From contig NZ_JANQTS010000039.1 in assembly GCF_030731595.1 (NCBI RefSeq), forward strand, positions 1 to 64,000: DNA of 64,000 nt, read 5' to 3'. Origin of the DNA: Yoonia sp. (GTDB taxonomy: Bacteria; Pseudomonadota; Alphaproteobacteria; Rhodobacterales; Rhodobacteraceae). This document shows, one piece after another, positions 1 to 64,000 of this stretch; the stretch's first letter is position 1, and every line of letters starts with the position of its first letter. The notes below the pieces were generated by a model that saw only the letters and a list, made by a program, of their open reading frames with translations, was not told the DNA's origin and made no database searches. A program made the position numbers and the translations under genes.

Positions 1-92
1 GTCCCGCAAAGCAGACTTTGAAGCAGACAGCCTACAAAGTCCGCTCTCGCTCAGACACAATTGGGGTGAGTGCTTATATCGTATCTACCCAC

Positions 93-401
93 CTAAAACC
101 TCTCCGCCCGCAGCACTTGCGCGTCGGTGATGCTGACGACGCCGATATGCTTTTCAACGACGCCAAAGGCCGCATCAAGCAACCCGTCCAGTCGTTCCGG
201 TTTGATCAAGCACACAACCGACACCATGCCCGCCCGGCCGACCTGACCTTCGCGGGTCCAGACCCCTGACCTGCCCGAACCGCCCAGCACGGGCAGAATG
301 GTGAACCCTGTGACCCCGGCATTGGTCAGGGCTTGTGTCAGCCGTCTTTCAAGCGGCGCCTCGATCACGATTTCAACCCGTTTTGCGGTATGCGTTTGCA
401 T
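93..401 (-). CDS. PII-like regulator of the bicarbonate transporter (SbtB-type)
   Basis: A 102-residue protein with a PII/ferredoxin-like layout: a first beta strand (RVEIVIEAP), a helix, a second strand (GFTILPVL), a short glycine/arginine-rich T-loop (GGSGRSGVW) and further strand and helix. PII-like proteins next to SbtA transporters bind adenine nucleotides and gate bicarbonate uptake. That role is inferred here from position: the start codon lies one base after the stop of the SbtA-like gene, so the two are co-transcribed. The protein lacks the classical GlnB uridylylation loop. A metal-ion or general PII-like sensor remains possible. Confidence 0.75.
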   Translation of the reverse strand: MQTHTAKRVEIVIEAPLERRLTQALTNAGVTGFTILPVLGGSGRSGVWTREGQVGRAGMVSVVCLIKPERLDGLLDAAFGVVEKHIGVVSITDAQVLRAERF

Positions 402-402
402 G

Positions 403-1380
403 TCAGACTCCGACTGCGATTTGCGCTATGGCAAGATAAAGCGGGATACCAAGCGTCAGGTTAAAGGGGAAGGTGACCCCGAGAGACAGGGTCAGGTAGA
501 CGGAAGGGTTGGCCTCTGGCAGGGCCACACGCATTGCCGCAGGCACGGCGATATAGCTGGCCGATGCGCTTAGCACCATCATCAGGACGACCCCGCCCAA
601 GGACAGTCCCACCAGCAAACCAGCCCCCAACCCGATTGCGGCACCGATCAGCGGCATGGCGATCGCAAAGCCGACAGCGCCCATGCTGACCACGCCACGC
701 GACTGCCGCAGCCCACGTCCGGCGATCAGGCCCATATCCAAAAGGAAGAGGCACAGCACCCCTTTGAATGGGGCCACAATAAAGGGGCTTATTTCGTCGA
801 GCCCCTTTTCGCCGGTAATTGCACCGATAAAGAACGCGCCCACAAGCAGCACGATAGACCCGTTCAGCAGCAGTTCGCGCATCAGTCCCGGCTCCATCTT
901 GCCGCCACCACCGCTGCGCGCCACTAGCCAAAGCGCCGACAAGATCGCAGGGGCCTCCATCACGGCGGCAACCGCGACCATATAGCCCTCGGATGAGATC
1001 ATCCGGCCTTGAAGAACAGAGGTCGCCGCCACGAAGGTCACGATGCTGATCGAGCCATAATGTGCAGCCACGGCAGCTGCATCTATGTTGGACAGGCCCG
1101 TCATGAACCGCAACATCGCAAATGCGATCAATGGCAGACCAAAGGACAGTACCAACCCTGCAATCAGCGACAAGATCAGCGTCTGATCAATGCCGTGCGT
1201 ACTGACTGCAACGCCACCTTTGAAGCCGATGGCAAAAAGCAGATAGATCGACATGCCTTTGGCCACGGCCTCGGGGATCGTGAGGTCAGACCGGGCCAAG
1301 GCCGCAGCAAGGCCCAAGGCAAAGCTGAGGATGATGGGCGAGATCAGGTTTGCACCTGCAAGCGATAGAATTTCCTGCAT
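403..1380 (-). CDS. sbtA: Sodium-dependent bicarbonate transporter family permease (SbtA-like)
   Basis: A 325-residue, highly hydrophobic protein with about ten membrane segments arranged as two related halves, matching the Sbt_1 (formerly DUF897) family. The N-terminus (NLISPIILSFALGLAAALA) and the loops rich in small residues are typical. Family members import bicarbonate with sodium across the inner membrane. It lies between a beta-carbonic anhydrase upstream and a PII-like protein downstream, all on the minus strand, which supports an inorganic carbon uptake role. Substrate assignment is by family and context only. It is somewhat shorter than the cyanobacterial proteins. Confidence 0.85.
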   Translation of the reverse strand: MQEILSLAGANLISPIILSFALGLAAALARSDLTIPEAVAKGMSIYLLFAIGFKGGVAVSTHGIDQTLILSLIAGLVLSFGLPLIAFAMLRFMTGLSNIDAAAVAAHYGSISIVTFVAATSVLQGRMISSEGYMVAVAAVMEAPAILSALWLVARSGGGGKMEPGLMRELLLNGSIVLLVGAFFIGAITGEKGLDEISPFIVAPFKGVLCLFLLDMGLIAGRGLRQSRGVVSMGAVGFAIAMPLIGAAIGLGAGLLVGLSLGGVVLMMVLSASASYIAVPAAMRVALPEANPSVYLTLSLGVTFPFNLTLGIPLYLAIAQIAVGV

Positions 1381-1460
1381 CTGTTCCCACTCTTTTCAGT
1401 TTAGCGGGTCCTAGGGGACTCACCTCAATCTGGCAAGAGTGCTGGTCCGACCTGCGTCGT

Positions 1461-2108
1461 TTAAATCGGGTTAAAGGTATCGCTTTGAGGATCGAAAGCT
1501 TCCAATCCGCCCTCGCCAATATCGTTCCAAAGGCCATGAAGCGACAGCCTGTCATCTTCCACGGCTGTCTTCACAAAGGGAAAGGTCATGAGGTTTTCAA
1601 GCGAGATGACAACGCTGGCCTTTTCAAGCGCGCGCTTGCGGGTCGCGTCATCGCCATCAGGAAGGCTGGCATATCCGGGGCGGAGAATTTCCATCCAGCG
1701 TCCGACAAAGCTGCTCGATTCCTCAAGCTCAGGCGCGTGACCCGAACACATGTTGTAGCACCCTTCGACGCCACCGCATCCCGAATGACCCAAGACAATC
1801 AGATGAGCCACTTTGAGGGTCGTCACAGCGTATTCGACCGCGGCCGATGTGCCGTGGTTTTGCCCATCGGGATTAAACTGCGGAACAAGATTGGCGATAT
1901 TGCGATGAATAAAGAACTCGCCCTGATCGGCCCCGAAGATGGATGTCACATGCACGCGGCTGTCACAGCAGGAAATCACCATCGACCTTGGATGCTGACC
2001 GTCTTCAGCCAGCCTGCGGTACCAGCCCTTGTTTTCCGTATAAACGGTAGCCTTCCAACCATAGTAACGGTTGACCAGATAGGCCGGAAGCGGACGGGCA
2101 TGCTGCAT
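1461..2108 (-). CDS. Beta-carbonic anhydrase
   Basis: Beta-class carbonic anhydrase, interconverting CO2 and bicarbonate in the cytoplasm. The zinc-site motifs are visible: CCDSRVH near residues 47-53 (Cys and the Asp-Arg dyad) and HSGCGGVEG (His and Cys ligands). HRNIANLVP and TSAAVEYAV are also typical. The start is placed at MQHARPLPAYL, which fits family N-termini; an in-frame ATG at 2147 would add 13 residues. About 80 bases separate it from the downstream sbtA-like gene, so the three genes probably form one unit that imports and equilibrates bicarbonate, for example for carboxylases. Confidence 0.9.
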   Translation of the reverse strand: MQHARPLPAYLVNRYYGWKATVYTENKGWYRRLAEDGQHPRSMVISCCDSRVHVTSIFGADQGEFFIHRNIANLVPQFNPDGQNHGTSAAVEYAVTTLKVAHLIVLGHSGCGGVEGCYNMCSGHAPELEESSSFVGRWMEILRPGYASLPDGDDATRKRALEKASVVISLENLMTFPFVKTAVEDDRLSLHGLWNDIGEGGLEAFDPQSDTFNPI

Positions 2109-2178
2109 TGTGACATCTTTCGCTGTTGGGCGAGGGATACGTGGCATTTACATGAATTTCGAGGAGTTTTTCACATTG

Positions 2179-2637
2179 ATGTCAACCTTCTGGGAACCTT
2201 GTTCTGTCAAAAGCGGTCTCATGGAAACTGTGACACCATTCCCGCCCTCTGTCTGTGCTGCATCAAGCGATGTGGTGGTTTTGAACTGTCCGCATCAGAT
2301 GCATTTCGATCCGGCACCCCTCCGCAGGCTTTTTGCCGAGAAAGATCAGCGTGTCGCGGAAGAGGTCGTTTGCCGGATGTTAGAAGACATTGCGTTGCGT
2401 CTCGACATGATGCAGCGCGGCTTGGCTGCCTGTGATTTCGGGCGGATGCGCCGCCCCGCGCGGCGCATTGGGCATATTGCGGACCAGATTGGCCTTACCG
2501 AAGTTGCGATTGCAGCCGCGCATGTCTGCCGGTGCCTGACGCAAAACGATGGTGTCGCACTCGAGGCGACAATGGCACGTTTGGAAAGAGGCTTTGACGT
2601 GGCCGTATCAGAGATTTGGAATTTCCGGGAATTATAG
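2179..2637 (+). CDS. Hypothetical helical protein, possibly Hpt-like
   Basis: I do not recognise this protein with certainty. The C-terminal two thirds are predicted helical, with the pattern LDMMQRGLAACDFGRMRRPA followed by RRIGHIADQIGLTEVAIAAAH. That resembles the helix pair of histidine phosphotransfer (Hpt) domains, but the usual phospho-histidine position looks like arginine. The start is uncertain: ATG at 2179 follows a GAGGAG with long spacing, and ATG at 2221 (METVTPF) is an alternative. It is divergent from the carbonic anhydrase and precedes the aminopeptidase by about 75 bases. Confidence 0.6.
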   Translation: MSTFWEPCSVKSGLMETVTPFPPSVCAASSDVVVLNCPHQMHFDPAPLRRLFAEKDQRVAEEVVCRMLEDIALRLDMMQRGLAACDFGRMRRPARRIGHIADQIGLTEVAIAAAHVCRCLTQNDGVALEATMARLERGFDVAVSEIWNFREL

Positions 2638-2713
2638 CAGGGGCATCACAGCCACTTGCAGGTTGCAGGCAGGCCGCTAGGTTGGGGTGACAGCAGCTTT
2701 CGAAGGATACGCC

Positions 2714-4093
2714 ATGCCGCTCGCCTTTGCCGAACCTACCGACCACGCCATTCCCGTCCATATCGTAACGACAGACGGTCTTGATGCGGCTTTGGCTGCC
2801 CTGACAGATCAGGGGCGCACTTGGGCCGAGGTGCAGGGATTTACAGCGGAGTTGGGACAGGTCCTGACACTCCCCGACGACGCCGGCGGGATTGCGCAGG
2901 TCTTGGTCGGATACGGTACCGCGGCCAAGCGCGCGCGCGGGCGTTTTCATATCGGTGCCGTTGCGCGCAAGTTGCCGATCGGAACCTATAAGATCGCGAG
3001 CGGTCTAGCCGGCGCCGACCTGGACGAGGCTGCTCTGGCCTGGTTGCTGGCAGGCTACAGCTATGACCGCTACAAAAGGCCGTCACCTGCGATCGCACGG
3101 CTTGTCGCACCCGACGAGGTCGATGCAGGGCGGATCGCCACCATCGCCAATGGAGAAGCGCTGACACGGGAGCTGATCAATACACCTGCTTCGGACATGG
3201 GACCGGACGAATTGGAGGAAGCATCGCGCACGCTGGCCGCCGGACACGACGCGCAGATCAATGTCATCAGAGGCGATGATCTGATCATGTCCAATTTTCC
3301 GATGATCCACACGGTCGGTCGGGCGTCTACCCGCGCGCCCCGACTGATTGATTTGCGCTGGGGGACGGCCGGGCCAATGCTGACTTTGGTCGGCAAAGGC
3401 GTTTGTTTCGATACCGGCGGTCTGAATATCAAGCCGGGCAGTTCCATGGGTCTGATGAAGAAAGACATGGGAGGCGCTGCAACCGTCTTGGGCCTTGCCC
3501 ATATGATTATGGCTTTGGAGATGCCGTTGCGCTTGCGGGTCCTGATTCCGGCGGTCGAAAACGCCATTGACGGCAATGCATTCCGCCCACAGGATATTCT
3601 GACCTCACGCAAGGGGCTGACTGTTGAAATCAACAATACCGATGCCGAAGGGCGGTTGGTTCTGGCCGATGCGCTGACACTTTCGGACGAGGATAACCCT
3701 GATCTGGTCATCTCGATGGCCACATTGACTGGGGCGGCACGTGTGGCGGTTGGCCCCGATCTGTCGCCATTCTTTACGGATAATGATGCGCATGCCGCAG
3801 CTTTGGCGCGCGCCGCAAGCAGAGTTGCGGACCCAGTTTGGCGGCTGCCGTTTCATGAACCCTACGAGAACATGATCGAGCCGGGCATCGCCGATCTTGA
3901 CAACGCGCCCTCTGGGGGAATGGCAGGCTGCATCACGGCGGCACTTTTCCTGCGTCGTTTTGTGGAAAGCCCTTACATGCATTTCGACATCTACGGCTGG
4001 CAGCCGATAGCTGCCCCTGCGCGACCCAAAGGCGGGGTTGGCATGGGTGCGCGTGCAGTTCTCGAAGCCTTGCCAGAGCTTTTGGGCCTATGA
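2714..4093 (+). CDS. Leucyl aminopeptidase family protein (M17)
   Basis: A 459-residue cytosolic metallo-aminopeptidase that releases N-terminal residues from peptides. The M17 metal and catalytic signatures are present: GKGVCFDTGGLNIKPG around residues 225-240, KKDMGGAA just after, and NTDAEGRLVLADAL around residue 308. The start at MPLAFAEPTD is preceded by AAGGAT at good spacing; the longer start in the ORF track is less likely. The stop overlaps the next start as ATGA, coupling it to an NlpC/P60 hydrolase. This pairing suggests a shared role in peptide recycling, possibly of cell-wall peptides, which is inference. Confidence 0.92.
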   Translation: MPLAFAEPTDHAIPVHIVTTDGLDAALAALTDQGRTWAEVQGFTAELGQVLTLPDDAGGIAQVLVGYGTAAKRARGRFHIGAVARKLPIGTYKIASGLAGADLDEAALAWLLAGYSYDRYKRPSPAIARLVAPDEVDAGRIATIANGEALTRELINTPASDMGPDELEEASRTLAAGHDAQINVIRGDDLIMSNFPMIHTVGRASTRAPRLIDLRWGTAGPMLTLVGKGVCFDTGGLNIKPGSSMGLMKKDMGGAATVLGLAHMIMALEMPLRLRVLIPAVENAIDGNAFRPQDILTSRKGLTVEINNTDAEGRLVLADALTLSDEDNPDLVISMATLTGAARVAVGPDLSPFFTDNDAHAAALARAASRVADPVWRLPFHEPYENMIEPGIADLDNAPSGGMAGCITAALFLRRFVESPYMHFDIYGWQPIAAPARPKGGVGMGARAVLEALPELLGL

Positions 4094-4905
4094 CCGACCG
4101 CCGCCTGACGCCTGCAAATGGGCGCGTTGCGGCCTTGCATCTTGCCGGACAGGTGACAGCGGACAAATTTCTGGAAGGCTGGTCGATGATGGTCGGCCCT
4201 GAGGTCACTGATCTGTGCGCCAGTCCGGACGGGCCGCGCGACAGACAACTCTTGATGGGTGCCGTCGTCACGGTTTTTGAAAATCGCGCTGGATGGTCCT
4301 TTGTGCAGGTTGCTGACGGCTACGTTGGATATGTAAGCTCCAATGCACTTGATGAGGTCCTGACACCCACGCATTTTGTGGCCTCTGTAGCGACCCACGC
4401 CTATGTCGCAGAGGATTTCAAATCGCGAAACCTGTGCAGTTTACCCTTTGCTGCGCGGGTGACAGTGCTGGACGAACGGCGCAAGTTTTTCGAAACCAAC
4501 GCGGGTTTTATTCCAAAGAGCCATTTGCGCGGGCTGGATCGCCCTTTCAACGACCCTGCCACCGTCGCGCAGTTGCATTTTGGCGTGCCTTACCTTTGGG
4601 GTGGGAATTCGACCCGTGGGATCGACTGCTCTGGATTGATCGCGGCCAGCCTTGCTGCTTGTGATATCGCCTGCCCCGCTGATAGTGACATGCAGCGCGA
4701 CGGTTTGGGGCAATCGTTTGATGGGCCGTTCCAGCGGGGTGATCTTGTGTTCTGGCAGGGGCATGTTGGGATGATGGTGGACCCTGACACGCTCATTCAC
4801 GCAAACGCGCATCATATGGCAACGGTTTACGAGCCGGTGGAACGGGCAATTCTGCGCATCGATGCCCAAGGTGACGGGCCGGTGGTTGCGCGCAAACGGC
4901 TCTAA
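4090..4905 (+). CDS. NlpC/P60 family cell-wall hydrolase with SH3-like domain
   Basis: A 271-residue protein. The N-terminal half has bacterial SH3-like repeats (the stretch ending GYVGYVSSNAL). The C-terminal half is an NlpC/P60 cysteine peptidase domain, with the catalytic Cys in GIDCSGLI near residue 180 and the His in QGHVGMM near 224, after the YLWGGNS motif. Such enzymes cut gamma-D-Glu-diaminopimelate bonds in peptidoglycan peptides. No signal peptide is visible, so it may act on recycled muropeptides in the cytoplasm together with the coupled M17 aminopeptidase. Start overlaps the aminopeptidase stop by four bases. Confidence 0.88.
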   Translation: MTDRRLTPANGRVAALHLAGQVTADKFLEGWSMMVGPEVTDLCASPDGPRDRQLLMGAVVTVFENRAGWSFVQVADGYVGYVSSNALDEVLTPTHFVASVATHAYVAEDFKSRNLCSLPFAARVTVLDERRKFFETNAGFIPKSHLRGLDRPFNDPATVAQLHFGVPYLWGGNSTRGIDCSGLIAASLAACDIACPADSDMQRDGLGQSFDGPFQRGDLVFWQGHVGMMVDPDTLIHANAHHMATVYEPVERAILRIDAQGDGPVVARKRL

Positions 4906-5372
4906 TGCAGGTTCTGCGACAGCGGTCTATTGGTCGCTGATCTGATCAATAGGATTTGTTTCAACGAAAGCCCGATTTGTGTCGCCAGATTGGTAAGGAC
5001 CAACACCGCATCAGGCCGGACCCGCGACATAGCGAACAAAAGCGCCTCTTCGCGGTCACCTTCTGCTGCTATGGCAAGGAATTGGGCAAAATATGCCTCA
5101 TCTATGCTCAGGTAGTCCTCATAGATGGCATGGGGTGCCGATGGGTCTTGCTGATAAAGCCCATAAATTTCGATAAATTCTGCCCATAACGTGACGATTC
5201 GATGCCCTCGTTGAGGGCCAATTGTCTCATAGATTTCGGCGGTCATTCTTGCACGACCGGCTTGCCCATCGGCCCAGAGTCGCAAGAGCGATATGCTGAG
5301 CGCTTCCAGCTTTTGCCGGTCTGACCAGTGCGCGGAACACTGACCCGGCGGGGATCTCAGGATTGCGTTCAT
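4902..5372 (-). CDS. Hypothetical protein, third gene of the hemP operon
   Basis: An unrecognised 156-residue soluble, mostly helical protein without signal peptide or membrane segment. It has two cysteines at most and no obvious metal-binding cluster. Its ATG overlaps the TGA of hemP (ATGA), so it is translationally coupled to a haem-uptake gene. That makes a role in haem or iron handling plausible, but nothing in the sequence proves it. Its 3' end overlaps the convergent NlpC/P60 gene by four bases. Confidence 0.75.
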   Translation of the reverse strand: MNAILRSPPGQCSAHWSDRQKLEALSISLLRLWADGQAGRARMTAEIYETIGPQRGHRIVTLWAEFIEIYGLYQQDPSAPHAIYEDYLSIDEAYFAQFLAIAAEGDREEALLFAMSRVRPDAVLVLTNLATQIGLSLKQILLIRSATNRPLSQNLH

Positions 5373-5536
5373 TTCGTCAAGATCAGCTTGCCCGCACGTG
5401 TGATGCGCAGGGTATAAATCTGATCATTCAACGTGATCTGTGCCTGATTACCACCTTTTGTGAGGTCAGTAACAGTATAGACGGGAACGCTGGGTGGCGA
5501 CGGGGTTCTTTGCAAAGGCGCGCTGTGGATGTTCAT
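5369..5536 (-). CDS. hemP: Hemin uptake protein HemP (55 aa, missed by the ORF track)
   Basis: A 55-residue gene found by reading the minus strand between two listed ORFs. The C-terminal half (VYTVTDLTKGGNQAQI and YTLRITRAGKLILTK) is the HemP/HmuP signature, in particular the ITRAGKLILTK ending. HemP-type proteins are small regulators or accessory factors of haem uptake in many proteobacteria. The start ATG overlaps the TGA of the 50-aa gene upstream, and the stop overlaps the ATG of the 156-aa gene downstream, giving a tight three-gene operon. No TonB receptor or haem ABC transporter is in this window. Confidence 0.88.
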   Translation of the reverse strand: MNIHSAPLQRTPSPPSVPVYTVTDLTKGGNQAQITLNDQIYTLRITRAGKLILTK

Positions 5537-5685
5537 CGCTTCTGCTTTCTCTGCGCTGGTACACGATCAAAGAAATCTTCCAGTGGTATAGTTTCCGATG
5601 TGTCCAGCAACGCGAAGAGTTCTTCCAATGTGCGGCGATCTTGCGACGCCTCGCCTATGTTTTCAATCTTGTCTGTTCGTTGCAT
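5533..5685 (-). CDS. Small acidic protein (50 aa), first gene of the hemP operon
   Basis: The ORF track lists a 73-residue version, but the ATG at 5685 (MQRTDKIENIGEAS) has an AGGA ribosome site at suitable spacing, giving 50 residues. The product is charged and probably a single helix plus tail (RRTLEELFALLDTSETIP); function unknown. Its TGA overlaps the hemP ATG. An inverted repeat about 100 bases upstream is a candidate iron-responsive operator. Its position suggests a haem or iron-linked role; this is inference. Confidence 0.6.
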   Translation of the reverse strand: MQRTDKIENIGEASQDRRTLEELFALLDTSETIPLEDFFDRVPAQRKQKR

Positions 5686-5785
5686 CGCCGGTGTCCTTTC
5701 ATCTTCATGATCGGGCTTCCTTTGGTGCTGCAAAGGTGGCTGGATACAAGGCACAGTCTGCGCTGGGCATCTGCGAAAGTCAATC

Positions 5786-5800
5786 CGACTTTTTTAGTCA
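5786..5800. promoter_or_regulatory. Candidate iron-responsive (RirA/IRO-like) operator of the hemP operon
   Basis: GACTTTTTTAGTC is an inverted repeat with arms GACT/AGTC. Read on the minus strand it is TGA-N9-TCG, one mismatch from the IRO-box consensus TGA-N9-TCA used by RirA in alphaproteobacteria. It overlaps a TTGACT that could serve as a -35 element for the minus-strand operon. Repeat seen directly; regulator inferred. Confidence 0.4.
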
Positions 5801-5808
5801 AGTATTTA

Positions 5809-6144
5809 TTATTCGACTGCGCGGATCAGTTTGCGCTCCAACACGCGCAAGACCTGCCGCAGATCATTGCCGCGCTTCAGGACCTGCCCGTCCATGGCGA
5901 TCACCGCATACTGGCCTTGCTTGAGGCGCAGCTTTGGCCGTTTTTCAATGCGGTAAAGCGGGTTTTCCGCGGTCCGTCTGAACACCGAGAATATGGCAAC
6001 ATCGCGAAGATGCGACATTCCGTAGTCGCGCCATTCACCGGCTGCGACCATCCGGCCATAAAGCCCGAGAATCACATTGAGTTCGGTGCGGTGGAACGCA
6101 ACCTGCTCGGGTGCATGAAACGAGGGAGAGGGTTGATAGGTCAT
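5809..6144 (-). CDS. DUF2794 domain protein
   Basis: A 111-residue protein with the conserved DUF2794 core (FHRTELNVILGLYGRMVAAG, WRDYGMSHLRDVAIFSVFRR and KQGQYAVIAMDGQ). The family is widespread in alphaproteobacteria with no known function. The start is placed at MTYQPSPSF rather than the track's longer version because the extra residues do not look conserved. It is monocistronic or weakly linked to the hemP operon 120 bases downstream. Confidence 0.85.
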   Translation of the reverse strand: MTYQPSPSFHAPEQVAFHRTELNVILGLYGRMVAAGEWRDYGMSHLRDVAIFSVFRRTAENPLYRIEKRPKLRLKQGQYAVIAMDGQVLKRGNDLRQVLRVLERKLIRAVE

Positions 6145-6290
6145 AACAAAGACTTGCCCCAAACCCCTGCAAAATCAAGGTTTCTTGTGAGGCTGCCTTT
6201 GTTTCGCCTTAAAAATAACACGCGACGGCCCCTTATATTGCCAACTGGGAACACAACTCGACGTGATATTGGAACTATAGCGAAATGCTA

Positions 6291-6351
6291 CCCCGATGTC
6301 GCGGTCAATAGCCCCCACCCAGTTCGTGACATCGGGGAATTTCGTTTCCCC
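6291..6351 (-). terminator. Overlapping hairpins downstream of the I78-like lipoprotein gene
   Basis: Two competing inverted repeats share sequence: CCCCGATGTC (6291-6300) pairs perfectly with GACATCGGGG (6328-6337), while GGGGAA (6334-6339) pairs with TTCCCC (6346-6351). The smaller hairpin starts nine bases after the lipoprotein stop on the minus strand, a terminator position, but no U-tract follows. The rest of the 6144-6360 gap holds nothing else I can support. Confidence 0.35.
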
Positions 6352-6359
6352 TCCCAGAC

Positions 6360-6629
6360 CTAGCCGCAATCAATCATCTGGATTGTTTCGTTCTCGCCGA
6401 TCATGAAATTGATCCGGTCGGGGCGGAAGTCTCTCGTGACGGCATCGCCGGGGCGGATCACGCGGACCGGACCCAAAAGCAAGACACGTTCGAGTGCTGT
6501 CGCATCCTGATCAATGAGATTGGCATATGCCGCGGCGTTGCAGGTGTCTTCGAGTTGCGGCGGAAGCGTCGGGGTCGGCGTCGGCGCGGCGCAACCGGCG
6601 AGGACGATGAAGGCAATGGTCCGTTTCAT
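6360..6629 (-). CDS. Lipoprotein with I78-type peptidase inhibitor domain
   Basis: An 89-residue product. The start MKRTIAFIVLAGCAAP gives a lipoprotein signal with lipobox LAGC, so the mature protein begins at Cys13. The mature part (CNAAAYANLIDQDATALERV, then PGDAVTRDFRPDRIN and a final CG) fits the peptidase inhibitor I78 family, known for inhibitors of serine proteases. The two cysteines at the ends of the domain are likely to form a disulfide. The track's 134-residue version includes 45 non-conserved residues upstream. Divergent from the formaldehyde dehydrogenase gene. Confidence 0.75.
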   Translation of the reverse strand: MKRTIAFIVLAGCAAPTPTPTLPPQLEDTCNAAAYANLIDQDATALERVLLLGPVRVIRPGDAVTRDFRPDRINFMIGENETIQMIDCG

Positions 6630-6739
6630 GGCTTTATTCTCGCTGGATTTGCGGTCAAAGCAAGTGAAACAGAACTCGGCTGTTGAATTCCACACGGCTT
6701 TGCCTGATCGTCTTGGCAAAGCAAAGGGAGATACCGGAC

Positions 6740-7852
6740 ATGCGTACACGTGCAGCCGTAGCATTGGCAGCGGGCAAGCCGCTTGAAGTAATGGAAGTGA
6801 ACCTTGAAGGCCCCAAGGCGGGTGAGGTTCTGGTCGAGATCAAAGCTACAGGGATTTGCCATACGGATGAGTTTACTCTGTCCGGTGCGGACCCCGAGGG
6901 CATGTTTCCCGCGATCTTGGGCCATGAAGGGGCAGGCGTTGTCGTGGAAGTGGGCGAGGGTGTCACCAGCCTGCAGCCAGGCGATCACGTTATTCCGCTT
7001 TATACGCCCGAATGCCGCGAGTGCGAATATTGTCTGAACCCGAAGACCAACCTTTGCCAGAAAATCCGCTCGACCCAAGGGGCGGGTGTCATGCCCGACG
7101 GGACGTCGCGGTTTTCGATGCTCGATGGCACGCCGATCCTGCATTACATGGGCTGTTCAACCTTTGCCAATCACACCGTCCTGCCAGAGATCGCTTTGGC
7201 GAAAGTCCGCAAAGACGCGCCTTTTGACAAGATCTGCTATATCGGCTGCGGTGTCACCACGGGGATTGGGGCAGTCATCAACACAGCCAAAGTCGAGATC
7301 GGATCGACTGCGATTGTCTTTGGTCTAGGCGGGATTGGCCTGAATGTCATTCAGGGCCTGCGTCTTGCCGGTGCCGACCAGATTGTTGGCGTCGATCTGA
7401 ACGAGGGCAAGGTCGAGATGGCCACCCGCTTTGGCATGACCCATTTTGTGAACCCCAAGAATGTGACCGGTGATATGGTCGCCCATCTGGTTGCACTGAC
7501 CGGCGGCGGAGCCGATTATACTTTTGACGCGACCGGTAATGTCGGCGTGATGCGCACGGCGCTCGAGGCGGCCCATAAAGGCTGGGGTGAAAGCATCATC
7601 ATCGGTGTGGCCCCCGCCGGTGCAGAGATTTCGACACGGCCTTTCCAGTTGGTCACAGGCCGGAGCTGGCGCGGTACAGCCTTTGGCGGCGCGCGCGGCC
7701 GGACAGATGTGCCCAAGATCGTGGATTGGTACATGCAGGGCAAGATCGAGATTGACCCGATGATCACTCACAAGCTGAGTCTTGATGACATCAACAAAGG
7801 TTTTGATCTGATGCACGCAGGTGAAAGCATCCGGGCGGTGGTCGAGTTTTGA
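6740..7852 (+). CDS. frmA: S-(hydroxymethyl)glutathione dehydrogenase / class III alcohol dehydrogenase
   Basis: A 370-residue zinc alcohol dehydrogenase. Catalytic zinc region GICHTDEFTLSGADPEG, structural zinc cysteines in CRECEYCLNPKTNLC, and the NAD site VFGLGGIGLNVIQG are all visible, and the sequence follows the class III (glutathione-dependent formaldehyde dehydrogenase) pattern. It oxidises the glutathione-formaldehyde adduct in the cytoplasm. Formaldehyde can arise from methylated compounds, which roseobacters degrade. The start at MRTRAAVALA is preceded by AAGGGAG at nine bases. Confidence 0.95.
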   Translation: MRTRAAVALAAGKPLEVMEVNLEGPKAGEVLVEIKATGICHTDEFTLSGADPEGMFPAILGHEGAGVVVEVGEGVTSLQPGDHVIPLYTPECRECEYCLNPKTNLCQKIRSTQGAGVMPDGTSRFSMLDGTPILHYMGCSTFANHTVLPEIALAKVRKDAPFDKICYIGCGVTTGIGAVINTAKVEIGSTAIVFGLGGIGLNVIQGLRLAGADQIVGVDLNEGKVEMATRFGMTHFVNPKNVTGDMVAHLVALTGGGADYTFDATGNVGVMRTALEAAHKGWGESIIIGVAPAGAEISTRPFQLVTGRSWRGTAFGGARGRTDVPKIVDWYMQGKIEIDPMITHKLSLDDINKGFDLMHAGESIRAVVEF

Positions 7853-7914
7853 AAACTGACCGATAGGCGCATTGGTCCGTCTTTAACGCCGTCGCACTCT
7901 TGAAAGGATAGACG

Positions 7915-8649
7915 ATGCCCAAGGACAGAATGCTGCTTGCGGTGCTGATCGACGCCGACAACATCCCGGCCAGATATGCCAGCGAAATCCTGCGCGAGAT
8001 CACGACCTATGGCGAACCGGCCCTGCGCCGCGTCTATGGCGACTGGTCCAGCCCTGCTTTGGCCAATTGGAAGCGCGAAGTGGTTGAACTGGGGATGGTT
8101 GCCAATCAGGAAACCGCCAATACCAAAGGCAAGAATGCCAGTGACATTGGGCTGGTGATTGACGCGATGGACATCCTGCACACGGGCCGGTTTGACGGGT
8201 TTGTGCTGGTGTCATCGGACAGTGACTTTACAGCACTTGCCAACCGGTTGCGTGAGGACGGGGTCGAGGTGATCGGGATTGGCGAGGCAAAGGCTCCTGT
8301 CAGTCTGCGCAATGTCTGCAACCGCTTTATCCTGATCGAGAATATTGTCGGGTCCGACAAAGACCAGACGAAGGCCGAAGCACCGAAAACGGAGAAAGTG
8401 GCGCAGAGTGCCAGCAATCGCCAGCCGCCCTCGAAAGCTGTGCCTTTGATCATCAAGGCAATGGAAAGCATCGACAGCGAAGGTGATTGGTTTTCGCTCG
8501 GGCCCTTGGGCCAGCACATCACCCGCGCCCATCCTGATTTTGATCCGCGCACCTATGGCAGCCCCAAGCTGAGCGACCTGCTGGCCAAGACAGGGCGTTT
8601 CGAGGTCAAGAAAGAAGGCAAAACCGTCGAAGTGCGACGGTTAGACTAG
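7915..8649 (+). CDS. NYN domain ribonuclease-like protein with C-terminal LOTUS/OST-HTH domain
   Basis: A 244-residue protein. Residues 1-145 form a NYN (PIN-like, LabA/DUF88) domain, with acidic residues in LIDADNIPA, SDIGLVIDAMD and VSSDSDFTALANRLR that would bind metal in a nuclease site. After a charged linker, residues 170-242 (AMESIDSEGDWFSLGPLGQH to GRFEVKK) match the LOTUS/OST-HTH fold that binds RNA. The combination suggests an RNA-processing nuclease; the substrate is unknown. Its 3' end overlaps the convergent TetR gene by four bases. Confidence 0.85.
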   Translation: MPKDRMLLAVLIDADNIPARYASEILREITTYGEPALRRVYGDWSSPALANWKREVVELGMVANQETANTKGKNASDIGLVIDAMDILHTGRFDGFVLVSSDSDFTALANRLREDGVEVIGIGEAKAPVSLRNVCNRFILIENIVGSDKDQTKAEAPKTEKVAQSASNRQPPSKAVPLIIKAMESIDSEGDWFSLGPLGQHITRAHPDFDPRTYGSPKLSDLLAKTGRFEVKKEGKTVEVRRLD

Positions 8650-9263
8650 GCGCTGTAGCGCGCCATGAACATTTCGACCGCGCCGTTGACCACACGCAGT
8701 TTTTCTGCGGGGGTAAAGTCGTCATTCATGTTGAAGACCATGCGCGGAAAAAGATCGGCCTTGCACAGCTCGTGGAATTGCTCGGCGGCGAGGTTGAAAT
8801 CCGTGATCTCCAACTCGCCTTTCTCAGCGGCTTGCTTGAAAAACTCTACCAGACGGTTGCGGATCAGCATGGGGCCGCTTTCATAGAATTCGCGCCCCAG
8901 TTCGGGAAAGCGATCGCTTTCGCCGACGCAAATCCGGAAGATCTGTTTGCCGAATTTCGACGTGATAAAATCGACCATTTCGACCGCGATATCGTGCAAG
9001 ACCTGACCCACCGGCGCATTCATATCGATTGTTTCGATCGCATGATCGGCCTGACGGGCGCATTCGGTGCGGGCCACCTGCATGAACAGGAACCGCTTGT
9101 CAGGGAAATAACTGTAGAGGGTCGCCTTGGAGACACCTGCCGCTTTGGCGATGTCATCGACCGAGGCGCCTTCGAAACCGTCAGAGAGGAAGACTTGTCT
9201 GGCGCCTTCCAGCACCTGATCAAATTTCCGTCCCTTCTTGGGTTCTACCGTGCCGTCTGGCAT
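8646..9263 (-). CDS. TetR family transcriptional regulator
   Basis: A 205-residue regulator. The N-terminal helix-turn-helix is clear: FLSDGFEGASVDDIAKAAGV followed by SKATLYSYFPDKRFLF. The remainder is the helical ligand-binding and dimerisation domain, whose ligand cannot be predicted. Related operator-like sequences lie just upstream of its start and in front of the neighbouring minus-strand exported protein, so autoregulation and control of that gene are likely. Confidence 0.92.
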   Translation of the reverse strand: MPDGTVEPKKGRKFDQVLEGARQVFLSDGFEGASVDDIAKAAGVSKATLYSYFPDKRFLFMQVARTECARQADHAIETIDMNAPVGQVLHDIAVEMVDFITSKFGKQIFRICVGESDRFPELGREFYESGPMLIRNRLVEFFKQAAEKGELEITDFNLAAEQFHELCKADLFPRMVFNMNDDFTPAEKLRVVNGAVEMFMARYSA

Positions 9264-9292
9264 TTTTGCCTCCCCTTATGAGCCCCTACCAT

Positions 9293-9310
9293 AAACTAAC
9301 CGGTTCACTT
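9293..9310. promoter_or_regulatory. Candidate TetR operator upstream of the tetR gene
   Basis: AACTAACCGGTTCACTT shares the AACT(A)..GGTTCA layout with two stronger sites at 9593-9643 and sits 30 bases upstream of the tetR start, a position suited to autorepression. The match is partial. Confidence 0.4.
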
Positions 9311-9369
9311 CGGGCAAGGGCATTACAGCGATGGGGTCAGGGGGATGAGGGACCCCATCGCTGGGCGCG

Positions 9370-9558
9370 CTACTTGGACGATGTTTTGCAAGGCGCGCCA
9401 TTCAAAGTCGTCATGTCGGTACAGCCTTGGCTGACTTCTGGGGCAGGGCGGGGAGGATAGGTCAGCGTCGGGAAATCGACTTGAAACGACAAAGCAGAGG
9501 CAGGCGCGGCGGCGCTTACGATGGCAGCGGCAACGAGTGCGAGGAAGATGCGGGGCAT
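9370..9558 (-). CDS. Small exported protein, hypothetical
   Basis: A 61-residue product from the ATG at 9558 (MPRIFLALVAAAIVSAAAPA), which has a good ribosome site (AAGGACG) and a clear signal peptide with likely cleavage after ASA. The mature part of about 40 residues is proline-rich (PTLTYPPRPAPEV) with two cysteines that could form a disulfide. The family is not recognised. It is flanked by TetR operators, so it is a probable TetR target. Confidence 0.65.
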   Translation of the reverse strand: MPRIFLALVAAAIVSAAAPASALSFQVDFPTLTYPPRPAPEVSQGCTDMTTLNGAPCKTSSK

Positions 9559-9592
9559 GGAAACGTCCTTTTGAATTTGTCTATTTTGCAAT

Positions 9593-9643
9593 AACTAAAC
9601 CGATCAGTTCAGATTGCAAGCAAAAAATGAACTGATCAGTTCA
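9593..9643. promoter_or_regulatory. Pair of TetR operator-like palindromes
   Basis: Two copies of one motif: AAACCGATCAGTTC (9597-9610) and the perfect 16-base palindrome TGAACTGATCAGTTCA (9628-9643). They lie upstream of the small exported protein and between it and mbfA. Perfect dyads of this length are typical TetR-family operators, and the adjacent tetR gene is the natural candidate. Confidence 0.6.
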
Positions 9644-9678
9644 CTTTTTTGACTTGAGCTTGATGCAGGAAAGACTAG

Positions 9679-9695
9679 TTTAGAACTATTCTAAT
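9679..9695. promoter_or_regulatory. Irr-type iron control element (ICE) upstream of mbfA
   Basis: TTTAGAACTATTCTAAT contains the perfect inverted repeat TTAGAA-CTA-TTCTAA, matching the ICE motif bound by Irr in alphaproteobacteria. It lies 18 bases before the mbfA start. In Bradyrhizobium and Agrobacterium, mbfA is repressed by Irr under low iron, so both the site and its position agree with known biology. Confidence 0.8.
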
Positions 9696-9712
9696 GTAGT
9701 CAGAGAACACTC

Positions 9713-10690
9713 ATGATACCCGGACTAGCTTATCGTCGCCGTTTCAAGGATCTCTCCGAGCAGGAAATATTGGCGCTCGCCATTTCCTCAGAGGAGGATG
9801 ACGCGCGCATCTATCGCAGCTACGCGGAAGTGCTTCGCGCCGATTACCCCTCTTCAGCGGCGATCTTCGACGGGATGGCGACCGAGGAAGACGGCCACCG
9901 GCGCCGCCTGATCGATCTCCACTCTACGCGTTTTGGCGAAGTGATCCCGCTGATCCGGCGCGAACATGTTTCAGGATTCTATGCCCGCCGTCCTGTCTGG
10001 CTGATCGAGAATCTGGGCTTGGAGCGGATTCGCGATGAGGCCGCCCAGATGGAGCGTGACGCGGAACGGTTCTATCTTGCCGCGGCGGCGCAGACAACTG
10101 ATGCGGCCACTCGTAAACTGCTGGGTGATCTGGCTGCCGCCGAGGCGGGCCATTCGGAAAAGGCAAATGCCCTGTCCGATCAACATCTTGGCGGCGATGC
10201 CAAATCCGAAGAGGAATCAGCCGCGCATCGCCAGTTCATCCTGACATGGGTCCAGCCGGGTCTGGCCGGTCTGATGGATGGCTCGGTTTCGACGCTGGCC
10301 CCGATCTTTGCGGTCGCCTTTGCGACGCAAGACACTTGGACGACGTTCTTGGTAGGTCTGGCAGCCTCGGTCGGCGCGGGGATTTCGATGGGCTTTACCG
10401 AAGCAGCATCGGATGACGGCCAGATTTCAGGGCGGGGTTCGCCGCTCAAGCGCGGTGTTGCCGCAGGGGTCATGACCACGATTGGCGGCTTGGGCCATGC
10501 GATGCCTTACCTGATCCCGGATTTCTGGACGGCAACGATCATTGCATTGATCGTCGTTTTTGCAGAACTTTGGGCAATCGCCTGGATCCAGAACCGCTAT
10601 ATGCAGACACCTTGGCTCAAGGCGATCTTTCAAGTGGTGCTTGGTGGCGCATTGGTCTTTGCGGCAGGCGTGATCATCGGGTCGGGCTAA
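9713..10690 (+). CDS. mbfA: Membrane-bound ferritin MbfA (iron exporter)
   Basis: A 325-residue fusion of an N-terminal ferritin/rubrerythrin-like di-iron domain (residues about 10-155, with iron-ligand motifs such as EEDGHRR and AAEAGHSEKA) and a C-terminal VIT1/CCC1-like membrane domain of about five segments (from GLAGLMDGSVSTLAP onward). MbfA exports iron from the cytoplasm and protects against iron and peroxide stress. An Irr-box stands directly upstream. Its stop overlaps the convergent GNAT gene by four bases. Confidence 0.93.
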   Translation: MIPGLAYRRRFKDLSEQEILALAISSEEDDARIYRSYAEVLRADYPSSAAIFDGMATEEDGHRRRLIDLHSTRFGEVIPLIRREHVSGFYARRPVWLIENLGLERIRDEAAQMERDAERFYLAAAAQTTDAATRKLLGDLAAAEAGHSEKANALSDQHLGGDAKSEEESAAHRQFILTWVQPGLAGLMDGSVSTLAPIFAVAFATQDTWTTFLVGLAASVGAGISMGFTEAASDDGQISGRGSPLKRGVAAGVMTTIGGLGHAMPYLIPDFWTATIIALIVVFAELWAIAWIQNRYMQTPWLKAIFQVVLGGALVFAAGVIIGSG

Positions 10691-11265
10691 ACATCCCGCA
10701 CCATAGTTGTGGCGGCACTAAAGCCAAAAAAGTGCCGCAGCACGCCGATCTTGGCCGTTCTGATCTCTTTAAAGCCGACATGGCGATACAGCGCTTTGGC
10801 TCTGGGGTTTGTATCGACGACATCAAGCCGCACTTGCCCATAGCCGCGCCTTTTCGCTTCTTGGGCAACTGCGTCAAGCAAGGCAGTCCCGACACCAAGA
10901 CCACGCGCCTCTCGCGCCACAAAAAGCCCGTCCATCAAGAAACGCTCGTTCTCGATATCGCGTTCCAATGCGACGAGTAGCGTGAAACGGACGGTTGCGC
11001 TGATCCAGCCGTAGACTCTTCGCAGATCCCTGAACTCGCCGCCAACCAGTGCGCCTTGGGTTGTCTTGAAGCCGGCAATGCCAAGCAGCTTCCCGTTTTC
11101 GTCGATGGCGCAGATCCCATGATCAGGCCGCAGCACAGAACGAACGAACTGCAGCGCCTGATCTTTCGGCCCCAAAACAAACCCGAGCTTTTCACCGAAT
11201 GCTTCCCAATAAAGGGCTGCAGCTTCTTCCCGGTTTGCTCGGGGAATTCCGACAACAATCTCCAT
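10687..11265 (-). CDS. GNAT family N-acetyltransferase at the end of the Moco operon
   Basis: A 192-residue acetyltransferase. The acetyl-CoA binding motif A is visible as REARGLGVGTALLDAVAQEA, followed by the usual NPRAKALYRHVGF ending motif. The ATG at 11265 shares one base with the TGA of the moeA fusion gene (TGATG); the track's TTG three bases earlier is not needed. Co-transcription with molybdenum cofactor genes may be incidental. The substrate is unknown. Confidence 0.85.
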   Translation of the reverse strand: MEIVVGIPRANREEAAALYWEAFGEKLGFVLGPKDQALQFVRSVLRPDHGICAIDENGKLLGIAGFKTTQGALVGGEFRDLRRVYGWISATVRFTLLVALERDIENERFLMDGLFVAREARGLGVGTALLDAVAQEAKRRGYGQVRLDVVDTNPRAKALYRHVGFKEIRTAKIGVLRHFFGFSAATTMVRDV

Positions 11266-13364
11266 CAATCAAAACTGCCATAGGGTATGAAGGATACAAG
11301 ATCGCCCGGCGCGATCTTTTGTGCAGTATCGCTCAGTTCTACAAGACCAGTGGCCCAACTCAGGCCAGAGACACGGCCTGATCCTTCGGACGGAAAAACA
11401 TGGACCTGTCCATCAACGATCCGCGCGCGCAGATATTCGCGCCTGCCTTGTTTCTTGGATTTTTCAAAAGCGGCGGGTAGCAGATAATGCTGCGGCCTGC
11501 GCCATTCACCACCGGCCAGAACCGCAAGCGAGGGCCAAGCAAAGACCAAGGCGCAGACCATTGCTGCCACCGGATTGCCGGGCAGCCCGAAAACCGGTTT
11601 TCCCTTCCACAAACCCATCGCCAAAGGCCGCCCCGGTTTCATCGCAATCCGCCAAAGCGCCAGCGACCCGGTGCCCTCCAAGAGCGCCGACATATGGTCC
11701 TCGTCCCCAGCAGACGCTCCACCAGATGTCAGGATGACATCGCAACGCACGGCCGCATCATCCAGAATGCCTTGCAAGCGCGCGCGGTCATCGGGCGCGC
11801 GTCCAAGGTCGATGACATCGTAGCCCCACTGCGCTGCGAGGGCGCACAGCATAGGGCGATTGGCATCATAAATCTGGGCCGATGTCGCAGCCGCACCCAC
11901 TTCACGCAATTCGTCACCCGTCGAGAGGACCCCTACGCGCAGTTTCTGGCGGGTCTTGATCTTGCCGATCCCGACAGAGGCCAGCATCCCCAGATCGGCA
12001 GGCGTCACCTTGCGCCCCTGTTGCAGGATGATTTGACCTGCTGCCATATCCTCGCCTGCCGCCCGGGCATTTGCCCCGCGCTTGAGCGGTCCGTGAAAGC
12101 TGATGTCTTGCGCGGTCAGGCGGATGTCCTCTTGCAGCACGATCGTATCCACACCTGTGGGCAAGTTCGCCCCTGTCAGGATACGAACGGCATAGCCTTC
12201 TGGCACAACGCCGGCATAGGGTGCACCTGCAGCCGCCCTGCCATCGACCAGCTTCAGCCGGTTGACACCGGCTGCGGCAGGACCGGCAAAGCCATAACCG
12301 TCGACCGCCGCGTTGGGGGCGGGCGGATGAGCCCGCTTTGCTGTGACATCTTCGGACAGAAACCGCCCTGTTGCTGCATCAAGCGGGATCACCTCGTCTA
12401 GCGTGACGCCGTACAACTGGGCCTGCAAATGCGCGAGCGCCTCGTCCACAGGTGTCCAAGTCGCCCCTTGGGGCATCGCAAAGCAATCGTTTTTGAGCGG
12501 TGGCGGCGCATGCTGCGCCAGTGCGGCCTCTTCCAACATGGCCTTGTGCCCAAGACCCAGAATCCAGCCTTCGGCGTTCCGTGGAACATCCAGCAACTTG
12601 GCAATGTCACGAGGTGGCAGCCCGGATAGTGTTTGCGCCAAAAGCATCACTTGATGGGCGTCTTTGATCTCTCCTTCGGGTTGGGTTGCCGTGACCGCTC
12701 TGGCGATCAAGGAAGGCCAGATTTCAACAATCGCGATCGGCTGATCAAGGGACTCGAATGGCCATACCGCAACCTCTGGCGCAAACCTGTCCCTGAGGCG
12801 TGCCAGCATCGGTAGTCCCATGATCACCTGACTGCCAACAGCGCCTGCGCCTGAAAGTTGCCAGACGGCAAAGGCCCCTTTGGCAAGCCTTTCGGCGGCG
12901 CGTTTTTCGGGCATGTTGTGGTCGGTGCGGGCTAATCCCTTACGGGGCAGATCGGGGATATCGCGCTTGAGCCCATTGCCCCAGAACGGTCCGACACCGG
13001 CAAAGCGCGCGTTGATCTCGCCCGCCAGATCAAACCGGTTGTTGCTGTCGGGAGCATCCACAACCCGAGCTGCAAACCAATCCCAGACCGCGAACGGATC
13101 GTCGCTACCGGTCAGCGCTTTGCCAAACCCCTCTGGATAGCCAAAAGCGAAATCAAACCCCGCCAGAACCCGACGACCAGCCGCGCGTTCGCTGTGCAAG
13201 AATGCGGCAATCCAGGTCTCTGCAACCTGCCTGTTGCGCAAATAGACTGGCGCATCAGCGGTCCCGCTCCGGGCCGCACAGACCCAGATAGCGTCTTTTT
13301 TCGGAGCCGCGCCGCGATCATTGCCGCCTGACCAATCGACCATCAGGAAGGTGTCGAAGGTCAC
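11265..13364 (-). CDS. moeA: MoeA-like molybdopterin molybdotransferase fused to an N-terminal RNase H-fold (DUF429-like) domain
   Basis: A 699-residue protein, about 290 longer than a normal MoeA. The C-terminal 400 residues (from NDCFAMPQGATWTPVDEAL, about 292) are a complete MoeA: PNAAVDGYGF, VLSTGDELREV, LTSGGASAGDEDHM and GLPGNPVAAMV. MoeA inserts molybdate into adenylated molybdopterin. The N-terminal part (1-285) resembles predicted RNase H-fold DUF429 proteins: MVDWSGG (Asp10), GFDFAFGYPEG (Asp71), VEIWPSL (Glu214) and KDAHQ (Asp235) could form an acidic site. Coupled at both ends by overlaps to mobB and the GNAT gene. Confidence 0.85.
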   Translation of the reverse strand: MTFDTFLMVDWSGGNDRGAAPKKDAIWVCAARSGTADAPVYLRNRQVAETWIAAFLHSERAAGRRVLAGFDFAFGYPEGFGKALTGSDDPFAVWDWFAARVVDAPDSNNRFDLAGEINARFAGVGPFWGNGLKRDIPDLPRKGLARTDHNMPEKRAAERLAKGAFAVWQLSGAGAVGSQVIMGLPMLARLRDRFAPEVAVWPFESLDQPIAIVEIWPSLIARAVTATQPEGEIKDAHQVMLLAQTLSGLPPRDIAKLLDVPRNAEGWILGLGHKAMLEEAALAQHAPPPLKNDCFAMPQGATWTPVDEALAHLQAQLYGVTLDEVIPLDAATGRFLSEDVTAKRAHPPAPNAAVDGYGFAGPAAAGVNRLKLVDGRAAAGAPYAGVVPEGYAVRILTGANLPTGVDTIVLQEDIRLTAQDISFHGPLKRGANARAAGEDMAAGQIILQQGRKVTPADLGMLASVGIGKIKTRQKLRVGVLSTGDELREVGAAATSAQIYDANRPMLCALAAQWGYDVIDLGRAPDDRARLQGILDDAAVRCDVILTSGGASAGDEDHMSALLEGTGSLALWRIAMKPGRPLAMGLWKGKPVFGLPGNPVAAMVCALVFAWPSLAVLAGGEWRRPQHYLLPAAFEKSKKQGRREYLRARIVDGQVHVFPSEGSGRVSGLSWATGLVELSDTAQKIAPGDLVSFIPYGSFD

Positions 13365-13852
13365 AGTCCGACCTCTTGCAAGATGAAATCGGCGATGGCT
13401 TTCGTGTCGTCGAGGTCAAAAAAGGGTTGTGTCACATCCAGTGCTATGTCGCTGGCAATGGCGCGCACGGTCGGGTCGGTATGGGCTAGGATAGGATGGT
13501 TGTTTTCGGCGCGGTACGCTTCGATCTTGGGATGTGCATCGCGTTTGTACCCCTCCACAAGGATCAGATCGACTGGGTCAAGCCGTCCGAGCAATTCAGA
13601 CAGCGGCAGTTCGTCACCATCGCGCAACTCGGTCATCAGCGCCCAACGCGCGCGGGAGGACAGCAAGACTTGATGCGCGCCCGCATGGCGATGGCGATAG
13701 CTGTCCTTGCCTTCATGATCGACATCAAAGGTGTGATGGGCATGTTTCAGGGTCGAAACGCGAAAGCCACGCCCTGTGATCTCTGTCACGAGCCGTTCCA
13801 TAAGGCCGGTTTTGCCCGCGTTCTTATAGCCGACGATGCCGTAAATCTTCAT
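13361..13852 (-). CDS. mobB: Molybdopterin-guanine dinucleotide biosynthesis adaptor MobB
   Basis: A 163-residue P-loop protein with Walker A GYKNAGKTGLM at residues 8-18, then the MobB pattern KHAHHTFDVDHEGKDSYRH and LILVEGYKRDAHPKIE. MobB binds GTP and assists MobA in attaching GMP to Moco to form MGD in the cytoplasm. It overlaps mobA upstream and the moeA fusion downstream by four bases each. Confidence 0.95.
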   Translation of the reverse strand: MKIYGIVGYKNAGKTGLMERLVTEITGRGFRVSTLKHAHHTFDVDHEGKDSYRHRHAGAHQVLLSSRARWALMTELRDGDELPLSELLGRLDPVDLILVEGYKRDAHPKIEAYRAENNHPILAHTDPTVRAIASDIALDVTQPFFDLDDTKAIADFILQEVGL

Positions 13853-14436
13853 AGCATCACTTCCGCTTGCGCCAGATCATCGGGCGTGTTGACGTTGAAA
13901 AAGGCCGCGTCATCAGGGAACAGCGCAGTCGCTGCGCCATGCTTGTCGGTCCAAAGAACGACTTTGCGCAGACCGTCCGAAAGCGCGGCCCGCAGGTCGT
14001 CCCTCAGTGCGACAGGCCAAAGCCCGAACGTCGGGTGCCGCCCGTCAGGGGTTGCCGCCAAGGCGATCTCTGTGCCCGCGTTTTCTGCCGCCAAGCAAAG
14101 CTGCGGGACCAGATCACAAGGAAAGAACGGGGTATCCGCAGCTGCGGTGACAATATGCGAAGCGCCTTGTTCTGCCGCCCAATCCATCCCGGCCAACACA
14201 CCTGACAAAGGCCCCGCGAAACCCGCCATTTGGTCCGCAATCACAGGCAGGCTAAGGCTTGCAAACCGTGCGGGATCGCCGTTCGCGTTCAGCGCAAGCC
14301 CTGCCACCTGCGGTGCAAGCCGGTCAATGACGTGGCCCAGAATGGTGCTGTTGCCCAGCGGCAAAAGCCCCTTGTCACCGCCGCCCATGCGCGTGGCTTG
14401 GCCACCGGCCAAAATAACACCAAAAGGCTGTTTCAT
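13849..14436 (-). CDS. mobA: Molybdenum cofactor guanylyltransferase MobA
   Basis: A 195-residue nucleotidyltransferase with the MobA signature LAGGQATRMGGGDKGLLPLG at the N-terminus, and later TAAADTPFFPCDLV, the metal-binding DTPF region. It transfers GMP from GTP to Moco to make the guanine dinucleotide form used by DMSO reductase-family enzymes. Its ends overlap fdhD and mobB by four bases (ATGA). Confidence 0.94.
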   Translation of the reverse strand: MKQPFGVILAGGQATRMGGGDKGLLPLGNSTILGHVIDRLAPQVAGLALNANGDPARFASLSLPVIADQMAGFAGPLSGVLAGMDWAAEQGASHIVTAAADTPFFPCDLVPQLCLAAENAGTEIALAATPDGRHPTFGLWPVALRDDLRAALSDGLRKVVLWTDKHGAATALFPDDAAFFNVNTPDDLAQAEVML

Positions 14437-15317
14437 GCCGCGCTGCCTTTGCGGCCCGATTTGCGCGGCTCATCGGCTATGCTTGCCGGATCGGCATCTC
14501 TGGTCAGGCGGTCTTCTCCTGCAAGACAGACGAACCTTTGCCCTTTCATCCGACCGATCAGCGTCAATCCAACCTGCTGCGCGATCTCGACGCCCCATGC
14601 GGTAAAACCGGACCGGGAGGCCAGAACGGGGATGCCCATCATTGCAGTCTTGATCACCATTTCGGATGTCAGTCGTCCGGTGGTGTAAAGGATTTTGTCA
14701 CCCGCACTCACGCCTTCGGACAGCATCCAGCCTGCGATTTTGTCGACGGCGTTGTGGCGGCCCACATCTTCCATATAGACCAACGGGCGATCACCTTGGC
14801 ACAGGACAGTCCCATGGATTGCCCCTGCTTCCAGATAAAGCGACGGGGTGCGGTTGATCGTTGCCGCCAAAGCATAAAGGTCAGAGGTCCGCACTTGCAC
14901 ATTGGGCAGGGTGATCCCCTCCAGCCCCTCCATCATGTCTCCAAAGACGGTGCCGACAGCACAGCCGCTGGTCCGTGTCTTCTTCTTGAGTTTGTCCTCA
15001 TAGGTGGTCTGCACCTTGGTCCGGACAACGACAGTCTCCAATTCCTCATCATAGTCGACGCCTGTGATGACATCGCCGTCATGCAACATCCCTTGATTGC
15101 GCAGGAATCCAAGCGCTAGGTATTGAGGGTAGTCGCCGATCGTCATGGCCGTCACAATTTCCCGCGCGTTGAGAAAGATCGTCAAAGGGCGCTCTTCTAC
15201 AACGTTCAGGTCAATCATTTCCCCGTTCTGATCGGTGCCATGCACGGCACGCGTCAGACGTGGTGCGCTCGGGTCGGGCGCGATCAGATATCCCGAGGTG
15301 TCTTCAATCCGCGCCAA
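14433..15317 (-). CDS. fdhD: Formate dehydrogenase accessory sulfurtransferase FdhD
   Basis: A 294-residue FdhD family protein. FdhD carries sulfur from a cysteine desulfurase to the molybdenum cofactor of formate dehydrogenase. The catalytic loop reads TSGCAVGT with Cys119 in the position of the essential cysteine, but the second cysteine of the E. coli CxxC loop is absent. Other family blocks are GVSAGDKILYTTGRLTSEMV and PVLASRSGFTAWGVEIA. It is the first gene of the Moco operon; no formate dehydrogenase gene is in the window. Confidence 0.93.
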   Translation of the reverse strand: MARIEDTSGYLIAPDPSAPRLTRAVHGTDQNGEMIDLNVVEERPLTIFLNAREIVTAMTIGDYPQYLALGFLRNQGMLHDGDVITGVDYDEELETVVVRTKVQTTYEDKLKKKTRTSGCAVGTVFGDMMEGLEGITLPNVQVRTSDLYALAATINRTPSLYLEAGAIHGTVLCQGDRPLVYMEDVGRHNAVDKIAGWMLSEGVSAGDKILYTTGRLTSEMVIKTAMMGIPVLASRSGFTAWGVEIAQQVGLTLIGRMKGQRFVCLAGEDRLTRDADPASIADEPRKSGRKGSAA

Positions 15318-15377
15318 TTGTCATTCCCCATTCGCAGGTTTAAGGCTGTCGCAACGCGCTTAAGCTAGGGCAAAGCC

Positions 15378-16100
15378 ATGACGACTTCCACCGTGAAAGC
15401 ACCAGCGAAATCGGCCTATTGGGCCGGTGTCCGGGATGGCGCGCCCTTCATCTTGATGGCGGGCCCTTTTGCTACATTGTTCGGAGTTATTGCAACGGAT
15501 GCGGGGCTGACACTGGCGCAGGCGATGGGCTTTACCGTCCTTGTTATCGCGGGTGCGGCCCAATTCGCGGCCGTGCAATTGATGGTGGAGAACGCCAGCA
15601 TTGCGTTTGTCTTGCTTGCGGCCTTGGCCGTGAACCTGCGCATGGCGATGTATTCGGCTTCTTTGGTGCCCTATCTGGGGGCGGCGCCGCTTTGGAAGCG
15701 CGCCCTGATTGCCTATCTGAATTTTGACCAGACCTATGTGATGTCGATCTCGCGTTACGAGGCCAGACCAGAGATGAGCGTGCCTGATCGCGTGTCGTAT
15801 TTCTTTGGTGTGGCGACACCAATTGCACCGCTTTGGGCCGTCATGACGCTGGTTGGTATCTTGGCCGGCAAGGCGATCCCGGATGCTTGGGCGCTCGATT
15901 TCATCATGCCGATCATGTTTTTGGCGATGGTCGCACCGATGTTGAAATCACGCGCCCATCTTGCCGCGGCGGGGGTGTCGGTTCTTGTGGCGCTGGCCTT
16001 GACCGAGCTGCCGGCAGGGACCGGTCTTTTGATTGCGGCTGGTGCTGCGATGCTGACCGGTGCTTTGGTGGAGACATGGATGGAAAGGCGCGGGCGATGA
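15378..16100 (+). CDS. azlC: AzlC family branched-chain amino acid exporter, large subunit
   Basis: A 240-residue membrane protein with about six to seven segments and the AzlC pattern (GVRDGAPFILMAGPFATLFG near the start, NLRMAMYSASLVPYLG in the middle). AzlCD pairs export branched-chain amino acids and analogues such as azaleucine. Its stop overlaps the azlD start by ATGA, so the two subunits are translated together. It is divergent from fdhD with 60 bases between. Confidence 0.92.
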   Translation: MTTSTVKAPAKSAYWAGVRDGAPFILMAGPFATLFGVIATDAGLTLAQAMGFTVLVIAGAAQFAAVQLMVENASIAFVLLAALAVNLRMAMYSASLVPYLGAAPLWKRALIAYLNFDQTYVMSISRYEARPEMSVPDRVSYFFGVATPIAPLWAVMTLVGILAGKAIPDAWALDFIMPIMFLAMVAPMLKSRAHLAAAGVSVLVALALTELPAGTGLLIAAGAAMLTGALVETWMERRGR

Positions 16101-16432
16101 ATTATTCCAGCGCAGAGATTTGGCTGATCATTGCCTTGATGGCGGTGGGCACGTTCTTGATCCGGTTTTCGTTTCTCGGGCTCATCGGCAATCGGGACAT
16201 GCCCGCATTCGTGCTGCGTTTGCTGCGCTACACACCTGTCGCCGTCTTGCCGGGGATGGTCGCTCCCCTTGTGCTTTGGCCCACTGCCACGCAAGGGCAG
16301 ACGGATCCTGTGCGGTTGATCGCAGCTTTGGTCACGGTCCTGGTTGGGGTTTGGACGCGCAGTGCGCTTTGGGCTATCTGCGGTGGTGCTGCGACATTCT
16401 ATATCGCTATCGCGATTGTTGCTGCGCTCTAA
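16097..16432 (+). CDS. azlD: AzlD family small subunit of the branched-chain amino acid exporter
   Basis: A 111-residue hydrophobic protein with four membrane segments and the AzlD core GTFLIRFSFLGLIGNRDMP followed by RYTPVAVLPGMVAPL. The ATG at 16097 overlaps the azlC stop; the ORF track shows only a longer frame starting inside azlC. Its last 26 bases overlap the 3' end of the convergent lipoprotein gene, which is an unusually long convergent overlap. Confidence 0.92.
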   Translation: MNYSSAEIWLIIALMAVGTFLIRFSFLGLIGNRDMPAFVLRLLRYTPVAVLPGMVAPLVLWPTATQGQTDPVRLIAALVTVLVGVWTRSALWAICGGAATFYIAIAIVAAL

Positions 16433-17030
16433 GCTGTGCGTTGATCTGAGCCGCTGCAACGGATTTATCGTCAGAGTCATTTTCGCGATATTCGCGGGTC
16501 ACAACGCCTGGCAGTTTGGCAAAATCTTCTTCGATCCGGTTTGGGTCCCATGTCTGACGAAACCCCTCGAAGCCGGGTAATTGCCGCAGAATCCGCGATG
16601 TCACCCTTGCGCAGTTTGCCTGAGGCACGGGGCCTGCTGCCATAACGAGGTTGAGCGCCTGTTCGGCAACCTCTGGCCGCACGATGACAGTCTGGCCAAC
16701 CACGTAATAAGTGACGCGGGCATGGAAACTGACATAGAAGTCTTCAAGTTGCGGCGTGACACCAAAGAGCACGTCATTGCGTTCCGGCATCGCCTCTTGG
16801 CTGAACGACCCCGCGGGATCAAAGAGCACTCTCTGGCTGGCATTGATCACCAAAGAACTATGCGCCCCATTGCCGGAGCCGATGTTCTTCATCGTGTAAA
16901 GCGTCAGATACTTGTCGCCCGGCTTCCGATGAATCGCACGCGCGACGATGTCGTCCGGCGCCCAGACCTCTTGCGCCGTGCAAGCAGACAAGGCCAACGG
17001 CAGGCCGATCAGAAACCGACGTCGATCCAC
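16407..17030 (-). CDS. Conserved lipoprotein of unknown function
   Basis: A 207-residue protein with an arginine-rich signal and lipobox LSAC (MDRRRFLIGLPLALSACTAQ), so it is anchored to a membrane through Cys17. The mature domain (YLTLYTMKNIGSGNGAHSSL, VLFDPAGSFS) resembles families of exported proteins of unknown function that share the GAHSSL stretch. It begins six bases after the stop of the cytochrome oxidase subunit IV gene on the same strand, so the two are probably co-transcribed. Confidence 0.78.
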   Translation of the reverse strand: MDRRRFLIGLPLALSACTAQEVWAPDDIVARAIHRKPGDKYLTLYTMKNIGSGNGAHSSLVINASQRVLFDPAGSFSQEAMPERNDVLFGVTPQLEDFYVSFHARVTYYVVGQTVIVRPEVAEQALNLVMAAGPVPQANCARVTSRILRQLPGFEGFRQTWDPNRIEEDFAKLPGVVTREYRENDSDDKSVAAAQINAQLRAQQQSR

Positions 17031-17036
17031 GAAAAA

Positions 17037-17171
17037 TCAGATAGCAACAATGGCAAGGAAGATCAGAAAGACAATAATGCCAATTCCGGTTTTTGTCGTC
17101 ATGCTCATGAAACCTTCAAAGGTTTTTTCCTGAGCAGAGATATCCATTTCACCGTGCTTGTGGTCAGCCAT
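17037..17171 (-). CDS. aa3-type cytochrome c oxidase subunit IV (44 aa, missed by the ORF track)
   Basis: A 44-residue gene read from the minus strand: MADHKHGEMDISAQEKTFEG is followed by one membrane helix (GIGIIVFLIFLAIVAI). The polar MADHKHGxMD...QEKTFxGF start and single helix are the signature of the bacterial aa3 cytochrome c oxidase subunit IV. The subunit packs against the catalytic core in the inner membrane and is not essential for activity in studied cases. AAGGAACT sits upstream as ribosome site. The other oxidase subunits are elsewhere in the genome. Confidence 0.9.
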   Translation of the reverse strand: MADHKHGEMDISAQEKTFEGFMSMTTKTGIGIIVFLIFLAIVAI

Positions 17172-17236
17172 AGTAGAGTTCCTTCGAGATCACATTTGAC
17201 TATCGCATAGACGATTCATTTGGCGTTGTCACCCGG

Positions 17237-17716
17237 TCAGCTGGTCACATCTTCGTCGCCGTCCAAAGCTGATGCAAGCTGAAAGCCGATCCTGTTTGGC
17301 GCTGGTTGATCGATGTGCTTTGGACTGGCGACCAAGGACACATTCAACTGGCTGACGTGTTGAATCAGTTGTGTGCGCACACCGATTTCGTTGAGCCCGT
17401 AGTAGGTGATGATATCGGGGTCATAGTAGCCCAGACCCTCGATCTTGATGACACCCGTTTTGCCGCCGGCAAGCCCAAGCCCGACTTCATGCTCATTGTC
17501 TAGCTGCTGCTCGAAGTTCTGGATATACATGATTATCCGCTCATAAGCCCATTGAGCGGGGCTTTTCTGCGTCACCGGTTTGTTCAGTGCTTTCGGGATC
17601 GACGCGCCTGTTGCAGACTGCACATTTGGATCGGTGTGGATTTCCCTGCATTTGGGAAGAATGTCATTTTCCATCACCTCGGCCGAGGTATCAATCTGCA
17701 TCGTCGTGTCTGTCAT
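17237..17716 (-). CDS. DUF6173-like hypothetical protein
   Basis: A 159-residue soluble protein with a conserved core (FEQQLDNEHEVGLGLAGGKT, KIEGLGYYDPDIITYYG, QLIQHVSQLNVSLVASP and a final RIGFQLA). I associate this with the DUF6173 family of alphaproteobacteria; no function is known. Its start overlaps the Lrp regulator stop by four bases, so it is co-expressed with that regulator. Confidence 0.72.
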   Translation of the reverse strand: MTDTTMQIDTSAEVMENDILPKCREIHTDPNVQSATGASIPKALNKPVTQKSPAQWAYERIIMYIQNFEQQLDNEHEVGLGLAGGKTGVIKIEGLGYYDPDIITYYGLNEIGVRTQLIQHVSQLNVSLVASPKHIDQPAPNRIGFQLASALDGDEDVTS

Positions 17717-18174
17717 AGTGGCACCGCGGTTGTTTCCTTGATCTCTTCCATAACGAAACTTGCCGAGATGTCCGAGACAGAAATACGTGAAGTCAGTCTT
17801 TTGTAGAAGGTATCATAGGCGGGCACGTCGGCAACCCGCACCCGCAGAACATAGTCCAGATCACCTGTCATGCGATATGCGCCCACGACTTCGGGAAAGC
17901 TTTGCAGCGTCGTCTGGAACTGTTTGATCCAATCTGCATTGTGGGCATTGGTCCGGATCAGAACCATCACGCTCAGCGGCACGCCCACACTTGCCGGATC
18001 AACCAAGGCGACGCGACCCTTGATCACGCCCGACTGTTCCATGGCCTTGATCCGTCGCCAGCAGGCGTTGCGCGACAGATTGACCGCGGCGCTGACCTCG
18101 TCGACCGATAGCGAAGCATCTTTTTGCACTATTCGCAGGATAGCGCGGTCTATATTATCTAGAATTGGCGTCAT
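17713..18174 (-). CDS. Lrp/AsnC family transcriptional regulator
   Basis: A 153-residue regulator. The N-terminal helix-turn-helix reads LSVDEVSAAVNLSRNACWRR, followed by the RAM ligand-binding domain (VMVLIRTNAHNADWIKQF, VVGAYRMTGDLDYVLRVRV). The start is at MTPILDNIDRAIL; the track's longer version adds 30 unconserved residues. Lrp/AsnC proteins bind amino acids and control their metabolism or transport. Targets cannot be read from the sequence; azlCD lies 1.3 kb away. Confidence 0.92.
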   Translation of the reverse strand: MTPILDNIDRAILRIVQKDASLSVDEVSAAVNLSRNACWRRIKAMEQSGVIKGRVALVDPASVGVPLSVMVLIRTNAHNADWIKQFQTTLQSFPEVVGAYRMTGDLDYVLRVRVADVPAYDTFYKRLTSRISVSDISASFVMEEIKETTAVPL

Positions 18175-18279
18175 ACTCGGGACAATATCCCAAAAAGAGG
18201 CGTAAATGCAACGAACTTTGGGATCACTTCGCACAGTGAATTGGGTAGGCTTTTCAAAAGCCAATACGGGACCCCCACA

Positions 18280-18519
18280 ATGTCAGAAGCTTCAAACAGC
18301 CCACCAAGCCGAAACCCACTCACGGTTCTGTTTCTTGATCACCCGGCGACTGTGAACGAGACCTATTTCCAGCATATGCGGTTTGCGTTCAGTTTCGCGT
18401 TCTGGCTGGCCGCTGCTGCACTTGCCGCTTTAGTACATGCGGTCGTTCCCGCGCTTTGCGAGACAACCGCCAGCCGTATTCTCAAAAGGCTCCACGCCCG
18501 GATCGAGAGCCGCCACTGA
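18280..18519 (+). CDS. DUF6356-like small membrane protein
   Basis: A 79-residue protein from the ATG at 18280 (MSEASNSPPSRN). The core LFLDHPATVNETYFQHMRFA leads into one hydrophobic segment (FAFWLAAAALAALVHAVVPA), a pattern I associate with the DUF6356 family. It is probably an inner-membrane protein of unknown function. The stop is directly followed by the ATG of the amidotransferase gene, with no gap. Confidence 0.78.
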   Translation: MSEASNSPPSRNPLTVLFLDHPATVNETYFQHMRFAFSFAFWLAAAALAALVHAVVPALCETTASRILKRLHARIESRH

Positions 18520-19293
18520 ATGTGCCGTATCGCTGCCTACACAGGCCCAGCAATTCCGCTTGAAAACATCGTCGTGCGTCCGGTCCACTCGCTGCTGACG
18601 CAAAGCCAGCACGCCACCGAGGCAAAGCTTGCCGTGAATGGCGATGGTTTTGGGATCAGTTGGTACGACGAGCGGGGCAATCTTGGTGTTTACCGCGACG
18701 TTTTGCCCGCATGGGCTGATGACAACCTGACGAACCTGTGCCGCATGGTCCGCTCTGGCCATTTCATCGCGCATATCCGTGCCTCGACGATCGGCGAGAC
18801 GACCCGCACCAATTGCCATCCTTTCGTGCATGGCGCTTGGTCGTTTTGCCACAACGGGCAGTTGCCGCATTTCAAATCGATCCGCCGCAAGATGCTGGAC
18901 GCGCTCTGTGATGATCTGTTCGACGCCCGTCGCGGCTCTACCGACAGCGAACTGATCTTTCTCACGCTTCTGGCCAACGGGCTGGCGGCTGATCCTGTCG
19001 CCGCGATGCAGGCGACTTTGGCGCTGATTGGTCCCGCACAATCCGAAGGCCCGACCAAGCTGACCTGTGTCTTTTCTGACGGGCAGACGCTCTATGCGTT
19101 CCGCCATGCCTCGTCTGGTCCTGCACCAACGCTTTATGTTTCGGGCGTTCTGGATAATGGCGGGCGTGCAGTGGCGTCAGAGCCCTTGTGCGGTGTGACC
19201 GAGCGCTGGACCGCGATTCCGACCGATACGTTGTGCAAAGTCACTGCAGCGGGCTACGAGATGGTCCCGATGGCGATGTCTGCGGCCGCCTGA
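18520..19293 (+). CDS. Class II glutamine amidotransferase (YafJ-like)
   Basis: A 257-residue protein with an N-terminal catalytic cysteine exposed after Met removal (MCRIAAYTGP) and the class II (Ntn) amidotransferase pattern: FIAHIRASTIG, NCHPFVHGAWSFCHNGQLP and GSTDSELIFL. It resembles YafJ/EgtC-type stand-alone glutaminase domains that hydrolyse glutamine or gamma-glutamyl compounds. The physiological substrate is unknown. The last 40 bases overlap the convergent MBL-fold gene. Confidence 0.88.
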   Translation: MCRIAAYTGPAIPLENIVVRPVHSLLTQSQHATEAKLAVNGDGFGISWYDERGNLGVYRDVLPAWADDNLTNLCRMVRSGHFIAHIRASTIGETTRTNCHPFVHGAWSFCHNGQLPHFKSIRRKMLDALCDDLFDARRGSTDSELIFLTLLANGLAADPVAAMQATLALIGPAQSEGPTKLTCVFSDGQTLYAFRHASSGPAPTLYVSGVLDNGGRAVASEPLCGVTERWTAIPTDTLCKVTAAGYEMVPMAMSAAA

Positions 19294-20318
19294 AACCCCC
19301 AGGCACCATCCTCGCGCAGCACGCGCGTCGCCTGACCGTTTTGGTGAAGGTGGTTGAGATGCGCCACGGCTTCGACCAAGGCCAGCCCGTATTCCTCTTG
19401 TCCGATCTGCCGCTTGAAAAGGGGCAAGAAACACTCTCCTGCGCTGCGCGGTTCGCTGAGATGTGCAAGCAAGCGGCGCAAAGCGCCGTGGTGGTTTTCG
19501 ATCAGTTGTGTCAACCGCGTCGGCAGTCCGGTGAAGGGAAGCTTGTGCCCTCCCAGCACCAAATGCCCGTCTTCGGCAAAGCTTTGGAACTTGTGACATG
19601 ACCGCAGCCAGTCGGCCACCGGATCGGCATCGGGTTCGGTCGGATAGACCCCAAGGTTCGGGCTGATGGACGGCAACAGTTGATCGCCACCGATCACAAG
19701 GTTGCAGTCGCGGCTCCAGAAGGTGGCGTGTTCGGGGGCGTGCCCGTCACCCATGCGGATATCCCAGGTCCGTCCACCCATTGTGATCGTGTCACCGTCA
19801 ATCAGGCGGATGTAGCCCAGGGGCAGGGGGGCCACACAATCGGCAAAGTTGAAGGGCCGCTCTGCCGCGCGGCGCGCGCGTTCTTGTGCCTCCATACCGG
19901 CCAGTTTGTAGAAGGCCAGTGCCTCGGGTTTCGGGGTGTCTTGCACATCGAGCGTCAGCATCCGCGCCATCAGCCAGCCTGTGCGTGGCATGCAAAGTGT
20001 TGCCCCGTGTTCCATGAACCACCCGGCCAAGCCTACGTGATCCGGGTGGTGATGTGTGACCACCACCCGCTTGACCGGTTTGCCAGCAAGCCGTCCGCGC
20101 AGCAGTTTTTCCCAGATTGCCCGCCCGCGTTTCGATGCGAAACCGGTGTCGATAACGGTCCAGCTGTCGCCGTCATCCAGCGCGTAGACGTTCACATGGT
20201 CGAGCGCCATCGGCAGTGGCAGCCGCAGCCAAAGCACGCCCGGTGCGACGGTAATCGCTTCGCCTTCCATTGGCGGCTGGGGGAAAGGGTAGCGGATCCC
20301 GCTTGCGCCATCAGCCAT
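19254..20318 (-). CDS. MBL-fold metallohydrolase
   Basis: A 354-residue metallo-beta-lactamase fold protein. The zinc motif HHHPDH sits at residues 89-94, preceded by the DTGF strand loop and followed by GDGHAPEHATF and VIGGDQLLPSISP, which supply further ligands. It shares one base with the stop of the acyl-CoA dehydrogenase gene (TGATG), so a thioester-hydrolase role in the same fatty or sulfur-containing acyl-CoA pathway is plausible but unproven. Confidence 0.88.
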   Translation of the reverse strand: MADGASGIRYPFPQPPMEGEAITVAPGVLWLRLPLPMALDHVNVYALDDGDSWTVIDTGFASKRGRAIWEKLLRGRLAGKPVKRVVVTHHHPDHVGLAGWFMEHGATLCMPRTGWLMARMLTLDVQDTPKPEALAFYKLAGMEAQERARRAAERPFNFADCVAPLPLGYIRLIDGDTITMGGRTWDIRMGDGHAPEHATFWSRDCNLVIGGDQLLPSISPNLGVYPTEPDADPVADWLRSCHKFQSFAEDGHLVLGGHKLPFTGLPTRLTQLIENHHGALRRLLAHLSEPRSAGECFLPLFKRQIGQEEYGLALVEAVAHLNHLHQNGQATRVLREDGAWGFQAAADIAIGTIS

Positions 20319-22021
20319 CAGGCAGCGAGATCGTCAGCAGAGATGGACATCAGGTCGCTGGCGCCTTCGCGCACATGGGCCAGAAGACCGGTATGTTCGG
20401 GCAATATCCGCTTGATATAGAATGTGGCGAGTCGCAGGCGGCTCGTGTCACCCGCGACAGCACTTGCCAGATGCACATGGCCGCCCAAGACCCGCGCAAA
20501 GGCGCGCAGATAGGGCACGGCCCCTGCAAAGCGGTCATTCAGATCGCTCTGGGCCAACAGCCATTCGGTGACCTCGCGCAGTGTTTCCGCCGCTTGCCAG
20601 ACCGCTTCGGCAAGGTCGGGATGGGTTGCCTTGGCGGTCTCTGCCCCCTGTTCGATCTCTTCCAGAAGCCGGAACGCCGCTTCGCCACCATCCATCAGTT
20701 TCCGCGCGACAAGGTCCATGGCCTGAATACCGTTGGTGCCCTCGTAGATGGTTGCCACGCGGACATCGCGGGCAAATTGGGCCGCGCCTGTTTCTTCGAT
20801 AAAGCCCATGCCGCCGTGGACCTGAATGCCCATCGCGGCCACTTCGCAACCGATGTCAGAGCCAAAAGCCTTGCTGATCGGCGTCAGAAATGCGGCGCGG
20901 GCCTGCCAACCAGCATCACCGGTGGCCAGCGCCATGTCGATGGCAACGGCATTCATCAAGGTGATCGCCCTTGCGGCATAGGTATCGGCTTTCATCGTGG
21001 ACAGCATCCGGCGCACGTCAGCATGTTCGATAATGGCCCCTGTGCCGGGTGCTTTGCCTTGCTTGCGGTCTTGGGCATAGGCCAGTGCGTGTTGCAATGC
21101 GGCCTCGGCCACGCCGACGCCTTGGACGGCAACACCCAAGCGTGCATTGTTCATCATGGTAAACATCGCTGCCATGCCTTCATGCTCGTGACCGACCAGC
21201 CAGCCGGTCGCACCCGAGTACTCCATTACAGCGGTCGGAGAGCCATGCAAGCCCATCTTGTGCTCGAGGCTGACAACGCGCAGGTCGTTCTTTGCGCCGG
21301 GATTGCCATCCGCGTCCGGTATGAGCTTGGGAACCATGAAAAGGCTGATTCCTTTCGTGCCGGGCACCCCGTCGGGCAAACGCGCGAGGACAAGGTGGCA
21401 GACATTTTCGGTGAAATCATTGTCGGCCCAGCTGATATAGATCTTCTGGCCTGTGATGGCGTAAGTCCCGTCGCCATTTGGCGTGGCCTTGGTGCGCAAA
21501 GCCCCCACATCCGAACCCGCCTGCGGTTCGGTCAGGTTCATCGTTCCGTTCCATTCGCCCGAGATCAGCTTGGGAATGTAAAGCGCCTTGAGTGCGTCAG
21601 AGGCGTGGTGTTCAAGTGCCTCGATCTGCCCTTGGGTCATCAGCGGGCTAAGTTGGAGGGCAAGGCAGGCGCTGGCGATCATCTCGTTGACGGTGGTGGT
21701 CAGGGTCATGGGCAGGCCAAGGCCACCGACCTCTTTCGAGGCGGACATACCGATCCATCCACCTTCGGCAATGGCTTTGTACCCTTGGGAAAATCCGGGC
21801 GCTGTGCGCACAATGCCGTTGTCCAGATGGGCGGGATGCAGATCGCCTACGCGGTTAAGCGGTGCAAGGATATCTGCGCACATTCTGGCGCTTTCGGTCA
21901 GGATCGCTTGCGTCATGTCCGGTGTCGCATCGGCAAATTGGTCTGTGGCCGCGACAGCCTTGAAACCGACCACATGCTCCATCAGAAAGTGAAAATCGCG
22001 AATAGGCGCACGATAAGGCAT
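20318..22021 (-). CDS. Acyl-CoA dehydrogenase, DmdC-like
   Basis: A 567-residue FAD enzyme of the long acyl-CoA dehydrogenase type. Recognisable blocks are GLPMTLTTTVNEMIASACLA, MNLTEPQAGSDVGALRT, the ITGQKIYISWADND strand, and EGTNGIQAMDLVARK near the active site. The length and the N-terminus MPYRAPIRDFHFLMEHVVGF fit the subgroup containing DmdC, the 3-methylmercaptopropionyl-CoA dehydrogenase of DMSP demethylation. A general acyl-CoA dehydrogenase cannot be excluded. A GGAG ribosome site precedes the chosen start; the track version adds 11 residues. Confidence 0.88.
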   Translation of the reverse strand: MPYRAPIRDFHFLMEHVVGFKAVAATDQFADATPDMTQAILTESARMCADILAPLNRVGDLHPAHLDNGIVRTAPGFSQGYKAIAEGGWIGMSASKEVGGLGLPMTLTTTVNEMIASACLALQLSPLMTQGQIEALEHHASDALKALYIPKLISGEWNGTMNLTEPQAGSDVGALRTKATPNGDGTYAITGQKIYISWADNDFTENVCHLVLARLPDGVPGTKGISLFMVPKLIPDADGNPGAKNDLRVVSLEHKMGLHGSPTAVMEYSGATGWLVGHEHEGMAAMFTMMNNARLGVAVQGVGVAEAALQHALAYAQDRKQGKAPGTGAIIEHADVRRMLSTMKADTYAARAITLMNAVAIDMALATGDAGWQARAAFLTPISKAFGSDIGCEVAAMGIQVHGGMGFIEETGAAQFARDVRVATIYEGTNGIQAMDLVARKLMDGGEAAFRLLEEIEQGAETAKATHPDLAEAVWQAAETLREVTEWLLAQSDLNDRFAGAVPYLRAFARVLGGHVHLASAVAGDTSRLRLATFYIKRILPEHTGLLAHVREGASDLMSISADDLAA

Positions 22022-22135
22022 TGGTTTTCTCCGAATGGTCCAGCCGCTTGGCAAACGCGGGTCCGGGGGCTATGCACCCCGCTATAGGGGCTAACCTACT
22101 CCTGAAGGCCCACCCATCAACCAAAACGCCACGTC

Positions 22136-23083
22136 ATGACCCATGAAGAAATCCTCACGCTCGGACCGGACACGGCCGGACTGCGCAAAGCAGCAGAGAT
22201 TTTGCGCCGTGGCGGGTTGGTGTCTTTCCCGACCGAGACCGTCTACGGGCTGGGTGCGGATGCCCGCGATGACAGAGCGGTTGCGGGAATTTATGAAGCC
22301 AAAGGGCGGCCCAGTTTCAACCCGCTGATTGTCCATGTGCCGGACCTTGCTGCGGCTCAGGTCTATTGCGACTTTAACGATGTGGCGCACAGGCTTGCTG
22401 CGGCTTTCTGGCCTGGCGCGCTGACACTGGTTTTACCGCTCAGGCCGGATGCGGGGATATCAAAGCTGGTGACTGCTGGTCTGGACACGCTTGCGATCCG
22501 CGTACCGGACCACCCGGTGGCCAAAGCGCTGCTGGATGTCTTCGGTGGGCCGGTTGCAGCACCTTCTGCGAACCCCTCCGGCCGGGTCAGCCCGACAACC
22601 GCCGCCCATGTGTTGGCCGGACTAGGCAACCGGATTGATGCGGTGATTGACGGGGGAGAGTGCCCCGTAGGGTTGGAATCGACCATAGTGAGCTGTGCTG
22701 GCACGCCTGCCCTGTTGCGCGCAGGGGGCATTCCGGTCGAGGCAATCGCGGCTTGTCTGGGTGCGCCGCTTGCCCAGCCGGACGATCCCGCCTTGCCGGT
22801 TGCACCCGGTCAGCTTGCATCGCATTACGCGCCGAAAGGTAAGGTCCGTTTGAACGCACCTTACGCCGAAGCGGGCGAGGTGCTGCTTGGGTTTGGTCCG
22901 GTTGATGCTGATCTCAACCTGTCCCCATCTGGGGATTTGACCGAAGCTGCCGCACGGCTTTTTGCCTGCCTGCACCAGTTGGATGCGATGGGCGCTGAGG
23001 CGATTGCCGTATCACCCGTGCCTGATATTGGCTTGGGCCGCGCCATCAACGACCGTCTGCGCAGGGCTGCCGCCCCCCGCTGA
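22136..23083 (+). CDS. tsaC: L-threonylcarbamoyladenylate synthase (Sua5/TsaC)
   Basis: A 315-residue long-form Sua5 protein: an N-terminal YrdC domain (GGLVSFPTETVYGLGADA, KGRPSFNPLIVHV, PSANPSGRVSPT) and a C-terminal Sua5 domain linked through the SHYAPKGKVRL segment. It makes threonylcarbamoyl-AMP from threonine, bicarbonate and ATP for the t6A37 modification of tRNAs. It is divergent from the acyl-CoA dehydrogenase and convergent with the coiled-coil membrane protein, with a two-base gap. Confidence 0.95.
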   Translation: MTHEEILTLGPDTAGLRKAAEILRRGGLVSFPTETVYGLGADARDDRAVAGIYEAKGRPSFNPLIVHVPDLAAAQVYCDFNDVAHRLAAAFWPGALTLVLPLRPDAGISKLVTAGLDTLAIRVPDHPVAKALLDVFGGPVAAPSANPSGRVSPTTAAHVLAGLGNRIDAVIDGGECPVGLESTIVSCAGTPALLRAGGIPVEAIAACLGAPLAQPDDPALPVAPGQLASHYAPKGKVRLNAPYAEAGEVLLGFGPVDADLNLSPSGDLTEAAARLFACLHQLDAMGAEAIAVSPVPDIGLGRAINDRLRRAAAPR

Positions 23084-23085
23084 TC

Positions 23086-23415
23086 CTAGCCTTGGCTGTT
23101 TTGCTGCTCGATATAACCGCGTAGCTCTTCCGCTTCGCGCCGCGCTTCGCGCAAGCCATCCATCGCGGCGCGCAATTCTGCCTCGGTCTGGCTCAACTGG
23201 TTGGTGATCTCGGCTTCGCGCTGTTGCAGATAGGTGATCGCCTGATCGCGGGTTTCTTCGGCCTCGTGCAAGGCCTGAGCCATTTTATCAAGTTCGCCGA
23301 TTTCTGCTTTGGTCACGCGCGTAAATCGGTTCACCAGCCAGCTTGCAAACCAGCCAAGCATGAAAGCCACAAAAAGGATGATGGCCGTTGCGATGATGAA
23401 TTCGGTTCTGTTCAT
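23086..23415 (-). CDS. Membrane-anchored coiled-coil protein
   Basis: A 109-residue protein with one N-terminal membrane helix (FIIATAIILFVAFMLGWFAS) followed by about 70 residues of charged heptad-rich coiled coil (LDKMAQALHEAEETRDQAIT, LREARREAEELRGYIE). It starts nine bases after the stop of the OmpA-family gene, so it is in the same transcription unit. This suggests a shared envelope role, with the coiled coil possibly facing the cytoplasm. The function is unknown. Confidence 0.8.
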   Translation of the reverse strand: MNRTEFIIATAIILFVAFMLGWFASWLVNRFTRVTKAEIGELDKMAQALHEAEETRDQAITYLQQREAEITNQLSQTEAELRAAMDGLREARREAEELRGYIEQQNSQG

Positions 23416-23424
23416 TGGCCTGTT

Positions 23425-25347
23425 CTATTCGTTTTCTGCTGCGGGTGCATCTTCTTGTGGGGCTGGGTCTTCTTGCGGGTCTTCAATCACGACATCTTCG
23501 GCTAACCCATCAAGGGCGGATGTGCTTTCGGGGAGCGGTTCGGGCAGAATCAGACTGAATTCGATCCGCCGGTTCGCTTCGCGCCCCTCTTCGGTTTCAT
23601 TCGAGGCGATTGGGTTCTCTTCGCCAAAGCCGATCGCTTCAAAGGTGGACACAGGAACCCGCCGTGCGCGCAGAGCGGTCAGGACAGCATCGGCCCGCGC
23701 CTGCGACAGTTGCTGGTTCATCTCCACACGCCCTTGACTGTCTGTAAAGCCGGAAACCCTGATCGGCAGGTCGCCGCATTCCTTCAGGACAGCCGCAATG
23801 TCGTCGACGACAGGTTGGGTGGCTGCGGTCAGATCCGCTGAACCGGGATCGAAGGTGATCTTGCGCCCTTCGGTAGCGGCGAGGATCTGAACCATGCATT
23901 CTTCGGGTGTCGGGCGGCTCGCGACCGGGTCCAATTGCTCGACATATGCCACGTCAATCTCAAAGACGGCAGTTTGTCCGAGCTTTTCAATCAAGAGCCT
24001 TGAGATGGCTGCACTGGCGTCTTCGTTGCCGGTATTGCCGCGCACTCGGATTGTGTCGGGTTCGACTACGACGGCCCCGTTCGAAAGCTCTGACAAGACC
24101 TCGATCCCCGCGAGGATACGGACCGACCAGTCAGCGGGCAGCCCCTCTGCAATCCGCGTGCCCATCGTTACCTGTCGTTGGCTGAACCGGGCATTTGCGA
24201 AACTTTCAGCCAAGGTATTTGTAACGTCGTCGGGTATGCGGCCACGAAGTTGGACCGCTCCCTCCGGGCTGAGTGTTGCTGTAAACTGCGGCAGTTCTGT
24301 GCCTGTATCGGTCGCCAGTTCGGGCAGTTCCGCGGAGAGAGCGAAGACGTCAGGAAGAGAATTTTCAAGACGTCCGACGATATTGTCGAATGTAGCTTGG
24401 CCGGTGCCGACCGGCGCAACCAGCGTAATATCGGTATCCGCAATTGTGACTGTGCCGCCACCCATGTTTTCGACTGCCGTTATGGCTTGTGCCACGGCTT
24501 CGCCCCAAGTGGTCGATGGTGCCCCAAGTGCCAGAACGCAGTTCGCCCTTTCCTGAAACCCGGCCTTGGAGGCAGCCGAGAGGATCGCGCTCACCGCTTC
24601 GGCGGTATCGGCAGTACAGGCATCAAACCGCGCGCCGTCTTCGTCGAGGACAAAGCGTGTCGTAAATGGCGAGATCACGGGGCGCGGGGCGCTGATATCC
24701 ACGGCCAGACGCACCCCTTCTGGTGTGTTGCGTGCAAGGGCAATTTCAAGTCGTCGTTTCTCTTCGGGGCTGTCCGAGATGGCACTCACCATCACCCGCT
24801 CGGCATTGACCGAGATTTTTGATTTATTCAGCAACTCAAGCGCGCGCAGTGCATAGTTCATCGCAGCCCGCCATGTTGGCGGTGTAGGATAGTCCCCAAC
24901 TTCCAGCAGGTCCGTGACCGTTTGTCCGTCAGCGATATCTGCAATGCGTTGCGCCAAGGCTTCGCGGTCTGTTGACGCGGGGATCAGGCCGATCAAGGAC
25001 ACCCCGGAATCGTTGCGCAAGATTTCGATGGCGAATTCGGGCGGCGCGATCACCGCCGAATCGGTGACGGAGAGGTTGTCGATGACACGGCTTGCATCAA
25101 CCATGCTCCCTGCGGCGGAAATTGCACGGAACCGCACAGCTTCGCTAGGGGCGTCACCTTCGAGAATGACCTGAAGGCCGTCGCCTAACACTGAAGCCCA
25201 CTCATAGCCTTGATCTACAAGCGTTTCCCGCACGGCCAGCACCGAGCGTTCTTCAACGATCGCCACCGTCGAGCGCGCGGCAATGACCGACAAGACCGCT
25301 GCCATGGCAAAGACGATCAAACGGATGAAGATGGCTGATAATCGCAT
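23425..25347 (-). CDS. OmpA-family protein with BON-like repeats
   Basis: A 640-residue envelope protein. An N-terminal membrane anchor (MRLSAIFIRLIVFAMAAVLS) is followed by several repeated alpha/beta modules that look like BON domains (for example LRGRIPDDVTNTLAESFANA). The C-terminus is an OmpA/MotB-like peptidoglycan-binding domain (ITFDPGSADLTAATQPVVDD, RVSGFTDSQGRVEMNQQLS, SQARADAVLTALR, NRRIEFSL). It probably links a membrane to peptidoglycan in the periplasm. Cotranscribed with the coiled-coil protein. Confidence 0.88.
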   Translation of the reverse strand: MRLSAIFIRLIVFAMAAVLSVIAARSTVAIVEERSVLAVRETLVDQGYEWASVLGDGLQVILEGDAPSEAVRFRAISAAGSMVDASRVIDNLSVTDSAVIAPPEFAIEILRNDSGVSLIGLIPASTDREALAQRIADIADGQTVTDLLEVGDYPTPPTWRAAMNYALRALELLNKSKISVNAERVMVSAISDSPEEKRRLEIALARNTPEGVRLAVDISAPRPVISPFTTRFVLDEDGARFDACTADTAEAVSAILSAASKAGFQERANCVLALGAPSTTWGEAVAQAITAVENMGGGTVTIADTDITLVAPVGTGQATFDNIVGRLENSLPDVFALSAELPELATDTGTELPQFTATLSPEGAVQLRGRIPDDVTNTLAESFANARFSQRQVTMGTRIAEGLPADWSVRILAGIEVLSELSNGAVVVEPDTIRVRGNTGNEDASAAISRLLIEKLGQTAVFEIDVAYVEQLDPVASRPTPEECMVQILAATEGRKITFDPGSADLTAATQPVVDDIAAVLKECGDLPIRVSGFTDSQGRVEMNQQLSQARADAVLTALRARRVPVSTFEAIGFGEENPIASNETEEGREANRRIEFSLILPEPLPESTSALDGLAEDVVIEDPQEDPAPQEDAPAAENE

Positions 25348-25402
25348 TGGGTTCCGGTGATAGTGGTGGCTACTGCATAGGGCGACGCGGCGCGGTGTTC
25401 AA

Positions 25403-26368
25403 TCACACCAAAAGGGCAATGGCAAAAAACGGCAGGGGGATCAGACCTGCATCGCGGTTCGAACGGAATATCCGCAATAGTCCCTCTGCGTTGTCTGGAT
25501 TGAATTTGGTCAATTGCCATGTCAAATGCCACCCCAGCGCCCAAGGTCCGCCAATGGCAATCACAAGCGACAACATGGATCTTTCATAGGTCGCAAGCAC
25601 GACAGCCAGACCAAAAAGGATGATGGTCAGCGTCATGAAAAGCCGCAGCCATCTGCGGCTGTCATCACCGAAAAGCCGCGCTGTCGATTTCACGCCGATC
25701 AGGGCATCGTCTTCTGTGTCTTGATGCGCATAGATCGTATCGTAAAAAAGTGTCCATGCGATACCGGCCACATAAAGAACGATGGGCACGGGCCCGATGC
25801 TGTTGGTATGCGCAGCCCAGGCAAGCAAAGCCCCCCAGTTGAAGGCCAGCCCCAGAAACACTTGCGGCCACCATGTAAAGCGTTTTGCGAAAGGATAGAT
25901 CGCCACCGGCACCAGTGCCGCGATGCCCAGAATAATCGCTGTAGGGTAAAAGCTGATCAAGATGAGGAATGCCAAGAGCGCCTGAACGATCATCCAGACC
26001 AGCGCACCTTTGACGCTGACTTGGCCAGAGGGGATGGGCCGCGAGCGTGTCCGCGCGACCGATCCGTCAATGTCGCGGTCCGTGATGTCGTTCCACGTGC
26101 AGCCCGCACCCCGCATCAGGAATGCCCCGATCCCGCAGCCCACAATCGTCCAAAGATCATGCCGGCTGTAGCTGTCTGTCGCGAGGACCGCCAAGGACAA
26201 ACCCCACAGGCAGGGCGCATAAAGCAACCATGTTCCGATCGGCCTGTCCGCCCGGCTGAGCCGCAGATAGGGGCGGCTTGGCCGCGGTGCGAAACGGTCC
26301 ACCCAATTGTCTTTCACGGCGTCGGCGACAGTTCCGTTCGGCTCTGGCATCTGGGTTTCTTCGGTCAT
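25403..26368 (-). CDS. ubiA: 4-hydroxybenzoate octaprenyltransferase UbiA
   Basis: A 321-residue membrane prenyltransferase. The first aspartate-rich motif (NDITDRDID, inside GAGCTWNDITDRDIDGSVAR), the SRPIPSG motif and the second motif (YDTIYAHQDTEDD) are all present, with about eight membrane segments. It attaches the polyprenyl tail to 4-hydroxybenzoate in ubiquinone synthesis. The 571-residue ORF in the track is an over-extension; the start is at MTEETQMPEPN or six residues later. The gene abuts divergent rsmE. Confidence 0.94.
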   Translation of the reverse strand: MTEETQMPEPNGTVADAVKDNWVDRFAPRPSRPYLRLSRADRPIGTWLLYAPCLWGLSLAVLATDSYSRHDLWTIVGCGIGAFLMRGAGCTWNDITDRDIDGSVARTRSRPIPSGQVSVKGALVWMIVQALLAFLILISFYPTAIILGIAALVPVAIYPFAKRFTWWPQVFLGLAFNWGALLAWAAHTNSIGPVPIVLYVAGIAWTLFYDTIYAHQDTEDDALIGVKSTARLFGDDSRRWLRLFMTLTIILFGLAVVLATYERSMLSLVIAIGGPWALGWHLTWQLTKFNPDNAEGLLRIFRSNRDAGLIPLPFFAIALLV

Positions 26369-26380
26369 ATGCTTCGCTTC

Positions 26381-27100
26381 ATGGCATCCAAGGTTCGGCT
26401 TTATGTAGATCACCCGTTGGGGGAAGGGCAATCGGTTCCGCTCTCGCGGGAGCAGGCCAACTATCTCTTTGCCGTGATGCGACTGGATGAGGGCACAGTC
26501 TTGTCGTTGATAAACGGGGCGGATGGCGAGTGGGATGCCGAGGTTGTCCAGGCGAGCAAGAAGGGCGGTATTCTGCTGTGCCGGTCGCAAACACGGCCCT
26601 TGCAACTGCCGCCGGATATCTGGCTGCTCTTTGCGCCGATCCGCAAGGAACGTACCGCGTTTATTGTGGAAAAGGCGGTCGAGTTGGGTGTGGCCCGTAT
26701 CCTGCCGGTCCAGACGGACTATACCCAAAGCGTCAATCGCATCAGGCAGGACAAACTGCAGGCTCATGCGGTAGAGGCCGCCGAACAATGCGGCGGGACT
26801 TTTGTGCCGCCTGTGGGTGATCTGCGCAAGCTGGACCGATTGCTGGCCGATTGGCCCCAAGACCGCCAGTTGATGTTTTGTGACGAGGTTCTGATTGGTG
26901 ATCCGGTTGCTTTGACCGGTAAAGGTGGCCCTTGGGCGATCCTGATCGGCCCTGAGGGCGGGTTTTCGCCCGCTGAGCGTGACCGGCTGCGCGCTTTGCC
27001 CTTTGCCCATCCCGTCAGCCTTGGCCCGCGAATTTTGCGCGCCGATACGGCGGCGGTTGTGGCGCTGACGCTGTGGCAGCAGGCCTTGGGCGACTGGTAA
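26381..27100 (+). CDS. rsmE: 16S rRNA m3U1498 methyltransferase RsmE
   Basis: A SPOUT-fold methyltransferase of about 239 residues that methylates U1498 in 16S rRNA. Key blocks are VRLYVDHPL, YLFAVMRLDEGTVLSLING, the AEQCGG segment, the SAM-binding knot ILIGPEGGFSPAERDRL and LGPRILRADTAAV. Two starts are possible, ATG at 26369 (MLRFMASK) or 26381 (MASKVRLY); neither has a clear ribosome site. The gap to divergent ubiA is at most 12 bases, so the two promoters must overlap coding sequence. Confidence 0.94.
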   Translation: MASKVRLYVDHPLGEGQSVPLSREQANYLFAVMRLDEGTVLSLINGADGEWDAEVVQASKKGGILLCRSQTRPLQLPPDIWLLFAPIRKERTAFIVEKAVELGVARILPVQTDYTQSVNRIRQDKLQAHAVEAAEQCGGTFVPPVGDLRKLDRLLADWPQDRQLMFCDEVLIGDPVALTGKGGPWAILIGPEGGFSPAERDRLRALPFAHPVSLGPRILRADTAAVVALTLWQQALGDW

Positions 27101-27939
27101 TGATCCGTGCGACGACACAGGATCGCCCCGCCATCGAGGCCTTTTTGACCAAACACATCGCGACCTCCATGTTTCCGCTGTCGAATTTGCGGCGGTATGG
27201 CATGACCGGGGATCATCGCCATGTGGTGTCGTTCTGGGTGCGCTGGCAGGATGGAATGATCACTGATGTGCTGACCATGACCAATGAAGGGGTTCTGTTC
27301 CCCCAATGCCCCACGGGGCCTTGGGGTGCAATTAAGGCTGTGCTCGCAGGGACAGCGATCATGGGCGCGCTGGGGGACGCCGGACAGGTCAGCGCGTTGC
27401 GACACGCCTTGGGGCTTTGTGATAGGCCTGCGATGGATACCCAAGAGCCACTATACCGACTGCGTCTTGCGGCACTGCGGATGCCTGATGTGACCGGATT
27501 TTCACTGCGCCCTCTTGCGCAGGCGCCCCGCGACCTCGTAATCGGCTGGCGGCACGCTTACATCAATGAGGTGATGCCGATGCCGGGTGAGGACGCAGCA
27601 CGCAAAGCGGCTGACGACATCGCGGTTTATAGCGCGGCCGATACGCACCGTGTTTTGTATGAAGAGGATATGCCCGTGGCCATGACCGGGTTCAATGCGA
27701 CAGTGCCAAATGCCGTGCAGATCGGTGGCGTCTATACGCCCCCTGCCGAAAGGTCGCGCGGGCTGGCGCGGCGCGCGGTTGCGATGCATCTGTCCGAGGC
27801 GCGCGGCAAAGGCGTGACCGATGCCAGCCTTTTTGCGGCATCGCCCCAGGCCTGCAAGGCTTATGAGGCGCTAGGCTTTGCCCGCACCGGCGCTTTTGCC
27901 ATCCTGATCTTTCCGGAACCGCAGGTGATTTATGGCTGA
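27100..27939 (+). CDS. GNAT family N-acetyltransferase
   Basis: A 279-residue protein whose C-terminal 130 residues form a GNAT fold: IGGVYTPPAERSRGLARRAV is the acetyl-CoA loop, followed by SLFAASPQACKAYEALGF. The N-terminal 140 residues are a divergent partner domain, as in double-GNAT proteins. The start shares a base with the rsmE stop (TAATG), indicating coupled translation. The substrate is unknown. Confidence 0.85.
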   Translation: MIRATTQDRPAIEAFLTKHIATSMFPLSNLRRYGMTGDHRHVVSFWVRWQDGMITDVLTMTNEGVLFPQCPTGPWGAIKAVLAGTAIMGALGDAGQVSALRHALGLCDRPAMDTQEPLYRLRLAALRMPDVTGFSLRPLAQAPRDLVIGWRHAYINEVMPMPGEDAARKAADDIAVYSAADTHRVLYEEDMPVAMTGFNATVPNAVQIGGVYTPPAERSRGLARRAVAMHLSEARGKGVTDASLFAASPQACKAYEALGFARTGAFAILIFPEPQVIYG

Positions 27940-28450
27940 TTTCCTGAGGCCCGAAGTCCGCGCCTTGGCTTGGCGATATCGCGATATGCTTTTGGGCCTT
28001 GCACTTTTGGCGCTTGGCCTGTTCTGGGCTTTACGCAGTTTTGGTATCCTGCAATGGATCGGCTATGGCCTGATCGGTTTGGGGCTGATCTGGGCGATTG
28101 CGGGGGCGCAACGCGCGCGCTTTCGTCAAGATGGTGGCGGCCCCGGCGTTGTGCAGATCCGCGAACGGCGCTTGGCCTATTTCGGGCCGCTTGATGGCGG
28201 GGTGATCGATGTTGAAGACTTGACCCAGTTGGAAATCGACCCCTCAAGCCATCCTGAACCCAGTTGGGTGCTCACCGGTATTGGCGGCCAGCGGATCGCG
28301 ATCCCGATCAATGCCGCTGGTGCGGAAGAGCTGTTCGATGTCTTTGCCGCCCTGCCGGGCATCAAGACACATACCGTTCTCGATGTGCTTTCCCGCACAC
28401 CTGATGCGCGTGTGATTGTCTGGAGCAGAGTGAAGCCGCTCTTGCATTGA
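27932..28450 (+). CDS. Membrane protein of unknown function
   Basis: A 172-residue protein with two N-terminal membrane helices (MLLGLALLALGLFWALRSFG and IGYGLIGLGLIWAIAG) and a C-terminal soluble beta-rich domain of about 110 residues (IRERRLAYFGPLDGGVIDVE, WVLTGIGGQRIAIPI). The latter resembles small PH-like modules of bacterial membrane proteins, facing the cytoplasm. It overlaps the GNAT gene by eight bases. The function is not known. Confidence 0.8.
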   Translation: MADFLRPEVRALAWRYRDMLLGLALLALGLFWALRSFGILQWIGYGLIGLGLIWAIAGAQRARFRQDGGGPGVVQIRERRLAYFGPLDGGVIDVEDLTQLEIDPSSHPEPSWVLTGIGGQRIAIPINAAGAEELFDVFAALPGIKTHTVLDVLSRTPDARVIVWSRVKPLLH

Positions 28451-28505
28451 CAGCCGCATTAAGTCACGTCACCGATAACGTCTGACCAACAACGGAGCGT
28501 CGCCT

Positions 28506-29876
28506 ATGTCTATCCCCCAATCCGGCGGTGGCCCAATCGAACATCACGCACAACTGGCTGAGCTTTTGGCCAAAGGCTGCAAGCCCAAAGCGGATTGGCG
28601 GATCGGGACCGAGCACGAGAAATTCGGCTATTGCCAGGATAGTCTTTTGCCGCTCCCCTATGAGGGTGAACGGTCGATCAAGGCTGTGTTGGAAGGGCTT
28701 GAGACCCGCTTTGGCTGGGACCGTGTCGAAGAAGAAGGCAATATCATCGGCCTGACCAAAGACGGCGCCAACGTGAGCCTTGAACCGGGTGGCGCGCTGG
28801 AACTATCGGGCGCCCCTTTGGAAACCATCCACCAGACCTGTGACGAGGTGAACACGCATTTGGCCGAGGTCAAATCTGTCTCGGACGAGATCGGCGTGAA
28901 ATTCATCGGTCTGGGTGCCGCCCCCGAATGGACCCATGAGCAGATGCCCCTGATGCCCAAGGGCCGCTACAAGCTGATGAACAACTATATGGAAAAGGTC
29001 GGCACCATGGGCACCGCCATGATGCGGCGGACCTGCACCGTGCAGGTCAACCTTGATTTCGGGTCCGAGGCTGACATGGTGCAAAAGATGCGCGTCTCCC
29101 TCGCATTGCAGCCTGTCGCGATCGCTTTGTTTGCCAACTCGCCGTTTTTCGAAGGCAAAGTGAACGGTCACAAGTCTTGGCGCAGCCGGATCTGGCGCGA
29201 TCTGGACGCCGCGCGCACCGGCATGTTGCCTTTCGTCTTCGAAGACGGTTTCGGGTTCGAGGCTTGGGTGCAATGGGTGCTCGATGTGCCGATGTATTTC
29301 GTCTACCGCGACGGGAAATATATCAACGCGCTGGGCATGTCGTTCCGTGATTTCCTGAAGGGCGAATTACCTGCGCTGCCCGGTGAAAAGCCTCTGATGT
29401 CAGATTGGGCTGACCATCTGACAACGGTCTTCCCCGAGGCGCGGATGAAGCAATACATCGAAATGCGCGGCGCGGATGGCGGTCCTTGGCGGCGCCTGTG
29501 CGCGCTGCCTGCTTTCTGGACCGGGCTGATGTACGATCAAACCGCTCTCGATGCCGCATGGGACCTGTGCAAGGACTGGACCGCCGAACAGCGCGAGGCT
29601 TTGCGAGTGGCCGCATCGGTCGATGGGCTGCAGGCGCAGGTTGACGGGATCAACATGCATGATCTGGCCCGCGAAGTCGTGGCGATTTCACATGCCGGAT
29701 TGAAAGCACGCGCGATGCCCGGCGCAGGTGGTCTTGTCCCTGACGAGACCCATTTCCTGAATGCCCTGCATGAATCGATCGAGACGGGCAAAACGCTCGC
29801 CGATGAATTGCTGGATCACTATCACGGTGACTGGAATGGCGACCTGAAGCGGATTTACAGCGAGTACAGCTACTAG
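28506..29876 (+). CDS. gshA: Glutamate-cysteine ligase (plant-type class)
   Basis: A 456-residue enzyme forming gamma-glutamylcysteine, the first step of glutathione synthesis in the cytoplasm. GTEHEKFGY at residues 35-43, the ALELSGAPLETIHQT substrate segment and the MRRTCTVQVNLDF strand identify the plant/alphaproteobacterial class rather than E. coli GshA. GGAG precedes the ATG at good spacing. It supplies glutathione for the FrmA pathway seen upstream. The 3' end overlaps plsY by four bases (convergent). Confidence 0.94.
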   Translation: MSIPQSGGGPIEHHAQLAELLAKGCKPKADWRIGTEHEKFGYCQDSLLPLPYEGERSIKAVLEGLETRFGWDRVEEEGNIIGLTKDGANVSLEPGGALELSGAPLETIHQTCDEVNTHLAEVKSVSDEIGVKFIGLGAAPEWTHEQMPLMPKGRYKLMNNYMEKVGTMGTAMMRRTCTVQVNLDFGSEADMVQKMRVSLALQPVAIALFANSPFFEGKVNGHKSWRSRIWRDLDAARTGMLPFVFEDGFGFEAWVQWVLDVPMYFVYRDGKYINALGMSFRDFLKGELPALPGEKPLMSDWADHLTTVFPEARMKQYIEMRGADGGPWRRLCALPAFWTGLMYDQTALDAAWDLCKDWTAEQREALRVAASVDGLQAQVDGINMHDLAREVVAISHAGLKARAMPGAGGLVPDETHFLNALHESIETGKTLADELLDHYHGDWNGDLKRIYSEYSY

Positions 29877-30493
29877 GCCTCGGGAGCCTTCTTGGCCCCG
29901 ATCTTTGTTTCGGTCCCTTTGCGCAGGCGCCTGATGTTGCCCCAATGTCTGAAATAAACCAGCAGACAGAGGATTGCGCAGAGGAAAAATATCGAACCGT
30001 TGCCGGTGAAGCCGACGACAAGCGGCATCCAGCCTGCGACGACAAGCGCGGCCAGTGACGAGTACCGCGTGAGGGCAGCAACCACGAGCCAGAGACCGCA
30101 GGCGGTCAGCCCCATGGGCCATGACACAGCCAGGAGAATGCCAAGATAGGTGGCCACGCCCTTGCCGCCCCTGAACCGAAGCCAGACCGGAAAGCAATGC
30201 CCTACAAAGGCCAAGAGCGCACCTGCCTGAGCGGCGTCTTCGCCAGCAAAGGCGCGCGCCAAAAGCACGACGACCGCCCCTTTGCCTGCATCGAACAACA
30301 GCGTCAGCGCCGCTGCCTTTTTGTTGCCGGTCCGCAGGACATTGGTGGCCCCGATATTGCCGGACCCGATTTCGCGCAGGTTGCCAAGGTTCATCATGCG
30401 CGCAAGGATCATCCCGCTCGGGATCGAGCCCAGAAAATAACCGATCACGCCCCATAGGACCAAGACAGCGGTCGCGCTCTCAAGAGGTGGCAT
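29873..30493 (-). CDS. plsY: Acyl-phosphate:glycerol-3-phosphate acyltransferase PlsY
   Basis: A 206-residue membrane enzyme that acylates glycerol-3-phosphate from acyl phosphate, the first step of phospholipid synthesis. The three PlsY motifs are visible: LGSIPSGMILAR, GSGNIGATNVLR and RFRGGKGVATYLG. The start at MPPLES shares a base with the stop (TAA) of the pyrC-like gene, so plsY is the last gene of a pyrimidine-linked operon. The track's longer version is not needed. Confidence 0.94.
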   Translation of the reverse strand: MPPLESATAVLVLWGVIGYFLGSIPSGMILARMMNLGNLREIGSGNIGATNVLRTGNKKAAALTLLFDAGKGAVVVLLARAFAGEDAAQAGALLAFVGHCFPVWLRFRGGKGVATYLGILLAVSWPMGLTACGLWLVVAALTRYSSLAALVVAGWMPLVVGFTGNGSIFFLCAILCLLVYFRHWGNIRRLRKGTETKIGAKKAPEA

Positions 30494-31776
30494 TACGATT
30501 TCTCCCAGATGCGTTGACCATCGACCCATGTACCCAAAACTTTGCCTTGCATGCGCGCGCCGTCAAAGGGCGTGTTCTTGGATTTCGAAAGCAATGTTGC
30601 CCGATCCAGTTGGAATGGCGCATCAGGGTCGAACAGGATCAGGTCCGCAGGCGCATCGGGCAGCAACCGCCCTGCCGCCAGCCCAAGCAGATGGGCCGGG
30701 TTAAGCGACATGGCGCGGAACAGGCGCGGCAGGTCGATCATGTCCGCATGATAAAGCCGCAGGGCAGCAGGCAGCAGTGTTTCCAGCCCCACAGCCCCGC
30801 TTGCGGCCTCTTCATAAGGCAAGCGCTTGCTTTCTTCGTCTTGTGGCGTGTGCATCGAACAAATGATGTCGATCAGCCCTTCCGCGACGGCCTGAACCAC
30901 GGCGACGCGGTCTTCTTCGCTGCGCAAGGGCGGTTTAAGCTTAAAGAACGTGCGGTAATCTGCCACGTCCAGTTCATTGAGCGTCAGGTGATGGATGCCT
31001 ACACCAGCGGTAATGCGCAGGCCGTTCCGTTTGGCCCGCTCCAGCGCGGGAAGGGCGCGTGCGGTTGTAATCTGATCCACGTGATAACGCACGCCCGTCA
31101 TCTCGATCAGGCTGATATCGCGGTCCAGCCCCATGCGTTCGGCCATCGGCGACACCCCCGGCAAACCGCGCAATGACGCGAATTTTCCGGATGTTACAGC
31201 GGCCCCTTCGGACAGCCCCGGTTCCTGCACATGGCCGATGACCAAAGCATCCAAAGACCGGGCATAGGTCAGCGCGCGGCTGTAGACCTTGGTATTGGTC
31301 ACGACCCGATCACAATCGGTGAAGGCAACCGCCCCTGCATCTTGCAAGAACCCGATCTCGGTCATCTCGCGGCCTTCGCGGCCCTTGGTCAGCGCCGCCA
31401 TTGGCAAAACGTGTACGGGTGCATCCTGTTGTGCGCGGCGCTCGACAAATTCCAGTGTCTCGGGCGTGTCGATGGCCGGCGTCGTGTCGGGACGTGTGAC
31501 GATCGTGGTCACGCCGCCCGCAGCAGCGGCCCGTCCGGCAGAGCGGAAGGATTCCTTGTGCCGCTCGCCCGGTTCCGAGACTTTGACGCCGATATCAATG
31601 ATCCCCGGCGCAAGGCAGAATCCGCCACAATCCACGACATTGGCGTTTTTGGGTGCGCTCGGATGACCCTCGAAGACCTCTTTGATCACGCCGTCCGCGA
31701 TCAGGATCGCACCGGGGGCATCCGTCAACGCGACCGGATCAATCAGACGGGCGTTGGCAAAGAAGGTCGCAGTCAT
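30493..31776 (-). CDS. pyrC: Dihydroorotase-like protein lacking catalytic metal ligands (pseudo-DHOase)
   Basis: A 427-residue amidohydrolase-fold protein of the PyrC/PyrX type. At the usual D-x-H-x-H-x-R metal and substrate motif it reads DIGVKVSEPG (residues 61-70), so both histidines and the arginine are replaced. At the usual catalytic ATDHAPH it reads CSMHTPQ, with Met for Asp. Later histidines (VIGHVQEP, GVGIHHL) remain. Inactive DHOase subunits are known to assemble with aspartate transcarbamoylase, and pyrB lies in the same operon 1.2 kb upstream. A structural role is therefore likely. Confidence 0.9.
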   Translation of the reverse strand: MTATFFANARLIDPVALTDAPGAILIADGVIKEVFEGHPSAPKNANVVDCGGFCLAPGIIDIGVKVSEPGERHKESFRSAGRAAAAGGVTTIVTRPDTTPAIDTPETLEFVERRAQQDAPVHVLPMAALTKGREGREMTEIGFLQDAGAVAFTDCDRVVTNTKVYSRALTYARSLDALVIGHVQEPGLSEGAAVTSGKFASLRGLPGVSPMAERMGLDRDISLIEMTGVRYHVDQITTARALPALERAKRNGLRITAGVGIHHLTLNELDVADYRTFFKLKPPLRSEEDRVAVVQAVAEGLIDIICSMHTPQDEESKRLPYEEAASGAVGLETLLPAALRLYHADMIDLPRLFRAMSLNPAHLLGLAAGRLLPDAPADLILFDPDAPFQLDRATLLSKSKNTPFDGARMQGKVLGTWVDGQRIWEKS

Positions 31777-31865
31777 AAGGTGAGGTCCTGCTGGCATGGG
31801 TTCAGGGGGTTTTGGCGGCAAATCGTCCGCAGGGCAAGTCTTGCCTGCGCAAAGCGTGACCGCAT

Positions 31866-32387
31866 CTAGCCGCCCACCCAGATCATCAAGCCTACCAATG
31901 CGAACATCACCAAGAGGGCATAGGTCGCGACCATCCCGCTCATGCGCGCATCGGATTTGGGGGCTTTGGTCGGCGGATTGCCCAGAATACCCTTTGCCGA
32001 GGCGTCAGGCAGTTTTTCGGGTGTTATGATCTGCACAGCGGGGCTGTAGGTTGTCACATGGCGCAGCCCTTCTGCCAGTTTAAGGGTTGTTTCCACCGCG
32101 TTTGTCGCGCGTGACAGCACAAGGATCGCTGTCCCGGTGATGGCGTCAACGGCGGCTTTGTCCACCAGATCGGGGGCCATATCATAGCCTTCCGCGATAT
32201 AGGCGCTCAGCTTCATGCCGTCCAAATCCCTGATCTGCACCACATCGACGAAATCAGGGTTCAGGTCGGCTCCAAAGAGATCCGCAAGCCCTTGCGGGGG
32301 TTTTGCAACCACTTCTGCGGGCAGGTCCAAATCTGTCGCAAAGACGCGCAGTTGACCGAAATCAGAAGCAGGAATCGCGAGCTTCAT
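31866..32387 (-). CDS. Hypothetical protein with C-terminal membrane anchor
   Basis: A 173-residue protein: a soluble alpha/beta N-terminal domain (LRVFATDLDLPAEVVAKPP), a linker, and one hydrophobic helix at the extreme C-terminus (MVATYALLVMFALVGLMIWV), so it is likely tail-anchored. Not recognised as a known family. It overlaps the PH-like membrane gene by four bases within the pyrB-pyrC-like-plsY operon, which hints at a membrane-linked role near these enzymes; this is inference. Confidence 0.75.
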   Translation of the reverse strand: MKLAIPASDFGQLRVFATDLDLPAEVVAKPPQGLADLFGADLNPDFVDVVQIRDLDGMKLSAYIAEGYDMAPDLVDKAAVDAITGTAILVLSRATNAVETTLKLAEGLRHVTTYSPAVQIITPEKLPDASAKGILGNPPTKAPKSDARMSGMVATYALLVMFALVGLMIWVGG

Positions 32388-32962
32388 ATCTGTTCTCTCT
32401 GAATCTGGCGGATCAGGGCATACACGTCGTGGCCATTGACGATATTGTCAAAGCCGATTTCCTCGATCCTATTGTTGCCATCATCATCTTTCTTGTGGAT
32501 GGTTTTGAACCGCACTTTATCGAACTTTCCCTGCTCCAGCGTGATCGCGTCATCCGGGCCGATGGAATAGCTCTCGAGCGTATGCTTGAAGAAGGATTTT
32601 GCCACATAGGCGCGTTTGTTGGTCAGTGCGTAGCGGACGAACTTATGACCATGATAGACGAAAAGCCATGTCCCAACCGTCAAGCCGATACCTACCGCAA
32701 GAAATGGCATGGAAAAGGCCGTGAGGAAAAGCCCGATCCCCAGATCGGCGATATTGTTCATTCCTATTGCATATCCCAACCCCGTCGCAGCGGTCGAGAG
32801 GCCGGCAATCAGGAACGGCAGGCCAAAGATGCTGATGGCCAGCGGGCCAATGAAGGAATGCGGGCCCGGTTCCGGCGCACCCTGCCACAGCAGAACTTCA
32901 CCCGGCTCAAAATAGTCGTCCCAGCGGTCGCGTTCTGGGGGCTGGAAGAACCGCTTGATCAT
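32384..32962 (-). CDS. PH-like domain membrane protein
   Basis: A 192-residue protein. An N-terminal [20 protein letters not shown] resembles the start of bacterial PH-like (bPH) membrane proteins. Two membrane segments follow ([20 protein letters not shown] and [19 protein letters not shown]), and then a C-terminal beta domain with the [12 protein letters not shown] motif characteristic of bPH domains. The function is unknown. Overlaps pyrB upstream and the tail-anchored gene downstream by four bases each. Confidence 0.78.
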
Positions 32963-33909
32963 GCCATAACAGCCTTTCGCCCCGCGCGCAGGTTTTGCGC
33001 CAGAAGGTCCATGGCCGCCATGCGCACGGCAACGCCCATTTCGACCTGTTCCTGAATGACAGAGCGGTTGATGTCGTCGGCGATGGTCCCGTCAATCTCG
33101 ACTCCGCGGTTCATTGGGCCGGGGTGCATGACGATCGCGTCGGGCTTGGCGTGGCGCAGCTTGACTGCATCCAGCCCGTAGCGGTGGAAGTATTCGCGTT
33201 CGGACGGGATGAACCCGCCATCCATCCGCTCTTTTTGCAGGCGCAGCATCATGACGACGTCGACATCCTTGAGCCCCTCTTCCATGTTCTCGAAGACCTC
33301 GACCCCGAATTCCCCCATGCCCGAAGGCATCAGCGTTGGCGGGGCGATCAGCCTGATCCGGTTTTCCATCTTGCCCAGCAGCATGATATTTGAGCGCGCG
33401 ACGCGGCTGTGCGCGATATCCCCGCAAATCGCGATGGAGAGCCGGTGCAGACGACCCTTGGCCCGTCGGATGGTCAGCGCGTCAAGCAGGGCTTGGGTCG
33501 GATGTTCGTGCTTGCCGTCACCTGCGTTCAGGACGGCGCAATTGACCTTTTGCGCCAGCAGGTCGACAGCACCCGAATGCGGGTGACGCACGACAAGCAA
33601 ATCGGGTCGCATCGCGTTCAGCGTCAGGGCCGTATCAATCAGCGTTTCACCCTTTTTGATGGATGACGCCTGCATCCCCATGTTCATCACATCCGCACCA
33701 AGCCGCATCCCTGCCAGTTCGAAACTTGCCAGTGTCCGGGTCGAGTTTTCAAAAAACATGTTGATTTGCGTCAGCCCGGCCAGCACGTCGCGATGCGCGA
33801 TCCCGCGCCGGTTATGGTCGGCATAGCTGTCGGCGAGGTCCAGCAATGTGGTGATCTCGGTCGGATGCAGAGGTTCGATGCCCAAAAGATGCTTGGCGCG
33901 AAATGTCAT
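32959..33909 (-). CDS. pyrB: Aspartate carbamoyltransferase catalytic subunit PyrB
   Basis: A 316-residue enzyme joining carbamoyl phosphate and aspartate in pyrimidine synthesis. The carbamoyl phosphate loop [13 protein letters not shown] (about residues 52-64), HPTQALLD, the SRVARSN loop and [12 protein letters not shown] are present. It heads an operon that also contains a catalytically degenerate dihydroorotase, with which PyrB probably assembles. The regulatory subunit PyrI is not seen, as is usual for this enzyme class. Confidence 0.95.
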
Positions 33910-34013
33910 GAGGCCCTCTTTTCATCGGTTCGCGGTCTTATAGGGCCGCGGCGGGCCTGCATCAATGCTGCAAGCACTGCACATCGGTTCAAAAGCAGCA
34001 TATCGTAGCGGTG

Positions 34014-34805
34014 ATGGATTCGAGTGACACATATTGGCATGACCGCGCCCTGCTGGAATGGCAGGTCGAACTGGGTGTGACAGAGGCGATTTTGGACGCG
34101 CCTGTGGACCGCTATGCATTGGAAGCGGTCAAACCCGTCCCGAAAGCGGCCGTTGCAGATGCAAAGGTTGAAGGACCGCCTCCGATCCCGCAAGCCGTTG
34201 AAGTGGACGCTGTTGGCATCGCGCGCGATTTAGCGGCAGGCGCGGGCGATCTGGTGGCCCTTTCGGCAGCAATGCAGGGGTTTGAACATTGTGAATTGAA
34301 ACGCGGCGCGCGCAGTTTTGTCTTTTCTGACGGGCAGCCGCAGGCCCGCGTGATGATTATCGGCGAAGCACCGGGTCGGGAAGAGGACCGCGCGGGTAAA
34401 CCTTTCGTCGGGCGTGCTGGTCAGTTGCTGGACCGTATGCTGGAGGCGATTGAACTGGGACGCACCCGCGAGGATGCGGCGCAAGCGGTCTATATCACCA
34501 ATGTTCTGCCTTGGCGCCCGCCTTCAAACCGCACGCCGGATGCCGCCGAGATCGCGATGATGCTGCCGTTTCTTGAACGTCACATCGCTTTGGCTGAGCC
34601 CGATTTCGTTGTTTTGATGGGCAATACGCCCTGTCAGGCCCTTCTGGGGCGCAGTGGCATCACGCGGATGCGCGGCGATTGGGTCGAGGTTTTGGGCAAA
34701 CCCTGTTTGCCGATGTTCCATCCGGCCTATCTGTTGCGCAACCCGATTGCCAAACGCGAGGCTTGGGCAGATCTATTGGCACTCAAGGCGAGGTTGCGGG
34801 CATGA
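34014..34805 (+). CDS. Uracil-DNA glycosylase family protein without the iron-sulfur cysteines
   Basis: A 263-residue protein. The family 4 UDG core is clear: [20 protein letters not shown] (residues 115-134), [13 protein letters not shown] and the FHPAYLLRN motif near the end. About 85 poorly conserved N-terminal residues precede it. Three of the four Fe-S cysteine positions of classical family 4 enzymes are replaced (only Cys93 of the first pair remains, Trp167 in KCRPP, none in ACRPFL). The start is ATG 34014; the track uses a GTG three bases upstream. Coupled to moaB by ATGA. Confidence 0.86.
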
Positions 34806-35344
34806 GCCGTATTGATGAAACCAAGGCGTTCGTGCCCGTCCGTATTGCGGTGCTGACGGTCAGCGATACGCGCGTGGCGGCCGATGACAAATCCGGGCAG
34901 GTGCTTGTGGACCGGATCGCGGCCGCAGGGCACAGTCTCGCGGATCGCAAGATCATTGCCGACGAGCGCGACCTGATTGCAGCACAATTGCGCCTTTGGT
35001 GCGCGGATGATGCTGTTGATGTTGTGATCTCGACCGGCGGCACCGGACTGACCGGGCGTGATGTGACAGTCGAGGCGCACCGCGACGTCTATGAAAAGGA
35101 AATCGATGCCTTTGGCACGATTTTCACCATCGTGAGTATGCAAAAGATCGGGACGAGCGCTGTCCAAAGCCGCGCAACGGCAGGCGTTGCCCAAGGAACT
35201 TATCTGTTTGCCTTGCCCGGATCGCCGGGGGCTTGCAAGGATGCTTGGGACGAGATTTTGGTCAAACAACTCGATTATCGCCACAGACCGTGCAATTTTG
35301 TTGAGATCATGCCGCGTTTGGATGAACATCTGCGACGGAAGTAA
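34802..35344 (+). CDS. moaB: Molybdenum cofactor biosynthesis protein MoaB (MogA-like adenylyltransferase)
   Basis: A 180-residue protein of the MoaB/Mog family with [29 protein letters not shown] and [17 protein letters not shown]. It adenylates molybdopterin before MoeA inserts molybdate. It is separated from the fdhD-mobA-mobB-moeA operon by about 20 kb and sits in an operon with a uracil-DNA glycosylase, with a four-base overlap. Confidence 0.94.
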
Positions 35345-35416
35345 ACTGATCGTGCGTATAAGTGGACAGCGTCCTGCTTTCAGCTAAATCACTATGACAG
35401 GCCAAGGAATTCGAGA

Positions 35417-36871
35417 ATGCGGTTTTTACGTCGTAGCCTGACAGGTGTTTTCTTGCTGGCGGTCACGCTGGCGCTATTGGCTTGGGCGGGAGAGATGGTG
35501 CGCGGCGCTGTCGTCGCGCGGATGAGCGAAGAACCCCGCAGCTTTCCGCAGCGCGAACGCGTTTTGGCGGTGAATGTTGTCACGCTGGAACCGCAGACGA
35601 TCATTCCCGATTTGACCGTATTTGGTGAATTGCGCAGCCAGCGCACGCTGGATTTGCGCAGTGCGACAGGCGGCACTGTTTTATCAGCAAGTGATGCCTT
35701 GGTCGAAGGTGGGACAGTCCAAGCCGGCGAGTTGCTTTTGCGGATCGACCCGATCGAGGCGCAATCGGCCTTGGACCGTGTGCGCGCGGATCTGCAAGAT
35801 GCCCAAGCCGAATTGCGCGATGCAGAGCGTGCCTTGATCCTCGCCGATGATGAACTCTCAGCCGCTCGCGCACAGGCAAGCTTGCGCGATCAGGCGCTGG
35901 CCCGCGCCCGTGATCTGGCAGACCGCGGTGTGGGTACGACTGCGGCTATCGAAACTGCTGAATTGGCGGCCTCTTCGGCCGAGGCGGCGGTTTTGACCCG
36001 CAGGCAGGCGCTGGCATCGGCACAGGCGCGCATTGATCAGGCGACGACGCGCTTGGCCCGCGCTGAAATCAGCGTGTCAGAGGCAGAACGCGCAGTCGCA
36101 GACACAGAGGTTTTCGCGGCCTTTGATGGCACTTTGGCCGAGGTCACGATCAGCCCCGGCGGGCGGGTGACAGCAAACGAACGCTTTGCGCAGCTTGTCG
36201 ATCCCTCGCAACTCGAAGTCACCTTTCGTGTCTCGACCTCGCAATATGCGCGGTTGCTGGATAGCAATGGCGCCTTGACCAAAGCGCCCGTCACGGTGGC
36301 GCTGGATGTTTCTGGCGTGAACTTGACGGCCACCGGCCAGATTACACGAGAAGGTGCAGCAGTCGGCGTGGGCCAGACGGGGCGGCTTTTGTTTGCGCGG
36401 CTGGATGCGGCCCCCGGGTTCCGCCCGGGCGATTTTGTGACCGTGCGCATTGCAGAGCCTGCCTTGGAAAATGTGGCGCTGATCCCTGCGACGGCGGTGG
36501 CTGCCGATGAAACCGTTTTGGTTGTAGGCGAAGAGGATCGGCTGGAAACGGCTACAGTTAGCCTGCTGCGCCGGCAGGGTGACAATGTGATCGTTGCAAT
36601 AGGCCCCAATACCGGTGCGACCATCGTGGCTGAGCGTTCGCCTTTGTTGGGTGCAGGGATCAAGGTGCGCCCGATCCGCCCCGGTGTCGTTGAAGAAGAA
36701 GCTGCGCCCGAGATGATCGCGCTTGACGCTGATCGCCGCGCGAAGCTGATCGCCTTTGTCAGCGCAGGCCAGATGCCTGACGACGTCAAAGCGCGGATCA
36801 TAGGTCAGTTGGAAGCAGACGAAGTGTCATCCGAAACCGTGACCCGGCTTGAGAGCAGGATGGGTAGCTGA
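35417..36871 (+). CDS. RND efflux periplasmic adaptor subunit
   Basis: A 484-residue membrane-fusion (HlyD/AcrA-type) protein with an N-terminal membrane helix (GVFLLAVTLALLAWAGEMV), a lipoyl/barrel-sandwich pair of halves around long coiled-coil hairpins (DRVRADLQDAQAELRDAERA to RLARAEISVSEAERAVADTE) and a beta barrel. It links an inner-membrane pump to an outer-membrane channel in the periplasm. Its stop overlaps the RND permease start (TGATG), and AAGGA precedes its ATG. Substrate unknown; no outer-membrane channel is in this window. Confidence 0.92.
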   Translation: MRFLRRSLTGVFLLAVTLALLAWAGEMVRGAVVARMSEEPRSFPQRERVLAVNVVTLEPQTIIPDLTVFGELRSQRTLDLRSATGGTVLSASDALVEGGTVQAGELLLRIDPIEAQSALDRVRADLQDAQAELRDAERALILADDELSAARAQASLRDQALARARDLADRGVGTTAAIETAELAASSAEAAVLTRRQALASAQARIDQATTRLARAEISVSEAERAVADTEVFAAFDGTLAEVTISPGGRVTANERFAQLVDPSQLEVTFRVSTSQYARLLDSNGALTKAPVTVALDVSGVNLTATGQITREGAAVGVGQTGRLLFARLDAAPGFRPGDFVTVRIAEPALENVALIPATAVAADETVLVVGEEDRLETATVSLLRRQGDNVIVAIGPNTGATIVAERSPLLGAGIKVRPIRPGVVEEEAAPEMIALDADRRAKLIAFVSAGQMPDDVKARIIGQLEADEVSSETVTRLESRMGS

Positions 36872-39800
36872 TGGTGACTGGCGGTGAAAGGCTGAACGCA
36901 GGGGCGGGCGGGATCTTGTCCTACTTCACCCGGCATCGGACGGCTGCAAACCTGCTCTTGGTCTTGATGATCACCGCAGGCGCTTTGGCATTTCCGAACA
37001 TGCGCGCGCAGTTCTTTCCTGATGTTGTCGTCGATGACCTGACAGTTTCGGTCGCGTGGAGCGGGGCAGGGGCCGAAGACGTCGATGCCGCTATCGTGCA
37101 GGTGCTGGAACCGGTTTTGCTGGCGGTTGAGGGTGTCACCGCATCGTCGTCAACCTCCCGCGAAGGGCGGGCTTCGATCCGGTTGGAGTTCGCCCCCGGC
37201 TATGACATCGATCGCGCCGCCGAAGACGTACAACTTGCCGTCGATAGTGCGACCAATCTGCCCGAAGATGCGGAAGACGCCAGCGTGCGCCGCGGTGGCT
37301 GGTCGGATCGCGTCACAGATGTTGTGATCACCGGCCCAGTGAGCGTGGACCAGTTAGGCCGCTTTGCCGATGAGTTCGCGACCCGGTTGTTCGCCGAAGG
37401 TGTGACACAAGTCACCGTGCAAGGCGTGGCAGCGCCCTCGACCATCGTCGAAGTGCCGTCGCTATCGCTTATTCAATACGACATCGGGCTTTCGGATATC
37501 GCCGCCCGGATCGCCGAAGAGGCCGAAGCCGACCCGGCGGGGGATGTCTCGGCCAATGCCCGTGTGCGGACAGGTGTGGCCAAGCGCAGCGCCGAAGAGA
37601 TCGGCGCGATTGCCCTGCGCGCCAATCCTGACGGATCAACCCTGACCATCGCCGATGTCGCCCAGATCCGCGTTGAGGGTCCCGACCGCGAAAGGGCCTA
37701 TTTTGTAGGTGACGATGCCGCGATCAAAGTGCGGGTTGACCGGTCCGCCACGGGTGATGCGATCGGGATGCAACAAGCGGTCGAGCGCGTCGCTGTTGAG
37801 ATGACGGCCACTTTGCCGTCGGGAGTTTCGATTGAACTGACCAATGGTCGGGCCGAACAGATTACCGGCCGCTTGAACATTCTGCTCAGCAACGGCTTCA
37901 CCGGATTGATGCTGGTCGTGGCCTTGCTGTTTCTTTTCCTGAACGCGCGTACTGCTTTCTGGGTCGCCTTTGGCATTCCCGTGGCGATGCTGGCTGCGAT
38001 TGCCTTGATGTATGCCGTTGGGATCACGTTCAACATGATCTCGCTTTTCGCATTGATCATCACGCTGGGGATCGTGGTGGATGATGCGATTGTTGTGGGG
38101 GAACATGCTGATTTTCGGGTCCGGCACTTGGGCGAAGATCCCACCATTGCTGCGGAAAAGGCGGCAAAGCGGATGTTCAGCCCAGTGTTTTCGGCCACGC
38201 TGACCACGATTATCGCTTTCTTTGGCCTTGTGGTGATCGGCGGACGCTTTGGCGATCTGATCTCGGACATTCCCTTTACCGTCATCGTTGTCCTGATTGC
38301 GAGCCTCGTGGAGTGTTTCCTGATCCTGCCGAACCACTTGGCCCATTCCATGGCCCATTCCGCCAAGGAACATTGGTACGATTGGCCTTCGCGGACCGTG
38401 AACCGGGGTTTTGACTGGTTCCGCCAGACGCTGTTTCGCCCCTTCATGGGGCTTGTGATCAAGGCCCGTTATCCGGTCTTTGCGATGGCGCTGGTGCTGC
38501 TGGCCAGTCAGGTCGCTTTGGTGATCAGGGGCGAAGTCAGCTGGCAGTTCTTCAACTCTCCCGAGCAAAGCCAGGTAACCGGCAATTTTGCGATGCTGCC
38601 CGGTGCCACCCGCGAAGATACGCTCGAGATGATGCGCGAAATGCAACGCGCGACCGAGGCATTGGGCGCACAATACGAGGCTGAACATGGTATCAACCCG
38701 CTGCAGTATGTCGTGGCCGAGATCGGCGGCAACTCTGGCCGCGCGATTGCCGGCTCTGATACCAAGGATGCGGATCAACTGGGTGCGATCACCATCGAGT
38801 TGATTGACGCTGACAGCCGCCCCTATACGAGCTTTGAATTTGTCGCCGCGCTGCAGGACAGCGTCCAGCAGCACCCGATGGCAGAGACTGTCAGCTTCCG
38901 GCGCTGGGGTTCTGGTCCGGGGGCCGATAGCCTGGATGTCCAGATGTTCGGTGCCGATAGCGATACACTGAAAGCCGCCGCAGAGGCGCTGAAAACTGCC
39001 CTTGCCATATATCCTGAAATCTCGGGGCTGGAAGATACGCTGGCCTATGACAAAGAAGAACTGATCCTGGAACTGACCCCGCAAGGCCAGGCCTTGGGGC
39101 TGAGCATCGACGGCTTGGGCCGTGTGCTGCGCAATCGGCTGGGCGGGATCGAGGCGGCCAGTTTCCCCGATGGTGCGCGCTCGGCCACAATCCGCGTCGA
39201 ATTGCCTGCGGGCGAGCTTTCGGCTGATTTTCTTGACCTCACCCAGATCCGCACCGCTGACGGGGTCTATGTCCCGCTGGCTGATGTGGTCACTGTACAG
39301 ACCCGCACAGGGTTTTCGACGGTCCGCCGCGAGAACGGCATTCAGTTGATTTCCGTCATTGGTGATCTGGACGGTGAAGATGCCGCCCGTGCCACTGAGA
39401 TCCAGCAGATTATCACTGACGATATCCTGCCGCGTGTCGAAAGCGATTTTGGTGTGCAGACGGTCTTGTCGGGGCAAAGCGAGCAGGAACAGCGGTTCCT
39501 GAGCGACGCCCGCACGGGGCTCATTCTCGTCTTGCTGGGCATCTATCTGACGCTTGCGTGGATTTTCAGCAGCTGGACACGGCCTGTTGTCGTGATGTCG
39601 ATCATACCTTTCGCGCTTGTCGGCACGATCTACGGCCATCACCTTTGGGGCATCCCGATGAGCATGTTTACTGTTGTGGGCCTGATCGGCATGGTCGGGA
39701 TCATTATCAACGACAGTATCGTATTGGTCACCACTATAGATGAATACGCTCAGGACCGGGGCTTGGTCCCTGCGATCATTGACGGCACGGTGGATCGTCT

Positions 39801-40266
39801 GCGCCCTGTATTGCTGACAACGCTGACAACTGTACTGGGGCTGGCCCCATTGCTTTATGAAGGGTCCAATCAGGCGGAGTTTCTTAAGCCAACCGTTGTG
39901 ACGCTGGTCTTTGGCCTTGCCTTCGGGATGGTGCTTGTCTTGCTTGTCGTGCCCTCGGTCATGGCGATGCAGGCCGATGTCTATCGGCAGGTGCAGTCAG
40001 CCAAGCGGGCCTTGCGAGGGCGTAAACTGGCGATGTTTGTGCCAGCGGCTGTAGGTGCTGTTGCAGCCGCTATCCTGTTTGCGCTGACCATATTGCCGTT
40101 GCTTTGGACGGGGGTACCGTTTGAAGCAGTTGCACGTGTCGTGCCGATGCTACAGGGCGGGTTTGGGCCGGCGCTTGGCCTGTTTGTGCTGGGTCTGATA
40201 GTTGTGCTGCTGACGATCTACGTCATCGCCTTGGCCGGACAAAGCATGCGGCGCGCGCGCAGCTAG
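36871..40266 (+). CDS. RND efflux transporter permease subunit with extra C-terminal membrane segments
   Basis: A 1131-residue AcrB/MexB-like proton-driven efflux pump. Twelve RND membrane helices and two large periplasmic loops are evident; the proton-relay helix GIVVDDAIVVGEH is present near residues 403-415. After the normal end (VPSVMAMQADVY, about residue 1035) an additional 80-residue tail carries two further hydrophobic stretches (MFVPAAVGAVAAAILFALTI and PALGLFVLGLIVVLLTIYVI). Coupled to the adaptor gene upstream. Its end overlaps the convergent DsbD-N gene by four bases. Confidence 0.93.
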   Translation: MVTGGERLNAGAGGILSYFTRHRTAANLLLVLMITAGALAFPNMRAQFFPDVVVDDLTVSVAWSGAGAEDVDAAIVQVLEPVLLAVEGVTASSSTSREGRASIRLEFAPGYDIDRAAEDVQLAVDSATNLPEDAEDASVRRGGWSDRVTDVVITGPVSVDQLGRFADEFATRLFAEGVTQVTVQGVAAPSTIVEVPSLSLIQYDIGLSDIAARIAEEAEADPAGDVSANARVRTGVAKRSAEEIGAIALRANPDGSTLTIADVAQIRVEGPDRERAYFVGDDAAIKVRVDRSATGDAIGMQQAVERVAVEMTATLPSGVSIELTNGRAEQITGRLNILLSNGFTGLMLVVALLFLFLNARTAFWVAFGIPVAMLAAIALMYAVGITFNMISLFALIITLGIVVDDAIVVGEHADFRVRHLGEDPTIAAEKAAKRMFSPVFSATLTTIIAFFGLVVIGGRFGDLISDIPFTVIVVLIASLVECFLILPNHLAHSMAHSAKEHWYDWPSRTVNRGFDWFRQTLFRPFMGLVIKARYPVFAMALVLLASQVALVIRGEVSWQFFNSPEQSQVTGNFAMLPGATREDTLEMMREMQRATEALGAQYEAEHGINPLQYVVAEIGGNSGRAIAGSDTKDADQLGAITIELIDADSRPYTSFEFVAALQDSVQQHPMAETVSFRRWGSGPGADSLDVQMFGADSDTLKAAAEALKTALAIYPEISGLEDTLAYDKEELILELTPQGQALGLSIDGLGRVLRNRLGGIEAASFPDGARSATIRVELPAGELSADFLDLTQIRTADGVYVPLADVVTVQTRTGFSTVRRENGIQLISVIGDLDGEDAARATEIQQIITDDILPRVESDFGVQTVLSGQSEQEQRFLSDARTGLILVLLGIYLTLAWIFSSWTRPVVVMSIIPFALVGTIYGHHLWGIPMSMFTVVGLIGMVGIIINDSIVLVTTIDEYAQDRGLVPAIIDGTVDRLRPVLLTTLTTVLGLAPLLYEGSNQAEFLKPTVVTLVFGLAFGMVLVLLVVPSVMAMQADVYRQVQSAKRALRGRKLAMFVPAAVGAVAAAILFALTILPLLWTGVPFEAVARVVPMLQGGFGPALGLFVLGLIVVLLTIYVIALAGQSMRRARS

Positions 40267-41063
40267 CTTGCGTCGCAGCCGAGAATATCAATCGCCCGAT
40301 CAGCGCCAAAGACCGTGATCCGGATGCCGGAACGATCAAGCGCAAAAGGTCCCCCGCTGGGATGAACCATATCGACGGTCGCATTGAGGACATCGCCATC
40401 GCGTGACACATCTGCTTCAGACACCCAAATGCTTGGATCGCTGGCTTCGATCATCACAAATTCAGAGCGGGCAGGTCGCGGCACATCAATCGTAGTGGTC
40501 AGTTGGATCCCGTCACTGATCGGCGCAATGGCGCAGGTGACAGAAGGAATACGCGCCTCGGCCTGTGAAAGGGGCTCTGCATCAAGTGCTGCGGAAATCG
40601 CGCTGTCGGCTGCACCGACTTGCGGCAAAAGCGCATCAAACTCCAGCGTCACCGGAATACAGATTTCCTCGCAGACGCCAATTGTCATCTCGCCCGCGAT
40701 GGCGATGTCGCGCGCGTCACCATCTGTTGCGATGGTCAATGGAAAGATCACGCTATCGTAGTATCCGATGGATCGTATGCCATCCGACACATAAACGCCC
40801 GGCGTGGGCCAGTGAGGCGTGATCTCGGCAATCGTGTCAGAGCCGCTGAAATGGAACTCGGGCGGAATTCCGGCAGCGCCAGGCGCGCGCCAATAGGTGA
40901 TCCAGCCAGGCGCAAGCGTGACCTTAAGGGCTGCGATGTGGTCGCCCGCGGCTGTACGCCATCCGGTCAGGACCTCGACTTGCGCCAAATCGTCAAAAGT
41001 CTGCGCGACGGGCAATGTCGGCAAACTCAGAAAGGCGAGGGTGATCAGCAGGTTTTTGCGCAT
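40263..41063 (-). CDS. Exported DsbD N-terminal domain-like protein
   Basis: A 266-residue protein with a signal peptide (MRKNLLITLAFLSLPTLPVAQ) and a mature part similar to the N-terminal immunoglobulin-like domain of thiol-disulfide reductase DsbD/ScsB (GWITYWRAPGAAGIPPEFHF, VCEEICIPVTLEF). The paired cysteines in VCEEICIP and two others could form redox disulfides. It has no membrane or thioredoxin part, so it probably works with a separate transporter or with the TlpA-like protein encoded nearby. Convergent with the RND permease gene. Confidence 0.85.
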   Translation of the reverse strand: MRKNLLITLAFLSLPTLPVAQTFDDLAQVEVLTGWRTAAGDHIAALKVTLAPGWITYWRAPGAAGIPPEFHFSGSDTIAEITPHWPTPGVYVSDGIRSIGYYDSVIFPLTIATDGDARDIAIAGEMTIGVCEEICIPVTLEFDALLPQVGAADSAISAALDAEPLSQAEARIPSVTCAIAPISDGIQLTTTIDVPRPARSEFVMIEASDPSIWVSEADVSRDGDVLNATVDMVHPSGGPFALDRSGIRITVFGADRAIDILGCDAS

Positions 41064-41167
41064 GATTCCTTAATTATGCATCAGCGCTGCAATGGGAAGT
41101 CACGTTTGCGCCAATCGATGCAATATTGATGCTTGCACCACGAGATGAGGTTACACATCTTGGTGAT

Positions 41168-41737
41168 ATGAAAGCCTTAGAATCCAAACTTGCCGGAAAG
41201 CTACTGATCGCGATGCCGGATATGTCCGACCCGCGTTTTGCCAAGACGGTGATTTACCTATGCGCGCATTCCGACGACGGAGGCATGGGGTTGATCGTGA
41301 ACAAACCCCAAAAAGAGATCAAGTTTGCCAAACTTCTCGAGCAAATGGACATCCCGGCCATACCGCATATGCGTGATGTCCAAGTGCACTATGGCGGCCC
41401 TGTGGATCAACAGCGCGGGTTTGTCTTGCATTCGCATGACTACACAGCGCAAACCGGCACGCTGCGCGTGGACCAGACATTCTGCATGACCGCCACAATC
41501 GAGGTGCTCGAGGATATCGCAAAGGGCAATGGCCCTGCGCGGTCGATCTTGGCCTTGGGCTATGCAGGTTGGGGGCCGGGTCAGTTGGAGTACGAGATTG
41601 GTCAGAACGGCTGGCTGACCTGCCCTGCCAGTGACCAGATCATTTTCGGAGATGATAACCAGAACAAATGGACGGCGGCACTGGGACTGCTGGGGATTGA
41701 TCCGCTGTTGTTATCTGGCACGGCGGGTCATGCCTAA
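41168..41737 (+). CDS. YqgE/AlgH family protein
   Basis: A 189-residue protein of the YqgE/AlgH (DUF179) family, with LIAMPDMSDPRFAKTVIYLC, GLIVNKPQ, VHYGGPVDQQRGFVLHS and GYAGWGPGQLEYEIGQNGWL. The function is not established in most bacteria; in pseudomonads AlgH was linked to alginate regulation. The ATG at 41168 (MKALESKLAGK) fits the family start; the track version extends 14 residues further. Confidence 0.93.
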   Translation: MKALESKLAGKLLIAMPDMSDPRFAKTVIYLCAHSDDGGMGLIVNKPQKEIKFAKLLEQMDIPAIPHMRDVQVHYGGPVDQQRGFVLHSHDYTAQTGTLRVDQTFCMTATIEVLEDIAKGNGPARSILALGYAGWGPGQLEYEIGQNGWLTCPASDQIIFGDDNQNKWTAALGLLGIDPLLLSGTAGHA

Positions 41738-41792
41738 AGGACCACATCCTGACAGAGGATTTGAAACAGACTTTCTGTGAAGGGCTGACGCG

Positions 41793-42353
41793 CTAGGCGG
41801 GTGAGTCAAGCAATGCCTGCATGATCGCAAGCGCACTTTCGCTGGACCAATCGGCATCGCCTTGCATCCGCGCGATTTCCTGCCCCTCGGGGTCAAGAAT
41901 GATCGTCACAGGCAGGCCCAAAATACCCAGGTTGCGCGCCAGCGCCTGTCTCGGATCAGTGTGAAGTGGCAGATTATCCACGCCGATCTCGGCGAAGAAG
42001 CGTTCCATCGCAGGGCGCGGGTTGCGCCCTGTCGCGATTGTCACGACCTGCATGGCATCACCGCCCAGTTGCGTTTGCAGCGCAGACAGATGCGGCATTT
42101 CCTTGCGGCAGGGCGCGCACCACGTCGCCCAGAAATTCAGGACCACATATTGCCCCTGAAAATCGGCAAGGGTCATTTCGGTCCCGTCCTGCCCAGTAAA
42201 GGCCACGTCAGAGCCGGCCATCGGCGCGCTATGGAACATCAGCTTGCGCATATCACCCGTGCGCAGTTCGGCCACCTCGGACATATCGGCGACAGCGGTG
42301 TTTGCAACACCGTAAAGGGCCGTATAAAGCAGGGCAAACAGTAACTTTCGCAT
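41793..42353 (-). CDS. TlpA-like thioredoxin family disulfide reductase
   Basis: A 186-residue exported thioredoxin-fold protein. A signal peptide ([20 protein letters not shown]) precedes the domain with active site [14 protein letters not shown] and the cis-Pro motif [10 protein letters not shown]. Periplasmic TlpA/ResA proteins reduce disulfides, often for cytochrome c maturation or copper delivery to oxidase. Fifteen bases separate it from divergent argH, so their promoters lie in each other's coding sequence. It could receive electrons via the DsbD-N protein 1 kb away. Confidence 0.92.
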
Positions 42354-42367
42354 GGGCGACTTCCTTT

Positions 42368-43756
42368 ATGACCAAATCCGCAAACACAATGTGGGGCGGG
42401 CGTTTTGCCGCCGGACCAGACGCGATCATGGAGGCTATCAATGCCTCGATCGGGTTTGACCGCCGTCTTGCACCGCAGGACATCGCAGGTTCACGTGCCC
42501 ATGCCGCCATGTTGGCCGCCTGTGGCATCATTACCGATAACGATGCAAAAGCCATCCGTGAAGGCCTGCTCACCGTATTGTCAGAGATTGAAACGGGAGA
42601 ATTTCCGTTTTCGACCGCACTCGAAGATATCCATATGAATGTCGAGGCGCGCCTGCGCGATCTGATCGGCGAACCAGCGGGCCGTCTGCATACCGCGCGG
42701 TCCCGCAATGATCAGGTTGCGGTCGATTTCCGCCTTTGGGTCCGTGACCAGTGCGATCAGGCCGATGCGGCGCTGGCGGCCTTGCAAAAGGCTCTGCTCG
42801 GTCAGGCAGAGGCAGGGGCCGATTGGGTTATGCCCGGCTTTACCCATTTGCAGACGGCACAGCCCGTCACATGGGGCCATCATATGCTGGCCTATGTCGA
42901 AATGTTCGCGCGCGACCGCTCGCGTTTTGCGGATGCGCGGGCGCGGATGAATACATCGCCCTTGGGCGCTGCTGCCTTGGCGGGCACCTCCTTCCCGATT
43001 GACCGCCAGATGACCGCCACGGCGCTGGGCTTTGACCGCCCGATGGCCAATTCGCTGGATGCTGTGGCCGACCGCGATTTCGCCTTGGAGTTTCTGGCCA
43101 GCGCCAGCATCTGCGCAATGCACCTGAGCCGTCTGGCCGAAGAACTGGTGATCTGGTCCTCTGCCCAGTTCCGCTTTGTTAAGATGTCCGACAAATGGTC
43201 GACCGGATCGTCGATTATGCCGCAAAAACGCAACCCTGATGCGGCCGAGCTGATCCGTGCCAAAATTGGACGGATCTTTGGCGCGAACGTCGCCCTGATG
43301 ACGGTGATGAAGGGCCTGCCACTGACCTATTCCAAGGACATGCAGGAAGACAAGGAACAGACCTTTGACGCTGCCGACAACCTGATGCTGGCCTTGGCGG
43401 CCATGTCGGGGATGGTCACGGATATGACCGCGCAGCGCGACAACCTCAAAGCCGCAGCCTCCAGCGGATTTTCGACCGCGACCGATCTTGCGGATTGGCT
43501 GGTGCGTGAACTTGGGCTACCGTTCAGGGATGCACATCACGTGACCGGGTCTTTGGTGGCGATGGCCGAGGGCAAAGGCTGTGATCTGCCGGACCTGACG
43601 CTTGCAGATATGCAAAGCATTCATGCAGAGATCCGGCCAGATGTCTTTGATGTGTTGGGGGTAGAAAATTCGGTCGCGTCGCGCACCAGTTTTGGCGGGA
43701 CGGCACCGGAACAGGTCCGCGCACAGGTGGCGCATTGGAAAGAGGTCTTGAAATGA
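42368..43756 (+). CDS. argH: Argininosuccinate lyase
   Basis: A 462-residue enzyme of the fumarase/aspartase superfamily that cleaves argininosuccinate into arginine and fumarate. [20 protein letters not shown] at the start, [35 protein letters not shown] and the signature [18 protein letters not shown] are present. The start is placed at [13 protein letters not shown]; the track version adds 22 residues. Followed by a coupled small lipoprotein gene. Confidence 0.96.
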
Positions 43757-43926
43757 AGCGTATCGCCTTGATTTTGATGATTGCGGCTCTTGCTGGATGC
43801 GGTGCAGATGGTGCGCCGTGGACTCCCAGCGCCAATCTGGGGCTGAGTATCGGCACCGGCGGCGTGAGCACTGGCGCCAGTCTGGGCGCCTCGAATGGTA
43901 CGGTCTCGGTTGGGGTTGGCATCTGA
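43753..43926 (+). CDS. Small lipoprotein downstream of argH
   Basis: A 57-residue lipoprotein from ATG 43753, which overlaps the argH stop (ATGA). The signal [20 protein letters not shown] has lipobox LAGC with Cys16. The short mature part is glycine and serine rich ([20 protein letters not shown]) with repeats of the type GxSxG. The function is unknown; similar small lipoproteins follow argH in related bacteria. Confidence 0.8.
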
Positions 43927-44261
43927 TGCGGAATGTTTTTCTTGTGTTGGCGATTTGGGGTGCCATTCACCCGATGTATTACTTCATCAGTTGGTTTCAG
44001 GCCGAGGGGTGGAGCCTTTTGGCGATGGTCGATGCCTGGCATGTCAACGCCGCAACAAGCGGTTTGGTATGGGATCTGACGATTGCCGCAGTGACCCTGA
44101 CCGTCTGGATCGTGTTCGAGGCATTCCGGACGAAAAACTGGCTGAGCCTGATCGCGATACCGGCCACATTCTGTATCGGGGTCAGTTGTGGCTTGCCACT
44201 GTATCTGTATCTGCGTGACCGCGTCGTTTATGCCCGCGACAAAAGACAAGTCCGCGTCTAA
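43926..44261 (+). CDS. DUF2834 domain membrane protein
   Basis: A 111-residue protein with three membrane helices (NVFLVLAIWGAIHPMYYFIS, LTIAAVTLTVWIVFEAF, LIAIPATFCIGVSCGLPLYL), typical of DUF2834 proteins. The function is unknown. The ATG shares a base with the stop of the small lipoprotein gene (TGATG), so argH, the lipoprotein and this gene form one coupled unit. The ORF track shows it only inside a longer frame. Confidence 0.85.
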   Translation: MRNVFLVLAIWGAIHPMYYFISWFQAEGWSLLAMVDAWHVNAATSGLVWDLTIAAVTLTVWIVFEAFRTKNWLSLIAIPATFCIGVSCGLPLYLYLRDRVVYARDKRQVRV

Positions 44262-44334
44262 CGCCTCAAATCAGGGTTGGTCTTTGCCCGCGATCTGATA
44301 TGTCGGTGGCTGGCTTTGGACAAGGAACGCTGGC

Positions 44335-45603
44335 TTGGATCATTTTCTTTATCGTGACGGCGCGCTCTACGCCGAGGACGTTCCTGTGGCAGAGATTGCT
44401 GCGGCGGTAGGGACCCCGTTTTATGTCTATTCCACAGCGACACTGAAGCGCCATTTTTCACTGTTTGACGAGGCGCTGGGCTGGGCAGACCACCTTGTCT
44501 GCTTTGCGATGAAATCCCTGTCCAACCAAGCGGTGATCAAGCTCCTGGGCGATGCCGGTGCTGGCATGGATGTCGTGTCTGGAGGCGAATACATGCGCGC
44601 CAAGGCTGCTGGCGTGCCGGGTGATCGCATTGTGTTTTCAGGCGTGGGCAAGACCGCCGATGAAATGCGTCTTGCGATTGAAGGCGGGATTCGACAGTTC
44701 AACGTCGAAAGCGAACCCGAGATGATCATGCTGGACCGCGTGGCGCAATCGCTGGGTGCCGTCGTGCCGATTACCGTGCGGGTGAATCCGGATGTCGATG
44801 CCAAAACCCACGCGAAAATTGCGACCGGAAAATCCGAGAACAAGTTCGGCATTCCAATCAGCCGCGCTCGCGAGGTCTATGCGATGGCGGGCACGATGCC
44901 TGGCCTGAAGGTCATCGGGATTGATGTGCATATCGGGTCCCAATTGACCGAATTGGCGCCGTTCGAGGCGGCCTATCGCAAGGTGGCCGAACTCACCGAA
45001 CAGTTGCGCGCCGATGGTCACGAGATCAAGCGCCTTGATCTGGGCGGCGGTTTGGGGATTCCCTATGCCCGTTCCAACGAAGCCCCGCCTTTGCCGACAG
45101 ATTATGGTGCGCTCATTCAGCGCACCGTGGGGCATCTGGGCTGCGAGATCGAGATTGAACCGGGTCGGTTGATTTCGGGCAATGCGGGGTTGATGGTGTC
45201 CAAGGTGATCTATGTGAAATCAGGTGAAGACCGTGATTTCCTGATCCTTGACGGCGCCATGAACGATCTGATCCGTCCAGCCATGTACGACGCATGGCAT
45301 GATATTATCCCTGTAAAAGAGCCTGCACCGGGTGCCGCGCCTGCAAAATACGATATTGTCGGGCCTGTTTGCGAAAGCGGCGATACTTTTGCGAAAGGGC
45401 GTGAAATGCCCGCGGTGCAAGCGGATGATCTGGTCGCTTTCCGCTCTGCTGGGGCCTATGGCGCGGTGATGGCGTCAGAGTACAATTCGCGCCCCTTGAT
45501 CCCAGAGGTGTTGGTGGACAAAGATCAATTTGCAGTTATCCGCGCACGCCCTACCTATGAAGAAATGATTGCACGCGATACGCTGCCCATGTGGTTAGAA
45601 TAG
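44335..45603 (+). CDS. lysA: Diaminopimelate decarboxylase, TTG start
   Basis: A 422-residue PLP enzyme making lysine from meso-diaminopimelate. The PLP lysine is in CFAMKSLSNQAVIK, the glycine-rich loop in MDVVSGGEYMRA and the C-terminal substrate motif in GPVCESGDTFAKG. No in-frame ATG precedes the conserved region: translation appears to start at TTG 44335 (LDHFLYRDGAL), which has an AGGA nine bases upstream. The 3' end overlaps the TIGR02302 gene by 13 bases. Confidence 0.95.
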   Translation: MDHFLYRDGALYAEDVPVAEIAAAVGTPFYVYSTATLKRHFSLFDEALGWADHLVCFAMKSLSNQAVIKLLGDAGAGMDVVSGGEYMRAKAAGVPGDRIVFSGVGKTADEMRLAIEGGIRQFNVESEPEMIMLDRVAQSLGAVVPITVRVNPDVDAKTHAKIATGKSENKFGIPISRAREVYAMAGTMPGLKVIGIDVHIGSQLTELAPFEAAYRKVAELTEQLRADGHEIKRLDLGGGLGIPYARSNEAPPLPTDYGALIQRTVGHLGCEIEIEPGRLISGNAGLMVSKVIYVKSGEDRDFLILDGAMNDLIRPAMYDAWHDIIPVKEPAPGAAPAKYDIVGPVCESGDTFAKGREMPAVQADDLVAFRSAGAYGAVMASEYNSRPLIPEVLVDKDQFAVIRARPTYEEMIARDTLPMWLE

Positions 45604-48260
45604 CGCAAGCTTCGCAGGACTGGCCCGTGGTGCAAAAAAATGGGAGACGCCCGCTGAAAGATCAGCACGACCAGATGCGCCACTTGCGCCTGCCTGTCGC
45701 AGCCACCCGTGCCGGGATGGTGGCCGAAGAGGTCGTGCGCGCCTTCTGGCCTTTCTGGACCGTCGTGTTCCTTGTGCTTGCCCCGTTGATGATGGGCTGG
45801 CAGGACACTCTGCCGCTCGAGGCGTTTTGGGCTGGCGCTGTCATTTCGGTCATATCCTGTCTTGCGACACTTGTTTGGGGTATTCGTCGGTTTCGGGTCC
45901 CGTCATCCGCAGAGGCGCTCGCGCGGGTCGACGCAGCCTTGCCCGGTCGCCCAATTGCTGCTGTCGCCGATACCCAAGCCATTGGAGGCGGTGATGCTGC
46001 GTCCGAGGCCGTGTGGCAGGCACACATCGCGCGGATGGCCGAGCAAACCAAAAAAGCGCGGCCTGTCGAGCCGGACCTGCGTATCTCTGATCGCGACCCC
46101 TATGGTTTGCGCTTTATTGCGCTCTTGTTTTTCGTTGCCGCCCTTATGTTCGGTTCTCTGTTCCGCGTGAGTTCGGTGGGTCAGATTGTTGCCGGAGGTG
46201 AGCAGACGCTTGTGACCGGTCCGGTTTGGGAGGGTTGGGTGGAGCCACCCGCCTATACAGGCAGGCCGTCACTTTATCTCAATGACGTGCCACCCGGTCC
46301 CCTGAGCGTCCCAGTGGGAAGCCAGATCACGTTGCGCCTTTATGGCGAAGTGGGCGCGCTGACTGTGGCAGAGACCGTTTCGGGGCGGGTCGATGACATT
46401 GGCTTGGCTTCAGACGCGCAGCAGCAGTTCACGATTGCGAAGTCGGGTACGCTGACAATCAGTGGCGGTACGTCCACGACATGGGAGGTGACCGCCATTG
46501 CCGATGACGCCCCGACCGTAGATTTGACCGGACCTATCGAATCCGATGCGATGGGAGAGATGTCACAACCCTTTGCGGCATCGGATGACTATGGAATCGA
46601 ATCGGGGACCGCGACCATTGCGCTGGATTTGGCAGCGGTCGATCGCAGCCACGGTCTGGCGATTGACCCAGACCCCATTGATCCTTTGGTGCTGGACTTG
46701 CCGATGCCCTTCACGGGCGACCGGTCGGATTTCGATGATTTCCTCGTCGATAACCTCAGCGAGCATCCGCTTGCCAATTTGCCGGTGACGCTCCAGCTGA
46801 CCGTGACGGACGCAGCAGGACAGACCGGTTCCACCCCTGCGGAACCGTTGATTTTGCCGGGCCGTCGTTTTTTCCAGCCTTTCGCCAAAGCTGTGATCGA
46901 ACAACGCCGTGACTTGATGTGGTCAAAGGCCAATGCGCCACGCATCAATCAGATCCTGCGCGCTGTTTCTCATCGCCCCGAGGGACTGTTTTCCAATGAA
47001 ACGACTTACCTGCGCCTGCGCACCATTATTCGTCGCATGGATAACTTTGCCGAAACCGGCATGACCGACGAAGCACAGGCCGAAATCGTCGAGGCGCTTT
47101 GGGATCTTGCGATCCAGTTGGAGGATGGCCGCCTTGCCGACGCCCGCGAGCGGTTGCGCCGCGCGCAGGAACGGCTGGCCGAGGCGATGCGCGATGGTGC
47201 GTCAGACGAAGAAATTGCGGAACTGATGCAGGAATTGCGCGAGGCAACGGACGATTACCTGCGCATGTTGGCTGAACAGGCTGAACCCTCCGATGGCACA
47301 GATCAGGCTGACAGCGGCCAGCAGGGCCAGCAGATGGGCATGGACGAGCTGCAAGCGCTGATGGATCGCATTGAAGAGCTGATGCAAGAAGGCCGGATGG
47401 CCGAGGCGCAAGAACTCATGGAACAGCTCAACCAGATGATGGAAAACCTGCGCGTGACCCAAGGCGAAGGCGGCGATGGACCGCAATCGCCGGGCCAGCA
47501 ATCCATGCAAGATCTGGCTGACACGCTGCGCGAACAAGAAGAACTGTCCGATGACAGCTTTAGCGAGTTGCAGGACCAGTTTGGCCCGGGAGAGCAAGGC
47601 CAACAGCAACCCGGTCAGCAGGGCCAGCAGCCTGGCCAGCAGGGCCAGAACGGCGAACAGCCCGGGCAAGATGGTCAGCAAGGCCAAGGCCAAGGTACAG
47701 GCGAGGACGGCCAAACTGGTGATCAGCGCGGCGATGGCGCAGGTGGCGAAGGCGACCAGCGCAGCTTGGCACAGCGTCAGCAGGCCCTGCGCCAAGAGCT
47801 ACAACGCCAGCGCGACGGATTGCCCGATCTTGGGGGCGAAGCAGGCGATATTGCACGCCGGTCACTGGACCGTGCCGAAGGTGCGATGGAAGGTGCTGAA
47901 GATGCGTTGCGTGACGGCGATCTGGCCGAAGCGATAGACCAGCAGGCAGAAGCTATGGATGCCCTGCGCAATGGTATGCGCGAATTGGGGCAGGCTCTGG
48001 CCGAAAACCAAAACATGCAGCCGGGCCAAGGGTCAGAACAAGGTGAAGCCGCCGGTCGCCCGATCCCCGGACAACGCGACCCTTTGGGCCGCGAGATGGG
48101 TAATACCGGCCAACTTGGCACGGATCAGCAATTGTTGGGTGGCGACGATGTCAACCGCCGCGCCGAAGAACTGCTCGATGAGATTCGCCGCCGCTCTGCC
48201 CAACAAAGCCGTCCAGAGATCGAACGCGATTACCTGCGCCGTTTGCTGGACCAATTCTAG
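45591..48260 (+). CDS. TIGR02302/DUF4175 family membrane protein with Gln-rich low-complexity region
   Basis: An 889-residue protein. Two N-terminal membrane segments, a third near residues 165-185 (FIALLFFVAALMFGSLF), a beta-rich extracytoplasmic region, a long helical part (EALWDLAIQLEDGRLADARE), then a strongly repetitive Gln/Gly stretch around residues 660-720 (QQPGQQGQQPGQQGQ type) and a final helical part ending RSAQQSRPEIERDYLRRLL. This matches the alphaproteobacterial TIGR02302 family, function unknown. Initiates inside the end of lysA. Confidence 0.88.
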   Translation: MVRIAQASQDWPVVQKNGRRPLKDQHDQMRHLRLPVAATRAGMVAEEVVRAFWPFWTVVFLVLAPLMMGWQDTLPLEAFWAGAVISVISCLATLVWGIRRFRVPSSAEALARVDAALPGRPIAAVADTQAIGGGDAASEAVWQAHIARMAEQTKKARPVEPDLRISDRDPYGLRFIALLFFVAALMFGSLFRVSSVGQIVAGGEQTLVTGPVWEGWVEPPAYTGRPSLYLNDVPPGPLSVPVGSQITLRLYGEVGALTVAETVSGRVDDIGLASDAQQQFTIAKSGTLTISGGTSTTWEVTAIADDAPTVDLTGPIESDAMGEMSQPFAASDDYGIESGTATIALDLAAVDRSHGLAIDPDPIDPLVLDLPMPFTGDRSDFDDFLVDNLSEHPLANLPVTLQLTVTDAAGQTGSTPAEPLILPGRRFFQPFAKAVIEQRRDLMWSKANAPRINQILRAVSHRPEGLFSNETTYLRLRTIIRRMDNFAETGMTDEAQAEIVEALWDLAIQLEDGRLADARERLRRAQERLAEAMRDGASDEEIAELMQELREATDDYLRMLAEQAEPSDGTDQADSGQQGQQMGMDELQALMDRIEELMQEGRMAEAQELMEQLNQMMENLRVTQGEGGDGPQSPGQQSMQDLADTLREQEELSDDSFSELQDQFGPGEQGQQQPGQQGQQPGQQGQNGEQPGQDGQQGQGQGTGEDGQTGDQRGDGAGGEGDQRSLAQRQQALRQELQRQRDGLPDLGGEAGDIARRSLDRAEGAMEGAEDALRDGDLAEAIDQQAEAMDALRNGMRELGQALAENQNMQPGQGSEQGEAAGRPIPGQRDPLGREMGNTGQLGTDQQLLGGDDVNRRAEELLDEIRRRSAQQSRPEIERDYLRRLLDQF

Positions 48261-48283
48261 AAGCAGAAACCTAAAGTATCGGG

Positions 48284-49063
48284 TTAGCCTGAAAACAGGC
48301 CGCTGACAAAGGTGTTCAAAGAAATCCGCAATTGATCGACTGTGGTCACGTAGTCTGCCATGAACGCGCGTGTTTGCGGCAGGTTCTCGGTGATCAGGTC
48401 AGCAAAGAAATACGGCGCGACCAGCACGACCAGCAGCAGAAGCACCAGAAAGAAACCACGGCGAAAACCACTGCGCTGGACGGCTTCGCTCTTTTCGGCC
48501 TCGGTCAGGCCCGACGTATCATTTGCTTCGGCACGCGCACGCAAAGCCGCGTTGATTTCAGTGATATCCGGTATTGATCTGGCTTGCGTATCAGCGACGG
48601 CAGCGGCTGCTGCTGACACACTTGCCTTGACGGCCCGGGTTCCGCCTTCGGCTTCGGTCATCTGTGCGATGCGTTTGCGGGTTTCATCAGCATCCACGAC
48701 TTGCGCTGTTCTGTCCGCTTGTGTCATCGGCGGCCTTGCAGCCTGACTTCCGGGGATGTCGTTTTGGGAGTTGGCGCCCAAAGACGCTTCTTCACGCAAG
48801 ATACTGGCGACTGCTTCGTCCAAGGCTTTGCGTGGCGGTTGGGCTGCGGGGGCGATCGGTTTGTCTTCGCTCTCGTTTGATCCCGCCTTGGTCACTTCTA
48901 CTTTTGGCAAACTGCGCGACAACTCGCGTCCGGCCACGACCGGTTTGTCCGTCTGAAACCAAGTCTGTTGACAGTTTGAACATTGCACATCGCGACCGCC
49001 CGATGGGATCGCTTCATCTGCAACGTCATATTGAGCCTCGCAATTAGGGCAAATGAGCCTCAT
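48284..49063 (-). CDS. Zinc-ribbon (MJ0042-type) protein with membrane anchor
   Basis: A 259-residue protein. The N-terminal zinc ribbon MRLICPNCEAQYDVADEAIP to VQCSNCQQTW gives two CxxC pairs at about residues 5-8 and 28-31. A long disordered acidic linker follows, then one membrane helix near the C-terminus (GFFLVLLLLVVLVAPYFFAD). The family is common next to ftsEX in Rhodobacteraceae and has no known role. The start MRL at 49063 is favoured over the ATG three bases upstream. Convergent with the TIGR02302 gene. Confidence 0.85.
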   Translation of the reverse strand: MRLICPNCEAQYDVADEAIPSGGRDVQCSNCQQTWFQTDKPVVAGRELSRSLPKVEVTKAGSNESEDKPIAPAAQPPRKALDEAVASILREEASLGANSQNDIPGSQAARPPMTQADRTAQVVDADETRKRIAQMTEAEGGTRAVKASVSAAAAAVADTQARSIPDITEINAALRARAEANDTSGLTEAEKSEAVQRSGFRRGFFLVLLLLVVLVAPYFFADLITENLPQTRAFMADYVTTVDQLRISLNTFVSGLFSG

Positions 49064-49229
49064 CATACCAATCCTTCTGCCCGGCCTTGTTACACTATTG
49101 TTTTTATAGCCGTCTCCAATCTAGCAATGACTACGGCAAACGCAAAGGATTTGCGTATGTAGACCTGTCCGGAGATTGAAACCTGTTGCAGTTTTGGGCA
49201 GAAGGGCGGTGTAGGGCAGGGGAAAAGCT

Positions 49230-49904
49230 TTGATTGAACTTGATAAAGTGTCTTATGGATACGGCGGAACGGCGCTTTTTTCCCAGTTATCTCTGACACT
49301 TGCGCCGGGGTCGTTCCATTTTTTGACGGGCCCGTCGGGCGCGGGGAAAACCACATTGCTGCGCTTGTGTTATGCTGACTTGCGGGCAACGGCAGGGAAA
49401 GTGCGTATTTTCGGGCAGGATGCGGCGTCGTTGGATCGTGATGCGGTGGCGATGTCTCGCCGACGCATCGGTGTGGTTCATCAGGATTGCCAATTCCTTG
49501 ATCACCTCAGTATCGCCGAGAATATTGCCTTGCCATTGACGGTATCAGGCCGTGAACAAGAGGTTTCGGGAAACCTGCAGGAGCTGCTCAATTGGGTCGG
49601 TTTGGGCCCGCAAGCAAATCAGCTTCCGCCGCAGTTGTCCGGTGGTGAGCGGCAGCGAGCCGCCCTCGCCCGTGCCGTGATCGTTTCGCCAGAGATCATT
49701 ATCGCGGACGAACCCACCGGCAACGTCGACTGGGAAATGTCCCAGCGGTTGCTGAGTTTGTTGGTTGAGCTGAACAAGATGGGCAAGACGATTCTGATCG
49801 CGACACATGACCTTGCCATGATCCGGTCAATGAAGGCGGATGTGAGTGCACGTGTCTTGCGGCTCAAGGACGGGCAATTGATGCAGGCGGGGTCAGAGCT
49901 TTGA
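49230..49904 (+). CDS. ftsE: Cell division ATP-binding protein FtsE, TTG start
   Basis: A 224-residue ABC ATPase: Walker A GPSGAGKTTLL near residues 36-46, signature LSGGERQRAALARAV and Walker B IIIADEPTGNVDW. It pairs with FtsX to control peptidoglycan hydrolases at the division site. Translation starts at TTG 49230 (LIELDKVSYGYGG) behind an AGGGG ribosome site; no upstream ATG is in frame. Its end overlaps ftsX as TTGA. Confidence 0.95.
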   Translation: MIELDKVSYGYGGTALFSQLSLTLAPGSFHFLTGPSGAGKTTLLRLCYADLRATAGKVRIFGQDAASLDRDAVAMSRRRIGVVHQDCQFLDHLSIAENIALPLTVSGREQEVSGNLQELLNWVGLGPQANQLPPQLSGGERQRAALARAVIVSPEIIIADEPTGNVDWEMSQRLLSLLVELNKMGKTILIATHDLAMIRSMKADVSARVLRLKDGQLMQAGSEL

Positions 49905-50794
49905 GGGCATTTCTTGAATTGATTGTCGGCGATCAGCAAGCTGACCGTGCGGTGCCACCAACGGGCATGACCGCACGCCTGACTGTGTTCGTAGCTGCGG
50001 TAATGGCGTTTTTGGCGATCATCGCACTGGCGGTGTCGCTGACGACGACCCGCGTGGCCAATGTCTGGGCTGAAGAGTTGGCACAATCGGCAACACTGCG
50101 TTTGCCAGCTGATCCAGCCACGGCAGATGCGCTCTTGCTGTCTGCCTTGGATGTGCTGGATACAACGCCCGGCATTAGCCGTGTGCGCGCGCTTTCATCA
50201 GATGAACAAAAGGCCCTGCTCGAGCCTTGGTTCGGCCCTGACTTGCCTATTGAATCCTTGCCCGTCCCGCAATTGATCGAAATCGTTGCGGATGGTGACG
50301 GCTATGACATTGAAGGTCTGCGGGCGCGTCTTTCGGCACAGGTACCCGGCGCAATCCTTGATGATCACACCGCATGGCGGGCCCCCTTGGTCGAGGCTGC
50401 GAGCCGTGTGCGTGTGATCGGGTGGTTTGTCATTTTGCTGATTGGCGCGACTGTGGCCGCGATGATCACTTTGGCGGCACAAGCATCGCTTGCGGCGAAT
50501 GTTCAGGTCATTCGGGTCTTGCGTCTGGTCGGTGCGAAAGACGTCTACATTGCCCGGGCCTTTGTCCGCCGTTACACATTGCGTGCAGGCGGCGGTGCAG
50601 TTGTCGGGGCAATTCTGGGCGTTCTGGCACTGCAATTCATGCCGCAGGGTGATGCCTCCGGGAGCCTTTTGATGGGCGTCGGTTTCGAAGGGGGCGACTG
50701 GCTCTGGCCGATCCTCATCCCGCTGCTCTCTGCTATCGTTGCATTCTTTGCGACACGGGCTGCTGCTTTTGCAAGGCTAAGGGAACAGACATGA
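49901..50794 (+). CDS. ftsX: Cell division protein FtsX, TTG start
   Basis: A 297-residue membrane protein with four helices: one at residues 27-47 (VFVAAVMAFLAIIALAVSLT), an extracytoplasmic domain of about 120 residues, and three near the end (VIGWFVILLIGATVAAMITL, VVGAILGVLALQF, LIPLLSAIVAFFATRA). The initiation codon is TTG at 49901, overlapping the TGA of ftsE, so ftsE and ftsX are translationally coupled. It anchors FtsE at the septum and activates periplasmic amidases. Its stop overlaps plsC by four bases. Confidence 0.94.
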   Translation: MRAFLELIVGDQQADRAVPPTGMTARLTVFVAAVMAFLAIIALAVSLTTTRVANVWAEELAQSATLRLPADPATADALLLSALDVLDTTPGISRVRALSSDEQKALLEPWFGPDLPIESLPVPQLIEIVADGDGYDIEGLRARLSAQVPGAILDDHTAWRAPLVEAASRVRVIGWFVILLIGATVAAMITLAAQASLAANVQVIRVLRLVGAKDVYIARAFVRRYTLRAGGGAVVGAILGVLALQFMPQGDASGSLLMGVGFEGGDWLWPILIPLLSAIVAFFATRAAAFARLREQT

Positions 50795-51519
50795 GCAATG
50801 CGGTCCAATGGACAAGGTCGCTGATCTTCAATGCGCAGATGTATGTCGCGATGCTGGTTGTCGGCATCCTTTACACGCCCGCTGCCATCTGGTCACGCGA
50901 AGGCGCAATTGCCGCCTGTCACGCCTATTGCCGCTATATTCGCTGGAGCGCCGCCTGGATGATCGGCCTCAAATGCGAAATTCGCGGTACTCCCCCCACC
51001 GATGAGGTCATGGTGGCACCAAAACACCAATCCTTTCTTGATGTATTGATGATTTATGGCGCAATGCCGCGTGGCAAATTCATCTTCAAGGCGATCTTGA
51101 AATATGCGCCGATCATCGGACAATTCGGCCTGCGGATCGGGTGCATCCCTGTTGATCGTGGCAAGCGCGGGCAGGCCATCAAGAAGATGGTCGCGGATGT
51201 CAAAGCAGGTCGCGCGCTTCCGGGGCAGTTGATCATCTACCCCCAAGGGACCCGTATCGCTCCGGGCGTAAAGGCCCCTTACAAGATCGGGACCGGTGCG
51301 CTTTATCGCGAGCTGGAACAGCCGGTTGTGCCTGTCGCGACCAATGTCGGGGTTTTCTGGCCAAAGCGCGGGATCATGCGTCGGCAAGGTACGGCTGTGT
51401 TCGAATTCTTGCCGCGCATTGAGCCCGGACTTGATGTATCCGATTTCATGGCGCGTCTTGAGCATGATATCGAAACCGCCTCGGACCGTCTGAACAAAGA
51501 GGCCGGCTTTGATGGCTGA
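50791..51519 (+). CDS. plsC: 1-acyl-sn-glycerol-3-phosphate acyltransferase (PlsC)
   Basis: A 242-residue lysophosphatidic acid acyltransferase with an N-terminal membrane segment (YVAMLVVGILYTPAAIWS). The catalytic motif reads PKHQSFLD (H-x4-D, with KH for the usual NH) near residues 76-84. The other motifs are KAILKYAPIIG, IPVDRGKRGQAIKKM and IIYPQGTR. It completes phosphatidate synthesis begun by PlsY. It is coupled to ftsX by ATGA and overlaps the next gene by eight bases. Confidence 0.93.
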   Translation: MSNAVQWTRSLIFNAQMYVAMLVVGILYTPAAIWSREGAIAACHAYCRYIRWSAAWMIGLKCEIRGTPPTDEVMVAPKHQSFLDVLMIYGAMPRGKFIFKAILKYAPIIGQFGLRIGCIPVDRGKRGQAIKKMVADVKAGRALPGQLIIYPQGTRIAPGVKAPYKIGTGALYRELEQPVVPVATNVGVFWPKRGIMRRQGTAVFEFLPRIEPGLDVSDFMARLEHDIETASDRLNKEAGFDG

Positions 51520-52120
51520 TCACGTGATCAGGGAAATTGCTGCCCTCGAAGCGATCTACGATACGCCGGCGAAGGCTTCATTGATCAAGGTTGCCGACCA
51601 TCTCACGCCGCTTTATGCCAAATGGATCAGGGCGTCGCGGTTGTGCATCGTTTCAACCGTAGGACCGGATGGCACAGATGGTAGTCCACGCGGGGACGAT
51701 GGACCTGTCGTGCAACTGCTGGATCAAAACACCCTGTTGATGCCGGATTGGCGCGGGAATAATCGCATTGATACCTTGCGCAATATCGTCTTGGACGGGC
51801 GCATCAGCCTGATGTTCATCGTACCCGGTTCCAATAACGTCATCCGCGTGAATGGCACGGCGGTCGTGTCTGTTGCCCCGGAATTGCTGGAGCGTTTTGA
51901 CCAGAAAGGACCCCCGCCGCGCAGCATTACAGTGATCTCTGTCGCTGAGGTTTACAGCCAGTGCGCACGGGCCTTGATGCGTGCCAGGACCTGGAGTTCT
52001 ACCGATGAGAGCGCGGATCTACCAACGATTGGGCAGATCTTGGCCGAACAAGAGGCTGGGTTTGACGGGGCAGACTATGATGCCAGTTGGGCCGCCCGCG
52101 CGCAGCAGACCTTGTGGTAG
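51512..52120 (+). CDS. PPOX-type pyridoxamine 5'-phosphate oxidase family flavoprotein
   Basis: A 202-residue split-barrel flavoprotein of the MSMEG_1061 type (IRASRLCIVSTVGPDGTDGS, PDWRGNNRIDTLRNIVLDGR, ITVISVAEVYSQCARALMRA). Family members bind FMN and act on unknown substrates. The ATG at 51512 fits; the ORF track begins one codon earlier at TTG. It starts eight bases before the plsC stop. Followed by about 100 bases before convergent accA. Confidence 0.88.
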   Translation: MADHVIREIAALEAIYDTPAKASLIKVADHLTPLYAKWIRASRLCIVSTVGPDGTDGSPRGDDGPVVQLLDQNTLLMPDWRGNNRIDTLRNIVLDGRISLMFIVPGSNNVIRVNGTAVVSVAPELLERFDQKGPPPRSITVISVAEVYSQCARALMRARTWSSTDESADLPTIGQILAEQEAGFDGADYDASWAARAQQTLW

Positions 52121-52222
52121 TCTTGCAGTCCGAGACGCTTGTTGCGCCCCGGTCTGAAGGCATCAGTTGATCACCGATCACTTGATTGCTTCCGCACCGG
52201 ACCCAAGAAGGCGCCACCAAAC

Positions 52223-53185
52223 TTAGGCTGCGAGGCCTTTTGAGCCAAGATCAAGGTATTTGCTCCAACGATCCGCACGCAGTTTCTGTGGTGAAAGACC
52301 ACGCAATTCGTTGAGCAAGAGGGTCAAGGCCTCACCGACGGACTTGATTGCCTCCTCGGGGCTGCGATGTGCCCCGCCGAGAGGCTCTGGAATGATGCGG
52401 TCGCAGACTCCCAGTTCTTGCAGGTCCTTGGATGTCAGGCGCAGAGCCTCGGCGGACTCGCGCATCTTTTCGGCGTCCTTCCAAAGGATCGATGCACAGC
52501 CTTCGGGGCTGATGACCGAGTAAATGGAGTGTTGCAGCATCGCGACACGGTTTGCCGTGGCAAAGGCCACAGCGCCGCCAGATCCACCTTCACCGATGAC
52601 AACGCTGATCAGTGGTACGCCCAGTTGCAGGCATTTCTCGGTCGAGCGGGCAATCGCTTCGGACTGGCCGCGCTCTTCGGCGCCTTTGCCGGGGTAGGCG
52701 CCGGGCGTGTCGACCAAGGTAATCACCGGCAGACCAAAGCGATTGGCAAGCTCCATCAGGCGGATCGCTTTGCGATACCCTTCGGGGCGGGCCATGCCAA
52801 AATTCCGTTCAATCCGCGTTTTGGTGTCATTGCCTTTTTCATGACCGATCACCATGACCGGAATACCGTTCAGGCGGGCAAGCCCACCCATGACCGACAG
52901 ATCATCGGCAAAGTTCCGATCTCCGGCAAGCGGCGTATATTCTGTAAAGAGCGCGTCAATATAGTCCTTGCAATGTGGACGTTCGGGATGACGGGCAACC
53001 TGACACTTTCGCCAAGGGGTAAGATCCGCGTAAAGGGATTTGAGAAGATCGGCCGCTTTCTTATCAAGGGCTGCCGCTTCTTTCTCGACGTCCATCTCGG
53101 GGTTCGCGCGCGCCATCGCGCGCAGTTCTTCCGCCTTGCCTTCGATTTCGGCCAGAGGTTTTTCAAAGTCGAGGTACTGGGTCAT
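52223..53185 (-). CDS. accA: Acetyl-CoA carboxylase carboxyltransferase subunit alpha
   Basis: A 320-residue subunit that, with AccD, transfers a carboxyl group from biotin to acetyl-CoA to give malonyl-CoA. Characteristic blocks are [58 protein letters not shown] and [16 protein letters not shown]. The start is at [15 protein letters not shown]; the track version adds 16 residues. Bicarbonate for biotin carboxylation could come from the SbtA module at the left end. Confidence 0.96.
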
Positions 53186-53398
53186 GGATAGCGCCTTGTC
53201 ATGGAACACATAAACATATGGAGTATGCGCCACGCGAGTGCAATGTTTCGGGACAGTGGTGAATGATCATTCTAAGATTTGTTTGGGAATTGGTCCGAGG
53301 TTTTGCACTGGCCGCCCTGCGGTGGTGTTTATCAAGGATGAAGATCGATCGAAGATGTAGCATGGGACTTTCATTCATCTGCGGGGTGGATCAATGAT

Positions 53399-53617
53399 AT
53401 GCATCGCATTTCGTCTTGGTGCTCTCGTTTCGACCAGGATGCTGGCATTGTCGTGCGATGCAATGTGCGTGTGACACGGCGCTCAGACGGTTTTCTGGCA
53501 GGGTTCTGGGGGCTTGAATATGATGCCCCTCCTTTCGATCGACAAGCAGTCCCGCAAGTGATGCTTGATCTGATCCCAAAGCCGGATCAATTCCTAACCC
53601 ACTTTGCCTCGGACTAA
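53399..53617 (+). CDS. Possible small protein in the accA-mcl1 gap
   Basis: A 72-residue ORF (MHRISSWCSRFDQDAGIVVR, ending LIPKPDQFLTHFASD) fills part of the 429-base gap between divergent-facing accA and the 3' end of mcl1. It has an ordinary composition, a weak GGTGG ribosome site, and overlaps the mcl1 stop by four bases. No family is recognised. The remaining 53186-53398 segment holds the accA upstream region and nothing else I can support. Treat as tentative. Confidence 0.35.
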   Translation: MHRISSWCSRFDQDAGIVVRCNVRVTRRSDGFLAGFWGLEYDAPPFDRQAVPQVMLDLIPKPDQFLTHFASD

Positions 53618-54570
53618 CCGGCAATCATCTCGGACTGGCGCACAATCACCTCGGCTTGCTTGATCGACGCGATATCGACCAAGCGGCCCTTGTAGACCGT
53701 CGCCCCTTCTCCCCGCGCCTTGGCCTCTTCCATAGCGGCAAGGATTTCGCGGGCTTCGGCGACGGCTTCTGCTGAAGGAGTGAACACTTCATTGGCTAGG
53801 GCAATCTGCTTGGGGTGGATCGCCCATTTGCCGACCATGCCCAATGTCGCAGAACGACGTGCTTGGGCGCGATACCCCTCATCATCGCTGAAATCCCCGA
53901 AAGGCCCATCGACGGGCAGCACGCCGTGGGTCCGGCAGGCTGCGACAATCGCCGTTTGTGCCCAGTGCCAAGGGTCGGAATAGTGCCGCGTGTCGCCATG
54001 CAGCATATAGTAGTTTTCCTGCGTACCGCCGATCCCTGTCGTTTGCATCCCCATCGAAGCTGCAAAATCAGCCGCGCCCAAGCTCATTGCCGCCAGACGC
54101 GGTGAGCTTGCTGCGATCTCTTCGACATGGGCAATCCCTGCCGCAGATTCGATGATGACCTCAAAGCTGATCGGTTTGCTCCGGCCCTTGGCGCGCTCGA
54201 TCGCGGTCACCAGCGCATCAACGGCATAGACGTCGGCCGCACAGCCCACTTTGGGGATCATGATCTGGTCAAGGCGGTCGCCCGCTTGTTCCAGCACATC
54301 AACGACATCCTTGTACCAATAGGGCGTATCAAGGCTATTGATCCGCACGCTCAGGTACTTTGTGTTCCAATCCACTTCATTGATGGCTTGAATGATGTTT
54401 CTGCGCGCAGTGTCCTTGTCAGAGGGTGACACACTGTCTTCGAGATCGAGGTTGATGACATCCGCCGCACTCGCAGCCATCTTTTCAAACAATTTGGTGT
54501 TTGATCCCGGGCCAAAGAGTTGACAGCGGTTGGGACGGGCAGGTGGTGTCGGTTGCAGGCGAAATGACAT
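53614..54570 (-). CDS. mcl1: L-malyl-CoA/beta-methylmalyl-CoA lyase (Mcl1)
   Basis: A 318-residue HpcH/HpaI-citrate lyase beta family enzyme. The full-length resemblance to the Rhodobacter sphaeroides Mcl1 is very strong by recollection: MSFRLQPTPPARPNRCQLFG, ADVINLDLEDSV, SFEVIIESAAGIAHVEEIAA, MGMQTTGIGGTQENYYM and GMVGKWAIHPKQ. It cleaves malyl-CoA and beta-methylmalyl-CoA in the ethylmalonyl-CoA pathway for acetate assimilation. AAGGAT precedes the ATG. The upstream region contains inverted repeats and TTGCA-type motifs that may be operators. Confidence 0.95.
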   Translation of the reverse strand: MSFRLQPTPPARPNRCQLFGPGSNTKLFEKMAASAADVINLDLEDSVSPSDKDTARRNIIQAINEVDWNTKYLSVRINSLDTPYWYKDVVDVLEQAGDRLDQIMIPKVGCAADVYAVDALVTAIERAKGRSKPISFEVIIESAAGIAHVEEIAASSPRLAAMSLGAADFAASMGMQTTGIGGTQENYYMLHGDTRHYSDPWHWAQTAIVAACRTHGVLPVDGPFGDFSDDEGYRAQARRSATLGMVGKWAIHPKQIALANEVFTPSAEAVAEAREILAAMEEAKARGEGATVYKGRLVDIASIKQAEVIVRQSEMIAG

Positions 54571-54649
54571 CGGAGATCCTTGGCGTAGTAAAATTGCGTT
54601 CTATTTGCGCTGTTCGTTATATTATTGCGCGAAGAGCCACAAGTTCAAT

Positions 54650-54684
54650 TTGCACTTGCAGCAATTGGAAACGCTGCAGTGCAA
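54650..54684. promoter_or_regulatory. TTGCA-type inverted repeat upstream of mcl1
   Basis: TTGCACTTGCAGC (54650-54662) and GCTGCAGTGCAA (54673-54684) form an inverted repeat with one bulged base. Such TTGCA/CTGC elements resemble operators of carbon-storage and short-chain acyl-CoA regulators of alphaproteobacteria (PhaR or the ScfR/RamB group). Repeat is seen; regulator is inference. Confidence 0.4.
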
Positions 54685-54706
54685 AATTTTTCGCGAAAAA
54701 TTTTGC
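54681..54706. repeat. Perfect 26-base palindrome centred on TTCGCGAA
   Basis: Arm GCAAAATTTTTCG is followed immediately by its exact reverse complement CGAAAAATTTTGC. It lies between the tyrB stop and mcl1 start, 31 bases centre-to-centre from a second palindrome with the same TTCGCGAA core. It could be an operator or a cruciform-prone repeat. Confidence 0.7.
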
Positions 54707-54712
54707 TCCCAT

Positions 54713-54736
54713 GAAGGAAATTCGCGAATTTCCTTC
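54713..54736. repeat. Perfect 24-base palindrome centred on TTCGCGAA
   Basis: Arm GAAGGAAATTCG is followed immediately by its reverse complement CGAATTTCCTTC. It begins nine bases after the tyrB stop on the minus strand and has no U-tract, so a simple terminator is less likely than a binding site or repeated element. Confidence 0.7.
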
Positions 54737-54744
54737 GCTCCTGC

Positions 54745-55929
54745 TTAAACGCCGGCGCTGACGATAGCCTTGGCAAGGATAGGGACGGTCTCTGCATTCA
54801 GGCCAGCAATATTCATCCGGCTATCACCCACCATATAGATCCCGTAATCGGCGCGCAGCTTTTCCACCTTGTCGGGGGTTGTCCCCAAAAGGCTGAACAT
54901 ACCGCGGTGATGGGCCAGAAAATCAAAGCGGTCACTATTGGTCAGGCGTTTCAACTCATCCGCCAACTGCTGCCGCAGCACCAACATCCCGTTGCGGGTT
55001 TCTTCCAACTCGGCTTCCCAATCCGCGCGCAATGCAGGGTCTTGCAGGATCGTCGTCACAACCCGTGCCCCGTGGTCCGGCGGAAAGGAGTAGTTCTGGC
55101 GGTTCAGGAAAGCGAGGTTCTGCTGCGTCACAGCCTGCTGGTCTGCATCTTTGGCGACGGCCATCAGGATACCTGTCCGCTCACGGTAAATGCCGAAATT
55201 TTTGGAACAGCTTGCTGCTATCAGGCAGTTTTCAAAACTGCTGGCGATCTGGCGCGTGGCCTTGGCATCCTCAGCCAGTCCATCACCAAACCCTTGGTAG
55301 GCGATATCAACAAACGGAATCGCCATTTTCTTCTGCATCAAGCTGATGACCTGAGCCATCTGTTCATAAGTCAGGTTTGCGCCGGTCGGGTTATGACAGC
55401 ACCCATGCAGCAAGACCACATCGCCAGCGCCGACACCTTCGAGGTCGGCCATCATACCCGCGAAATTCACGCCGCGCGTGGCGCTATCAAAATAGCGGTA
55501 CTCGGCCATCTTCATCCCAAGGTACTTGACGATCGAGGGGTGGTTCGGCCAAGTGGGGTTCGATAGCCAGACCGTTGCTCGGGGGGCTGCAAGCTTGATC
55601 AGTTCAAGCGCCTGCCGGATCGCACCTGTCCCGCCGGGCGTCGCCACAGCAGCGACCCGTTCGTTCAGCACGCTATCGCCCAATACAAGGTCTTTCATCA
55701 CGGCACTGAACGCCGGATCACCTGCCAGTCCCGTGTAGGCCTTGGTTGTTTGATCCGCTACGATCCGCCGTTCTGCTTCTTTGACCGCGCGCATGACGGG
55801 GGTGTTGCCTGTTGCGTCCTTGTAGACGCCGACACCCAGATCCACCTTGTTGCTGCGCGGGTCCGCTTTGAAGCTGGCGATCAGCGCAAGGATTTTGTCG
55901 GCAGGTTGGGCAGAAAGGTTTTCCAGCAT
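54745..55929 (-). CDS. tyrB: Aromatic/aspartate aminotransferase, class I
   Basis: A 394-residue PLP aminotransferase of the AspC/TyrB type. VDLGVGVYKDATGNTPVM at the start, WLSNPTWPNHPSIVKY, HGCCHNPTGANLT and the Schiff-base lysine segment AASCSKNFGIYRERTG are present, as is GDSRMNIAGLN near the end. It exchanges amino groups between aspartate or aromatic amino acids and 2-oxoglutarate. Its ATG follows immediately after the stop of the sulfurtransferase gene. Confidence 0.92.
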   Translation of the reverse strand: MLENLSAQPADKILALIASFKADPRSNKVDLGVGVYKDATGNTPVMRAVKEAERRIVADQTTKAYTGLAGDPAFSAVMKDLVLGDSVLNERVAAVATPGGTGAIRQALELIKLAAPRATVWLSNPTWPNHPSIVKYLGMKMAEYRYFDSATRGVNFAGMMADLEGVGAGDVVLLHGCCHNPTGANLTYEQMAQVISLMQKKMAIPFVDIAYQGFGDGLAEDAKATRQIASSFENCLIAASCSKNFGIYRERTGILMAVAKDADQQAVTQQNLAFLNRQNYSFPPDHGARVVTTILQDPALRADWEAELEETRNGMLVLRQQLADELKRLTNSDRFDFLAHHRGMFSLLGTTPDKVEKLRADYGIYMVGDSRMNIAGLNAETVPILAKAIVSAGV

Positions 55930-56796
55930 TTATGCGGCTCCGGTGGCAATGGGAAGATCGGCGTACATGCCCCATTCGGACCATGAGCCGTCGTAAAGCG
56001 AATGATCGGTGATCCCGATCCGTTCAAGGGCAAGCGAAAGGATCGCGGCGGTCACACCAGACCCGCAGGTCGTGATAATCGGCTTATGCAGATCGACGCC
56101 AGCGTCACTGAAAACAGCGCGCAGCGCCTTGGGTGTTTTCATCGTGCCGTCGGCGTTCAGAAGATCCTGATAAAAGACATTTCGCGAACCCGGAATATGT
56201 CCAGATCGCATGCCCGGGCGCGGTTCGGGCGCTTCGCCTTTGAAGCGGGCGGGCGCACGGGCATCGACGATACTGTGATCGCCCAGCTTTGCCGCGCGTG
56301 CAACTTCGGTGACGTCGCGCACACGGTGGGCCTCCATACGCACGGTCATATGCCGGTCGCGGATTGTGGGTGCGGCTGTCGTTGTCTTGTGCCCATCTGC
56401 CCGCCATTTCGGTAGGCCGCCATCCAGCACAGCCACTTTGGTTTGCCCCATCAAGCGGAACAACCACCAAACCCTTGCGGCAGAAAACAGGCCCATCCCG
56501 TCATAGATCACAACCTGATGCCCGTCGCCTACGCCCATGCCCCGCATGCGCGACATGAACTTTTCCACCGGCGGGGCCATATGTGGCAGCTCTGAGCGTG
56601 CGTCACTGATATCGTCAATGTCAAAGAACCGCGCACCGGGTATATGGCCCGCGTCATATTCCGCGCGCGCATCACGGCCCATATCGGGCAGGTACCAAGA
56701 CGCATCAAAAATGCGCAGGTCGGGGTCTTTGAGGTGCGCCACCAGCCAATCCGTGCTGACAAGCGTTCTTGGGTCGTCGGCTGCGGTTGCGGTCAT
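55930..56796 (-). CDS. sseA: 3-mercaptopyruvate sulfurtransferase
   Basis: A 288-residue protein with two rhodanese domains. The catalytic loop CGSGVTAAI near residue 235 is the mercaptopyruvate-type sequence (CGSGVT), distinguishing it from thiosulfate sulfurtransferase (CRxGxR). The other domain contains the inactive rhodanese copy (VVIYDGMGLFSAARVWWLFR). Pairing with an aspartate/aromatic aminotransferase makes sense, because cysteine transamination yields 3-mercaptopyruvate. The start is placed at MTATAADDPRTLVS; the track extends 40 residues upstream. Confidence 0.92.
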   Translation of the reverse strand: MTATAADDPRTLVSTDWLVAHLKDPDLRIFDASWYLPDMGRDARAEYDAGHIPGARFFDIDDISDARSELPHMAPPVEKFMSRMRGMGVGDGHQVVIYDGMGLFSAARVWWLFRLMGQTKVAVLDGGLPKWRADGHKTTTAAPTIRDRHMTVRMEAHRVRDVTEVARAAKLGDHSIVDARAPARFKGEAPEPRPGMRSGHIPGSRNVFYQDLLNADGTMKTPKALRAVFSDAGVDLHKPIITTCGSGVTAAILSLALERIGITDHSLYDGSWSEWGMYADLPIATGAA

Positions 56797-56940
56797 CGCG
56801 CTCCCCTTTGTAACAGTCGCGACAGGGGTAGCTTGCAGCGCTAGACAAAACAAGTCAAAGCGCTGCTTTTCAGACTGCTTGCGGGCAGGTTTCTTGATTG
56901 CCCTCTCCGCTTGCAAGAGGGTCAGTAAATGCTCTGTGGC

Positions 56941-57219
56941 TTATTTCGCCATCATGTTCTTGACAACACCGACAAGAGCCAAGGCAAGGCCACCACCAAC
57001 ACCACCGCCGGCAACCTGTGTCACGATGCTGGCGATATCAAGCCCACCGGCTGCAGCGCCACCGCCAACAAGCGCGCTCAGAACTTGGCCGCCGATTCCG
57101 CCGCCCACAATCCCTGCGATCGAGTTGCCCAGCGTTCCAAGCGAAAGGTTTTTCATGACGCCGCCTGCGACATTGCCGCCAACTGCGCCAGAGACGAGTT
57201 GAATGATCAATTGTTCCAA
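56941..57219 (-). CDS. Glycine-rich small membrane protein, TTG start
   Basis: A 92-residue protein rich in glycine and small residues (IAGIVGGGIGGQVLSALVGG, VAGGGVGGGLALALVG). An AGGAGGG ribosome site lies eight bases before a TTG codon at 57219, giving LEQLIIQLVSGAV; the track's 121-residue version is over-extended. Similar small Gly-rich hydrophobic proteins occur in many proteobacteria without known function. It is separated from sseA by 145 bases and likely independent. Confidence 0.75.
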   Translation of the reverse strand: MEQLIIQLVSGAVGGNVAGGVMKNLSLGTLGNSIAGIVGGGIGGQVLSALVGGGAAAGGLDIASIVTQVAGGGVGGGLALALVGVVKNMMAK

Positions 57220-57376
57220 AATAATTCCCTCCTGGGAGGACCCGAATCTGGTCTTGCGTGCGCCGGGTCCATAGCCGCACAACGAGAGCCGCAAACAGTG
57301 TGACATCGCTCACAACTGCGCGTTCTGTCCGCTTCTAGGGACAAGACCCTGTGACGTTAGGGGGAAATGACGCTCT

Positions 57377-57850
57377 TCAATCCCCGTGCCGCAAAAGCCG
57401 CTGCTTTTGGCGGCCCCAGTCGCGCTGCGCCTCGGTTGCGCGTTTGTCATGATTCTTTTTGCCTTTGGCCGTCGCGATCTTCAGCTTCACCAGACCACGA
57501 TCGTTGAAATACATGACGAGCGGCACAAGGGTCATGCCCTCGCGCTTGGTGGCGTTCCAAAGCCGCGACAGTTCTTTGCGGCTGACCAGCAGCTTGCGCT
57601 TGCGGCGTTCTTCGTGGCTGAACATGGCGCGATCATAAGGTGCGATATAGGCATTCGTCAGCCATAGTTCGCCATCATCGACCGAAGCATAGCTGTCAGC
57701 GATATTCGATTGGCCGATGCGCAACGACTTGACCTCGGACCCTGTCAGGATGATCCCGACCTCGATATCGTCCTCGATGGCAAAATCATACCGCGCCCGC
57801 CGGTTCTCGGCGATGACTTTGTAGTTTTTGTTTTCGGGTTTCTTGGCCAT
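57377..57850 (-). CDS. smpB: SsrA-binding protein SmpB
   Basis: A 157-residue protein that delivers tmRNA to stalled ribosomes. [51 protein letters not shown] and the [15 protein letters not shown] region are the SmpB core, with a basic C-terminal tail ([13 protein letters not shown]). The start is at [11 protein letters not shown]; the track adds 12 residues. It is divergent from the ion-channel gene. No tmRNA gene is visible in this window. Confidence 0.95.
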
Positions 57851-57924
57851 AGTTGGGCCCAGATATGCGATGGGACGCTGTGGCACAAGATGTGCACGTA
57901 GTTTGTCCGGTCCGGAGTGAAGTG

Positions 57925-58368
57925 ATGTTTGTTCAGATTGCCCTTGGAACAGCTCTGATGCTGTTTTCGATCCTGATCGCGGGGGTAAGCTATTGGCTGA
58001 TGGAAACGCTGCTCATGCGTCTGCGCCCTTGGCTGACCCGCGCGCCGCATCGGCCAAAACTGATCTTGGTGCTTTGTGTCGCCGCCATCTGGATCATGGC
58101 GCAGATGACTGCAGGTGTTTGGGCTTGGGCACTGACGATGATGGCCTTGGGTGTTTTTGATACGCTGGAGGTTGCGGTCTACTTTGCGCTGGTTGCTTTT
58201 ACGACGCTGGGGTTTGGCGATGTACTTTTGCCAACCGAATGGCGTTTGCTGGGCGGTATGGCGGCGGCCAATGGTCTGTTGAACATCGGTCTGGTGACAG
58301 CACTTTTGGTCGAGGCATTGCGGCAGGTCCGCCTGCAACAATTGGCGATGACCAAGGCGGAATCGTGA
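57925..58368 (+). CDS. Potassium channel family protein
   Basis: A 147-residue membrane protein with helices at about residues 4-26, 46-66 and 107-130 and a pore loop ending in the selectivity filter TTLGFGD (residues 93-99), a variant of the usual TVGYGD. It is a minimal ion channel of the two-helix-pore type with one additional N-terminal helix. There is no RCK or other ligand domain. Its stop overlaps the GTG start of the glycosylase gene (GTGA). GGAG lies ahead of the ATG. Confidence 0.85.
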
Positions 58369-59552
58369 CTGTTCCAGTCCTGCCCAACGGCACGGCCCGC
58401 CATCTGTTTTTGGCAAAGCATGGGTTGGCGGGGCGACCCTCTGGTGCCGGAAAAGGCGCTGATCTGAAAGCTGTCATCGACGGTCTTGGCTTTGTGCAAC
58501 TCGATAGTGTGAACACTTTTGCCCGCGCCCATGACCTGATCCTCTGGTCGCGGCGCCAACAGTACCGCCCGCAGGCCTTGCAGCATTTGTTGCACCGCGA
58601 CAGGCAGGTGTTCGAGCACTGGACCCATGATGCCGCCGTGATCCCGATGGAAAGCTTTGCCCATTGGCGGCTGCGCTTCGCGCGGGACGAAGCGCGTTTG
58701 GCGTCGCGCTGGCGCAACGACCGCCGCGATGATTTTCACGCCAAGATCGATGAGGTGCTGCGCCGGATTTCCGACGGCGGGGCCTGTACCTCGGGCGATG
58801 TCGGCAGCGATGAAAGCCGTGGATCGGGCGGCTGGTGGGATTGGCATCCGTCAAAGACTGCTTTGGAATATCTGTGGCGGTCAGGCCAATTGTCTGTCGT
58901 GCGCCGCGAGGGGTTTACCAAGGTATATGACCTGACCGAACGGGTGATCCCCGCAGAGCATCTGAACCGGCGGCATCACCCCGAAGAGACAATTGACTGG
59001 TGTTGCGCGAGCGCACTGGATCGCTTGGGCTTTGCCACCAGCGGTGAGTTGGCCGCGTTCTGGGATCATGTCACTCCAGCGGAGGCAAAGGCATGGTGCA
59101 CCGTGGCCTTGGCAGAGGGCCGCGTCATTGAAGTCGACGTGGAAGGCGTCGATGGCAAGCGGCGCCGCTCTTTCGCCTGGCCCGATGTAATGGACGGGGC
59201 CACCGCGCCGCCAGCGCCGCGCCTCCGCATCCTGTCGCCCTTTGATCCGGCTTTGCGCGATCGCAAACGGGCAGAGCGGCTTTTCGGCTTTCATTACCGG
59301 ATCGAGATTTTCGTGCCCGCACCGCAGCGCACCTATGGCTATTACGTGTTTCCGGTGATGGAGGGCGACAGGATCATAGGCCGGATCGACATGAAACGCC
59401 AAGCGGACATTCTGGCAGTGCGCGCATTCTGGCCAGAGCTGGGCGTGAAGCTGGGTGCCGGACGGCTGCGCGCGCTGCAACAAGAGTTGGAACGCGCGGC
59501 CAGCTTTGGCGGATGTCGTGCTTTGGACTATGCTGAAGGGTGGATCAGATAA
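58365..59552 (+). CDS. AlkZ/YcaQ-like DNA glycosylase, GTG start
   Basis: A 395-residue HTH_42 family protein (formerly YcaQ), the group of DNA glycosylases that unhook interstrand crosslinks. The catalytic QxD motif appears as VQLDSVNTFARAHDLILWSR near residues 42-60. Winged-helix blocks follow, and the C-terminal beta domain contains LRILSPFDPALRDRKRAERL and GYYVFPVMEGDRIIGRIDMK. The GTG start at 58365 overlaps the channel stop; no closer ATG fits. Whether it removes crosslinks or alkylated bases here is inferred from the family. Confidence 0.88.
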   Translation: MTVPVLPNGTARHLFLAKHGLAGRPSGAGKGADLKAVIDGLGFVQLDSVNTFARAHDLILWSRRQQYRPQALQHLLHRDRQVFEHWTHDAAVIPMESFAHWRLRFARDEARLASRWRNDRRDDFHAKIDEVLRRISDGGACTSGDVGSDESRGSGGWWDWHPSKTALEYLWRSGQLSVVRREGFTKVYDLTERVIPAEHLNRRHHPEETIDWCCASALDRLGFATSGELAAFWDHVTPAEAKAWCTVALAEGRVIEVDVEGVDGKRRRSFAWPDVMDGATAPPAPRLRILSPFDPALRDRKRAERLFGFHYRIEIFVPAPQRTYGYYVFPVMEGDRIIGRIDMKRQADILAVRAFWPELGVKLGAGRLRALQQELERAASFGGCRALDYAEGWIR

Positions 59553-59572
59553 GGTGGGTTAAAACCCACCTT
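59551..59572. terminator. Bidirectional hairpin terminator between the glycosylase and dapA
   Basis: Arms AAGGTGGGTT and AACCCACCTT pair perfectly around a two-base AA centre, followed by ACTTTAATT on the plus strand and flanked by the stops of both convergent genes (59552 and 59576). A U-rich tract follows in the plus direction. A good candidate for a shared transcription terminator. Confidence 0.75.
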
Positions 59573-59575
59573 ACT

Positions 59576-60448
59576 TTAATTCAAAAGTCCCGCATGGATC
59601 ATCGCGGCGCGCATCTTGTCTTTTGTCGCATCTGTCAATCCGACAAGCGGCAAGCGCACCTCTTCACTGCACATGCCCAACAGCGACATGCCGTATTTTG
59701 CACCGACCAGGCCAGGTTCGGTAAAAATCGCCTCGTGCAGAGGCATCAGCCGGTCAAGCTGGGTCAAGGCAGATGCATAATCGCCCGCAAGCGTGCTTTC
59801 CTGAAATGCCGCACAAAGGGCAGGGGCCACGTTTGCCGTAACAGAGATGCACCCGATGCCGCCATGGGCGTTGAACCCCAGCGCTGTTGCGTCCTCTCCC
59901 GACAACTGCACGAAATCCGTCCCGCAGGTCATGCGCTGCTTGGGCACGCGCGACAGATCCCCAGTGGCGTCTTTCACGCCGATAATCATCTCGTGTTTGG
60001 CCAGTTCACCCATCGTTGCGGGGGTCATATCAACCACGGACCGGCCGGGGATGTTGTAGATCACGATAGGCAGGCCGCAGTCAGCGGCGGCCATGAAATG
60101 TGCAATCAGCCCCGCTTGGGTCGGCTTGTTGTAATAGGGGGTCACAACGAGGGCGGCATCGGCACCGGCTTGCTTGGCTGCCTGCACCAGACGCACCGTT
60201 TCGATCGTATTGTTAGAGCCGGCACCGGCGATCACGGGAATGCGCCCTGCTGCCTCGGCCACGACTATTTCGACCACCATATCGTGCTCGGCATGGGTCA
60301 GCGTCGGGCTCTCGCCGGTTGTGCCGACCGGCACCAGCCCATGCGAGCCTTGCGCGACATGCCAGTTCACAAGTTTTTTGAGCGTCGCCACATCGACTTG
60401 GCCGTTCGTAAACGGCGTGACGAGGGCGGGGAGTGATCCCTTGAACAT
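59576..60448 (-). CDS. dapA: 4-hydroxy-tetrahydrodipicolinate synthase
   Basis: A 290-residue aldolase of the DapA family that condenses pyruvate with aspartate semialdehyde for diaminopimelate and lysine synthesis. Blocks: [52 protein letters not shown] and the Schiff-base lysine in [14 protein letters not shown]. The start at [13 protein letters not shown] is the family start; the track version adds 19 residues. Complements lysA at 44 kb. Confidence 0.95.
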
Positions 60449-60597
60449 GGCACGCTTCCTTGTGGTTGATGGCGACGAGTCGCCGGGGTAAAATCGCGCG
60501 GACACTAGACGCCTTTGCGCCGATTGCCAAGTTTGTGAGTTGTTATTGTCCTTGTGCGGGTTAACTTTCCTTTCAGACGGTCCAAACGGTGAATTTC

Positions 60598-62610
60598 ATG
60601 CGATTTCCAACCATTATCATGGCGCTTTTGACCGCCGGTGCGCCAGCATTTGCGCAATCCGTTGATCCCAAGAGCATCGCGGCCCTTGAGGCCGCTGAAA
60701 CCGGCTGGGACACTGCCTATCAGTTGGCCCTCGAAGCTGACCCGGTGACCGCAGATGTGCTGACTTGGATGCGCCTGCGCGACGGCAGCGGGACATTCGC
60801 AGAATATCAGGACTTTCTGGTCCGCCGCGCCGATTGGCCCGGTTTGGATCGTTTGCGAACCCAATCCGAGTTGGCGATCGCCACAGGTCAAGAACCCCAA
60901 GAGGTCATCGCATGGTTTGTCCAAGAGCCCCCGCAAACCGCCGACGGTGCTATGGCGCTGGCACGCGCGCATCTCGCGCTTGGTCAGACCGAGCAGGCCC
61001 GCGACGTGTTGGGCGCGGCATGGGTGAATTTGCGCCTGAGCGACGCAGGCCAAAAGGCGATGTATGATACCTTTGGCCCGCAGCTGTCAGCCTATCATGC
61101 GGCCCGCACCGATGCCTTGCTGTGGCGGGGTCGTGCGGAAGATGCCGCGCGGATGCTCCCGCTTTTGGCGCCGGAACAGCGTGCTTTGGCTGCTGCCCGC
61201 ATCGGGTATATGACCGGCACCGGCAACATGAACCCGCTGGCCAATGCCGTCCCAAGCGCGCTGCGGCAGGACGCGGGGCTGGCCTATGATCGCTTTGCCT
61301 GGCTTGCCGCGCGCGGGGACTGGACGGAGGCGGTCAAGATCGTCTCGGACCACTCGACCGGTGCCAATGCTCTGGGTGAGCCGTCGCGCTGGTCAAGTTG
61401 GCGCAGGATACTGGCCCGTTGGGAAATGCGTGAGGGGCGCGCCGATCAGGCCTATGCTTTGGCCTCTCGTCATTTCATGACCGAGGGCGAATCCTATGCC
61501 GATCTGGAGTGGTTGGCGGGGTATCTGTCCCTGACCTATCTGGGCAATCCCACGCAAGCGCTGGTGCATTTTCAGAACGGGCTGGCGGCGTCAAGCAGTC
61601 CGATCTCTGTCAGCAGGATGCAGTATTGGATTGGCCGTGCCTATGAGGTGAAGGATGATGCGGCTGCCGCAGCCTTGGCCTATGGGGCGGCGGCGGTCCA
61701 TCAAACGGCATTTTACGGTTTGCTGGCATCCGAAAAGGTGGGCCGCCCATTGGACCCGTCCTTGGTGGCGTTAGAGCCTGACTGGCGCGGCGCGTCCGTG
61801 TTTGAGCGCGATGTGACAAAGGCTGCATTGATGCTTCTGGCAGGCGGTGAGCGTGGTCATGCCGTGACATTCTTTGCAGGGCTGGGCCAAACGCTGGATG
61901 CAGAAGAACTCGCCCAGGTCGGGGCCTATCTGAACGCGATTGATGAGCAATACTACACGGTGTTGTTGGGCAAGACAGCGGTGGCAAACGGTGTCTTGGT
62001 CCCATCCATCTATTTTCCTTTGCACGATCTGGCCGCAATGGATTTGCCGGTTGCGCCTGCGCTCGCCCTGTCCATTGCCCGCCGTGAAAGCGAGTTCAAT
62101 ATCGGGATCGGTAGCCCGGCAGGTGCGCTGGGCTTGATGCAATTGATGCCTGCGACCGCAGAGGAAGTCGCGGGCTGGCTGGATCTGCCATATGCGCGCG
62201 CAAGGCTTACGTCGGACTGGCAGTATAATGCTACTCTGGGATCTGAATACCTTGCCTTTCTGCAAGAGGACTTTGGCCCGACGCCTGTGTTGATTGCCGC
62301 AGGCTATAATGCGGGGCCCAGTCGCCCGAAAAGCTGGATCGCAGAGCGCGGTGACCCCCGCCTGCGCGAGATGGATGTCATCGACTGGATCGAACACATC
62401 CCGTTTCGCGAAACCCGCAACTACGTGATGCGCGTGACCGAGAGTATCCCGATTTATGAGGCCCGCCTGACAGGACGCACGGGGGTTGTGCGCTTTACCG
62501 ATCTGCTTGTCGGGTCCAAGCCCTTGGTGCGGCCCAGAACGCGCCCCTTGCCGGTGGAGAGCGGCCCTGTGCCAGATATCCGCCCTGTCGCCCGCCCTGA
62601 ACGCGGCTGA
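60598..62610 (+). CDS. slt: Soluble lytic murein transglycosylase
   Basis: A 670-residue exported peptidoglycan-cleaving enzyme. A signal peptide (MRFPTIIMALLTAGAPAFA) precedes a long superhelical U-domain of alpha repeats (residues about 25-480). The Slt domain contains IARRESEFNIGIGSPAGALG (catalytic Glu), LMQLMPATAEEVA and AAGYNAGPSRPKSW. The C-terminal tail is proline rich. The ATG at 60598 is favoured over the GTG nine bases upstream. Confidence 0.92.
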   Translation: MRFPTIIMALLTAGAPAFAQSVDPKSIAALEAAETGWDTAYQLALEADPVTADVLTWMRLRDGSGTFAEYQDFLVRRADWPGLDRLRTQSELAIATGQEPQEVIAWFVQEPPQTADGAMALARAHLALGQTEQARDVLGAAWVNLRLSDAGQKAMYDTFGPQLSAYHAARTDALLWRGRAEDAARMLPLLAPEQRALAAARIGYMTGTGNMNPLANAVPSALRQDAGLAYDRFAWLAARGDWTEAVKIVSDHSTGANALGEPSRWSSWRRILARWEMREGRADQAYALASRHFMTEGESYADLEWLAGYLSLTYLGNPTQALVHFQNGLAASSSPISVSRMQYWIGRAYEVKDDAAAAALAYGAAAVHQTAFYGLLASEKVGRPLDPSLVALEPDWRGASVFERDVTKAALMLLAGGERGHAVTFFAGLGQTLDAEELAQVGAYLNAIDEQYYTVLLGKTAVANGVLVPSIYFPLHDLAAMDLPVAPALALSIARRESEFNIGIGSPAGALGLMQLMPATAEEVAGWLDLPYARARLTSDWQYNATLGSEYLAFLQEDFGPTPVLIAAGYNAGPSRPKSWIAERGDPRLREMDVIDWIEHIPFRETRNYVMRVTESIPIYEARLTGRTGVVRFTDLLVGSKPLVRPRTRPLPVESGPVPDIRPVARPERG

Positions 62611-62615
62611 CTTTC

Positions 62616-62655
62616 ATGCCTCCGGCGGGGATATTTAGGCTCGGAAGAAAGTGGG
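62616..62655. repeat. Candidate roseobacter intergenic repeat
   Basis: ATGCCTCCGGCGGGGATATT followed by TAGGCTCGGAAGAAAGTGGG fills the 46-base gap between two convergent stops. The CCTCCGGCGGG core followed by GAAAG-rich sequence resembles a short repeat found between genes in many Rhodobacteraceae. Only one copy is in the window, so the identification rests on memory of the element. It may serve as a bidirectional terminator. Confidence 0.35.
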
Positions 62656-62656
62656 A

Positions 62657-63520
62657 CTATTGCTTTTGCCGTGCCCGCCAGAGTGTGAAGAGCCCTGCGC
62701 CCACGACGATTGCGGCCCCAAAGGCCACATTGGGGCGCAAAGTTTCCCCCAAAAGGAAAATGCCGATGATGCTGGCGAAGACCAGTTGCAGATAGGCAAA
62801 GGGCTGGACGGCGCTGGCCTCGGCCACTTCATAGGTCTTGATCAAGAGCCAGTGCCCGCTGGCCCCCGTGATGCAGAGCGCTGCCATCCATTGCCAGTCT
62901 GTTGCTGTCATCGGTTCCCAGAACCAGACACCGGCGATGGTCATGACCACCGCCCCTGATGTGCCGGTCCAGAAGAACGAGGTGGCCGTTGTGTCCTTGC
63001 GTGCGGCGTAGCGTGTCAGAAGCCCATAAAGTGCAAACATCAGTGCAGAGGCCAGCGGGATTGCCGCGGCGGGTGCAAAGACGGTGTAGCCCGGTTGCAG
63101 GATCACCAGCACGCCGATGAAGCCGATCCCGATGGCGGCCCAGCGTCGCCAGCCCACCTGTTCGCCCAAGACCGGGCCGGACAGCGCCGCGATCAGGAGC
63201 GGGTAGCAGGCAAAGATAGCGTGGCTCTCTACAAGCCCCAAAAGCACAAAAGCGCTGACCATCACACAGATTTCGAGTGCAAGCAGCGTGCCGCGCGTGA
63301 TTTGCAGAAGCGGTTGTTTTGTTGCTGCCGCTGCCCGGATCGAGCCGGACTGCCGTGTCGCGATGGTGATCACGAAGGCTGCAAAGAACCAGTACCGGAT
63401 CATCACGATCATGATGACGTTATAGTTTTCCGCCAAATGCCGCGAAATGCCGTCTTGCACCGCAAAGACAAAGGTTGTGGCGATCATTAGCATGATGCCA
63501 AGGCGGGTGTTAGTTTGCAT
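62657..63520 (-). CDS. EamA/DMT family transporter
   Basis: A 287-residue protein with ten membrane helices in two five-helix halves, the EamA (DMT superfamily) layout. The second half begins near SALMFALYGLLTRYAARKDT. Family members export metabolites such as amino acids or import various small molecules; the substrate is not predictable. The start ATG lies 11 bases inside the 3' end of the mnmD gene (same strand), so it is probably co-expressed. Confidence 0.88.
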   Translation of the reverse strand: MQTNTRLGIMLMIATTFVFAVQDGISRHLAENYNVIMIVMIRYWFFAAFVITIATRQSGSIRAAAATKQPLLQITRGTLLALEICVMVSAFVLLGLVESHAIFACYPLLIAALSGPVLGEQVGWRRWAAIGIGFIGVLVILQPGYTVFAPAAAIPLASALMFALYGLLTRYAARKDTTATSFFWTGTSGAVVMTIAGVWFWEPMTATDWQWMAALCITGASGHWLLIKTYEVAEASAVQPFAYLQLVFASIIGIFLLGETLRPNVAFGAAIVVGAGLFTLWRARQKQ

Positions 63521-64000
63521 CAGGCATCCTTGCGCGGGTCATATGGCGCTTGCGGCCATAGCCTGCCGTCCGCGTCACTTCGAAACCCGCATTTGATAGG
63601 CTTTGCCGGATATGTCCAGCGGCACTATAGGTCGCCGCTGTGCCGCCTGCTTTGGTATGCTTCCCGACGGCCCGCAGCAGGTCCGGTTCCCACAATTCGG
63701 GGTTTTTTGCAGGCGAGAAACCATCCAGAAACCACGCATCAGCCTTGTGCGGCCATGCCGGCAGTGTCTGCCGCGCATCGCCGGTGATCACGTGCAGTAT
63801 CGGGCCGTCAGTTAGGTCAGTGGGTCCATCGCCGGGTTGCCATTCGGCCAGCAGAATATCGGCATAAGGGCCCAATTGCGGGAAATGCGCCAGCGCTGCG
63901 CCCATATCGTCGGGCGCCATCGGAAAGGCCTCGAATGAGGTGAAGTGCAAATGCCCTAGTTTGCCCGCCTCAACCCACGCAGCCCATGTCACAAGAAGGT
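63510..64000 (-). CDS. mnmD: tRNA 5-methylaminomethyl-2-thiouridine methyltransferase MnmD, 5' end outside window
   Basis: The visible 163 or so residues are the C-terminal part of a MnmC-N/MnmD SAM methyltransferase (DUF752): LLAEWQPGDGP, LHVITGDARQTLP, ADAWFLDGFSPAKNPELWEP (active-site DGF.P.KNP) and TYSAAGHIRQSLSNAGFEV. It methylates nm5s2U at the tRNA wobble position. The frame stays open to base 64000, so the start codon lies beyond the window; the GTG chosen in the track is internal. It overlaps the EamA transporter gene by 11 bases. Confidence 0.85.
   Translation of the reverse strand, partial: LLVTWAAWVEAGKLGHLHFTSFEAFPMAPDDMGAALAHFPQLGPYADILLAEWQPGDGPTDLTDGPILHVITGDARQTLPAWPHKADAWFLDGFSPAKNPELWEPDLLRAVGKHTKAGGTAATYSAAGHIRQSLSNAGFEVTRTAGYGRKRHMTRARMPDAN

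Follow-up and report, generated by a model that had tools for sequence, protein, structure and literature searches.

The locus between a tyrB-like and an mcl1-like gene raises the question of what two adjacent, perfect palindromes are doing there, and whether they serve the gene that follows or the one that precedes them. Palindrome A (GCAAAATTTTTCGCGAAAAATTTTGC, 26 nt, 54681–54706) and palindrome B (GAAGGAAATTCGCGAATTTCCTTC, 24 nt, 54713–54736) are separated by the spacer TCCCAT (54707–54712), and the plus strand reads tgcagtGCAAAATTTTTCGCGAAAAATTTTGCtcccatGAAGGAAATTCGCGAATTTCCTTCgctcctgcTTAaacg across the element. Both share the core TTCGCGAA (54690–54697 in A and 54721–54728 in B) and their centres lie 31 bp apart, a geometry that had been described exactly in the original prediction. 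No other gap-free palindrome in the window, i.e. the whole 64-kb stretch of DNA that was analysed, is as long; the next in length spans 16 nt. When the window was simulated 20 times with a first-order Markov model, the longest palindrome of each run had arms of 7–12 bp (14–24 nt in total). Two palindromes of 26 and 24 nt with a common core are therefore not explained by chance. The core itself is not enriched, either in the window (4 occurrences vs 1.9 expected) or genome-wide (63 vs 111 for the reversed control word), and these counts rule out TTCGCGAA as an enriched genome word.

Both flanking genes lie on the minus strand. The tyrB-like gene (54745–55929) encodes an aromatic amino acid transaminase (NF006719, 524.9 bits) and ends with the stop codon TAA at 54745–54747. 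The mcl1-like gene (53614–54570) encodes a lyase of the CitE superfamily, matched by CitE and malyl-CoA lyase models below their curated cut-offs; its naming as malyl-CoA/beta-methylmalyl-CoA lyase goes back to the original prediction and is not settled by these models. On the transcribed strand, the tyrB stop codon is followed by an 8-nt gap (54737–54744), palindrome B, 6 nt, palindrome A, approximately 110 nt and the mcl1 start. The two dyads upstream of mcl1, which have a core in common and a spacing of 31 bp, had been taken as possible cooperative operators controlling this gene. Comparison with 80 orthologous Rhodobacteraceae loci speaks strongly against that idea, as almost none of these orthologues has the palindromes upstream and TTCGCGAA occurs within 260 nt upstream of mcl1 in only 3 of the 80. 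The sole orthologue with a comparably long palindrome upstream of mcl1 is that of Yoonia tamlensis, which carries a single GAATGAATTTCGCGAAATTCATTC with different arms directly behind tyrB. What is usual in the proximal 100 nt of mcl1 is instead a conserved block, GCTGC..CTGCAAAAT..CTTGC..GCGCAATTTAATACC, represented here on the minus strand by GCTGC..TGCAAATTGAACTTG..GCGCAATAATATAAC (54600–54680), between the palindromes and mcl1, and present also in orthologues that lack palindromes. At the locus whose Mcl1 is 96% identical (L004), this promoter block aligns and the palindromic stretch corresponds to a gap. Missing from most mcl1 orthologues and replaced by a gap in L004, the element is therefore a unit acquired or lost behind tyrB, outside the mcl1 promoter, and the conserved block is a better candidate for an mcl1 operator. 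At several Yoonia loci among the upstream regions compared (L003–L082), the block extends to form a G+C-rich inverted repeat. The other copies described below point the same way: they sit behind unrelated genes (nuoJ, ybaB and many others) and show no evident link to the ethylmalonyl-CoA pathway, their units are spaced 27–32 nt apart, and the length of the dyad centre varies by 1–2 nt. The suggestion that copies of the form N6-TTCGCGAA-N6 might gather upstream of ethylmalonyl-CoA pathway genes was likewise not borne out, as the copies cluster behind stop codons instead. Operators for mcl1 were rejected on the basis of the orthologue comparison, and we regard them as exceedingly improbable.

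When the core of A was searched for in the own genome, a second copy of the complete arrangement emerged between nuoJ and nuoK; its near-identical A has one mismatch in the core, and a separate B (CGAAGAAATTTCGCGAAATTTCTTCG) comes after it. A degenerate pattern derived from B, which did not force complementarity at its variable positions, matched 12 of 100 relatives, all of the same genus and mostly as perfect palindromes, with zero matches in these 100 relatives for the reversed control pattern; across the family, sampled as a rule with one genome per genus, 3 of 397 genomes matched. Alignment of 19 B-type units (alignment A2, with 18 invariant columns) yielded the covariance model R1, to which unit B with its foot (54706–54741, plus strand) scored 45.8 bits in the own genome (E 1.3e-10). 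R1 recovered about seven sites in that genome (nuoJ–nuoK on C13, tyrB–mcl1 on C39, C64 at 51.0 and 75.9 kb, C135, C85 and C9), the majority of which carry two hairpins. The model matched 38 of the 57 genomes of the genus and 17 of 199 genera of the family, and in 190 genomes drawn from the class as a false-positive control it matched the own genome and none of the 189 others. One of the 17 family genera (G146) gave 35 matches and G022 gave 42, with both strands counted; near-symmetric units were often matched on both strands, so that sites are fewer than matches. In G022 (L199–L211), a mostly solitary sub-type, GATCAAATTT-NNNN-AAATTTGATC, is common.

The results demonstrate that the pair at 54681–54736 is one copy of a dispersed, REP-like family of twin palindromes in the Rhodobacteraceae, in line with the earlier suggestion of a genome-wide repeat with a structural role. 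The unit, 24–36 nt long, consists of an AT-rich stem of approximately 10 bp (GAAnnAAWTT), a centre of 3–5 nt and often a short G+C foot. Its 3' flank is an invariant GC (54737–54738 after the stem of unit B), and the spacer TCCCAT corresponds to a variable spacer that in other copies often ends in CA before unit B. Where both units of a pair scored well, they were arranged minus-then-plus, 27–32 nt apart, which makes the full element an inverted dimer rather than a tandem duplication. A duplicated unit of about 31 bases preceded by GGAGC, as originally proposed, was accordingly discarded: the GGAGC tag is not conserved in other copies, its offset differs by 2 nt between A and B, and the paired units are inverted. 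At any given locus the element is missing from many species, and no single copy is therefore essential.

The position of the copies relative to genes was assessed for approximately 70 copies, with flanking genes called approximately by a simple ORF caller and the shared ybaB–recR locus counted once. Most copies lie in gaps between genes, and the few assigned to the inside of a gene include spurious or extended reading frames. A stop codon was found within 15 nt of 52 of 65 copies (median distance 5 nt), compared to about 9% expected for random placement, a null that was drawn from the 30 gaps of this one window; copies within one genome are not independent, and the bias is best described as very strong, without taking the p-values literally. 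The elements are thus placed at gene ends and between the genes of operons, a few nucleotides past a stop codon. Among 63 copies with clear orientation of the flanking genes, 37 lay between co-directional, 24 between convergent and 2 between divergent genes. Such a distribution would in part suit transcription terminators, perhaps two-way ones between convergent genes or ones assisted by Rho, given the location directly behind stop codons, the 24 convergent sites and a palindromic structure that can be read from both strands. The stems are AT-rich, however, and a U-tract is absent, as had been noted before; the sole terminator-like match is at chance level and lies inside palindrome B. An intrinsic terminator, with its G+C-rich stem and U-tract, was rejected on these grounds. 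Copies are also found inside the co-directional pairs nuoJ–nuoK, where nuoK starts approximately 86 nt past the nuoJ stop codon with the element in between, and ybaB–recR. Judging from the sequence, the common orientation and closeness of the genes in both pairs imply that the element would be transcribed through, and termination in any form appears unlikely as the role of the family.

Structure rather than sequence is what the copies have in common. Alignment A2, in which the search pattern did not dictate the variable stem pairs, gave a stem covariation score of 0.284, compared to 0.106 in shuffled alignments; none of 500 shuffles reached the observed score, which collapsed once the stem partner was slid. 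The same was seen at a single locus, the gap between ybaB and recR, where two hairpins follow ybaB in approximately 20 genomes of the genus, and other genomes have one, none or a different repeat. In hairpin A of this locus 99.2% of the stem cells pair, and 10 cells have changed on both sides (0 of 500 shuffles). The centres differ widely (CGCG, CTAG, AGCT, GTAC, GTCC, CTCG, CGTG, CGAG, CCAG, GGCT and AACT, with 3- and 5-nt versions as well). Since the copies retain neither half-sites nor spacing, only the ability to fold, they fit a folded hairpin better than a dyad operator. A site acting at the DNA level, through cruciform extrusion or the binding of gyrase or a nucleoid protein, as with BIMEs, would agree with the AT-rich arms, the inverted pairing and the observation that 63 of 88 sampled cores remain perfectly palindromic across the centre. 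Copies nevertheless differ in the sequence of their arms and in the length of their centre, and the strong bias is towards 3' ends rather than intergenic DNA in general, which leaves this a very unlikely explanation. The carriers at ybaB–recR are scattered across the recR tree, with a minimum of six changes of state, so the element is probably old at this position. Its persistence there as twin hairpins with compensated arms, across the genus, suggests selection in place. Gene conversion between copies is another way in which such arms can come about.

Taken together, we favour, with moderate confidence, a REP-like family that has neither a GTAG or CGTC tag nor a detectable RAYT and that acts as hairpins at the 3' ends of mRNAs, the molecular role being what we infer. 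REP hairpins slow 3' exonucleases. In the present case, the tyrB message would fold into two hairpins, the first of them 8 nt past the stop codon, which could shield the message from 3'-to-5' exonucleases, slow the terminating ribosome, or both. The level of the upstream gene would then be set relative to what follows, as by REP hairpins in E. coli, and the mcl1 promoter would be left unregulated. E. coli REPs located no more than 15 nt from the stop codon are reported to stall ribosomes (cited in PMC12306157), and the spacing of a few nucleotides observed here matches that class. Two predictions count against a role in the RNA: both hairpins have low stability (-7.5 and -9.5 kcal/mol), and the minimum-energy structure of the tyrB 3' end does not include hairpin A.

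Under a broad definition, REPs are extragenic, palindromic, short (about 14–40 nt), similar, multi-copy and transcribed (PMC12306157). The present elements are extragenic palindromes capable of forming a stem-loop, share a consensus motif and occur in multiple copies, with transcription implied by operon positions only. They resemble the REPs and BIMEs of enterobacteria in being short extragenic multi-copy palindromes with a common motif, often located behind stop codons and in inverted pairs, but differ in their AT-rich perfect stems, in being far fewer (about seven sites), in lacking a GTAG head and in the absence of a detected RAYT. The CGTC-tagged REPs of alphaproteobacteria are predominantly head-to-head dimers with loops of 4–5 nt and stems of 8–9 bp (PMC3733652). 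The present elements too are alphaproteobacterial palindromic repeats forming inverted dimers, with loops of comparable size; the stems described here are, in contrast, approximately 10 bp long, and no CGTC, TGTC or CCTC tag at the stem foot is a feature of the family. In alignment A2, neither GTAG nor CGTC, TGTC or CCTC was found at the stem end, where the 5' flank is variable, often ending in CA, and the 3' flank is GC. Scanning the window and eight further loci against Rfam gave no family match to the element. A match to the Rfam serC leader (RF00517, 69.6 bits; L112, 278–329) shares its locus with a twin-hairpin copy in front of a gene that begins with MAPKVLISDKLSPAAV and looks serA-like by eye. 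A search of the open literature, outside subscription papers, for palindromic repeats of Rhodobacteraceae or Roseobacter and for the string TTTCGCGAAA returned no description of the family. It is apparently an undescribed REP-like family and not a new regulatory system, and a striking pair of palindromes is explained as part of a family-level repeat in a group of major marine bacteria.

The dimeric architecture, in which a pair of inverted palindromes spaced by about 30 nt forms one dispersed element, is shared with REPINs (PMC3116915, PMC2817692). RAYTs are described as obligately associated with REPs, which carry a GT(A/G)G head (PMC3116915, PMC2817692); the present family, unlike such RAYT–REP systems, has no GT(A/G)G head and no RAYT in its own genome. 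The Y1_Tnp domain (PF01797) gave no match there and a single weak one among 10 other element-bearing genomes. REPs driven by a RAYT were rejected, as no such enzyme was detected in the own genome or in almost any of the element-rich genomes tested. A purely selfish, non-autonomous repeat of REPIN or MITE type, moved via a single-stranded hairpin intermediate and tolerated behind stop codons as harmless there, is a possibility to which we give real but clearly lesser weight. It would account for the patchy distribution, with zero to dozens of matches per genome, for the inverted dimers and for the sharing of cores within a genome discussed below, which is expected after the recent spread of one source copy. 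The lack of Y1_Tnp in the own genome and in 9 of the 10 others speaks against it, as does the genus-wide persistence of twin hairpins with compensated arms at ybaB–recR.

The central bases tend to be shared within genomes. Among 88 sampled units, from a sample biased towards CGCG-rich cores like those on which R1 was trained, the centre was shared within a genome more often than between genomes (0.41 vs 0.22 expected, reached in none of 2000 shuffles). All seven sampled units had CTAG in one genome (G052) and all seven CGCG in another (G030). Such sharing would be explained by recent spread from a single source, by gene conversion or by a co-evolving factor. Self-complementary centres made up 63 of the 88 (about 70%); an RNA loop does not require them, which leaves room for a constraint at the DNA level or for a mutational origin by template switching. 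Kissing-loop pairing between A and B was considered and dismissed, the loops often being non-complementary (e.g. CGTG with CTCG, or CTAG with CGCG). A more speculative and rather doubtful extension of the favoured reading is a class of tag-less, RAYT-less REPs in which the centre (CGCG, CTAG, AGCT, GTAC or CCAG) would be exchanged throughout a genome's copies, one lineage at a time, with a host factor or mobilising enzyme co-evolving with the core and the hairpins setting 3'-end expression of housekeeping genes. If cores really turn over genome by genome, this would point to an enzyme responsible for spreading or converting the copies. Pseudooctadecabacter (L010, 1725–1748) has a similar-looking palindrome, CAACAAAATTCCGGAATTTTGTTG, whose centre is CCGG.

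The ybaB–recR gap, occupied in about 50 species by a pair, a single hairpin, none or another repeat, offers a natural series on the effect of a hairpin behind a stop codon. In species without the twin hairpins (L254, L256, L257, L260 and L261), the slot is filled by a second repeat, AAATATCCCCGCCGGAGGC (in reverse GCCTCCGGCGGGGATATTT), which was seen also in L197 and L198 and which elsewhere, with related forms in L202 and L216, directly abuts palindromes. Two further genomes (G050 and G025; L259 and L264) carry different tandem hairpins in the same slot, in L264 CGATTTTTCTAGAAAAATCG followed by CGCATTTTTGCGAAAATGCG, and these are possibly a diverged form of the twin element.
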